Assembly: GCF_012524075.1 (NCBI RefSeq)
Contig: NZ_JAAZUI010000024.1
Coordinates: 1-37,628, forward strand
DNA: 37,628 nt
Direction of reading: 5' to 3'
Origin: Lutibacter sp. B1
Lineage (GTDB): Bacteria > Bacteroidota > Bacteroidia > Flavobacteriales > Flavobacteriaceae
Part shown: piece by piece, positions 1-37,628 of the stretch
How positions within the stretch are numbered: the stretch's first letter is position 1
How the letters are laid out: each line of letters opens with the position of its first letter
The notes under the pieces: generated by a model
Seen by the model: the letters and a program-made list of their open reading frames with translations, nothing else
Told to the model about the DNA's origin: nothing
The model's database searches: none
Made by a program: the position numbers and the translations under genes

Positions 1-108
1 TATTTCAATAACATCTTTACTGCATTAATAGCTTATAATTTTAAAGACAAAAAACCTTCTCTTAAAAATAATTTTGTGGATACTAAGCAACTTTATTTAT
101 CTTTTTAG
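1..108 (+). CDS. C-terminal end of an unidentified protein (partial)
   Basis: Frame 1 is open from the window edge to a TAG at 106-108 and gives a 35-residue tail containing IFTALIAYNF and ending TKQLYLSF. The gene starts outside the window and converges on the amidohydrolase gene, with only 11 bp between the two stop codons. The tail is too short to assign. A TALIAY-like hydrophobic stretch is reminiscent of the C-terminal part of some DDE transposases, but that is a loose resemblance and not a call. A chance open frame is possible because it is short and AT-rich. Confidence 0.35.
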   Translation, partial: YFNNIFTALIAYNFKDKKPSLKNNFVDTKQLYLSF

Positions 109-119
109 TTATATCGAAC

Positions 120-1478
120 TCACGTTAAATTATATGTTTTGTTGTGTAAAGAAAGTGTATAATTGCCAGAAATGTTTTTTGTATTTATATTATTGATCAC
201 ATTTTTACTTCCTAAAACCCAGTTTTCATAAATAACAGTCTCTTTATCAAAAATTTCTCCTGAAGTAATTAAAAAATTGGCATAACTTCCTTTTTGTAAA
301 GTACCTATTTCATTAGATTTTCCTAAAATATTTGCAGGAACGGTTGTTAATGCTTTCAGAGCTTCAGTTTTATTAAAACCATAAGCAAATGCTTTTTGTA
401 AATTTTTATTAAAATCGGAAATAGATTTTAATTGATGTGTAGTTAAAGAAAAAGGAACACCATTTTTATTTAAAACGTGTAAATTTGATGGCTCTTGATT
501 CCATTTTCTTAAATCACTTAAAGCAATTTCACTTGCTAAAAATGGATCACTAACATCATAAGCTTTTTTAAAATTAACAGGTATAATATACGTTGCTTTT
601 GTAGCTTTAATTTCTTCAATATTTTCGTACTCGTCACCACCACCTAAAATAATGTATTGTATACCAAATTCATCTCCAATTTTATCTGCTCTAAAATCAT
701 TTTGTTTGCTGTTTGCTTCAAAAATTTGAACTAAATTTTTATTATTTAGGAAGGCTTCTAAAGTTAAATCTTTATTTTTAGATAATCCTTTCGAATACCA
801 ATCAGCATCATTATATACCTGTTTAATCAATGCTATAGACCCCATTAATGAATTAGGGTAAGCTTGTTTAGAAAGTGCACTGCGGCTAAAAGATAAGTAT
901 TGAGCAGATTTTTCATCTAAAATTCGGTAATTATTTGTTGTGATAGGATTTAAAGCAACCAAAATACCGTTTCCTCTAATAATGCCATCTTGCAAATGAG
1001 TATTTACAGTTCCAAAACCAGCGCTTAACAACTCTTTAGCTCTTTTGTTATCAAATTTAAATTCTGACAAAGCATTGGTTTGAGCTTTTATATGGTCATT
1101 CCAGTAATATCCGTCTTTTTCAGTATCATATTGTGGTTTACCACCAAAAAAACTGCTTCTTGGTACAGCTTTGGGTTTTTCAATACCAAAATCAGAATAA
1201 ACATCTATAAAAGAAGGATACATATAATTACCGTTTAAATCGATAATTTTAGATTCGGAAGGTATTTTAACAGATGATCCTACCTCAATTATTTTTCCAT
1301 CTTTTATTAGTAAAGTTCCTTTTTCAATGAAAATAGAGGGCGTAACCTGAATTTTAGCATTGATAAATGCATAAATTGTGTTTTCGGTAGTTTTCACTTC
1401 TGTATTAACAGGAAAATATTCTTGAGAATTAGCAGTAAAGAATATTAGTGAAAAAAAACATAAAAGTGTTTTTCTCAT
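120..1478 (-). CDS. Amidohydrolase-family secreted protein, apparently only the N-terminal half
   Basis: The 452-residue product starts with a signal peptide (residues 1-18, MRKTLLCFFSLIFFTANS) and then shows the N-terminal beta-sandwich and barrel of the imidazolonepropionase-like amidohydrolase superfamily, with a C-terminal GTLQKGSYANFLI segment. Where active members carry the metal-binding HxH after strand 1 (PGLIDxHxH) this one reads YPSFIDVYSDFG, so that pair of histidines is missing. From knowledge of the family, flavobacterial relatives are about 1000 residues long and have two such halves, with the intact metal site in the second. Here translation stops right after HNKTYNLT, about where the linker to the second half begins. 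The upstream neighbour on the same strand is DUF3810. Family assignment is solid; the truncation is inferred from remembered family length. Confidence 0.75.
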   Translation of the reverse strand: MRKTLLCFFSLIFFTANSQEYFPVNTEVKTTENTIYAFINAKIQVTPSIFIEKGTLLIKDGKIIEVGSSVKIPSESKIIDLNGNYMYPSFIDVYSDFGIEKPKAVPRSSFFGGKPQYDTEKDGYYWNDHIKAQTNALSEFKFDNKRAKELLSAGFGTVNTHLQDGIIRGNGILVALNPITTNNYRILDEKSAQYLSFSRSALSKQAYPNSLMGSIALIKQVYNDADWYSKGLSKNKDLTLEAFLNNKNLVQIFEANSKQNDFRADKIGDEFGIQYIILGGGDEYENIEEIKATKATYIIPVNFKKAYDVSDPFLASEIALSDLRKWNQEPSNLHVLNKNGVPFSLTTHQLKSISDFNKNLQKAFAYGFNKTEALKALTTVPANILGKSNEIGTLQKGSYANFLITSGEIFDKETVIYENWVLGSKNVINNINTKNISGNYTLSLHNKTYNLT

Positions 1479-1633
1479 ATTTGGTTAGATTTTAATTTTA
1501 GGTAAATTTAAACTTATGTATTAAGTAATTGTTATATATGTAATGATTTAACAAAATTTTAAGAAATACAAAAGAATAAATCTGTTAATTGTTGTGAAAA
1601 AAATAATTTTAATGAAGTTTTATTGGGTAAAAT

Positions 1634-2713
1634 TCAAAAAGATTCAGGGTATTTTTTTTGGTAATTAATTAATAGTGAAATCATTTTATTATAGCTTTGA
1701 ACACCATCTTTTTGTTTATTGGCTTTTAAGTACATATTATATGTTTTCCAAATGTATGGTTCAATAGGATTTTGATATTTTTTTGCATATTTTTTATGAT
1801 CTTCAAAATCTTTTAAAATTCCTTTATTTAAATTTTTATACAATTCTTTAAATTGGGTAGAATCTCTCAAATATAAATCTCTTAAAGAGTAGTTTAGTGC
1901 AGCCTTGTATCCCGAGTATCTGAAATACGGATTACTATTGTTTGCAGCAACTAAAAATCCTATAAAATTTGCTTCATTTTCTGCTGCATATCCAACCTGA
2001 TGAGCAATTTCATGACAACTTATAGCCGGAGTACTGGTTTTTGGGATTAATGAATTTACTTGTGCTTCACCAGTTAATGGATTTATATAACCACCTGTTC
2101 CCATATAACTTTGCAAAGTGCTTATTAGTGAACTTTTTATAGAAGGTTTAGGGTATTTTAATTTAAAAATTTCAGTAGTTAAATGGTTGTAGCTTTTTGA
2201 AGCGATAGAGTAAATTTCTTTATGATTATAAGGAATAGTAACTTTTATTGTATCAGAATTTGTAATTTGAACCTGTGCTTTATTTGTTTTTTCAATTAGC
2301 TTTTTAGTTAGATATTTTACATCTTCGGTAGTATAATCAGGAGCATTTAGATCTAAACTTTCTTTTAAAGGAACTCTAAAATAATTTAATCCCCAAAACA
2401 GATAAAAAAAGAAAAATAGTACAGAAATATATGCGCCAACTTTAAAAAAAGTGTCTTTAAGGTTAAACTTTTTTGTTTTAATTATTTGGTAGATATTTTT
2501 AACAATAAAAAGAAAAAACAGTACTAATAAAATATCTCCAATTGAAAAGGGAATCCACCCTAAAAAAAGTCGTAAAAATTTAGAAATATAAATATACAAT
2601 CCGTTTGAATAATATTTCTCAATAAAAATAGGGTATTGGGCTAAAATTTGGATAAATGCCCATTGCATTACTAAAATAAGCATAAGAATTTTGTAGATTT
2701 TTTTACGTTCCAT
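1634..2713 (-). CDS. DUF3810 family membrane protein with an HExxH motif
   Basis: The 359-residue protein has three hydrophobic segments near the N-terminus (about residues 8-26, 47-70 and 90-110) followed by a soluble domain. The soluble part contains CHEIAHQVGYAAENEANF, where H234-E235-I-A-H238 is a zincin-type HExxH and the following glutamate-rich EAN is a plausible third-ligand region. This matches the DUF3810 family of Bacteroidota. A membrane-anchored zinc metallopeptidase is therefore likely, but no substrate is known. It lies 155 bp upstream of the amidohydrolase on the same strand. A CAAAAATA on the + strand at 2718-2725 (TATTTTTG on the coding strand) sits only 5 bp from the ATG, which would imply a nearly leaderless transcript if it is the promoter. 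Confidence 0.85.
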   Translation of the reverse strand: MERKKIYKILMLILVMQWAFIQILAQYPIFIEKYYSNGLYIYISKFLRLFLGWIPFSIGDILLVLFFLFIVKNIYQIIKTKKFNLKDTFFKVGAYISVLFFFFYLFWGLNYFRVPLKESLDLNAPDYTTEDVKYLTKKLIEKTNKAQVQITNSDTIKVTIPYNHKEIYSIASKSYNHLTTEIFKLKYPKPSIKSSLISTLQSYMGTGGYINPLTGEAQVNSLIPKTSTPAISCHEIAHQVGYAAENEANFIGFLVAANNSNPYFRYSGYKAALNYSLRDLYLRDSTQFKELYKNLNKGILKDFEDHKKYAKKYQNPIEPYIWKTYNMYLKANKQKDGVQSYNKMISLLINYQKKYPESF

Positions 2714-3003
2714 AAACCAAAAATAGCAAAATAAAATCCATAAAAATGAGTTTGAAAATTTATTAACAAATTTGGGTTACTTGTCAACACAAATTGTGTA
2801 AAAATAAAATTAATGAATGGATGGATAATTTATTTTTTAAAATCTACATTTGCTTTTATTATAAAATTACCTAAATTTTAAGGTGTCTTTATTAATAAAA
2901 AAAATTGTTATTTATTTATATAATTTATTAATTTTTTTAAGTTGATAGATGTGTTTTATTGTGTAATTAAATAATTTGTAATAGATATTAAAATTAAAGT
3001 AGC

Positions 3004-4527
3004 GTGAAAAATTTGCAGCCCATACCATCAAAAAGTTTTAAAAAAAGTACTGTTATAAACCTTGAAAAAGGTAAAATACCACCGCAGGCACTTGATTTAG
3101 AGGAAGCGGTTTTGGGTGCTATGATGATTGATAAAAAAGGAGTTGATGATGTTATTGATATATTGCATCCTGAAGTTTTTTACAAAGAAGCACATCAATT
3201 AATTTACGAAGCAATTTACACGTTATTTCAAAATTCTGAACCTATTGATTTAAGAACTGTTGCAAATCAGTTAAAAAAGTCAGGCTATTTAGAAGCCGCA
3301 GGAGGCGATTTTTATTTAATCGGTTTAACTCAAAAAGTAGCTTCAACTGCGCATATTGAATTTCATGCGCGTATAATTCTTCAAAAATACATTCAACGTA
3401 AATTAATTTCAATTTCTTCTGAAATTATTGAAGAAGCGTATGATGAAACCATTGATGTTTTTGATTTGTTGGATGATGCCGAATCTAAATTATTTGAAGT
3501 AACTCAAGGAAACTTAAAAAAAGGTTCTGAAGATGCTCAAGGACTTGTTACGCAGGCAATAAAGAAAATTCAAGAAATATCAAATAAGCAGGGTATGAGT
3601 GGTATAGCAACCGGTTTTACTCGTTTAGATGAGTTGACATCGGGTTGGCAACCTTCCGATTTAATTATTTTAGCTGCGCGTCCCGGTATGGGAAAAACAG
3701 CGTTTGTAATGTCTATGGCAAAAAATATGGCTATAGATTTTGATGAACCTGTTGCCATTTTTTCATTAGAAATGTCATCAGTTCAGTTAATTACTCGTAT
3801 GATCTCAAGTGAAACAGGAATTTCATCTGGTAAATTGAGAAAAGGAAATTTAGAACCACATGAATGGGAGCAATTGAATGTGAAGGTTAAAAATTTATCA
3901 AAAGCACCTATTTTTATTGATGACACACCTTCATTATCAATTTTCGATTTAAGAGCAAAAGCTCGTCGTTTAGCGTCACAACACGGTATAAAAGTTATAG
4001 TTATTGATTATTTACAGTTGATGACCGCCGGAACTTCTCAAAAAGGAGGAGGTAATAGAGAACAGGAAATTTCAACCATTTCGCGTAACTTAAAAGCATT
4101 AGCAAAAGAATTAAGTATCCCTGTAATTGCACTTTCACAGTTATCTCGTGCTGTTGAAACTCGTGGTGGTAGTAAAAGACCTTTATTGTCCGATTTACGT
4201 GAATCCGGAGCTATTGAACAAGATGCTGATATTGTTTCCTTTATCTACCGCCCTGAATATTATGGGCATACAGAATGGGATGATGAAGAACGTACACCTT
4301 GTGAAGGGCAAGCAGAATTTATTGTTGCAAAACATAGAAATGGTGGATTGGATAATATCCGACTTAAATTTACGGGTCATTTAGCGCAATTCAGTAATTT
4401 AGATGAAGATTTTGGAAATGAATTTCATTCTAAAATGAATGCAATTCATGAGAGTAATATACCTACTGCTGAAGATGCTTTTGGAACACCGGATGAGAAT
4501 TTAGATGATGGAGATGTTCCATTCTAA
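3004..4527 (+). CDS. dnaB: Replicative DNA helicase DnaB
   Basis: The 507-residue product is the hexameric helicase that unwinds the chromosome at the replication fork and binds primase. The N-terminal DnaB domain covers about residues 25-130 (PPQALDLEEAVLGAMMIDKK) and the RecA-like domain about 195-465. Walker A is AARPGMGKT at 224-232, Walker B ends in VIVIDYLQL around D335, and the SQLSRAVETRGG loop and the LRESGAIEQDAD motif are present. The start is a GTG. It is kept because the conserved N-terminal ISLEKGKIPPQA-type segment lies immediately after it, and the first in-frame ATG (3121) would delete part of the N-terminal domain. The 290 bp upstream are very AT-rich; TACATTTG at 2845-2852 is a possible -7 element, far from the start. 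The next gene follows after 40 bp and is probably co-transcribed. Confidence 0.97.
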   Translation: MKNLQPIPSKSFKKSTVINLEKGKIPPQALDLEEAVLGAMMIDKKGVDDVIDILHPEVFYKEAHQLIYEAIYTLFQNSEPIDLRTVANQLKKSGYLEAAGGDFYLIGLTQKVASTAHIEFHARIILQKYIQRKLISISSEIIEEAYDETIDVFDLLDDAESKLFEVTQGNLKKGSEDAQGLVTQAIKKIQEISNKQGMSGIATGFTRLDELTSGWQPSDLIILAARPGMGKTAFVMSMAKNMAIDFDEPVAIFSLEMSSVQLITRMISSETGISSGKLRKGNLEPHEWEQLNVKVKNLSKAPIFIDDTPSLSIFDLRAKARRLASQHGIKVIVIDYLQLMTAGTSQKGGGNREQEISTISRNLKALAKELSIPVIALSQLSRAVETRGGSKRPLLSDLRESGAIEQDADIVSFIYRPEYYGHTEWDDEERTPCEGQAEFIVAKHRNGGLDNIRLKFTGHLAQFSNLDEDFGNEFHSKMNAIHESNIPTAEDAFGTPDENLDDGDVPF

Positions 4528-4567
4528 AAAATAATATTTAATACAATATCATAAACAAAAAATTTCA

Positions 4568-5827
4568 ATGTTAAAAAATGCTTTGATATTGCTGTTATTG
4601 CTTTTTTCACATTCAATTTATGCATCATTCATATTAATTCCTATGGATGATGTTACGCAAACAAATCATTTAAAAGCTTACGGAATCACATATTGGTCTT
4701 TACAACAAGGTAATTCAGCAAAATGGTTGTTAAATTACGAAGGAGGTTCTTTTTTGTTGGAAGATAATGAAGCTACTCGTAACGAGTGTAAAATTAGAGG
4801 TGTAACATTTCAAATAATTTCTGATACACAGGCTGTGAAGTTACTTGAAGAAATAAGCAGCCCTTCAAAAAATATGGAAGCTGTTATTTTGGAAAAAGCA
4901 CCTAAAATTGCAGTATATTCTCCAAAAGATAAAATGCCATGGGATGATGCAGTTACTATGGTTTTAACTTATGCCGAAATTCCTTTTGATGTAATTTATG
5001 ATGAAGAAGTTCTAGAAGAAAAACTTTTGTTATATGAATGGTTACACTTACATCATGAAGATTTTACGGGGCAATTTGGTAAATTTTATGGAGCATACCG
5101 TACAGCACCTTGGTATATCGAACAAAAAAAAGCTGCAGAAGAATTATCTAAAAGATTAGGTTTTAGTAAAGTTTCTGAAGAAAAATTGGCTGTAGCCATT
5201 AAAATACGCGATTTTGTAATTGGTGGTGGCTTTATGTTTGCAATGTGCTCTGCAACAGATAGTTTTGATATAGCACTTTCTGCTGAAGGAGTTGATATTT
5301 GCGAAACTATGTTTGATGGTGATCCTTCGGAGGTAGATTATCAAAATAAAATTGATTACAATAAAACATTTGCTTTTAAAGATTTTACTTTAGTTAGAAA
5401 TCCGGTAGAATACGAGTTTTCAACAATTGATATGACACGTAAAAGAGATGTAGTTAGAACATCTGATTATTTTTCTTTACAACAATATTCGGCAAAATGG
5501 GATCCTATTCCAACAATGCTATGTCAAAATCATACTCAGTTGATAAAAGGTTTTATGGGGCAAACTACGGCATTTGATAGAGATGAAATTAAGTCTAATA
5601 TACTGGTTATGGGTGAAATGAAATCGAATAGAGAGGCAAGGTATATACATGGAGTTAAAGGTAAAGGCATGTTTACTTTTTATGGAGGCCATGATCCTGA
5701 AGATTATCAGCATAAAGTAGGTGACCCAAAAACGGAGCTCGATTTATATCCAAATTCTCCGGGCTATCGTTTAATTTTAAATAATGTGTTGTTTCCTGCA
5801 GCCAAAAAGAAAAAACAAAAAACATAA
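4568..5827 (+). CDS. Secreted conserved protein often mislabelled asparagine synthetase B
   Basis: The 419-residue protein begins with a signal peptide (about residues 1-20, ending SIYAS) and is otherwise hydrophilic. Very similar proteins follow dnaB in many Flavobacteriia and carry the database name asparagine synthetase B. Neither the N-terminal Cys of class II glutamine amidotransferases nor an ATP-pyrophosphatase PP-loop (SGGxDS) is visible, so that name is unsupported. Conserved-looking stretches include PWDDAVTMVLTYAEIPFDV, LHLHHEDFTGQ, GGGFMFAMCSATDSFDIAL and FYGGHDPEDYQHKVGDP. The GGGFMFAMCS segment, with its Cys, recalls a class I glutaminase-like nucleophile elbow, which is only an inference. 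The C-terminus is a basic KKKKQKT tail. Confidence 0.85.
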   Translation: MLKNALILLLLLFSHSIYASFILIPMDDVTQTNHLKAYGITYWSLQQGNSAKWLLNYEGGSFLLEDNEATRNECKIRGVTFQIISDTQAVKLLEEISSPSKNMEAVILEKAPKIAVYSPKDKMPWDDAVTMVLTYAEIPFDVIYDEEVLEEKLLLYEWLHLHHEDFTGQFGKFYGAYRTAPWYIEQKKAAEELSKRLGFSKVSEEKLAVAIKIRDFVIGGGFMFAMCSATDSFDIALSAEGVDICETMFDGDPSEVDYQNKIDYNKTFAFKDFTLVRNPVEYEFSTIDMTRKRDVVRTSDYFSLQQYSAKWDPIPTMLCQNHTQLIKGFMGQTTAFDRDEIKSNILVMGEMKSNREARYIHGVKGKGMFTFYGGHDPEDYQHKVGDPKTELDLYPNSPGYRLILNNVLFPAAKKKKQKT

Positions 5828-5885
5828 TATCGTATTGGTATAAAATTTTAGTGATATTTTTTATGGTTTAAAAAATCAAATATGT

Positions 5886-5893
5886 TATTTTTG
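5886..5893 (+). promoter_or_regulatory. Candidate -7 promoter element of the transketolase gene
   Basis: TATTTTTG matches the Bacteroidota consensus TAnnTTTG exactly and lies 23 bp before the ATG. No clear -33 TTTG was found at the usual distance. Confidence 0.5.
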
Positions 5894-5916
5894 CTACTTA
5901 TAATAAAACCTAATAA

Positions 5917-6762
5917 ATGTCAACTACACAACAATTGCAAGACTTTGCTCAACAAGTTAGAAGAGATATTGTAAGAATGGTACATGCAGTACAATCTGGT
6001 CATCCAGGGGGTTCTTTAGGATGTAATGAATTTTTAACAGTTCTTTTTCAGGAAGTTATGGATTATTCAACAGACTTCTCTATGGATGGAAAAAATGAAG
6101 ATTTATTCTTTTTGTCAAACGGTCATATTTCGCCTGTGTATTATAGCGTTTTGGCTAGAAGCGGTTTTTTTCCGGTTGAAGAATTGGCAACTTTCAGAAA
6201 ATTAGGTTCACGTTTACAAGGTCATCCAACAACACATGAAGGTTTACCTGGTGTTAGAATGGCTTCAGGTTCCTTAGGACAAGGAATGAGTGTTGCTATT
6301 GGAGCTGCACAAGCTAAAAAAATGAATGGAGATTCAAAGTTAGTATTTTCATTACATGGTGATGGAGAGTTACAAGAAGGACAAAATTGGGAAGCTATTA
6401 TGTATGCTGCCGGTAAAAAAGTAGATAATTATATTGCTACCATAGATTATAATGGACAACAAATAGATGGTTCTACTAATGAAGTAATGCCTATGGGAGA
6501 CCTTAAAGCCAAATTTGAAGCTTTCGGATGGACTGTTTTAGATATTGCTAAAGGTAATGATATTGAGAGTATTAAAAAAGGTTTAGAGAAAGCCAAATCT
6601 TTAACAGGTAAAGGAAAACCTGTTTGTGTTTTACTACATACTGAAATGGGTAATGGAGTAGATTTTATGATGCATACACATGCGTGGCATGGTAAAGCAC
6701 CAAGTGATGCACAGTTAGAAAATGCTTTAAGTCAAAATCCTGTAACTTTGGGAGATTATTAA
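5917..6762 (+). CDS. Transketolase N-terminal (thiamine diphosphate-binding) subunit
   Basis: The 281-residue product corresponds to the first domain of transketolase, which carries the pyrophosphate and metal site for thiamine diphosphate in the non-oxidative pentose phosphate pathway. Visible motifs are SGHPGGSLGCNEFLTVLF near the N-terminus, NGHISPVYY, ASGSLGQGMSVAIGAA and the GDGELQEGQNWE cofactor motif at 148-159. It ends with the WHGKAP segment typical of split N-subunits, so the protein is complete rather than broken. In split systems a separate subunit of about 310 residues supplies the catalytic pyrimidine domain and is normally the next gene. Here a terminator and then a TetR gene follow, and no C-subunit occurs in the window. 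Confidence 0.93.
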   Translation: MSTTQQLQDFAQQVRRDIVRMVHAVQSGHPGGSLGCNEFLTVLFQEVMDYSTDFSMDGKNEDLFFLSNGHISPVYYSVLARSGFFPVEELATFRKLGSRLQGHPTTHEGLPGVRMASGSLGQGMSVAIGAAQAKKMNGDSKLVFSLHGDGELQEGQNWEAIMYAAGKKVDNYIATIDYNGQQIDGSTNEVMPMGDLKAKFEAFGWTVLDIAKGNDIESIKKGLEKAKSLTGKGKPVCVLLHTEMGNGVDFMMHTHAWHGKAPSDAQLENALSQNPVTLGDY

Positions 6763-6790
6763 TTTATCAAAATTTGATAATTAAAATATT

Positions 6791-6828
6791 AAAAATAGTT
6801 GTAATGAAAGTTGCAACTATTTTTTTTG
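6791..6828 (+). terminator. Rho-independent terminator after the transketolase gene
   Basis: AAAAATAGTTG (6791-6801) pairs with CAACTATTTTT (6814-6824) across a 12-nt loop, and the T-run continues to 6827. The short distance to the stop codon shows that the transcript ends here. Confidence 0.8.
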
Positions 6829-6911
6829 TACAATATACTTTAAACAGGTGTTATTAAAAATTGTATAGAAACACTTCAATAGTTACTTTTTTTAAAATAA
6901 CTGATTAAAAT

Positions 6912-6944
6912 TTTGGTGTCTAAAAAAATAATCATGTATATTTA
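6912..6944 (+). promoter_or_regulatory. Candidate promoter of the TetR operon
   Basis: TTTG at 6912-6915 and TATATTTA at 6937-6944 are 21 bp apart, close to the Bacteroidota -33/-7 arrangement; the -7 box departs from TAnnTTTG only in its last base. The -33 TTTG belongs to TTTGGTGTCTAAA, which contains the same GTCTAA half-site as the operator next to the start codon. Confidence 0.45.
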
Positions 6945-6961
6945 CAGACTAAAATACATAA

Positions 6962-6978
6962 TTGGTCGAATAGTCTAA
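6962..6978 (+). promoter_or_regulatory. Candidate TetR autoregulatory operator
   Basis: TTGGTCGAATAGTCTAA is an imperfect palindrome with half-sites TTGGTC and TTAGAC (reverse of GTCTAA) around five bases. It ends two bases before the TetR ATG, about 18 bp downstream of the candidate -7 box. Related TAGACC/GGTCTA arms stand before the next gene. Binding by the adjacent TetR protein is inference. Confidence 0.45.
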
Positions 6979-6980
6979 AA

Positions 6981-7565
6981 ATGAAAAAAGATAAAATTAT
7001 CATTAGAGAAATCCTATTTTCTGCACAAGAGTTACTTCAAAGGTTTGGATTTGATAAAACAACAATGGCAGATATTGCAAAAAATGCAGGCAAAGGCAAA
7101 AGCACTTTATATCATTATTTTAAAAGTAAAGATGAAATTTTCAATCAGGTAATTAAAATGGAAATGGATACTCTTTTTCAAAAAGTAAAGAAAGCGGTTG
7201 ATCTTAAAGAAAATTGTAATGATAAATTAAAAGAATATATATTAATAAAGATAAAAACATTAAAAGAAAAAAGAAATCTATATCATTTTGCTATTCAAAC
7301 CGATACAGATTCACTAAATAAATTTATCTCTTTATTTAAAAAAAGATACGACAAAAAGGAAAAAGAAATTTTGAATGCTATTTTAGTTCAAGGTGTTGAA
7401 AATAAAGATTTGACAATTGAAAATGAGCGTATTGAACCATTATCAGAGCTAATAGTTTCTTGTATTAGGGGTATTGAATTTGATATTTTAACCAAGAATG
7501 AAATTAATAAATTATTTAACCAAGCAGATTTTTTAACAAATATAATAATAAAAGGGCTTCGTTAA
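6981..7565 (+). CDS. TetR/AcrR family transcriptional regulator
   Basis: The 194-residue protein has the N-terminal TetR helix-turn-helix: AQELLQRFGFDKTTMADIAK followed by AGKGKSTLYHYFKSKDEIF (about residues 12-55). The rest is a helical ligand-binding domain that is Lys/Glu-rich and has no recognisable ligand signature. The ATG directly follows a candidate operator. The acyltransferase gene begins 53 bp downstream with its own inverted repeat, so the regulator probably controls itself and the lipid genes behind it. TetR proteins next to acyltransferase and patatin genes often respond to acyl-CoA or fatty acids, which suggests but does not prove a lipid ligand. Confidence 0.93.
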   Translation: MKKDKIIIREILFSAQELLQRFGFDKTTMADIAKNAGKGKSTLYHYFKSKDEIFNQVIKMEMDTLFQKVKKAVDLKENCNDKLKEYILIKIKTLKEKRNLYHFAIQTDTDSLNKFISLFKKRYDKKEKEILNAILVQGVENKDLTIENERIEPLSELIVSCIRGIEFDILTKNEINKLFNQADFLTNIIIKGLR

Positions 7566-7582
7566 ATTTTTTTGATAATAAA

Positions 7583-7607
7583 TAGACCGTAAAACGAATT
7601 TGGTCTA
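7583..7607. promoter_or_regulatory. Inverted repeat TAGACC-N13-GGTCTA before the acyltransferase gene
   Basis: Perfect 6-bp arms at 7583-7588 and 7602-7607. The right arm lies within TTTGGTCTAAA, resembling TTTGGTGTCTAAA at 6912 and the operator at 6962. A probable second binding site of the TetR regulator, 12 bp before the next ATG. Confidence 0.45.
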
Positions 7608-7618
7608 AAGGTTTTGTG

Positions 7619-8419
7619 ATGAAATATATTAACATTGAAAATATAGTAGAAAATAGTAACTCAAAACTATTAAAAAGTCTTCCAAAATTTATAATCATAA
7701 TAATTGGTAATATAATAAGACAAGATGAGATAAATGATATTCTTTCAGAATTTGAAGATTATAAAGGCTTACCATTCTTAGAAAAAGTTATCGAAAAATT
7801 GAATTTAAATATTGAGATTAAAGGGATTGAAAATTTACCGGATAATAAAAAATCAATTTTTGTAGCAAATCATCCGTTTGGAATATTGGATGGATTAATT
7901 ATAACAAATATAGTAGGAAATAAATATGGTGAATTAAAAGCTATTGGTAATGATGCTTTTAAACATATACCGCAATTAGAACCACTCATTCTTAATATTG
8001 ATGTTTTTGATAAGAGTTCAAGAGAATATTACGAAAAGTTAAATGAGGCTTATGCTTCAAATATTCCAATAACACATTTTCCGGCAGGTTTTGTTTCAAG
8101 AATTTATAATAGAAAAATTCAAGATAAACAATGGGAGAAAAGTTTTGTGAAAAAAGCAATAGAAAATCAAAGAGATATTGTTCCCATACGCTTTGTTGGA
8201 AGAAACACTAGTTTGTTTTACTTCATTTTTATGGTAAGAAAATTATTATGTATACAAACAAATATTGAGCTAATTCTTTTACCGAGAGAACTGTTTAAAA
8301 AGAAAAATAAAACAATTAAAGTAAAAATATTGAAACCTGTTTCTTATAAATTTTTTGATAAATCACTTAATCATATAGAATGGGCTGAAAAAATTAAAAA
8401 TCAAGTATATAATAATTAA
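7619..8419 (+). CDS. Lysophospholipid acyltransferase-like protein (PlsC/OlsA-type)
   Basis: The 266-residue product has acyltransferase motif I as NHPFGILDG, in which H85 and D91 form the HX5D spacing seen in the hemolysin-like/OlsA branch rather than the HX4D of classical PlsC. Motif III appears as FPAGFVSR (154-161), and PIRFVGRNT resembles the later motif IV. A hydrophobic stretch near residues 20-34 could bury it in the membrane. Such enzymes transfer an acyl chain from ACP or CoA to a lyso-lipid. ATG 7619 is preferred over the GTG one codon earlier. The gene sits between the TetR gene and a glycosyltransferase (15-bp gap), in an operon whose last product is a lipase-like patatin. The exact acceptor cannot be told. 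Confidence 0.85.
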   Translation: MKYINIENIVENSNSKLLKSLPKFIIIIIGNIIRQDEINDILSEFEDYKGLPFLEKVIEKLNLNIEIKGIENLPDNKKSIFVANHPFGILDGLIITNIVGNKYGELKAIGNDAFKHIPQLEPLILNIDVFDKSSREYYEKLNEAYASNIPITHFPAGFVSRIYNRKIQDKQWEKSFVKKAIENQRDIVPIRFVGRNTSLFYFIFMVRKLLCIQTNIELILLPRELFKKKNKTIKVKILKPVSYKFFDKSLNHIEWAEKIKNQVYNN

Positions 8420-8434
8420 TAATAATCCAATATT

Positions 8435-9163
8435 ATGGAAAAAGCAACAGCAATAATCTGTGTATACAATGAACAAGATACAATAGAAAATGTGATTATT
8501 TCAACATCAAAAGAGCAATTTATTAATGAAATTGTAGTGGTGAATGATGGTTCTACTGATAGCTCAAAAAGTATAATTAATAAACTGAAATCGACATATA
8601 ATCTAAACGTTATTAATTTTGAGATCAATAAAGGGAAAGGTTATGCAATGGCAGTTGGTGTTGAAAATGCTAAATATGATATAGTGATGTTTATTGATGC
8701 CGATCAAACAAGGATAACACCAAATTATACATCCGAGTTAATAATGTCTTTAATAAACAAAGAGTGTGATATGGTTTTAGGCTATTCAACTGTTAATATT
8801 TTAAAAAAAGATATAAATCCTTTAAAAATATTAACGGGAGAACGAGCATTATTCAAAAAGGACATTATGCCAATTTTAGATAAAATAAAAGCATCAAGAT
8901 TTGGTGTAGAAACGCTATTGTATTTTTATTACATTTCAGTAGAAAAATCTATAAAATTTATTAGATTATCAGGGCTAAAACATAGAGATAAATACAAGAA
9001 GGCGTCTTTTAAACAAGCAACAAATAATTATATTGGTGAAGGTTGGGAAATTATTAGAACAGCTTTTAAAAACTATGATATGGTTTTAAAACCTATCCAA
9101 AATCAAATAACAAAATACATTGCAAAAAATAAAAAGTTAATAATATATCAAATAAAAAATTAA
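8435..9163 (+). CDS. Glycosyltransferase family 2
   Basis: The 242-residue protein shows the GT-A fold of family 2: N-terminal ATAIICVYNEQDTIENVI, the nucleotide-binding VVNDGSTD (D38) and the metal-binding DAD at 88-90 in FIDADQTRI. The domain occupies nearly the whole chain, and no transmembrane helices are visible. It lies 15 bp after the acyltransferase gene and 4 bp before the patatin gene, so the three are surely co-transcribed. Together with the neighbours this suggests transfer of a sugar to a lipid acceptor, but substrate and donor cannot be read from the sequence. Confidence 0.9.
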   Translation: MEKATAIICVYNEQDTIENVIISTSKEQFINEIVVVNDGSTDSSKSIINKLKSTYNLNVINFEINKGKGYAMAVGVENAKYDIVMFIDADQTRITPNYTSELIMSLINKECDMVLGYSTVNILKKDINPLKILTGERALFKKDIMPILDKIKASRFGVETLLYFYYISVEKSIKFIRLSGLKHRDKYKKASFKQATNNYIGEGWEIIRTAFKNYDMVLKPIQNQITKYIAKNKKLIIYQIKN

Positions 9164-9167
9164 TGCT

Positions 9168-10055
9168 ATGAAAACTAAAAATGTAGCCTTAGTATTATCA
9201 AGCGGAGGTTCAAAAGGGATCGCCCATATTGGTGTAATAAATGAATTAGAAAAACAGGGGTTTACAATAACTTCAGTTGCAGGTTCATCTATAGGTTCAA
9301 TAATTGGAGGTGTTTATGCAATGGGTAAATTACCTATTTATACAGAATGGATAAAAACATTAGATAAAAAGAAAGTATTTGGTTTAATGGATTTTACATT
9401 TTCAAAAAATGGATTATTGAAAGGAGACAGAGTTTTTAAAACAATGAGATCTTATATTCCTGACGAGCCTATTGAAAATATGAAAATTCCTTTTTCGGCT
9501 GTTGCTACTGATATTATTAATGAAAAAGAAATTGTTTTCAGTTCTGGGAGTTTTTATGATGCTATTAGGGCATCAATAGCAATACCATCAGTTATTAAAC
9601 CTGTTAAATATAAGGATACTTTTTTGGTAGATGGAGGTGTTTTATGTCCTCTTCCTATTGAATATGTTAAACGAAATCAAAACGATGTTTTGGTAGCTGT
9701 TAATTTGTATGGAACCAAAAAAGAAAAAAATGAAGTACAGGAATTAAATAAATCTCAAAATTTTTTCTACTCAAAATATAATGATTATGTAAACAGTATA
9801 AGTAAACTAATTACTACGGGAGATAAAGATAGTATAGGATATCTCTCATTATTAAATACAACAACTTTTGCTATGGTTCATAAAATGTCAAAACTAACAA
9901 TTGATATGTATAAACCGGATATAACAATAGATATTCCTGCAAATTCAGCTAATACCTTTGATTTTCATAAAGCTGTTGAATTGATTGAATTAGGTGAGGC
10001 TAAAGCAAAAATTGAAATAGAGAATTTTTTAAAAGACAACAATTTGAAAGACTAG
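9168..10055 (+). CDS. Patatin-like phospholipase (RssA/YchK-like)
   Basis: The 295-residue protein carries all patatin signatures: the oxyanion-hole glycines SSGGSKGIAHIGV (11-23), the nucleophile elbow GSSIG with Ser41, and the dyad aspartate in VDGGVLCPLP (D155). No signal peptide or membrane segment is seen, so it should be a cytoplasmic or membrane-associated lipid acyl hydrolase. It is the last gene of the TetR operon, beginning 4 bp after the glycosyltransferase stop. Pairing an acyl hydrolase with an acyltransferase suggests deacylation-reacylation of a membrane lipid. The stop codon lies inside the palindrome at 10047-10060. Confidence 0.93.
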   Translation: MKTKNVALVLSSGGSKGIAHIGVINELEKQGFTITSVAGSSIGSIIGGVYAMGKLPIYTEWIKTLDKKKVFGLMDFTFSKNGLLKGDRVFKTMRSYIPDEPIENMKIPFSAVATDIINEKEIVFSSGSFYDAIRASIAIPSVIKPVKYKDTFLVDGGVLCPLPIEYVKRNQNDVLVAVNLYGTKKEKNEVQELNKSQNFFYSKYNDYVNSISKLITTGDKDSIGYLSLLNTTTFAMVHKMSKLTIDMYKPDITIDIPANSANTFDFHKAVELIELGEAKAKIEIENFLKDNNLKD

Positions 10056-10060
10056 TCTTT
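10047..10060. repeat. Perfect palindrome AAAGACTAGTCTTT over the patatin stop codon
   Basis: A 14-bp perfect palindrome includes the TAG stop (10053-10055) and is followed at 10072-10079 by TTGGTCTA, the motif found before the TetR and acyltransferase genes. It contains AGAC/GTCT, as in the other candidate operators. It may be a third regulator site at the end of the operon; it is not followed by a T-run. Confidence 0.4.
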
Positions 10061-10195
10061 TAGTTTACTACTTGGTCTATACTATCTTTTTAAATTTATA
10101 TTAGTAAACATATGATTATTAATTTATTAGAATTGTAAAAACTTTATTTAAGATATTTTTATAAGTTTCAATTCATAAAACTGTAATAATACTTC

Positions 10196-10203
10196 TATAT
10201 TTA
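10196..10203 (+). promoter_or_regulatory. Possible -7 element upstream of bshA
   Basis: TATATTTA differs from TAnnTTTG in one base and lies 79 bp before the bshA ATG. Weak evidence. Confidence 0.3.
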
Positions 10204-10282
10204 CAACTACAATAATGGAGAGAAAATAGATTATAAATCTTCAATTATTTTATCTTTTAATTTTCAGTAAAGTATAATATTT

Positions 10283-11416
10283 ATGAAAATAGGCATTGTT
10301 TGTTATCCTACTTTTGGAGGAAGTGGAGTAGTAGCAACAGAATTAGGAATGGCATTAGCTAAAAGAGGGCATCATGTACATTTTATAACCTATAAACAAC
10401 CGGTAAGACTCGATTTTATTTCAAACGATATCCATTTTCACGAGGTTTTTGTTGAAGAATATCCTTTATTCCATTTTCAACCTTACGAATTAGCTTTATC
10501 AAGTAAAATGGTTGAAGTTGTTCAGATGTATAATTTAGAGATATTACATGTGCATTATGCAATCCCTCATGCGTATGCTGCATACATGGCAAAGAAAATG
10601 CTTAAAGAAAAAGGGATTGATGTAAAAGTTGTAACAACATTACATGGTACCGATATTACGTTGGTTGGAAGTCACCCTAACTATAAAACAGCAGTAGAAT
10701 TCAGTATCAATAATTCGGATGTTGTAACAACTGTATCCGAAAGTTTAAAGAATGATACTTTACGTTTGTTCAAAATTAAAAAAGAGATAAAAGTTATTCA
10801 TAATTTTATCGATTTTGAAAAATATCCTGAAATTAAATCTCCTGAATGTCAGCGTAATAATATCGCTAATGAAGATGAGCGGATTATTACACACATAAGT
10901 AATTTACGTCCTGTAAAAAGAGCTTATGATGTTATTGATATTTTTTACAAAATTCAAAAAGAAATTCCGGCTAAATTATTATTGGTAGGTGAAGGACCTG
11001 ATAGAGAAATAATTGAGCGTCAGGTAAAAGAGTTAGGGATTTTAGATAAGGTACTTTTTTTAGGAAATAGCAACGAGGTTAATAAATTATTGTGTTATTC
11101 CGATTTGTTTTTACTGCCTTCAGAGACTGAAAGCTTTGGTTTAGCCGCGTTAGAAGCTATGGCTGCCAGAACTCCCGTAATTTCAACTAATTCAGGTGGT
11201 TTGCCCGAAGTAAACATTAACAGTGTAACAGGCTTTTTAAGCAATGTAGGTGATACCGATGAAATGGCTAAAAACGGAATTTTTATTTTAAAAGATGTAG
11301 ACCGGCTTCAACAATTTAAGCAAAATGCTCTAGAACAGGCAAAACGTTTCAGTTTAGAAAATGTTTTACCTACATATAAAGAAATATATAGGCAAGCAGT
11401 TGCTAATTGTTGTTAA
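10283..11416 (+). CDS. bshA: N-acetyl-alpha-D-glucosaminyl L-malate synthase BshA
   Basis: The 377-residue GT4 glycosyltransferase catalyses the first step of bacillithiol synthesis, joining GlcNAc from UDP-GlcNAc to L-malate. Diagnostic segments are the N-terminal MKIGIVCYPTFGGSGVVATE, LHVHYAIPHAYAAYMAK, TTLHGTDITLVG, the donor-site ISNLRPVKR and the C-terminal PSETESFGLAALEAMA motif with its EX7E-type spacing. The length matches the family. Its stop overlaps that of the convergent aroB gene by 4 bp. A second bacillithiol protein, YtxJ, is encoded at 24239. Confidence 0.95.
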   Translation: MKIGIVCYPTFGGSGVVATELGMALAKRGHHVHFITYKQPVRLDFISNDIHFHEVFVEEYPLFHFQPYELALSSKMVEVVQMYNLEILHVHYAIPHAYAAYMAKKMLKEKGIDVKVVTTLHGTDITLVGSHPNYKTAVEFSINNSDVVTTVSESLKNDTLRLFKIKKEIKVIHNFIDFEKYPEIKSPECQRNNIANEDERIITHISNLRPVKRAYDVIDIFYKIQKEIPAKLLLVGEGPDREIIERQVKELGILDKVLFLGNSNEVNKLLCYSDLFLLPSETESFGLAALEAMAARTPVISTNSGGLPEVNINSVTGFLSNVGDTDEMAKNGIFILKDVDRLQQFKQNALEQAKRFSLENVLPTYKEIYRQAVANCC

Positions 11417-12480
11417 GAATTATAATAGTTTAAAGATTCGATTATTAGCTCTTTTTTAACTTTGCAATCGAGTTTAAATTTTTCATAATCAGATAATAAT
11501 ACAAAATTTACTTGTCCGCCAATATTCTTTTTATCGTGAATTAAAAGTTCCATAATACCTTCGTAATCTTCAGAAAATATGGTTACTTTTCCATAAATAT
11601 CAATAATTGTTTTTTTAATAGTTTCAAGGTATTCAGTTGGAAAGTTATAAAGGTAATTTGAAATATAAGCTTCAGTAACCATTCCAATAGCAATAGCTTC
11701 ACCATGAGTTAAATTTTCTTTATCGGTAGATTCTAAAAAATAAGATTCAATAGCATGTCCTAAAGTGTGTCCAAAATTTAAAACTTTACGCAAACCACTT
11801 TCTTTTGGGTCTTGTGTAACAACTTCATTTTTAATTTCTATTGAACGGTGAATTAATTTACTTATATTATTGGTATTTAATTCTTTAAACTTATTTATTT
11901 TACTCCATAGTTTAATATCATAAGTTAGCCCATATTTAATAATTTCAGCAAGTCCAGATCGTAATTCTCTATCAGTAATAGTTTCCAAATAACGAGTATC
12001 AATCAACACCATTTCCGGATTTGAGAACAATCCAATTTGATTTTTTAAAACGCCTAAATCAACTCCGGTTTTTCCACCAACAGATGCATCAACCATGCTT
12101 AATAATGTGGTTGGTATATTTATAAAAGCAATACCTCTTTTAAAAGCAGAAGCCACAAAACCACCTAAATCTGTAATAACACCACCACCTAAATTGATGA
12201 GTAAACTTTTTCTGTCAGCACCTAATTCGGTCAAAGCATTCCATACACCAGTGCAAGTATCAAGGTTCTTATATTTTTCACCGGCTTCAATTTCAATAAT
12301 TTCGATAGGTAAATCAGTCGCCAGTTCTTGCATTAAAATGGGCAAACAAAATTTGTTGGTATTTTCATCAACTAAAATAAATAATGTAGAAGGCTTATAA
12401 TCATTTACATAACTATTTAACTTTAGGTAAGCATCATTATTAAAATTTACATAATAATTGTTGGATAAAATCGGTGTCAT
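11413..12480 (-). CDS. aroB: 3-dehydroquinate synthase
   Basis: The 355-residue enzyme makes 3-dehydroquinate from DAHP in the shikimate pathway, using NAD and a divalent metal. NAD-binding LINLGGGVITDLGGFVAS, PTTLLSMVDASVGGKTGVD and the metal-site segments RSGLAEIIKYG, LNFGHTLGHAIE and HGEAIAIGM are all present. Length and order match the family. It is divergent from the proline dehydrogenase gene and converges on bshA with a 4-bp overlap of stop codons and no terminator between them. Confidence 0.96.
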   Translation of the reverse strand: MTPILSNNYYVNFNNDAYLKLNSYVNDYKPSTLFILVDENTNKFCLPILMQELATDLPIEIIEIEAGEKYKNLDTCTGVWNALTELGADRKSLLINLGGGVITDLGGFVASAFKRGIAFINIPTTLLSMVDASVGGKTGVDLGVLKNQIGLFSNPEMVLIDTRYLETITDRELRSGLAEIIKYGLTYDIKLWSKINKFKELNTNNISKLIHRSIEIKNEVVTQDPKESGLRKVLNFGHTLGHAIESYFLESTDKENLTHGEAIAIGMVTEAYISNYLYNFPTEYLETIKKTIIDIYGKVTIFSEDYEGIMELLIHDKKNIGGQVNFVLLSDYEKFKLDCKVKKELIIESLNYYNS

Positions 12481-12539
12481 TTGGAATAAATTTTCTACAA
12501 ATTAAACAGAAAAAAATGAATAAATAAACTCTTAGTGAG

Positions 12540-12547
12540 TATCTTTG
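12540..12547 (+). promoter_or_regulatory. Candidate -7 element of the proline dehydrogenase gene
   Basis: TATCTTTG matches TAnnTTTG exactly, 17 bp before the ATG. No convincing -33 box was found. Confidence 0.45.
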
Positions 12548-12564
12548 TGTAAATACAAATCACA

Positions 12565-13731
12565 ATGGAAAAATTATTTGATAATACTGAAGTGGCTTTT
12601 GCTTTAAAATCAAATTCTGAGCTCGAAAGAGCTTTCTATTTATTTGAAATGATTAAGCGAGAGTCTCTTGTTAAAATTGGCGGTGCAGTTGCCAAATTTG
12701 CCCTAAAAACATATTTACCTGTTGAAGGTATTATACGTGCTACTGTTTTTGATCACTTTTGTGGTGGTGTTACTGAAGTTGATTGTATGCCTACAATTGA
12801 TAAAATGTATACTAAAAATGTTTATTCTGTATTAGATTATTCTGCTGAAGGAAAAGAAGTTGAAGAACAGTTTGATCTAGCTATGGAAAAAACACTGAAT
12901 ACCATAAAATTTGGTAAAGAAAAACCAGGTATTCCATTCGCGGTGTTTAAACCTACAGGTTTTGGAAAATTTGAATTGTATCAAAAGAAAACAGAAGGAA
13001 CACCATTGGACCCTCATGAAGAGGTTGAATGGAAACGTGTTAGAGAACGTTATGATATTGTAAGTAAAGCTGCTTATGATAGAGATGTTCCTTTATTAAT
13101 TGATGCTGAGGAAACATGGATGCAAGATGCTGCTGATGATTTAATTGAAGAAATGATGAGTAAATACAATAAAGAAAAAGTTATTGTGTTTGGTACTTTA
13201 CAATTGTACAGATGGGATAGGTTAGATTATATAAAAAAACTACATCAACGCGCTAAAGAAAAAGGATTTAAAGTTGGAATGAAGTTGGTTCGAGGAGCGT
13301 ATATGGAAAAAGAGCGTGAACGCGCTAAAGAAAAAGGGTATAAAGATCCTATTTGTGTAGATAAAAATGCTACTAACAAAATGTTTGATGATGTGTTGTC
13401 ATATATGTTTAAAAACATTGAAGATATGGCTATTTTTGCAGGAACTCATAACGAAGAGAGTTCATATTTATTGATGGATTTAATTGCAAAATCTGGTTTA
13501 GATAGAGATGATAAAAGAGTATGGTTTGGACAATTGTATGGTATGAGTGACCATATTAGTTATAATTTAGCTAAAGAAGGCTACAATGTAGCTAAGTATT
13601 TGCCATTTGGTCCTGTACGTGATGTAATGCCATATTTATTAAGACGTGCGGAAGAAAATACTTCAGTTGCCGGTCAAACCAATAGAGAATTAGAGTTGCT
13701 TAAACGTGAGCGTGAACGTCGTAAAATTTAA
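12565..13731 (+). CDS. Proline dehydrogenase
   Basis: The 388-residue flavoenzyme oxidises proline to pyrroline-5-carboxylate. The PRODH barrel is seen in FAVFKPTGFGKFELYQKK, PLLIDAEETWMQDAADDL, FGTLQLYRWDRLDYIKK, GMKLVRGAYMEKER and the C-terminal FGPVRDVMPYLLRRAEEN motif with the substrate-binding arginine pair. It is the stand-alone PRODH form; no P5C dehydrogenase domain is fused. A strong terminator closes it, so it is monocistronic. Confidence 0.95.
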   Translation: MEKLFDNTEVAFALKSNSELERAFYLFEMIKRESLVKIGGAVAKFALKTYLPVEGIIRATVFDHFCGGVTEVDCMPTIDKMYTKNVYSVLDYSAEGKEVEEQFDLAMEKTLNTIKFGKEKPGIPFAVFKPTGFGKFELYQKKTEGTPLDPHEEVEWKRVRERYDIVSKAAYDRDVPLLIDAEETWMQDAADDLIEEMMSKYNKEKVIVFGTLQLYRWDRLDYIKKLHQRAKEKGFKVGMKLVRGAYMEKERERAKEKGYKDPICVDKNATNKMFDDVLSYMFKNIEDMAIFAGTHNEESSYLLMDLIAKSGLDRDDKRVWFGQLYGMSDHISYNLAKEGYNVAKYLPFGPVRDVMPYLLRRAEENTSVAGQTNRELELLKRERERRKI

Positions 13732-13758
13732 AAAGTTTACTACCGTATAACTAAAAAG

Positions 13759-13796
13759 AGGGTTTATAAAATCATAATTTTATAAACCCTTTTTTT
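13759..13796 (+). terminator. Strong rho-independent terminator after proline dehydrogenase
   Basis: AGGGTTTATAAAAT (13759-13772) and ATTTTATAAACCCT (13777-13790) form a perfect 14-bp stem with a 4-nt loop, followed by a T-run to 13796. Confidence 0.92.
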
Positions 13797-13860
13797 ATCA
13801 AATAATTTAGGGCTGTAATTCATTCCTCACTACATAATTTCAACTAAAAAGATTTTTTAG

Positions 13861-13995
13861 TTAATTATTTTTCTTTCCACTTCTCATAAAAATAATTAAA
13901 ACTACAATTAAACCTAAAAAAACTAAAAACATAAAAGCGGCTCCTAAAACTCCCCAATTCCAATTAAACAAAGAAATAATATTAAATAGAATCAT
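13861..13995 (-). CDS. Small single-span membrane protein (44 aa)
   Basis: An ATG-started frame of 44 residues reads MILFNIISLFNWNWGVLGAA at its start, continues with an uninterrupted hydrophobic helix (about residues 16-37) and ends with a basic RSGKKNN tail. The pattern of amphipathic N-terminus, one transmembrane helix and positive cytoplasmic tail is that of a genuine small membrane protein. It lies alone between two + strand genes, antisense to both, and is too short for routine ORF calling. Function unknown. I have a vague memory of similar small proteins in flavobacteria, which I do not rely on. Confidence 0.6.
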   Translation of the reverse strand: MILFNIISLFNWNWGVLGAAFMFLVFLGLIVVLIIFMRSGKKNN

Positions 13996-14094
13996 AATTA
14001 ATTAAGTTTAATGTAAAGATAAACAGTATTTTACAAATTTTATATGATATCTGTCATTCTTTAACTTTTGTTACAATAAACCAAATAAAACACC

Positions 14095-14102
14095 TACTTT
14101 TG
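14095..14102 (+). promoter_or_regulatory. Candidate -7 element of typA
   Basis: TACTTTTG matches TAnnTTTG, 22 bp before the ATG; TTTG at 14067-14070 is 24 bp upstream of it, slightly long for a -33 box. Confidence 0.5.
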
Positions 14103-14124
14103 CAGCGCTAAAAAAAATAAGAAT

Positions 14125-15894
14125 ATGCAATCTATTAGAAATATAGCTATTATAGCTCACGTTGATCATGGTAAAACAACTTTGGTTGATAAAATTATTG
14201 ATCAAGCTCATATTTTAGATGAAAGAAAAGAACGAACCGATTTATTATTAGATAATAATGATTTAGAGCGTGAACGTGGGATTACTATTTTATCTAAAAA
14301 CGTTTCGATAATTTATAAAGATGTAAAAATTAATATTATAGATACTCCTGGTCACGCCGATTTTGGTGGTGAAGTAGAACGCGTTTTAAAAATGGCTGAT
14401 GGTGTATTATTATTAGTAGATGCATTTGAAGGACCAATGCCACAAACTCGTTTTGTACTAGGTAAAGCGTTAGAACTTGGATTAACGCCTATTGTAGTTG
14501 TTAATAAGGTTGATAAACCAAACTGTACACCAGATCTTGTTCATGAAAAAGTATTCGATTTGATGTTTGCTTTAGATGCAACTGAAGAACAACTTGAGTT
14601 TAAAACAATTTATGGTTCGGCTAAAAATGGTTGGATGAATTATGATTGGAAAGAAGAAACCAATAATATTGTTCCTCTTTTAGATTCAATTTTAGAAAAT
14701 ATACCTGAAGCTCCTTATTTTGAAGGAACTCCTCAAATGCAAATTACATCATTAGATTTTACTTCTTTTGTTGGTCGTATTGCTATTGGACGTGTTTTTA
14801 GAGGAGATTTAGAAGAAGGTAAAGACTATATGCTTTGTAAAGCTGACGGAAGCACTAAAAAAGTACGTATAAAAGAATTACATACATTCGAAGGTTTAGG
14901 GAAAGATAGAGCTTCTAAAGTAAGAAGTGGAGATATTTGTGCAATTACAGGTATTGATGGATTTGATATTGGAGATACAATTGCCGATATAAATAATCCG
15001 GAACCTCTTCCTAGGTTAAAAGTAGATGAACCTACTATGAGTATGTTATTTACAATTAATAATTCACCTTTTTATGGAAAAGAAGGAAAATATGTAACTT
15101 CTCGTCATTTACGTGATAGGTTATATAAAGAAACTGAAAAAAACTTAGCACTTAGAGTTGAAGATACTGATACTGAAGATAAATTTAATGTGTTTGGTCG
15201 TGGAATATTACATTTATCAGTTTTAATTGAAACAATGCGTAGAGAAGGATATGAGTTACAAGTAGGTCGTCCGCAGGTTATTATTAAAGAAATTGATGGT
15301 GTTAAATGTGAACCTTATGAAACTTTAGTAATTAATGTTCCGGAAGAATCTGCAAGTAAAGCAATTAACTTAGTGAGCCTTAGAAAAGGAGATATGTTAG
15401 TAATGGAACCAAAAGGAGATCTACAACATTTAGAATTCGATATTCCATCACGTGGTTTAATAGGTTTACGTAACAAAATATTAACAGCAACTGCAGGTGA
15501 AGCTATTATAAACCATAGATTACGTGGCTTTGATGCTTATAAAGGAGAAATTGCAACTTCTAATAATGGAGCAATAATTTCTGCCGAAACAGGTAAAGCA
15601 ACAGCTTATTCAATAGATAAGTTACAAGACAGGGGTAAGTTTTTTATTGAGCCTAATCAAGAAATCTATAAAGGTCAGGTAGTAGGGGAGAATAATAAGC
15701 AAGAAGATATGGCCGTTAATTTAATTAAAGGGAAAAAATTAACAAACGTAAGAAAGTCAGGAACTGATGATAGTGTTAAAATTGCTCCTAAAATAGATTA
15801 TTCGCTAGAAGAATGTATGGAATATATTAAAGATGATGAGTATTTAGAAGTAACTCCACAAAATTTAAGAATGCGTAAAATTAGTTTTAGATAG
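14125..15894 (+). CDS. typA: Ribosome-associated translational GTPase TypA/BipA
   Basis: The 589-residue GTPase belongs to the EF-G-like family that acts on the ribosome during stress and assembly. G1 is AHVDHGKTT (11-19), the switch I region [12 protein letters not shown]3 DTPGHAD (from D73) and G4 NKVDK (127-131). The EF-G-like domains follow, and the BipA-specific C-terminal part begins around residue 490. ERGITI and [25 protein letters not shown] are characteristic of TypA. A terminator follows directly. Confidence 0.97.
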
Positions 15895-15918
15895 TATTTA
15901 ATACAAAAATTTATATTT

Positions 15919-15950
15919 AAAACGCTTCCAAAATATGGAAGCGTTTTTTT
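15919..15950 (+). terminator. Rho-independent terminator after typA
   Basis: AACGCTTCCA (15921-15930) pairs with TGGAAGCGTT (15936-15945) over a 5-nt loop; flanking A and T runs extend the stem and supply the T-tract to 15950. Confidence 0.9.
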
Positions 15951-16030
15951 ATATATAATAGTTTTATAGTAACTATTATTACTTTTTTATTGGTTTTAAA
16001 TATAACTTACTAAAAAAAATGTTATAAAAA

Positions 16031-16199
16031 GAAAACGCTTTAGTAGTGCAATTTAATGTAATGCCAAAGCAATTTTTTAGTAAAACGGATATAATTAAAA
16101 TTTCTGAATATATTTATGATAATGAATTAGAAAAGCCAGCATGGTGAGGCTCATTTTAATGAAGAACATGCAAACGGAATGGTAGAACGGGAAGGGTAG
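16031..16199 (+). pseudogene. Frameshifted fragment resembling the C-terminus of a c-type cytochrome
   Basis: One frame reads ENALVVQFNVMPKQFFSKTD and on to ISEYIYDNELEKPAW before a TGA at 16145. The next frame continues naturally from 16146 as EAHFNEEHANGMVEREG to a TAG at 16197. Two missing bases after the W codon would restore a PAWFEAHFNEEH sequence. MPxQFFSKxDIxxISEYIYDNE resembles the last helix of small c-type cytochromes in Bacteroidota, where the methionine of the MP motif would be the distal haem ligand. No CxxCH is left upstream; the frame is stopped at 16025. A decayed remnant is the best reading; the cytochrome assignment is from memory of the family. Confidence 0.4.
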
Positions 16200-16205
16200 G
16201 GCTAA

Positions 16206-16601
16206 TTAGTGGTGATGATGACCATCTCCACAATTACAATTACAGCCGGATTTTTCATGAGATACCGGCGCCACAGCTTCTAATGTACCATTAATTAGTT
16301 TTTTTATTGCTATATCAGGATCTGTTTCATCAATTTTATAACAAGCAACGTTTTGTTTTGCTAATTTTAGAATAGCTCCATTCCCAATACTTCTAGTTAA
16401 TAATATATCAACATCTAAAAGGATACTTTTATTTTCATTTTGAAAAATATTATGTAAAGTCTCTTCTTTAGAAAATTCAACAATTTTTTTATTAACAATT
16501 GTGTTATTATCTATCGTATATATAAAAAAGTTTCTACATTTACCAGCATGTTCTGATATTGTTTTTTTATTTTGGGCAGTTATAGCTACTAATGTTTTCA
16601 T
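16206..16601 (-). CDS. NifX/NifB-type cluster-binding domain protein with a Cys/His tail
   Basis: The 131-residue product has the fold typical of dinitrogenase iron-molybdenum cofactor biosynthesis proteins: ITAQNKKTISEHAGKCRNFFIY near the N-terminus (HAGKC being the usual ligand-rich loop), LLTRSIGNGAILKLA in the middle and TDPDIAIKKLINGTLE near the end. It finishes with a metal-ligand tail, SGCNCNCGDGHHHH. No nitrogenase genes are nearby, so binding or trafficking of an iron-sulphur or other metal cluster is more likely than nitrogen fixation. The gene converges on the decayed cytochrome-like fragment. Confidence 0.85.
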   Translation of the reverse strand: MKTLVAITAQNKKTISEHAGKCRNFFIYTIDNNTIVNKKIVEFSKEETLHNIFQNENKSILLDVDILLTRSIGNGAILKLAKQNVACYKIDETDPDIAIKKLINGTLEAVAPVSHEKSGCNCNCGDGHHHH

Positions 16602-16960
16602 GTTAATGGTATATTTTTAAAGCAAAATTAACCTATATTAATATTGAATTTAGCAACCTAAGTTACGCTACTAAATATAAAAAAGGCTGTTTTAAAGCAT
16701 AAAAACCTTAATTTTAATACACATAAATTAAGAGTTATTAACAATTTTCAACAAAAGTTAATTTATTTATGATTAAAACATCTTCCTAAAAAATTTATTT
16801 TTACATAAGTTGTTTAAATTCAATTTATTTTAAATAATAAGTTTATAATCAATTACTTATAATTTATTTATAGTGTATTTTGTAAAATTATTACAGTTAA
16901 TTTTACAACATTTATTGACTCTAAATCAGGTTTAATTTTATTTATTAGTAAAAGTTTTTA
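16602..16960. other. AT-rich intergenic stretch without a gene
   Basis: Between the NifX-like gene and the MarR promoter no frame of credible length and no hairpin with a T-run was seen. The only candidate signal is the minus-strand -7 box at 16623-16630. Confidence 0.5.
16623..16630 (-). promoter_or_regulatory. Candidate -7 element of the NifX-like gene
   Basis: Read on the minus strand the sequence is TAATTTTG, an exact TAnnTTTG match 21 bp upstream of the ATG. Confidence 0.45.
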
Positions 16961-16969
16961 ACAAAAATG

Positions 16970-17001
16970 TTTGTTTATTATAATATTTGTATATACATTT
17001 G
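16970..17001 (+). promoter_or_regulatory. Promoter of the marR-type gene
   Basis: TTTG (16970-16973) and TACATTTG (16994-17001) are separated by 20 bp, the best match to the Bacteroidota sigma-A consensus in the window. Transcription would start near 17008. Confidence 0.6.
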
Positions 17002-17013
17002 TTGTATACACAA
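17002..17013. promoter_or_regulatory. Possible MarR operator over the transcription start
   Basis: TTGTATACACAA has TTGT/ACAA arms and abuts the -7 box; just upstream, TGTATATACA (16988-16997) is a perfect palindrome with the same core. The position is right for autorepression by the adjacent MarR protein, which is inference. Confidence 0.35.
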
Positions 17014-17045
17014 TAGTAGTATAGAAAAGTGTTGTCCCCCCGAAG

Positions 17046-17492
17046 TTGAATAAAAATGAAAAACAGGATGAGTTAAGCTTACCTAATTATACGATAGAGA
17101 ATATATTGTATACAGGTAACTGGATGAATGAAAAATTTTCAGATCATTTAAAACTATATGCCTTATCTATTCAACAGTATCAAGTTTTACGTTCATTGAG
17201 AGAGTTAAAAGGTGAACCTGCAGACCTTCAAACTTTACAAGCCGAAATGGTAAGTAAAAATAGTAATACAACAAGGTTGGTTGAAAAGTTACGATTGAAA
17301 GGTTTGATTACTAGAATTCAAAATGAAATAAATAGGAGGAAGGTAGATATAAGAATTACAGAAGCTGGTTTACAATTATTAGCTGAGATAGATATGATAC
17401 AGGAACAATTTGAAAATGATGTTGTGAAAAATTTATCAAACAGTGAATTATTAACTCTAAATAAATTATTGGAAAAAATTAGAAATAAATAA
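17046..17492 (+). CDS. MarR family transcriptional regulator
   Basis: The 148-residue protein has the MarR winged helix-turn-helix: LSIQQYQVLRSLRELKGEPA, then the recognition region EMVSKNSNTTRLVEKLRLKG and the wing RRKVDIRITEAGLQLL. The start is taken as TTG 17046. An in-frame TAG lies upstream, the next in-frame Met (WMNEKF) would remove the first dimerisation helix, and the ATG four codons in is out of frame. The leader carries a CCCCCC run just before the start. No obvious target gene is adjacent; the next certain + strand gene is 590 bp away. Confidence 0.85.
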   Translation: MNKNEKQDELSLPNYTIENILYTGNWMNEKFSDHLKLYALSIQQYQVLRSLRELKGEPADLQTLQAEMVSKNSNTTRLVEKLRLKGLITRIQNEINRRKVDIRITEAGLQLLAEIDMIQEQFENDVVKNLSNSELLTLNKLLEKIRNK

Positions 17493-17515
17493 GTCAACCC
17501 CAAGCTATGATTGTT

Positions 17516-17556
17516 CTTTAAGTGGTGTTTTTCACCCCAAAATTCACCACTTAAAG
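17516..17556. repeat. Perfect 12-bp inverted repeat with a CCCC centre
   Basis: CTTTAAGTGGTG (17516-17527) and CACCACTTAAAG (17545-17556) enclose a 17-nt loop whose middle is CACCCCA, with CCCC at 17535-17538, the exact centre of symmetry. No T-run follows on either strand, so it is not a normal terminator of the MarR gene. It shares its C4 centre with the larger palindromes downstream. Confidence 0.6.
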
Positions 17557-17621
17557 AGAATCTAAAAATTAAAAGTAAGAATTAAATAATTAAAAATTAA
17601 TGAAAAAGTAAGTATAACATT

Positions 17622-17721
17622 AGGAGGTAGTCTCTCTGGAATCACAACTCAAAAAAGCAATCCGAAAATGCTTTTTTAAAGTTAGATGGTTAGTAAGACC
17701 TTTGATTCTACCTCTTTTTTT
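17622..17721 (+). ncRNA. Candidate structured RNA ending in a T-run
   Basis: An outer stem AGGAGGTAG (17622-17630) with CTACCTCTT (17708-17716, one G-U) closes a 95-nt element. GAATCA (17639-17644) can pair with TGATTC (17703-17708, sharing one base with the outer stem). Inside, AAAAAAGCA (17651-17659) and TGCTTTTTT (17669-17677) form a perfect hairpin. Seven T's end it. The closed multi-stem fold plus T-tract looks like a small transcript rather than a simple terminator, because two genes' distance separates it from MarR. No known RNA family is recognised, and no promoter box was found just upstream. Confidence 0.4.
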
Positions 17722-17820
17722 AAAATAATTAAATTAAGAAATAGATAAATAAATAAATCAACTCAAACCAAGCCAAAACCCCAAAAACATGAGTTATTCA
17801 TTATTAACAATTATCCCCCT

Positions 17821-17882
17821 TGCTGTTATGTTCTATAACAGCACGTTTCAAAGCAGGATCAGTTACTCAATAACTTTGAAAC
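17821..17882. repeat. Two consecutive hairpins in a doubtful reading frame
   Basis: TGCTGTTAT (17821-17829) and ATAACAGCA (17835-17843) form a perfect 9-bp stem with a 5-nt loop, preceded by CCCCC at 17816. Directly after it GTTTCAAAG (17845-17853) pairs with CTTTGAAAC (17874-17882). An ATG frame (17789-18013, 74 codons) runs through them, but dense palindromes and lack of protein character speak against coding. Confidence 0.55.
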
Positions 17883-17960
17883 AACTATATACTATAGATT
17901 TAATGTGTATTGAACTGTTAAGTTTAATAAATCATTTTAAATCCATATATATTAGTAAAG

Positions 17961-18030
17961 GCAGCCGTACTATATTTATTAAAAACACTTGTTCCCCACA
18001 ACGGTTTATGTAAATAAATATTGCGGCTGC
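17961..18030 (+). repeat. 70-bp palindrome, C4-centred family, copy 1
   Basis: GCAGCCG with ATATTTATT on the left (17961-17980) mirrors AAATAAATATT and CGGCTGC on the right (18012-18030) almost perfectly. Inside, AAAC, TTGT, loop TCCCC, ACAA and GTTT complete a hairpin along the whole element. CCCC (17994-17997) is at its centre. It lies 48 bp upstream of the CAP-domain lipoprotein gene. Confidence 0.7.
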
Positions 18031-18078
18031 TATTTTTATATTAAAGTCTAACCCCAAATTATAAAAAACCCCACTCTC

Positions 18079-18573
18079 ATGAAATCAATGAAATTTAAAC
18101 TAGTATATTTTGTATTAGTAGGAATTTTACTTACCTCTTGTTCAAAAGAGGATGATGGAATTTATTTTGATGAAATTGCCGAAGTAGAAGTTGAATATTC
18201 AGCAATTGAGTTGGAAATATTTGATCTTATAAATGAGTATAGAGAATCAATAGGTGTAAAACCTTTGGAAGCTTTAAACATCATTTCATCAGTAGCTGAA
18301 TCGCATACTGAATATATGATTGAAGTTGGACAGATTAACCATGATTTTTTTGCTGAAAGACAAGAAAATTTAGTTAAAAAAGCAAATGCAAAAGCTGTTG
18401 GAGAGAATGTTGCTTATGGTTATAGTACTGCTAGAGGAGCGGTTAATGGATGGTTGAATAGTGATGCTCATAGACGATTGATCGAAAAACCACAATATAC
18501 ACATTTTGGAATTTCTACAGAACAAGATTCTAAAGGAAGAAATTTTTTCACTCAAATGTTTATAGAGCGCTAA
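18079..18573 (+). CDS. CAP/SCP-domain lipoprotein
   Basis: The 164-residue protein has a lipoprotein signal (LLTSC, lipidated Cys21) followed at once by SKEDD, a charged sequence like the surface-export signal of flavobacterial lipoproteins. The rest is a bacterial CAP domain: EIFDLINEYRESIGVKPLEA, HTEYMIEVGQINHDFF, VGENVAYGYS, GWLNSDAHRRLIEKPQYTHFGIS. Histidines 94-95-region (NHDF) and the HRR segment correspond to the family's conserved cleft. Function in bacteria is unclear (protease-like or adhesive roles are discussed). Start 18079 is used; Met4 is an alternative. The leader has two CCCC runs. Confidence 0.88.
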   Translation: MKSMKFKLVYFVLVGILLTSCSKEDDGIYFDEIAEVEVEYSAIELEIFDLINEYRESIGVKPLEALNIISSVAESHTEYMIEVGQINHDFFAERQENLVKKANAKAVGENVAYGYSTARGAVNGWLNSDAHRRLIEKPQYTHFGISTEQDSKGRNFFTQMFIER

Positions 18574-18593
18574 TTTTTAAACCCCACATTATT

Positions 18594-18737
18594 ATGATTT
18601 TAGTTAAAGAAAAGAAAAGAAACGGTATTATAAAAAAAGTAAAAAGAATTTACATAAATACCTTAGTTCCATTTTTTGAATATAGAAACAAAAAAGGAGA
18701 AATTGTAAGACCTATAAAATGTAGTGTTTTATTATAA
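18594..18737 (+). CDS. Small basic hypothetical protein (47 aa)
   Basis: An ATG-started frame 20 bp after the lipoprotein gene encodes 47 residues rich in Lys/Arg, with KKVKRIYINTLVPFFEYRNK and the ending VRPIKCSVLL. Its leader, accccacattattATG, resembles the CCCC-containing leaders of the MarR and CAP genes. There is no signal peptide or known motif. The regular charge pattern and the tight spacing suggest a real gene, but length alone cannot prove it. Confidence 0.4.
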   Translation: MILVKEKKRNGIIKKVKRIYINTLVPFFEYRNKKGEIVRPIKCSVLL

Positions 18738-18754
18738 AAATTAAGATAGAAAGC

Positions 18755-18770
18755 TGTTGTCCCCACAATA
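18755..18770 (+). repeat. Solitary core of the C4-centred palindrome family
   Basis: TGTTGTCCCCACAATA contains the small hairpin TTGT-CCCC-ACAA. Outer arms are poor (GTTTTATT at 18726 against AATAAAAAC at 18767), so it may be a decayed copy partly overlapped by the next element. Confidence 0.45.
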
Positions 18771-18773
18771 AAA

Positions 18774-18846
18774 ACAATAGTAAAAATCTATTTTTAAATG
18801 TCGTCCCCATAACGATAATAGTATAAAAAATAGATGATAGTTACTG
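18774..18846 (+). repeat. 73-bp palindrome, C4-centred family, copy 2
   Basis: ATCTATTTTT (18786-18795) and AAAAATAGAT (18826-18835) are perfect arms; weaker pairing continues outward (ACAATAGT against AGTTACTGT). The centre reads TGTCGTCCCCATAACG with CCCC at 18805-18808. Confidence 0.6.
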
Positions 18847-18892
18847 TAAAAAAAATATATGTGAAAGATTGATATTTTGTTAATCTCATAAA

Positions 18893-18967
18893 AAAACAGT
18901 TGCAAATATCTTTTAAGTGTCGTCCCCACAACGGTAGTATTAAAGATTTTTATTTTACAACTGTTTT
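18893..18967 (+). repeat. 75-bp palindrome, C4-centred family, copy 3
   Basis: AAAACAGTTG (18893-18902) and CAACTGTTTT (18958-18967) are perfect ends; ATCTTTTAA (18908-18916) faces TTAAAGAT (18940-18947). The centre is TGTCGTCCCCACAACG (18918-18933). Confidence 0.68.
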
Positions 18968-18990
18968 CTTAAAACACATGTGCTTCCAAA

Positions 18991-19063
18991 ACAGCCGCAA
19001 TTTACTTGAAAAAAAACTGTCGTCCCCACGATAATTTCTTTATTGTACAAGTATTACGACTGT
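18991..19063 (+). repeat. 73-bp palindrome, C4-centred family, copy 4
   Basis: ACAGCCGCAATTTACTTG (18991-19008) mirrors CAAGTATTACGACTGT (19048-19063) with two mismatches and a 2-base bulge. The centre is TGTCGTCCCCACG. The end sequence ACAGCCGCAAT is nearly that of copy 1. From here to 19250 no further gene or hairpin is apparent. Confidence 0.65.
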
Positions 19064-19250
19064 AATCTTTGTATCAAATATAATAATATTGTTAAAAGAT
19101 TAAAAATTTGTGAACTTTTTTTGGAATTGTAAAATTATACTATAGGATTTATAATTCCAACTTTTTTGTCTTTTATTTTTTTTTGTATCGAAATAGTAAA
19201 TAATATATGCCTTTATTTTAATTTTGGGTTTATAAAAATTTTGTACAAAT

Positions 19251-19646
19251 ATGAGAGAAATAAGTAATATTTTTAGCGTTAAAGTATCTAATGAAGCTAT
19301 TGATGATTTAAACCATGTGAATAATATTTATTACCTGAATTGGATACAAAAAGCTTCAGAAATCCATTGGAATAAACTTAGTAATATCTCAATAAATTCA
19401 AAATATGTTTGGGTTGTAGTTAGGCACGAAATAGATTATTTATCATCGGCAATATTGAATGATGAATTAAATGTAAAAACTTGGATTGGAGATTCTTATG
19501 GTGTTAAATCTGAACGATTTGTTGAAATTAAAAAAGGTGATAAATTATTGGTAAAAGCCAAAACAATTTGGTGTTTACTCGATAAAAATACGATGAAACC
19601 AATTAGAATTCCAAGCGAAGTTCTTTCCATTTTACAAACAGATTAA
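19251..19646 (+). CDS. Hot-dog fold acyl-CoA thioesterase (4HBT family)
   Basis: The 131-residue protein matches the YbgC/FatM-type thioesterases: IDDLNHVNNIYYLNWIQKAS near the N-terminus holds the conserved Asp18, His22 and Asn pair, and VRHEIDYLSSAIL followed by NVKTWIG is the second family segment. It hydrolyses acyl-CoA or acyl-ACP thioesters; the chain preference cannot be read. It converges on the glycosyltransferase gene with only 2 bp between stop codons. Confidence 0.88.
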   Translation: MREISNIFSVKVSNEAIDDLNHVNNIYYLNWIQKASEIHWNKLSNISINSKYVWVVVRHEIDYLSSAILNDELNVKTWIGDSYGVKSERFVEIKKGDKLLVKAKTIWCLLDKNTMKPIRIPSEVLSILQTD

Positions 19647-19648
19647 AG

Positions 19649-20881
19649 TTAATTTTTATTTTTTTCTTCAATCCATTTAGACATATATTTTGTACTTTTT
19701 AACGTATGGTGTGTAAGCATTAAACCTGTAAAATTATTTAACCTATGTTTTTCTAAATTACTTTTTGTTGTTTCTAATTTATTTAAAAAAGTTACTCCAT
19801 ATGTATTTTTTGAGTAACAATGATTAATAATTTTAACACCATTAGTTTGAGATTCTTCCCATTTTTTTTTGTTAGTGTACAATTCAACTGCTTTTAAAGC
19901 GAAATTTTCAGGATCATCTTCAATAAAACCATTCCATAGTAATTCGCAATGCATAGCTTCAGCACCTATAGATGTTGTAATACTTGGAGTTCCATATAAC
20001 ATAGCATCAATCAATTTACCTTTTAAACCGGCTCCAAATTGTAGCGGAGCCAAGCAAACTTTAGCTTTTTTAAATACTTGTTCAACATTTTTAGCCCAAC
20101 CTTTTATAATAAAACCTTCGTTTTTTTTATGCAATTGCAGTATTTCTTCAGAAGCATACGCACCATAAATGTGAAGATCAACATTAGGCAATTTATTTCT
20201 TATCAAAGGCCAAATAACTTCTTTTAAATAAATTACAGAGCTCCAATTTGGTTTATGTTTAAAATTTCCTATGGTAATAAAATGTTCACGTTCGTTGAAA
20301 GTTGGAAAATTGTGTATTGTATTTAAATCCACATAATCCAATAAAAAAAGGATATAACATAAAATAGATTCATTCATTTTAAATGTGTCTACTAGTAATT
20401 TCATTTCAAATGTTGAAATGATTAAAGATAAATCGCACCTGTAAATACTAGCTATTTCACGTTTGGTAATATCATTTATCAAAAACTCTAAAGATAGTTC
20501 TTTATCTTTTTTAAAGGCTTCTTGTCTTGCATATCTTAAAAAATGAAGATCTTCTGTATCTAAAATTCTAAGTGCGTTTGGGCAATTTTCAGCAACTCTC
20601 CAGCCAAATTGTTCTTCGGTAAGATATCGGTCAAATAAAACAATATCCGGATTCAATTTTTTAACGAATAAATCAAAGTTGGAATTATTTAGTTCAATAT
20701 CAAATGTTTGTATTTTTAACTTGTCAAAATTATATGATTTATCAGTTTTTGATGCGGTACTAGCAAAGGATATGTTATAATTATTTTCTAAAAATAATTC
20801 AATTAATTGAAGCATTCTGTTTCCTGCTGCAGTAGAATCAGGTTCGGGCCAAACAAATCCTATAATTAAAATGTTTTTCAT
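19649..20881 (-). CDS. Glycosyltransferase (GT4-like)
   Basis: The 410-residue protein is a GT-B glycosyltransferase. The N-terminal Rossmann half includes IIGFVWPEPDSTAAGNRMLQ and LNPDIVLFDRY; the C-terminal half includes FITIGNFKHKPNWSSVIYLK, VDLHIYGAYASEE and the donor-binding APLQFGAGLKGKLIDAMLYG followed by TPSITTSIGAEAM, typical of Glyco_trans_1_4 proteins. No membrane segments. It probably takes part in surface polysaccharide or lipid glycosylation, but it is not in a biosynthetic cluster here. A terminator at 20895 separates it from the upstream gene. Confidence 0.85.
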   Translation of the reverse strand: MKNILIIGFVWPEPDSTAAGNRMLQLIELFLENNYNISFASTASKTDKSYNFDKLKIQTFDIELNNSNFDLFVKKLNPDIVLFDRYLTEEQFGWRVAENCPNALRILDTEDLHFLRYARQEAFKKDKELSLEFLINDITKREIASIYRCDLSLIISTFEMKLLVDTFKMNESILCYILFLLDYVDLNTIHNFPTFNEREHFITIGNFKHKPNWSSVIYLKEVIWPLIRNKLPNVDLHIYGAYASEEILQLHKKNEGFIIKGWAKNVEQVFKKAKVCLAPLQFGAGLKGKLIDAMLYGTPSITTSIGAEAMHCELLWNGFIEDDPENFALKAVELYTNKKKWEESQTNGVKIINHCYSKNTYGVTFLNKLETTKSNLEKHRLNNFTGLMLTHHTLKSTKYMSKWIEEKNKN

Positions 20882-20894
20882 TACGTTAATATAT

Positions 20895-20925
20895 AAAAAA
20901 ACCTGAATTTTAGTTCAGGTTTTTT
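20895..20925 (-). terminator. Terminator of the four-helix membrane protein gene
   Basis: ACCTGAA (20901-20907) and TTCAGGT (20914-20920) form the stem, flanked by A6 and T5 runs that give a T-tract on the minus strand. Confidence 0.8.
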
Positions 20926-20946
20926 CAATATAAGTTTTTTTAAATT

Positions 20947-21375
20947 TTAAGATAGATAACCGTTTGATTCAGATTTTTTAGAGTACCAAACTAAAAATAT
21001 TGATATTAGTATTACAATAAAAGGCATAATCATTTTATCACCGGTTAATTCAACATATTTTTGTATGAAGAAATTATAAACAAATTGAACTAAAACACCT
21101 AGTAAAGAAATTTGGAACAATAAAGTTGCCCACTTTTTCTTAAATAAAAAAGCAATACAAGCAAATGCTCCTGCAAATGCAGCAATTGCAAAGGCTGAGG
21201 TTACCCATGCGGGTAAGTTGTTGTGGTAATTTTGCTCAGCATCGGTAAGGTTGGTTAAAATTTCGTCGGTCATATAGGCTTGACCCAAATAAGCTGAAAC
21301 TCCCATTATATTCCAAAGAAGAGCTAAAACACCAATAATCCAAAATAATGTTGTTGGTTTGTTTGTTGTATTCAT
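20947..21375 (-). CDS. Four-helix membrane protein of unknown function
   Basis: The 142-residue protein has hydrophobic helices at about residues 9-30, 57-77, 82-104 and 116-135. The first reads TLFWIIGVLALLWNIMGVSA and the loop after it contains a YMTDEILTNLTDAEQ segment. Comparable small membrane proteins are common in Flavobacteriia, without a known role. It is monocistronic: terminators lie on both sides. Confidence 0.75.
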   Translation of the reverse strand: MNTTNKPTTLFWIIGVLALLWNIMGVSAYLGQAYMTDEILTNLTDAEQNYHNNLPAWVTSAFAIAAFAGAFACIAFLFKKKWATLLFQISLLGVLVQFVYNFFIQKYVELTGDKMIMPFIVILISIFLVWYSKKSESNGYLS

Positions 21376-21460
21376 AAAAAAATTATTGGTTAGTATAATT
21401 TTGAGAAATAATATTACAAAATAGAAAATTTTAGTTTCAAAAACAATAGAAATTTTTATA

Positions 21461-21493
21461 AAAAAACACCTTCTACATTTTTGTGAAGGTGTT
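21461..21493 (-). terminator. Terminator of clpB
   Basis: On the + strand AACACCTTC (21465-21473) pairs with GAAGGTGTT (21485-21493); the A-run at 21460-21466 is the T-tract on the coding strand. Confidence 0.85.
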
Positions 21494-21513
21494 TAAGTTT
21501 ATTTTATCCTAAT

Positions 21514-24102
21514 TTACTTATTTCGAAAAACAATTTTATCATCAAAAGCATCTAATAGAATATTGCTTGTCGAAGTTATTTTTCCGGAAAGTATTTCTTT
21601 AGATAATTCATTTAAAACCTCTTTTTGAATAACTCTTTTAACAGGTCTTGCTCCAAATTGAGGATCATATCCTTTATTTGCAAGCGAATCTATTAATTCA
21701 TTTGTGTAACTGATATGAATATCTTTTTCCAACAACATTTTAGATAATCCATTTAATTGAAGTTTAACAATTTGAATAATTTCCGATTTATTTAAAGGTG
21801 TAAACATAATTATTTCATCAATTCTATTCAAAAACTCAGGTCTTATTGTTTGTCTTAGTAATCCAACTACCTCAACTTTAGTAACTTCATTTATCAGGTC
21901 ACGTTTAGCCATATCTATATTTTCAAATTTTTCCTGAATGATATGAGATCCCATATTAGATGTCATGATAATGATTGTATTTCTAAAATCTGCTATGCGA
22001 CCTTTATTGTCAGTTAATCTACCTTCATCAAGTACCTGTAAAAGTATATTGAAGGTATCTGGATGTGCTTTTTCTATTTCGTCTAATAACACTACAGAAT
22101 AAGGCTTTCTTCTAACGGCTTCAGTTAATTGGCCTCCTTCATCGTAACCAACGTATCCGGGAGGAGCACCTACAAGTCGGCTTACAGCATGACGTTCTTG
22201 ATATTCACTCATATCTATTCGAGTCATAGAGTTCTCATCATCAAACAAATATTCTGCTAATGCTTTAGCAAGTTCTGTTTTACCAACTCCGGTTGTACCT
22301 AAAAATAAAAATGTGCCAATAGGTTTTTTAGAATCCTGTAAACCTGCCCTTGAGCGTCTAACTGCATCGGCAACAGCTTGTATAGCTTCATCTTGTCCTA
22401 TAACTCTCTTGTGTAGTTCATCTTCTAAATGCAATAGTTTTTCACGTTCACTTTGCAGCATTTTACTTACAGGAATTCCTGTCCATTTTGCAACAACTTC
22501 GGCTATATCATCTCTTGTTACTTCCTCTTTAATTAATGCAGAATCTTGGTTTTCAGCTAATTCTTTTTGAAGTTTTTCAAGAATTTCTTGTTCTTGTTTT
22601 ATTTTACCATATCTAATTTCTGCAACTTTTCCATAATCACCATCGCGCTCGGCACGTTCTGCTTCAAGTTTAAAGTTTTCAATTGCAATTTTACTGGATT
22701 GTACTTTATCTACCAGTTCTTTTTCACTAGTCCACTTTGCGTTTATTTCATTTCGTTCTTCTTTTAAATTAGCAACTTCTTCACGTAAACTAGCTAATTT
22801 TTTTTCATCATTTTCTCGTTTAATAGCTTCAATTTCAATTTCGAGTTGCATTATTTTTCTATCTAAAACATCTAATTCTTCAGGTTTTGAATTAATCTCC
22901 ATTCTTAACTTAGCAGCAGATTCATCCATTAAATCAATTGCTTTATCGGGTAAAAATCTGTTAGAAATATAACGTTCAGATAGTTCTACAGCTGCTATAA
23001 TTGCATCATCTTTTATTTGTACTTTATGATGATTTTCGTATTTATCTTTAATACCACGTAAAATTGAAATAGCACTTTCTGTATCAGGTTCGTCAACAAA
23101 TACTTTTTGAAATCTACGTTCTAAAGCTTTGTCTTTTTCAAAATATTTTTGGTATTCATCTAATGTAGTTGCACCAATAGCTCTAAGCTCTCCACGAGCT
23201 AAAGCAGGTTTTAATATATTTGCAGCATCCATAGCTCCTTGACCGCCACCGGCTCCAACCAGCGTGTGAATTTCATCAATAAAAAGTACAATTTCTCCAT
23301 TTGAAGAAGTTACTTCTTTTATTACAGCTTTTAAACGTTCTTCAAATTCACCTTTATATTTAGCGCCTGCAATAAGTGCACCCATATCGAGTGAATAAAT
23401 TTGTTTTTCTTTTAAATTTTCAGGCACATCACCTTTAACAATTCTATGTGCTAATCCTTCGGCTATGGCAGTTTTACCTGTTCCGGGTTCACCAACCAAC
23501 ATAGGATTATTTTTTGTTCTACGAGATAAAATTTGAAGAATTCTTCTAATTTCTTCATCACGACCAATTACCGGGTCCAATTTACCATCTTTTGCCAGTT
23601 GATTTAAGTGACGAGAATATTTATTTAAAGAATTATAAGTATCTTCAGCTCCTTGAGATGTTACATTGCTTCCTTTCCTTAATTCTGAAATAGCTGATTT
23701 CAAACCTTTTTCAGTAACTCCTTGATCTTTTAATATTTGAGAAGTAGTGTCTTTTGTATTTAAAATAGCTAACAGTAAATGCTCGATAGAAACATATTCG
23801 TCATTTAAATTTTTTGCTTCAATTGTAGCTGTATTTAACATTCTTGAAGCATTTCGAGACAACATTACATCTCCACCGGAAACTTTTGCATAGCTTTCTA
23901 GGGTTTTATCAATTAAACTTTTAAGTAAATCAATATTAACACCTAATTTTTTTAAAATGAAAGGAGTTACATTTTCGTCAATTTCAAATATTCCTTTTAA
24001 AATATGCGAATTTTCTATTTGTTGATGTCCATAACTTTGCGCAATTTGTTGTGCTTCTTGTATGGCTTCTTGTGATTTTATAGTAAATTTATTAAAGTTC
24101 AT
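21514..24102 (-). CDS. clpB: ATP-dependent disaggregase ClpB
   Basis: The 862-residue chaperone resolves protein aggregates together with DnaK. The N-domain (residues 1-145) is followed by AAA-1 with Walker A GEPGTGKT (about 203-210) and Walker [16 protein letters not shown], then the long coiled-coil M-domain (about 405-525, rich in Glu/Lys) that separates ClpB from ClpA/ClpC. AAA-2 has [12 protein letters not shown] (about 601-612) and [13 protein letters not shown]. The C-terminal domain is intact. An internal Met start of the short ClpB form may exist but is not evident. No CIRCE or other heat-shock operator was found upstream. Confidence 0.97.
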
Positions 24103-24204
24103 AACGTTTTATTTTATTGTGTTTATCTTTGGGCTTTCAAAGAGTATTCCAATTGAAAAATAAGAGTTAAAAAAGTCATTTTGTCTTGTTTTTTAATGAG
24201 TTAC

Positions 24205-24217
24205 AGACAATTTGTCT
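24205..24217. promoter_or_regulatory. Palindrome AGACAATTTGTCT between clpB and ytxJ
   Basis: A perfect 13-bp palindrome (6-bp arms around one T) lies 22 bp before the ytxJ ATG in the divergent clpB/ytxJ region; TTTTGTCTTG just upstream (24179-24188) repeats one half. It could be a regulator site for either gene. Confidence 0.35.
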
Positions 24218-24238
24218 TTTATAAATAAGATTTTAACA

Positions 24239-24574
24239 ATGAACAGAATTGCATTAACAAATTTAAATCAATTACAAGATATTGTAAGAGAATCCAAACA
24301 TAAACCTGTGTTAATTTTTAAACATAGCACACGATGTGGTATAAGTAGAGGAGTATTTTCAAAATTTGAAAAAAAGATAGATTCAGAAGCTGAAAATATG
24401 ATGTATTATTATTTGGATTTGTTGAATTTTAGAGATATTTCAAATGAAATAAGTAAAATGTTTGGTGTACATCATCAATCGCCTCAATTATTGGTTATAA
24501 AAGAAGGTAAATCAATTGCTGATTTTTCACATTACGATATAATATCTTTATTTAATTTTAAGGAATATATTTAA
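24239..24574 (+). CDS. ytxJ: Bacillithiol-system thiol-disulfide protein YtxJ
   Basis: The 111-residue thioredoxin-fold protein has the YtxJ signature VLIFKHSTRCGISRG, with a single active-site cysteine (Cys33) in TRCGIS; this monothiol form suits reduction of bacillithiolated proteins. SPQLLVIKEGKSIAD is the cis-Pro region of the fold. ATG 24239 fits the family length; an in-frame TTG at 24212 would only add a non-conserved tail inside the upstream palindrome. It supports the presence of bacillithiol together with bshA. The 3' end overlaps the convergent fumarylacetoacetase gene by 17 bp. Confidence 0.85.
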   Translation: MNRIALTNLNQLQDIVRESKHKPVLIFKHSTRCGISRGVFSKFEKKIDSEAENMMYYYLDLLNFRDISNEISKMFGVHHQSPQLLVIKEGKSIADFSHYDIISLFNFKEYI

Positions 24575-25847
24575 AAGGAGGTAATATTTTTCCCGCGCAT
24601 TTTCCAAAACCTATTTTTGTGGTGCCATTTTCACAAAAACCTTTTAAAACTACAGTATCACCATCTTGAAACGAAACTCTTGTACTGCCATCATTAAGTA
24701 CTATAGGCTCTTTCCCATTCCAAGTTAATTCTAATAGTGTTCCGTAACTCTTTTTTGTTGGTCCTGAAATGGTGCCACAACTCATTAAATCACCGGCTCT
24801 AACGTTACAGCCATTAACTGTATGGTGTGCTAATTGTTGCGACATACTCCAATATAAGTATTTGTAATTGGTTTCGCTAATTAAATTTAGTTCACCATTT
24901 TTAGGTTTTAGGTATGCTTGAAGTTTTATATCGTAGCTATTGTCATTTCTTTTTTCCTGTAAATAAGGGAAAGGTACAATTTCTTGCTTTTGTCCTTCAC
25001 ATCTATACGGTTGTAAAGCGTCTAAAGTTACTATCCAAGGAGATATTGTTGAAGCAAAGTTTTTTCCTAAAAACGGACCTAAAGGTTCGTATTCCCATTT
25101 TTGAATATCTAAAGCACTCCAGTTGTTTAATAAAACTACTCCAAAAATATATTCTTCAGCTTCTTCAATTGGAATTCTTTCACCTAAGTTATTTGCAGAT
25201 GTTGTAATAAAAGCTGTTTCGATTTCCATATCTAAACATTTAGACGGGCCAAAAACAGGTTCACTTTTATTTTCAGGAAACGTTGGTCCATAAGGGCGAT
25301 GAATTGATGTTCCTGAAACAACAATTGATGATGAACGACCATGATAACCTACAGGAATGTGCAACCAATTTTGATTAAGTGCATTTTCTTCACCTCTAAA
25401 AAGAATACCTAAGTTTGTTGCATGTTTTTTACTGGATGAGAAGTTTGTAAAATCACCTATATCTATAGGTAATAACATTTCTACATCATCAATATCAAAA
25501 ATAATAATTTCACAGTGTTTATCATTGTTTTGCAAAATCGGATTTTTAGCATCAAATACTTCAGCAATTCTATTGCGAACTAAACGCCAGGTTTTTCTTC
25601 CGTCAGCAATAAAATCATTTAAAGAGTCTTGCATAAAAATATCATCAGTTAACGGTATTCCTTCAAAATAACCTAATTGATGAAAGGCTCCTAAATCAAT
25701 TGCGTAATTACCAATTCTGGTTCCAATTGTAATTATATCATCTTTTGTTATAAAAACACCAAAAGGAATATTTTGTATGGGAAAATCACTACCATTTTCA
25801 ACCTTTAACCAAGATTTTCTATCAGGATCATTTGCTTTTATTTGCAT
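24558..25847 (-). CDS. fahA: Fumarylacetoacetase
   Basis: The roughly 429-residue enzyme cleaves fumarylacetoacetate to fumarate and acetoacetate in the last step of tyrosine degradation. Family features: the N-terminal DFPIQNIPFGVFITKDD, GYHGRSSSIVVSGTSIHRPYG, the metal-binding MEIETAFI and the catalytic region WSMSQQLAHHTVNGCNVRAG with GDLMSCGTISGP. The start is set at 25847 (MQIKANDPDRKSWL), which lines up with the normal N-terminus; an open frame continues 14 codons upstream but is not family-like. No other tyrosine-catabolic gene is in the window. Confidence 0.95.
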   Translation of the reverse strand: MQIKANDPDRKSWLKVENGSDFPIQNIPFGVFITKDDIITIGTRIGNYAIDLGAFHQLGYFEGIPLTDDIFMQDSLNDFIADGRKTWRLVRNRIAEVFDAKNPILQNNDKHCEIIIFDIDDVEMLLPIDIGDFTNFSSSKKHATNLGILFRGEENALNQNWLHIPVGYHGRSSSIVVSGTSIHRPYGPTFPENKSEPVFGPSKCLDMEIETAFITTSANNLGERIPIEEAEEYIFGVVLLNNWSALDIQKWEYEPLGPFLGKNFASTISPWIVTLDALQPYRCEGQKQEIVPFPYLQEKRNDNSYDIKLQAYLKPKNGELNLISETNYKYLYWSMSQQLAHHTVNGCNVRAGDLMSCGTISGPTKKSYGTLLELTWNGKEPIVLNDGSTRVSFQDGDTVVLKGFCENGTTKIGFGKCAGKILPPFKYIP

Positions 25848-25926
25848 ATTCCAATTATGATTAACACTGTTATTAAATATTAATATCAAATATATAAGTT
25901 TATTACTAATTGCAAAATGAAATTAC

Positions 25927-25934
25927 TATTTTTG
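25927..25934 (+). promoter_or_regulatory. Candidate -7 element of glyA
   Basis: TATTTTTG, an exact TAnnTTTG match, 32 bp before the ATG. The nearest upstream TTG is only 14 bp away. Confidence 0.5.
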
Positions 25935-25966
25935 CTTGAATTTTAACATTTAAAACAACTTAAATA

Positions 25967-27238
25967 ATGCAACGTGACCAAATAATCTTTGATTTAATTC
26001 AAGACGAAAAAGAAAGACAAATAAATGGTTTAGAATTAATTGCTTCAGAAAACTTTGTAAGTGAACAGGTTATGGAAGCTGCGGGTTCTGTTTTAACCAA
26101 TAAATATGCTGAAGGATATCCTAATAAACGTTATTATGGAGGATGTGAAGTTGTAGATATTGTTGAGCAAATTGCAATTGACAGAGCAAAAGAATTATTT
26201 GGAGCTGAGTATGTTAATGTTCAACCTCATTCAGGTTCACAAGCAAATGCAGCTGTTTACCATGCAGTATTAAAGCCCGGAGATAAAATTTTAGGTTTTG
26301 ATTTATCTCACGGTGGGCATTTAACACATGGTTCACCTGTGAATTTTTCGGGTAAATTATATAAAACGTCTTTTTATGGTGTTGATAAAGAAACTGAAAT
26401 TTTAAATTACGATAAAATTCAAGAAATAGCCGATAAAGAAAAGCCACAATTAATTATAGCCGGTGCTTCAGCGTATTCTAGAGATATAGACTTTAAACGC
26501 TTTAGAGTAATAGCAGATTCGGTTGGAGCTTTATTAATGGCTGATATTTCACATCCGGCCGGTTTAATAGCTAAAGGTATTTTAAATGATCCAATTCCTC
26601 ATTGTCATTTTGTTACTACAACAACTCATAAAACTTTACGAGGCCCAAGAGGTGGTATTATTATGATTGGAAAAGATTTTGACAATCCGTTTGGGTTAAA
26701 ATTAAAAAATGGAAATCTTAAAAAAATGTCATCTTTAATTGATTCTTCTGTTTTTCCAGGAAATCAAGGTGGTCCATTAGAGCATGTTATTGCTGCTAAA
26801 GCTGTAGCTTTTGGAGAAGCTTTAACTGATGAATTTTTACATTATCAAATTCAAGTGAAAAAAAATGCAGCAGCTATGGCTGAAGCTTTTGTAAAAAAAG
26901 GATATAAAATTATTTCGGGAGGTACAGATAATCATTGTATGTTAATTGATCTTTGTAACAAAAATATTACTGGTAAAGATGCCGAAAATGCATTGGTAAA
27001 AGCTGATATTACAGTAAATAAAAATATGGTTCCTTTTGATGATAAATCACCTTTCATAACTTCAGGAATAAGAGTAGGTACTGCAGCAGTAACTACCAGA
27101 GGTTTAAAAGAAGATGATATGATAACTATAGTTGATCTAATTGATGAAGTTATTTTAAATTTTGAAGATGAAGTACTGCTTGAAAGCATTGCTGAAAAAG
27201 TAAATGAAATGATGAACCATAGACCATTATTTGTGTAG
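25967..27238 (+). CDS. glyA: Serine hydroxymethyltransferase
   Basis: The 423-residue PLP enzyme interconverts serine and glycine, loading tetrahydrofolate with a one-carbon unit. [23 protein letters not shown] and [15 protein letters not shown] are the N-terminal signatures; the PLP lysine is Lys222 in [14 protein letters not shown]. Length and order are normal. It links with GcvT (30245) in one-carbon metabolism, although the two are not in one operon. A terminator follows. Confidence 0.97.
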
Positions 27239-27270
27239 CACCTATAATTTTATACTTTTAATAACATTTT

Positions 27271-27295
27271 AAAATCCGCCATTGCGGATTTTTTT
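27271..27295 (+). terminator. Terminator after glyA
   Basis: AAAATCCGC (27271-27279), loop CATT, GCGGATTTT (27284-27292) and a continuing T-run to 27295. Confidence 0.9.
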
Positions 27296-27480
27296 ATTAA
27301 ATTTAGTAGCGTAAAATTGTTTTAACAAATGTTCACTTTGTTACACTATTGAAAGACATTCGTTTTTATATTTTAATTTAATATACTGGTAATCAATTTT
27401 TTAAAATTTCAATATCATTAAAACTTATTATTTAATAGTATTTATCAATTTAACTTATAATTACAAGATTTTATAATATC

Positions 27481-27488
27481 TAAATTTG
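27481..27488 (+). promoter_or_regulatory. Candidate -7 element of the peroxiredoxin gene
   Basis: TAAATTTG matches TAnnTTTG, 25 bp upstream of the ATG. Confidence 0.5.
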
Positions 27489-27513
27489 AATCATAATTTA
27501 AAAAAAATAAAAG

Positions 27514-28227
27514 ATGGAAACACAACAAGAAATTACATCAATGCCAAGAATTGGAGATAAAGCTCCGGAATTTAAAGCTGTTACTACTCAAGGAGAAATT
27601 AATTTTCCTGGAGATTATGAAGGTGAGTGGGTAATTTTATTTAGTCACCCGGCCGATTTTACACCTGTTTGTACATCAGAGTTTATGACCTTTGCTACTA
27701 TGGAAGAACAGTTTGCTAACGCAAATTGTAAATTAGTTGGCTTATCTATTGATGGTTTATATAGCCATATTGCTTGGTTGCGTTCAATTAAAGATAAAAT
27801 TGAATATAGAGGAATGAAAAATGTTGAAGTTAAATTTCCTTTGATTGAAGACATTACCATGAATGTAGCTAAAAAATATGGTATGATTCAGCCGAATGAA
27901 GCTGCAACTCAAGCGGTTAGAGCAGTATTTTTTATTGATCCAAAAGGAATAATTAGAACAATTATTTATTATCCATTGAGTTTAGGTAGAAATTTTGATG
28001 AAATTTATAGAGTAGTAGTAGCATTACAAGCTGCTGATGAATTTGGTGTAGCAACACCTGCCGATTGGAGACCTGGAGATGATGTTATTATTGGTCCTGC
28101 AGGTTCATGCGGTGCTGCTGAAAACAGAATGGAAGGTAAAGAAGATATGGATTGTAAAGATTGGTATTTCTGTACAAGAAAACTTGATAAAGAAGAAGTT
28201 TTAAGTAAAGTTTTAAAAAATCATTAG
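27514..28227 (+). CDS. Peroxiredoxin of the Prx6 type with C-terminal resolving cysteines
   Basis: The 237-residue protein reduces hydrogen peroxide and organic peroxides. The peroxidatic Cys53 lies in PADFTPVCTSEF, and the C-terminal dimerisation domain of the Prx6 group follows (about residues 160-237). Unlike true 1-Cys enzymes it also has Cys199, Cys214 and Cys220; the last two, in DCKDWYFCTRK, have the spacing of the extra cysteines of archaeal thioredoxin peroxidases, where one resolves the peroxidatic cysteine. It is likely to work as a 2-Cys enzyme. Monocistronic between two terminators. Confidence 0.93.
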   Translation: METQQEITSMPRIGDKAPEFKAVTTQGEINFPGDYEGEWVILFSHPADFTPVCTSEFMTFATMEEQFANANCKLVGLSIDGLYSHIAWLRSIKDKIEYRGMKNVEVKFPLIEDITMNVAKKYGMIQPNEAATQAVRAVFFIDPKGIIRTIIYYPLSLGRNFDEIYRVVVALQAADEFGVATPADWRPGDDVIIGPAGSCGAAENRMEGKEDMDCKDWYFCTRKLDKEEVLSKVLKNH

Positions 28228-28250
28228 AAGATTTTTACTGAATGTTCAAA

Positions 28251-28270
28251 AACCCGCAATTTGCGGGTTT
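28251..28270. terminator. Bidirectional terminator between peroxiredoxin and rmuC
   Basis: AACCCGCAA (28251-28259) and TTGCGGGTT (28261-28269) form a GC-rich hairpin; the A-run before it gives the better T-tract for the minus-strand rmuC, and a shorter TTT serves the + strand. Confidence 0.75.
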
Positions 28271-28297
28271 ATTGATATATAGCTTAGAAATAAAAAT

Positions 28298-29617
28298 TTA
28301 ATCTTCTTCTTGAGCTCTTTCTAATAGTTTATCATTAAAATTTTTACTGGCTTTTGCTCCAAGTTTTTTAATTGTATCTACTTTTTTAATAAGGTTTCCT
28401 TGTCCTGTTAATTTTTTCATTGAACTATCATAAGTACTTTGTACTGTTTTTAATTGGTTTCCAACCTTAATTAAATCGTCGGTTAAATTTACAAATTGAT
28501 CATACAATCTTCCTGCCTGAACAGCAATTTCCAAAGCGTTTCGCTGTTGTTTTTCATTGTTCCACATAGAGTCAATTGTGCGAAGAGTTGCTAAAAGGGT
28601 AGAAGGTGTAACTATTACAATATTTTTTTCAAATGCTTTATTATATAACTGATTGTCGGTATTTAAAGCAACTGCAAAAGCTGGTTCAACAGGGATGAAT
28701 AACAATACAAAATCGGGTGATTCAATTCTGTAAATGTCTTCATATTTCTTTTCACTTAACTGTTCTATATGGCGTTTTAAAGAATTAACATGTTCTTTTA
28801 GATACTTTTCTTTTTCGGTTTCTTCATCTTCATTAATATAATGTTCATAGGCGGTTAAAGATACTTTGGAGTCTATAATCATTTTTTTGTTATCAGGTAA
28901 ATGAATAACCACATCGGGCATTACACGCTTTCCTTCATCATTAACAAAACTTTGTTGTACAAAATACTCTCTGTCTTTTTCTAAACCTGATTTTTCTAAC
29001 ACACGCTCAAGAACAAGTTCGCCCCAATTTCCTTGAGTTTTACTGTCTCCTTTTAAAGCTTTTGTAAGATTTGTTGCTTCTTTGGTCATTTGAAGATTTA
29101 AATCCTTTAATCCTAAAAGTTGTTCTTTTAGAGCGGAATGCATGCTAATACTTTCTTTTTGAGTATCTTCAACTTTTTTCTCAAAAGTTTGTATTTTTTC
29201 TTGAAGTGGATTAAGGATTAGTTTTAAGTTTTCTCTGTTTTGCTCTGTAAATTTAGATGATTTTTCTTCTAAAATTTTATTGGCTAAATTTTCAAATTCT
29301 TTCGTAAATTTTTCCTGAAGTTTTTCTATTTCATTTTTATTTTCACGCAGTTTTTCTTCAACATTTTTAAGTTCTAACACTTTTTGATTGTATAATAAAT
29401 CAATTTGATGTTTAGCTTCTGTTAATTGCTTTTTATCTTCTTCTAATAATTTGATATTATTTGTAGTAACATCTTTTTCTTCAAGTAAAAGTTTACTTCT
29501 TTCTTCTAATTTCGAAACTGTTTTTTCATAAATATTTTTAGTTAAAATCTTCCCTAAAAAATAGCCTATAATTAAACAGACAATTACAATTAAAGCGTAA
29601 ATAATATAGTCATTCAT
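28298..29617 (-). CDS. rmuC: DNA recombination protein RmuC
   Basis: The 439-residue protein has an N-terminal transmembrane helix (about residues 4-22), a long Glu/Lys-rich coiled coil (about 30-190) and the RmuC domain with its restriction-endonuclease-like core: KTQGNWGELVLERVLEKSGL, RVMPDVVIHLPDNKKMIIDSK and FVLLFIPVEPAF. The DV..DSK residues would be the nuclease-like site. RmuC limits inversions at short inverted repeats in E. coli, of passing interest given the palindromes in this window. The role here is by homology only. Confidence 0.93.
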   Translation of the reverse strand: MNDYIIYALIVIVCLIIGYFLGKILTKNIYEKTVSKLEERSKLLLEEKDVTTNNIKLLEEDKKQLTEAKHQIDLLYNQKVLELKNVEEKLRENKNEIEKLQEKFTKEFENLANKILEEKSSKFTEQNRENLKLILNPLQEKIQTFEKKVEDTQKESISMHSALKEQLLGLKDLNLQMTKEATNLTKALKGDSKTQGNWGELVLERVLEKSGLEKDREYFVQQSFVNDEGKRVMPDVVIHLPDNKKMIIDSKVSLTAYEHYINEDEETEKEKYLKEHVNSLKRHIEQLSEKKYEDIYRIESPDFVLLFIPVEPAFAVALNTDNQLYNKAFEKNIVIVTPSTLLATLRTIDSMWNNEKQQRNALEIAVQAGRLYDQFVNLTDDLIKVGNQLKTVQSTYDSSMKKLTGQGNLIKKVDTIKKLGAKASKNFNDKLLERAQEED

Positions 29618-29708
29618 CTAAATAAAAATTAGATTATAAAAGTAAGAGTTTTATATTTGCCGCCATAACTCAGAACTTAATTTTAAAAAACGAGTTATTA
29701 ACAACACT

Positions 29709-30248
29709 ATGAAATTACTTACAAAATTTGTTTTTAAAACAATTTTAGGATGGAAAGTTGTAGGAAGTTTTCCAAAAGATGTGAAGAAATATGTTCTTAT
29801 TGGAGCTCCACATACACATTGGAAAGATTTCTTTTTAGGATTAGCAATAAAATGGGGTGAAAAAGTACCGGCAAATTACATAGCAAAAGCATCACTATTT
29901 AAGCCACCTTTTGGGTTTATTTTGAAATGGTTAGGCGGTGTACCCATTGATAGAAGTAAAAGCGATAATAAAGTGCAATCTATTATTGAAATGTTTAATG
30001 CCAGAGAACAATTTATTTTGGCAATTTCTCCTGAAGGAACAAGACAAAAGGTAACTAAATGGAAAACAGGATTTTATTACATTGCTAAAGGTGCTGATGT
30101 TCCTATTGTGATGATGACATTTAATTTTAAAGATAAAGAAGTTAAAATCTCGGAGCCATATTACACAACTGATAATATGGAAGAAGATTTTAACATCTTT
30201 TATAAATTTTATGAAGGCGTAATAGGTAAAATACCTAAATATAGTTAG
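29709..30248 (+). CDS. 1-acyl-glycerol-3-phosphate acyltransferase-like protein
   Basis: The 179-residue protein is a short PlsC-type acyltransferase. Motif I is [10 protein letters not shown], in which a His and an Asp keep the HX4D spacing, GGVPIDRSK is motif II and [10 protein letters not shown] is motif III (EGTR). No membrane helix is obvious beyond the N-terminal hydrophobic stretch. It differs from the HX5D protein at 7619, so the window holds two acyltransferases of different branches. The acceptor may not be a glycerophospholipid. It overlaps the convergent gcvT by 4 bp. Confidence 0.88.
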
Positions 30249-31327
30249 CCTTTATAAAATGGAAGTTTTACTGTTACTGCCGGAATATTTTTATTTCGAA
30301 TCTTGATAAATATTTCAGTATCTCGCTTAGAATATGCTTTAGTAACATAACCCAAGCCAATTCCTTTTTTAAGAGAAGGACTCATTGTGCCGGAGGTAAC
30401 TTCGCCAATTAGTTCACCATTTACATTTACAATTTCGTAACCATGACGCGGAATTCCTTTTTCAATCAATTCAAAAGCAACCAATTTACGTGTAACACCT
30501 TCTTCTTTTTGTTTTTTTAAAGCATCGGCATTTATAAAATTTTTGGTGAATTTGGTTATCCATCCTAAACCTGCTTCAATAGGAGAAGTAGAGTCGTTAA
30601 TATCATTTCCATACAAACAAAATCCCATTTCTAATCTAAGCGTATCACGGGCAGCCAAACCAATTGGTTTAATGTTAAAGTTAGCGCCGGCTTTAAAAAT
30701 GGCATTCCAAATATGTTCGGCATCTTTATTTTTAAAATAAATTTCGAATCCACCTGAACCGGTATATCCTGTTGCAGAAACTATTACATCTTTAATATTG
30801 GCAAATGTTCCAATTTCAAATTTGTAATATTTCATATTATATAAATCAATATTGGTAAGAGATTGTAATGCTTCAGCAGCATCAGGTCCTTGAACTGCAA
30901 GTAAAGAAATTTCATCAGAATTATTAGTCATTTCTACACCTAAATTATTGTGTTTTGAAATCCAATTCCAATCTTTATCAATATTAGAGGCGTTAACAAC
31001 CAGCATATATTCATTATTTTGAATTCTGTAAACTAGCAAATCATCAACAATTCCGCCAATATCATTTGGCATGCAACTGTATTGAACTTTTCCATCGTGT
31101 AATAAAGAAGCATCATTTGAAGTTACTTTTTGAATCAATGCTAAAGCATTTTCTCCTTTTAAAAAGAACTCACCCATATGAGATACATCAAAAACACCCA
31201 CACCATTTCTTACAGTTTCGTGTTCAATATTTATACCTTCATATTGTACCGGCATATTATAACCTGCAAAAGGCACCATTTTAGCTCCTAATGACTCATG
31301 AATGTGAGTTAAAGCAGTATTTTTCAT
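30245..31327 (-). CDS. gcvT: Aminomethyltransferase (glycine cleavage T-protein)
   Basis: The 360-residue protein transfers the methylene group from the H-protein-bound intermediate to tetrahydrofolate. [31 protein letters not shown], the folate-site segment DDLLVYR and [15 protein letters not shown] are typical, as is the [20 protein letters not shown] region. Length is normal. The other glycine-cleavage genes are not in the window. I saw no glycine riboswitch in the short upstream region. Confidence 0.96.
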
Positions 31328-31480
31328 TTAAAATTATTTTTATGCTAAAGTACTAAAATATCAATAATTGACCTTTCATTAATTTACCTTTTTAATATGT
31401 TTATTTTAGCTAATTTACATGTATACTCTTATTTATTTGTTAATGTCATTTTTATAATGAACTTAAAATATTCTTTTTTA

Positions 31481-31488
31481 TATATTTG
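31481..31488 (+). promoter_or_regulatory. Candidate -7 element of the Xaa-Pro aminopeptidase gene
   Basis: TATATTTG matches TAnnTTTG, 30 bp before the ATG. Confidence 0.5.
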
Positions 31489-31518
31489 AATTAAATAAAG
31501 TGTATCTACAATTATATT

Positions 31519-32982
31519 ATGAAGTTCAAAAGCATATTAACATTATTATTTTGTTTTTTGGTTATGGTAATGTATCCCCAAAATCAAAATTTACCAGAAG
31601 ATTATTTAAATAAACAATTTCATAAAGAAAGAAGAGAACAACTTCGAAAAATTTTACCAGAGAACAGTGTTGCCGTATTTTTTGCTAATCCTGTTAGAAA
31701 TAGAGCAAATGATGTTGATTTTGTGTACCATCAAGATCCGAATTTTTATTATTTGACAGGCTATAAAGAACCACATTCTATGCTCTTAATTTTTAAAGAT
31801 AACCAAACTGTTGGTGATAATACTTTTAATGAAGTGCTGTTTGTGCAAGAACGGAATGAATATGCCGAAATGTGGACCGGGAAAAGATTAGGAGTTGAAG
31901 GAGCTCAAGACAATTTAGGGTTTAAAGTAGCATATAATGGGAAAGATTTTAAAAGCTATGATATTGATTTTTCAAAATTCGACAAAATATTATTTGAGAA
32001 TTTTCAAAATGATGTTAGAGATACTAGGAGTGAAGCCGATTTATTTGATTTGATTAAAGCGTTTAAAGAAAAGGTATCTTTTGATTTGGTTGATTTAACA
32101 AATCCGGCTAATGATAAAATATACAATAAAACTGAAAAGAGAATAGATAATAAAACGCTTACAACTTTAATGGGTTCTTTACGTGAAATTAAAACAAAAG
32201 AAGAGTTAGTATTATTAAAAAAAGCTGTTGAAATTTCGGCTATTGGTCAATTAGAAATAATGAAAGCAATGCACCCAGGTATGTCTGAATTTGAAGTTCA
32301 AGGAGTGCATGAATTTGTATATAAAAAATACGGAGCTGAATATGAAGGATATCCTTCAATAGTTGGAGCCGGTAATAATGGTTGTATTTTGCATTATATT
32401 GAAAATACAAAACCGGAAATAGGGAATAAAAATTTAATTTTAATGGATTTAGGAGCTGAATATCATGGTTATACTGCTGATGTTACGCGTACCATTCCTG
32501 CAAACGGGAAATTCACAACTGAACAAAAATTAATTTACGACTTGGTTTATAAAGCACAAGAAGCAGGTATTGCAGAAGCTAAAATTGGCAGTACAGTACA
32601 AAAATCACATGCTGTAACAAGAGATATTATTAATGAAGGATTGGCAAAATTAGGTATTATTGCTTCAAAAGACACAAAACATAATTATTATCCACATGGT
32701 TCTTCACATCATATAGGTTTAGATGTTCACGATTTGAGCAATTATGGGCCGTTTAAAGAGAATATGGTGATTACAGTTGAACCCGGAATTTATATTCCCG
32801 AAGGAAGTCCTTGTGATATAAAATGGTGGGGAATAGGTATTAGAATTGAAGATGATATTTTAATTACTAAAGATGGGCCGGTTATTTTATCGGTAATGGC
32901 TCCAAGAAAATCTGAAGAAATTGAAGAAGCAATGAAATTAACGAGTGTTTTAGATAATTTTAATTTACCTAAACTAGATTAG
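31519..32982 (+). CDS. Secreted Xaa-Pro aminopeptidase (M24B)
   Basis: The 487-residue protein has a signal peptide (about residues 1-20) and then the two domains of aminopeptidase P: the AMP_N domain with DFVYHQDPNFYYLTGYKEP and the pita-bread catalytic domain. Metal ligands are Asp310, Asp321 (eleven residues apart as in the family), His398 in SSHHIGLDVHD, Glu421 in VEPGIY and Glu444 in GIRIEDD. It removes N-terminal residues in front of proline, probably from peptides in the periplasm. Monocistronic. Confidence 0.95.
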   Translation: MKFKSILTLLFCFLVMVMYPQNQNLPEDYLNKQFHKERREQLRKILPENSVAVFFANPVRNRANDVDFVYHQDPNFYYLTGYKEPHSMLLIFKDNQTVGDNTFNEVLFVQERNEYAEMWTGKRLGVEGAQDNLGFKVAYNGKDFKSYDIDFSKFDKILFENFQNDVRDTRSEADLFDLIKAFKEKVSFDLVDLTNPANDKIYNKTEKRIDNKTLTTLMGSLREIKTKEELVLLKKAVEISAIGQLEIMKAMHPGMSEFEVQGVHEFVYKKYGAEYEGYPSIVGAGNNGCILHYIENTKPEIGNKNLILMDLGAEYHGYTADVTRTIPANGKFTTEQKLIYDLVYKAQEAGIAEAKIGSTVQKSHAVTRDIINEGLAKLGIIASKDTKHNYYPHGSSHHIGLDVHDLSNYGPFKENMVITVEPGIYIPEGSPCDIKWWGIGIRIEDDILITKDGPVILSVMAPRKSEEIEEAMKLTSVLDNFNLPKLD

Positions 32983-33005
32983 AAACTTTAAGATAAATTG
33001 AATAT

Positions 33006-33557
33006 TTAATTTAATGATTGATATTCGTTTTTAAGATATTCTTGTCCAAGAACTACTAAATCTGTTGAAGTGTTTGTTGAGTTTAATAAATCAGAATCCA
33101 AAATAGGTTTATTATCATAAACATAAATAGTTCTTTTATATAAAGTTGATTTATTATCAGTATTTGGTAGTATTTCAAAAACTTTAATACAAACTAACTC
33201 ATCATTATTGTAATAAAATGCTTTTGATTTGATGAAGTTATTATATAAATGGTCATTATATTTTACTTTAACAATAGAATTATTTTTGAATACTATATCT
33301 TTTTTTGATTCATTTATTGATATAGTTCTTTTACCATTTTGGGTGTATAATTCTTCAATATTAAAATAATCAATAGTATTAGTTCTATAATCAATTTTAG
33401 AAACGTAAGAATCAATAAAATTCACTTTTTGTTTAATCGTTTCTGTTGTAGATAAAGTTATTGTTTTTATAGGAAATACTTCTCCTGTATGCATATTCAT
33501 ATCTTTATCAACCATATATATGGTTGTGTTGCATGAGATGAATACTACAGTAATCAA
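33006..33557 (-). CDS. Hypothetical lipoprotein-like protein with a damaged or unusual start
   Basis: The 183-residue frame from TTG 33557 begins MITVVFISCNTT, a hydrophobic stretch ending in an FISC lipobox-like cysteine. In the same frame the upstream codons read FIKKYIYILITVVFISC, a textbook lipoprotein signal with a basic start, but there is no ATG/GTG/TTG before it and a TGA precedes it. The true start codon therefore seems to have been lost or is non-canonical. The mature part is a beta-rich Lys/Asn/Tyr-rich sequence with no family I recognise. It converges on the aminopeptidase gene with a 23-bp gap. Confidence 0.55.
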   Translation of the reverse strand: MITVVFISCNTTIYMVDKDMNMHTGEVFPIKTITLSTTETIKQKVNFIDSYVSKIDYRTNTIDYFNIEELYTQNGKRTISINESKKDIVFKNNSIVKVKYNDHLYNNFIKSKAFYYNNDELVCIKVFEILPNTDNKSTLYKRTIYVYDNKPILDSDLLNSTNTSTDLVVLGQEYLKNEYQSLN

Positions 33558-33895
33558 TATGTAAATATATTTTTTGATAAATCAACTTTTAAAACAGCAT
33601 TAAATATATGGTATAAAGTTTAGATTATGAATGATTTAAGTTACATATTTTTGTTATTGATTAAAATTTACAAAAATTTAATATTCACTAAATATTGAGT
33701 AATATTTATCTTCAAAATTTGAATTCACACTAAATAATCTTATTGACTTTTAATGATTTATGATAAAAAACCATGTGTTTTAAGAATATGTTAAGCATTT
33801 TATACAAATAATTTAACAGTTTGTTAATTTTTTATTACTAATAGTGAATTTTTTAAAAAGTGAACAAATAAGTGTACTATATTTGAAAAAGTATT

Positions 33896-33921
33896 TGTTT
33901 TTCCCCACAATAAGAAAAACA
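33896..33921 (+). repeat. Hairpin TGTTTTTC/GAAAAACA with CCCCACA in the loop
   Basis: Perfect 8-bp arms (33896-33903, 33914-33921) enclose the rest of CCCCACAATAA; CCCC is at 33903-33906. Confidence 0.55.
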
Positions 33922-33962
33922 TATCTAACATAAAAGTATGATATTCTGTCCCTACCAGAAAA

Positions 33963-33982
33963 TTGATATACCCCAATATCAA
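33963..33982 (+). repeat. Hairpin TTGATAT-ACCCCA-ATATCAA
   Basis: Perfect 7-bp stem with a 6-nt ACCCCA loop and CCCC (33971-33974) exactly at its centre. Further ACCCCA motifs follow at 33992, 34005 and 34019. Confidence 0.6.
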
Positions 33983-34148
33983 ATGTATTATACCCCAACA
34001 AAACACCCCAAGAAAAATACCCCAGTTTGTTTTAACATCAAGGCTAAAATTATTTAGATATAATTTATTAGTAATTTAAATTAATCAAGTTAATGAACTT
34101 TCATAGTTCATACTAGTATATTGAATTCTACTATAAATAATTAATACT

Positions 34149-34679
34149 ATGGAAAATAATTACTCTTCACATAAATTATTGTATTTAATAAGTAAGATTT
34201 TCATCTTTCTTATAATCTCAACCAATACATTTAACAGTTTTTCACAAAATTCAAAATGTAAGGCTAAGCTCGATGTTCACGATAATATAAAGAGCAAAAG
34301 AGCTGGTATTTCAGGCACATCATATATGCTATTGTTAACTAATACAGGTACTGAAAAAACTACATTCGATATAGAGGTTATAAATATGATAGCTGAAAAT
34401 AAATCCAATAATCACAACAATGAGATAAAATTAAAAAACGACTTATTAGATTTCAATTTAAAAAAGATAGCCCAAAAAAAAGCTTTAATAAATGAAAATT
34501 CAAATTCTTCAATATTATTAGCTAAAGGTGAGGTTTTTAAATTTTATGTAAAAGTTAACGTACCAGAGGAAGCCAAATTTGGAAGTAAAAATAAAACTAA
34601 AGTGATTATAACCTCAAAGGAGTGCGAAAAATTTTCGGTAAGTACAATTTTAAATACAGAAATTATTGATGGTGAATAA
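34149..34679 (+). CDS. Secreted beta-domain protein of unknown function
   Basis: The 176-residue protein has a signal-like N-terminus (hydrophobic residues about 13-28, ending NSFSQ) followed by one Ig-like beta domain: SGTSYMLLLTNTGTEKTTFD and then GEVFKFYVKVNVPEEAKFGS with KVIITSKEC. The TNTG...F.V.V.VP pattern is that of NEW3/DUF11-like extracellular domains. A pair of cysteines (about residues 37 and 163) might form a disulfide. It lies 59 bp upstream of the giant adhesin gene, suggesting a shared transcript. Confidence 0.65.
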   Translation: MENNYSSHKLLYLISKIFIFLIISTNTFNSFSQNSKCKAKLDVHDNIKSKRAGISGTSYMLLLTNTGTEKTTFDIEVINMIAENKSNNHNNEIKLKNDLLDFNLKKIAQKKALINENSNSSILLAKGEVFKFYVKVNVPEEAKFGSKNKTKVIITSKECEKFSVSTILNTEIIDGE

Positions 34680-34738
34680 ATTTCATTAATAAGTCTGTAA
34701 ATTCAATAAAAACAGGGTGTTAACAAAAAATATTTGAT

Positions 34739-37628
34739 ATGAAAAATAAATTACTCTCTGCAAAAACAAAAAACAATATAAAAGTTATTTATTTAATATT
34801 ATTTGTTTTTATTAACTCAATATTTTCATTTGGTCAGCAAATTATAGATAATACATTAACTATAAATAAAACTATTATAGGAGGTGAAATATGTAACCAA
34901 TTTGATGTAGAACTTTCAATTACAGGAAATGCATCTCAAAAGCCAATAGAAGTAATATTAGTTATTGATACATCCGGTAGTATGGGAAACTCAATATCTG
35001 GTGATAGCAATACACCATTATATTACGCTAAACAAGCAGCAAAAGATTTTATAAATAACATATTTAGTTCATCAAATAATCCTACTGGAAAAAATAAAGT
35101 GGGAATCATAAGTTATAATACCACGGCAAATGCACATACAGGATTACAAAGTTCAGGTAATAAAACAGGATTAATAAATATTATAAATGGTTTAAATGCT
35201 GAAGGTTGGACTAATATTTCTGAAGGAATTGATTTTGCGGCTAATGAGTTAAATTCGAACGGTATACATAATTGTTCTACTATTAGATCAATTATTGTTT
35301 TAACAGATGGAATTGCTAACAGAGCTTCTAGTTCATATAACTGTGGCTCATGTACAAGTAATCCTACTACTCATACATGTTGTACAAATGCAGCAATGAC
35401 TTCTGGAGAAAATTCACAAAATTATAATACTGGAGGAATAGATTATCCAACAAATGTTTACTCAATCGCATTGCTAGGTGCAATTACTAACTCTTCGGTA
35501 AAACAAATTGCAAGGGAAACTATGCAAGGTGTTCAAAATAGCGGTTATAATGAAACAAATAGTGCTGCAAATTTAACTAGTATATATAATCAAATTTTTG
35601 GGCAATTATCTTGGGCTGCTAAAGATATTTCGGTTACAGATATAATTGATGATGGATTTAATTTAATTCCAACAACTATTCAAGCAAGTGATGGGTCATA
35701 TATTTTAAATAATAAAACAATAACTTGGAATATAGATTATGTTTATTCTGAAGAAGTAACCTTAAAATATACTGTTGAAGTTAATTCAGAAGCATGTGGT
35801 AAAACAGCTTCAAGTACTACTACTTTAAATTATGAAAATTCTAATTGCTCGCCAGCTTCTGAGAATTTTGAAAATCCGAGTTTTTGTGTTCCATGCCCAA
35901 CTATAGTCCAAAATATAGAACAGGATAGTTGTAGTAATATAATAAATTACTCAGGCACCGTTACAGATAATGATTCTTGTATTGAAGTTTCTACATATAC
36001 ATATTTATGGGAATTTTATATTGATAATATTAAAAACGAAAGTTTAACTACTACAGATTTACAAGGTACTGTCACTTTACCTACAATTATGTCTAACCAA
36101 AAAGTTGAAGGTGTTTTTACAACTACTGTAAATTCAAATAGCGGTTGTTTTTCTTTTGTTAAAAGAACAGAAATAACAGCTTATCCAGAGCCAAAATTAG
36201 AGATTACAAATCCGGCTGCAGTTTGCTATCCAAATACAGTAGATATAACAAGTTCTTTAATAACTACTGGAAGTGATTCAGGTACATTTACGTATTATAC
36301 CGATTCTAATTTACAAAATGTGTTAGCAAATCCTAATGTTGTTGATACCTCAGGAACTTATTATATATTACTCGAAAATACTAATGGCTGTTTAATTTCT
36401 AAACAGGTAACAGTAACCATTAATGCTTTACCAATAATTAATCAAGTTGTTAAAGTTGATCCTACAATTGCAACTTGTCCAAATTTGAATGATGGATCAA
36501 TAACTATTAATGCTACGGGAGAAAACCTATCTTACAGTATAGATAATGGATTGACTTACCAATCTTCAAATGTTTTTGATAATTTGAGTCAAGGTGAATA
36601 TAAAATTGTAGTAAAAAATAACGTTACAAATTGTAGCATAACTCATACAGAAAATATTACATTAACTAATCCAATTTGTAGTTCTGATGTAACTATAGTT
36701 GCTACTTTACCTAATGCGAGTGAACCTAATACAAATGGGCAATTTAAACTTTCTCTCACAAATGCAATATTAATACCTACGGTAGTTACTTTTGAGGTAA
36801 GCGGAACAGCTACAGAAGGAACAGATTATGATTTAACAAATACTACTACCAGTATAACAGTAACCATTCCTGCCAATACCTCTTCAATTACCATTCCTGT
36901 AGAAGTTATCGACGATGATGTTTTAGAAGGAAATGAAACGGTTATTGTTAAATTATTGAATTCAGATAATTCAATAGTAAAAGTTGCAAATCCAGACACC
37001 GCCACAGTAACGATTGCAGATGAGGATACTTCACAACTAAGTATTGTTAAAACCACAGATGCGAGTGAGCCTGCCAGTGATGGATTGTTCACCCTAAGTT
37101 TGAACAATCAGGTAAGTGTTGCAACGGTAGTTAATTTTGAGGTAAGCGGAACAGCCACAGAAGAAACAGATTATGACTTGACAAATACCACTACCAGTAT
37201 AACAGCAACCATTCCGGCGAATACCTCTTCAATTACCCTTCCTGTAGAAGTTATTGACGACGACATTATTGAAGAAAATGAAACGGTTATTGTTACGCTA
37301 TTAAGTACAAATAATTTAGTTACAATATCTCCAATTAATAATTCGTCCACAATTACGATTACCGACAATGAAGGAGGTGCAGGCAATGGACTAACCATCA
37401 GTGACATTACGGTTAACGAAGGTGATGGTACAGCGACAGTTCAAGTAACCTTAACAGGGAATGTACAGGGAGGTTTCAGTGTAGATTACCAAACTGCAGA
37501 TGGTACAGCGATAGCAGAGGATGATTATCAATCACAATCAGGTACGCTAACCTTTGCAGGCACTACCGAAGAGAGTCATCCAATTACAGTTTCAATAGCA
37601 GATGATACTTTGATAGAACCGACTGAGA
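34739..37628 (+). CDS. Giant secreted adhesin: vWA, SprB-like repeat and Calx-beta domains (partial, 3' end missing)
   Basis: The frame is open from ATG 34739 through 963 codons to the window edge. A signal peptide (about residues 1-33, ending FSFGQ) is followed by an upstream beta segment and a vWA domain with the MIDAS DTSGS at D77 and the TDG threonine near T189. The vWA domain has a Cys-rich insertion (NCGSCTSNPTTHTCCT, from Cys202). A DUF11-like region (about 300-380) and several beta modules come next. An SprB-like repeat is seen at about 580-632 (DGSITINATGENLSYSIDNG, then GEYKIVVKN). Three Calx-beta domains end the visible part. Such proteins are exported by the type IX system and act in adhesion or gliding; the C-terminal sorting domain is not visible. 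Confidence 0.92.
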   Translation, partial: MKNKLLSAKTKNNIKVIYLILFVFINSIFSFGQQIIDNTLTINKTIIGGEICNQFDVELSITGNASQKPIEVILVIDTSGSMGNSISGDSNTPLYYAKQAAKDFINNIFSSSNNPTGKNKVGIISYNTTANAHTGLQSSGNKTGLINIINGLNAEGWTNISEGIDFAANELNSNGIHNCSTIRSIIVLTDGIANRASSSYNCGSCTSNPTTHTCCTNAAMTSGENSQNYNTGGIDYPTNVYSIALLGAITNSSVKQIARETMQGVQNSGYNETNSAANLTSIYNQIFGQLSWAAKDISVTDIIDDGFNLIPTTIQASDGSYILNNKTITWNIDYVYSEEVTLKYTVEVNSEACGKTASSTTTLNYENSNCSPASENFENPSFCVPCPTIVQNIEQDSCSNIINYSGTVTDNDSCIEVSTYTYLWEFYIDNIKNESLTTTDLQGTVTLPTIMSNQKVEGVFTTTVNSNSGCFSFVKRTEITAYPEPKLEITNPAAVCYPNTVDITSSLITTGSDSGTFTYYTDSNLQNVLANPNVVDTSGTYYILLENTNGCLISKQVTVTINALPIINQVVKVDPTIATCPNLNDGSITINATGENLSYSIDNGLTYQSSNVFDNLSQGEYKIVVKNNVTNCSITHTENITLTNPICSSDVTIVATLPNASEPNTNGQFKLSLTNAILIPTVVTFEVSGTATEGTDYDLTNTTTSITVTIPANTSSITIPVEVIDDDVLEGNETVIVKLLNSDNSIVKVANPDTATVTIADEDTSQLSIVKTTDASEPASDGLFTLSLNNQVSVATVVNFEVSGTATEETDYDLTNTTTSITATIPANTSSITLPVEVIDDDIIEENETVIVTLLSTNNLVTISPINNSSTITITDNEGGAGNGLTISDITVNEGDGTATVQVTLTGNVQGGFSVDYQTADGTAIAEDDYQSQSGTLTFAGTTEESHPITVSIADDTLIEPTE
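36779..36950 (+). repeat. Calx-beta coding repeat, copy 1
   Basis: This 172-bp segment recurs 345 bp (115 codons) downstream with about 155 of 172 identical bases by hand count. It encodes FEVSGTATEGTDYDLTN and IPVEVIDDDVLEGNE. Confidence 0.85.
37124..37295 (+). repeat. Calx-beta coding repeat, copy 2
   Basis: Second copy, encoding FEVSGTATEETDYDLTN and LPVEVIDDDIIEENE. Most differences are third-position transitions, indicating a recent duplication or conversion under selection. Confidence 0.85.

Follow-up and report, generated by a model that had tools for sequence, protein, structure and literature searches.

The long palindromes around a surface lipoprotein gene of Lutibacter sp. B1 are real and belong to one family, which very probably is an RNA family folding on the minus strand. 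Its members may be genes, or 3'-terminal gene parts, of small regulatory RNAs, and the chances are roughly even that these act through GGGG-loop hairpins on translation starts tagged with CCCC. We computed the family, its folding strand and conservation, a promoter-like motif, the enrichment of CCCC near start codons, and the complementarity to the starts of MarR genes.

Hairpin elements and their distribution

The window analysed here is a whole contig of 37,628 nt (NZ_JAAZUI010000024.1, C112 in our numbering) from a 3.4-Mb draft assembly of 194 contigs. All four palindromes that an earlier note on this DNA had described were found where it had placed them, and each matches our covariance model as a GGGG-loop hairpin of the minus strand: element 1 at 17961–18030 (E = 5.1e-4), the weaker element 2, with a decayed outer stem, at 18774–18847 (E = 1.4e-4), element 3 at 18893–18967 (model match 18896–18964, E = 4.3e-12), and element 4 at 18991–19063 (E = 1.1e-5). 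A fifth core, beyond the four of that note, adjoins element 2 at 18753–18768 (minus strand; GCTGTTGTCCCCACAA in plus-strand letters) and has no long arms; in several other species, short cores of this kind likewise precede the main hairpin. Element 1 is located directly upstream of a CAP-domain lipoprotein gene and overlaps the 3' end of a small ORF (17789–18013). On the minus strand, element 3 is followed by a U-run, and by eye each of the hairpins runs into a T-rich stretch. Folded as plus-strand DNA, the elements have z scores of -4.58 (17955–18036), -2.70 (18768–18852), -3.22 (18887–18973), and -1.78 (18985–19069), with 0, 2, 1, and 11 of 200 dinucleotide shuffles equalling the fold, that of element 4 being weak. 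The corresponding minus-strand values are -3.57, -2.53, -3.15, and -2.67, equalled by 1, 3, 3, and 0 of 200 shuffles.

The covariance model (R1) was built on 37 diverse copies. It finds six copies in the draft genome itself, namely the four of the window, one at C42:97002-97079 between thrC and an OmpA/PD40 gene, and one at C150:100223-100299 between a CAP lipoprotein gene plus tiny ORF and an OmpA/PD40 gene. At E <= 0.1, R1 matches 36 of 37 genomes of the genus Lutibacter (including that of strain B1) and none of 23 other genomes of the order, and in a family-wide draw at E <= 0.001 it matches 4 of 199 genomes: strain B1, a further Lutibacter, and single genomes of two different genera. The 17-base core with at most one mismatch gives a similar picture (36 of 38 genus members, strain B1 included, vs. 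0 of 62 other genomes). When up to four mismatches are allowed, the core was collected at 134 unique sites in AT-rich loci, some of them chance matches in unrelated genomes; 56 of the 134 have both matched ends. The shared ends noticed earlier hold across these 56 elements, where one of the outer pairs reads CG in 34 copies and TA in the other 22, both sides having changed cleanly. Further copies were thus found and changes in their arms compensate, which removes the local coincidence of AT-rich sequence that the earlier note had kept in view. Rfam 15 gave no match over the gathering threshold in the window or in nine related loci, in line with the remark that no known family fits.

Genomes carry 1–10 copies in the same few syntenic gene neighbourhoods, which does not support the suggestion of mobile REP- or MITE-like palindromes. 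These sites are MarR-[CAP]-F14-elements-thioesterase (the locus of the window), M3 peptidase or CAP/F14-element-OmpA, thrC-element-OmpA, gcvP-two elements-pdhA, and CAP-F14 followed by short cores. The single orientation seen within the window is genuine, and among the 56 elements the left-hand gene lies on the plus strand of the element in 49 of the 52 cases with a visible left neighbour. Two loci (L037:5028-5552 and L008:1267-1726) contain tandem duplications with three copies each of units that by eye span about 230–266 bases and seem to comprise the 3' tail of ompA and an element.

The strand that folds

The arms do keep pairing between copies, as the earlier note had seen, and many mismatches that read A.C on the plus strand become legal G.U wobbles when the minus strand is read. 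The hairpins it had proposed therefore stand, and its strand and C-rich loop do not, since the wobbles favour the minus strand, on which the loop reads GGGG. The earlier interpretation is to that extent partly supported. In the first ten outer pairs of the 56 elements, 50 plus-strand A.C pairs (G.U on the minus strand) contrast with 7 plus-strand G.T pairs, under an end pattern that is symmetric, admitting identical letters in either arm. The first nine outer pairs in 22 copies of the 18991 type comprise 155 Watson–Crick, 43 G.U, and no A.C pairs when read on the minus strand. Minus-strand single-stranded DNA would give the same wobble asymmetry as RNA.

On the minus strand, 96.0% of the cells pair in the 37 diverse copies, which reach a covariation score of 0.286 compared to 0.167 after shuffling, with none of 500 shuffles as good. 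Three of five measures lie beyond all 500 shuffles, indicating a conserved single-strand structure with compensatory change, while pairs altered on both sides (6 vs. 4.1; 41 of 500 shuffles) and further pair types (15 vs. 13.0; 37 of 500) are near chance. The plus strand gives the lower fold at only 24 of the 134 core-bearing sites. Within the window, the tandem pair at 18886–19124 folds well as minus-strand RNA (minimum free energy -55.1, z = -4.10, 0 of 200 shuffles as good) and less so as plus-strand RNA (-37.3, z = -1.47, 19 of 200). Taken singly as DNA, elements 1–3 fold no better on the minus than on the plus strand and only element 4 favours the minus strand, so that individual copies from the window leave the choice undecided. 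A plus-strand hairpin with a CCCCACA loop was also considered, with which C-G, A-T, and T-A changes beside the loop are equally compatible; it was rejected because the outer-stem wobbles, the fold of the tandem pair, and the promoter-like motif favour the minus strand.

The predicted small RNA and its promoter-like motif

Each unit would be one long hairpin. Its outer stem of 7–10 bp (GCAGUCG...CGGCUGC or ACAGUUG...CAACUGU) would have a U-rich stretch after it, its middle would be variable and AT-rich, and its apex conserved as ACUACC-GUUGU-GGGG-ACGAC. In the window, two such hairpins in tandem, element 4 first and element 3 second, would form one predicted small RNA of about 235 nt running from 19124 to 18887 on the minus strand, both of its ends being estimates and its fold that with a z score of -4.10.

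Upstream of the two hairpins, at 19130–19160 on the minus strand, lies a conserved motif, TTG-N20-TAnnTTTA, which from its sequence is a candidate promoter. The pattern TTG-N18-22-TAnnTTT[GA] occurs on the minus strand in all 26 stretches compared at this locus, and 9 of them also have it on the plus strand; shuffling yielded a mean of 1.0 and a maximum of 4 (mononucleotide) or a mean of 1.4 and a maximum of 5 (dinucleotide) of the 26. The -7 consensus of Flavobacterium is given as TAnnTTTG (PMC9723704), and the Lutibacter box ends in A instead of G. At gcvP–pdhA, three of the five loci displayed have TATTTTTG on the minus strand ahead of the two hairpins. For the elements beside ompA, the gap between stop codon and element is mostly too short for a promoter of their own.

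CCCC tags and predicted pairing at MarR starts

The gene for a MarR-family regulator (148 aa; 17046–17492, plus strand; Pfam MarR E = 1.3e-8) is a predicted target. The predicted pairing site, AAGTGTTGTCCCC, occupies 17027–17039 on the plus strand, directly before the TTG start, and opposes GGGGACGACACTT over 13 letters with one G.U. A plus-strand hairpin with a CCCC-bearing loop can be read 3' of the gene (17511–17562), a stretch also covered by a weak Rfam match; by eye, CCCC between complementary arms follows the MarR gene in 6 of 10 other species displayed. The MarR promoters contain a conserved inverted repeat, TTGTATATACA-TTTGA-TGTATATACAA, which is probably the MarR operator.

CCCC lies no more than 60 nt from the start codon in 21 of 22 MarR genes and 31 of 35 CAP genes, compared to 4 of the 357 remaining ORFs in these loci, the tag having first been noticed in the window and counted afterwards, among orthologues that are not independent. 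Among these four is a lipoprotein-like ORF that precedes the triple element in L. citreus. Predicted pairing of the apex UAUACUACCGUUGUGGGGACGACAAUU with the MarR leaders has a median of -23.7 vs. -8.0 kcal/mol, placing all 22 of them under the 1st percentile of the 361 other leaders. With five mononucleotide shuffles of the apex, 0 to 5 of the 22 fell below the 5th percentile, and none of 100 dinucleotide shuffles equalled the real MarR median. Complementarity to translation starts therefore exceeds chance at MarR, and at CAP it does not extend beyond the G-run. Five of the six MarR-start duplexes displayed contain a 13-pair run.

Among 21 MarR homologues from 17 genomes without the element, about 13 of which by eye have the same leader type, none has CCCC within 90 nt. 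Of the two genomes outside Lutibacter that carry the element, G040 has CCCC and G188 has TCCC immediately ahead of the MarR start. In element-less genera, MarR leaders already carry AATTGTTGT-like letters in the apparent MarR operator, and only the CCCC is new; one such leader (G039) scores -21.2 kcal/mol with the apex. Cognate and foreign pairs of small RNA and MarR leader are equally strong (-28.1 vs. -28.0 in 18 genomes), lending no support to coevolution.

The CAP lipoprotein, the F14 peptide, and further tags

The second predicted target, the CAP-domain lipoprotein gene (164 aa; 18079–18573, plus strand; Pfam CAP E = 4.4e-17), has a leader with two CCCC tags that ends at the start codon (18050–18078, plus strand). 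CAP leaders pair with the real apex at -11.4 and with the reversed apex at -11.9, and 5 of 100 shuffles are as good; thus, only GGGG:CCCC counts at CAP. In element-less genera, CCCC is found within 60 nt in 5 of 18 CAP loci, three of the five lying more than 50 nt from the start, which makes the CAP contrast weaker than the MarR contrast. In G040, which has the element, one CAP paralogue lacks the tag.

The tiny ORF at 18594–18737 (plus strand; 47 aa) belongs to a peptide family, F14, with the motif YINTLxPxF in an alignment of 24 sequences, and may be a target in the genome of strain B1, where its leader carries the CCCC tag AACCCCACA at 18580–18588 on the plus strand. The family has 111 relatives at E <= 0.01, and every entry that names an organism names Lutibacter. 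Among nine longer members, six have CCCC within 60 nt of the start. In a wider list, including one spurious match and one sequence without a leader, CCCC is present within 35 nt in only 9 of 41, which makes it doubtful that F14 is targeted beyond a few lineages.

In the entire genome of strain B1, CCCCACAA occurs at 37 sites compared to 28 for the reversed word, and 20 of the 30 sites read fall inside ORFs. A double CCCC before ATG was tried as a genome-wide signal and rejected; with 189 sites in 13 genomes against 220 for the reversed pattern, the tag is no genome-wide signal. Upstream of an ORF at 34149, the region 33898–34023 of the window contains five CCCC runs, two of them in small hairpins (TTTTTCCCCACAATAAGAAAAA and GATATACCCCAATATC), which by its sequence makes it a further candidate target.

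Proposed mechanism and alternative explanations

In the mechanism that we propose, the GGGG loop together with the arm that follows it would pair with CCCC tags beside start codons, forming a 13-pair duplex at the MarR start and a shorter GGGG:CCCC contact in CAP leaders. Flavobacteria are described as lacking Shine–Dalgarno sequences (PMC9723704); because the start-side stretch would be covered in such an organism, ribosome entry would be blocked, making repression the likely sign. A few nearby messages, those of the MarR regulator and the surface lipoprotein, would thus be controlled at translation. Transcription, pairing in the cell, and repression are what we infer from the computed features. 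The folds of single copies, the score of the G039 leader, and the low count of tagged F14 leaders each slightly reduce our confidence in this mechanism and in the address code described below. The minus-strand hairpins could also terminate transcription.

The elements might instead be DNA operators of the MarR protein, their core GTTGT-N4-ACAAC resembling the TTGT-ATAT-ACAA promoter repeats and their long arms being incidental. Repeats like TTGTATATACA..TGTATATACAA and GTTGT half-sites do occur in MarR promoters, including those of element-less genera. Most cores, however, are asymmetric, 34 of the 37 copies showing U.G when read on the minus strand, and the outer stems covary far from the core. 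Furthermore, most sites are located 3' of genes and not in promoters, CAP leaders have CCCC without half-sites, and G019 and G036 retain one element without a close MarR orthologue, leaving this explanation rather unlikely.

We likewise regard it as unlikely that the elements are bidirectional terminators or stabilisers of mRNA 3' ends whose loop is conserved by chance. By eye, they have the hairpin and subsequent U-run of an intrinsic terminator on the minus strand, their left flanks are A-rich and their right flanks often T-rich, and 28 of the 56 elements lie between converging genes. Yet a terminator has no need of an invariant apex of about 20 letters, which this reading leaves unexplained, and 18 of the 56 elements lie between two plus-strand genes; the tandem copies downstream of a minus-strand promoter-like motif also argue against it.

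Repeated hairpins with an invariant loop would also suit a system in which an RNA-binding protein is titrated by the G-loop hairpins or binds the CCCC tags, with no pairing between RNAs. A precedent would be RbpB, a global RNA binder in Bacteroides (PMC11697453). As the Watson–Crick fit of the apex to MarR starts would be unexpected here, we judge this explanation improbable.

A resemblance to attC recombination sites folding as bottom-strand single-stranded DNA extends to the tandem copies and their one orientation after genes. In attC sites, a variable centre lies between conserved end boxes, whereas here the centre is invariant, as are three letters at each end. The sites are, moreover, few and syntenic, unlike an integron array, and the integron integrase (TIGR02249) exceeds its cut-off in none of 40 genomes, so that the recombination sites once suggested can be set aside as very improbable. 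Matches below the cut-off, found in 39 of the 40 genomes, also occur in 14 of 14 control genomes and thus are ordinary tyrosine recombinases.

A second G-loop hairpin

In addition to the minus-strand family, a second kind of G-loop hairpin is found on the plus strand (GGGAAG..UGUAAGGGGUUACA..CUUCCC); 16 of 37 genus members have it, compared to none of 23 other genomes, and a reversed control gave 0. Of the 13 places displayed, one is coding, and C cores lie upstream of 10 of the remaining 12. The loop fits AACCCC in CAP leaders, with 31 of 35 of these below the 5th percentile of other leaders. Hairpins of this family, with the GTAAGGGGTTAC loop, were seen at loci L070, L071, L075, L102, L152, and L155, as well as L156, L158, L160, L162, and L163, mostly downstream of short CCCC cores. 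Two tandem terminator-like hairpins at L250 and L251 (G000:C129:175835 and 175997), 162 bases apart, have CCCCACAA in each apical loop and are not among the R1 matches.

Returning to the GGGG-loop small RNAs, a tentative extension of the proposed mechanism is a lineage-specific address code, in which several unlinked RNAs of both kinds would read CCCC tags by loop–loop kissing. A small regulon (MarR, the CAP lipoprotein, and some F14 peptides) would bear these tags in its leaders and in hairpin loops, and the code would possibly substitute for Shine–Dalgarno-directed antisense control.

Significance and comparison with known systems

Should the proposal hold, the elements would constitute a previously unreported RNA family with ready candidate targets in bacteria without Shine–Dalgarno sequences, and it would bear on how antisense RNAs locate translation starts in such organisms. 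The G-loop/C-tag code would be directly testable by exchange mutations. The family would also illustrate that palindromes resembling mobile repeats can be RNA genes and that wobble asymmetry alone reveals their strand. A literature search joining Lutibacter with sRNA returned no paper, and among the titles listed by related searches there was nothing on this family.

RNAIII of Staphylococcus aureus is a hairpin-loop antisense RNA, and both RNAIII and LhrC of Listeria direct C-rich loops against G-rich Shine–Dalgarno sites. The multicopy sRNA LhrC (PMC4132741) and RNAIII (PMC2837412) act on mRNA leaders, as proposed for Lutibacter, where the polarity would be reversed to a G loop against a C tag. 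Within the Flavobacteriaceae, Rfp18 of Flavobacterium psychrophilum is presented as an sRNA with one stem-loop and several secreted-protein mRNAs as predicted targets (PMC9723704). It is reported there to be conserved in the genus Flavobacterium (PMC9723704), and its likeness to the Lutibacter RNAs is one of description. FopS/GibS of Bacteroides thetaiotaomicron are likewise a paralogous sRNA family of the Bacteroidota and bind near start codons and block translation of surface proteins (PMC11697453). The seed of FopS is a single-stranded 5' stretch before the terminator hairpin, in contrast to the GGGG loop at the hairpin tip proposed for Lutibacter (PMC11697453). By analogy, the Lutibacter RNAs would work like such a sibling sRNA family, but with a G tetraloop as the seed and C as the tag.
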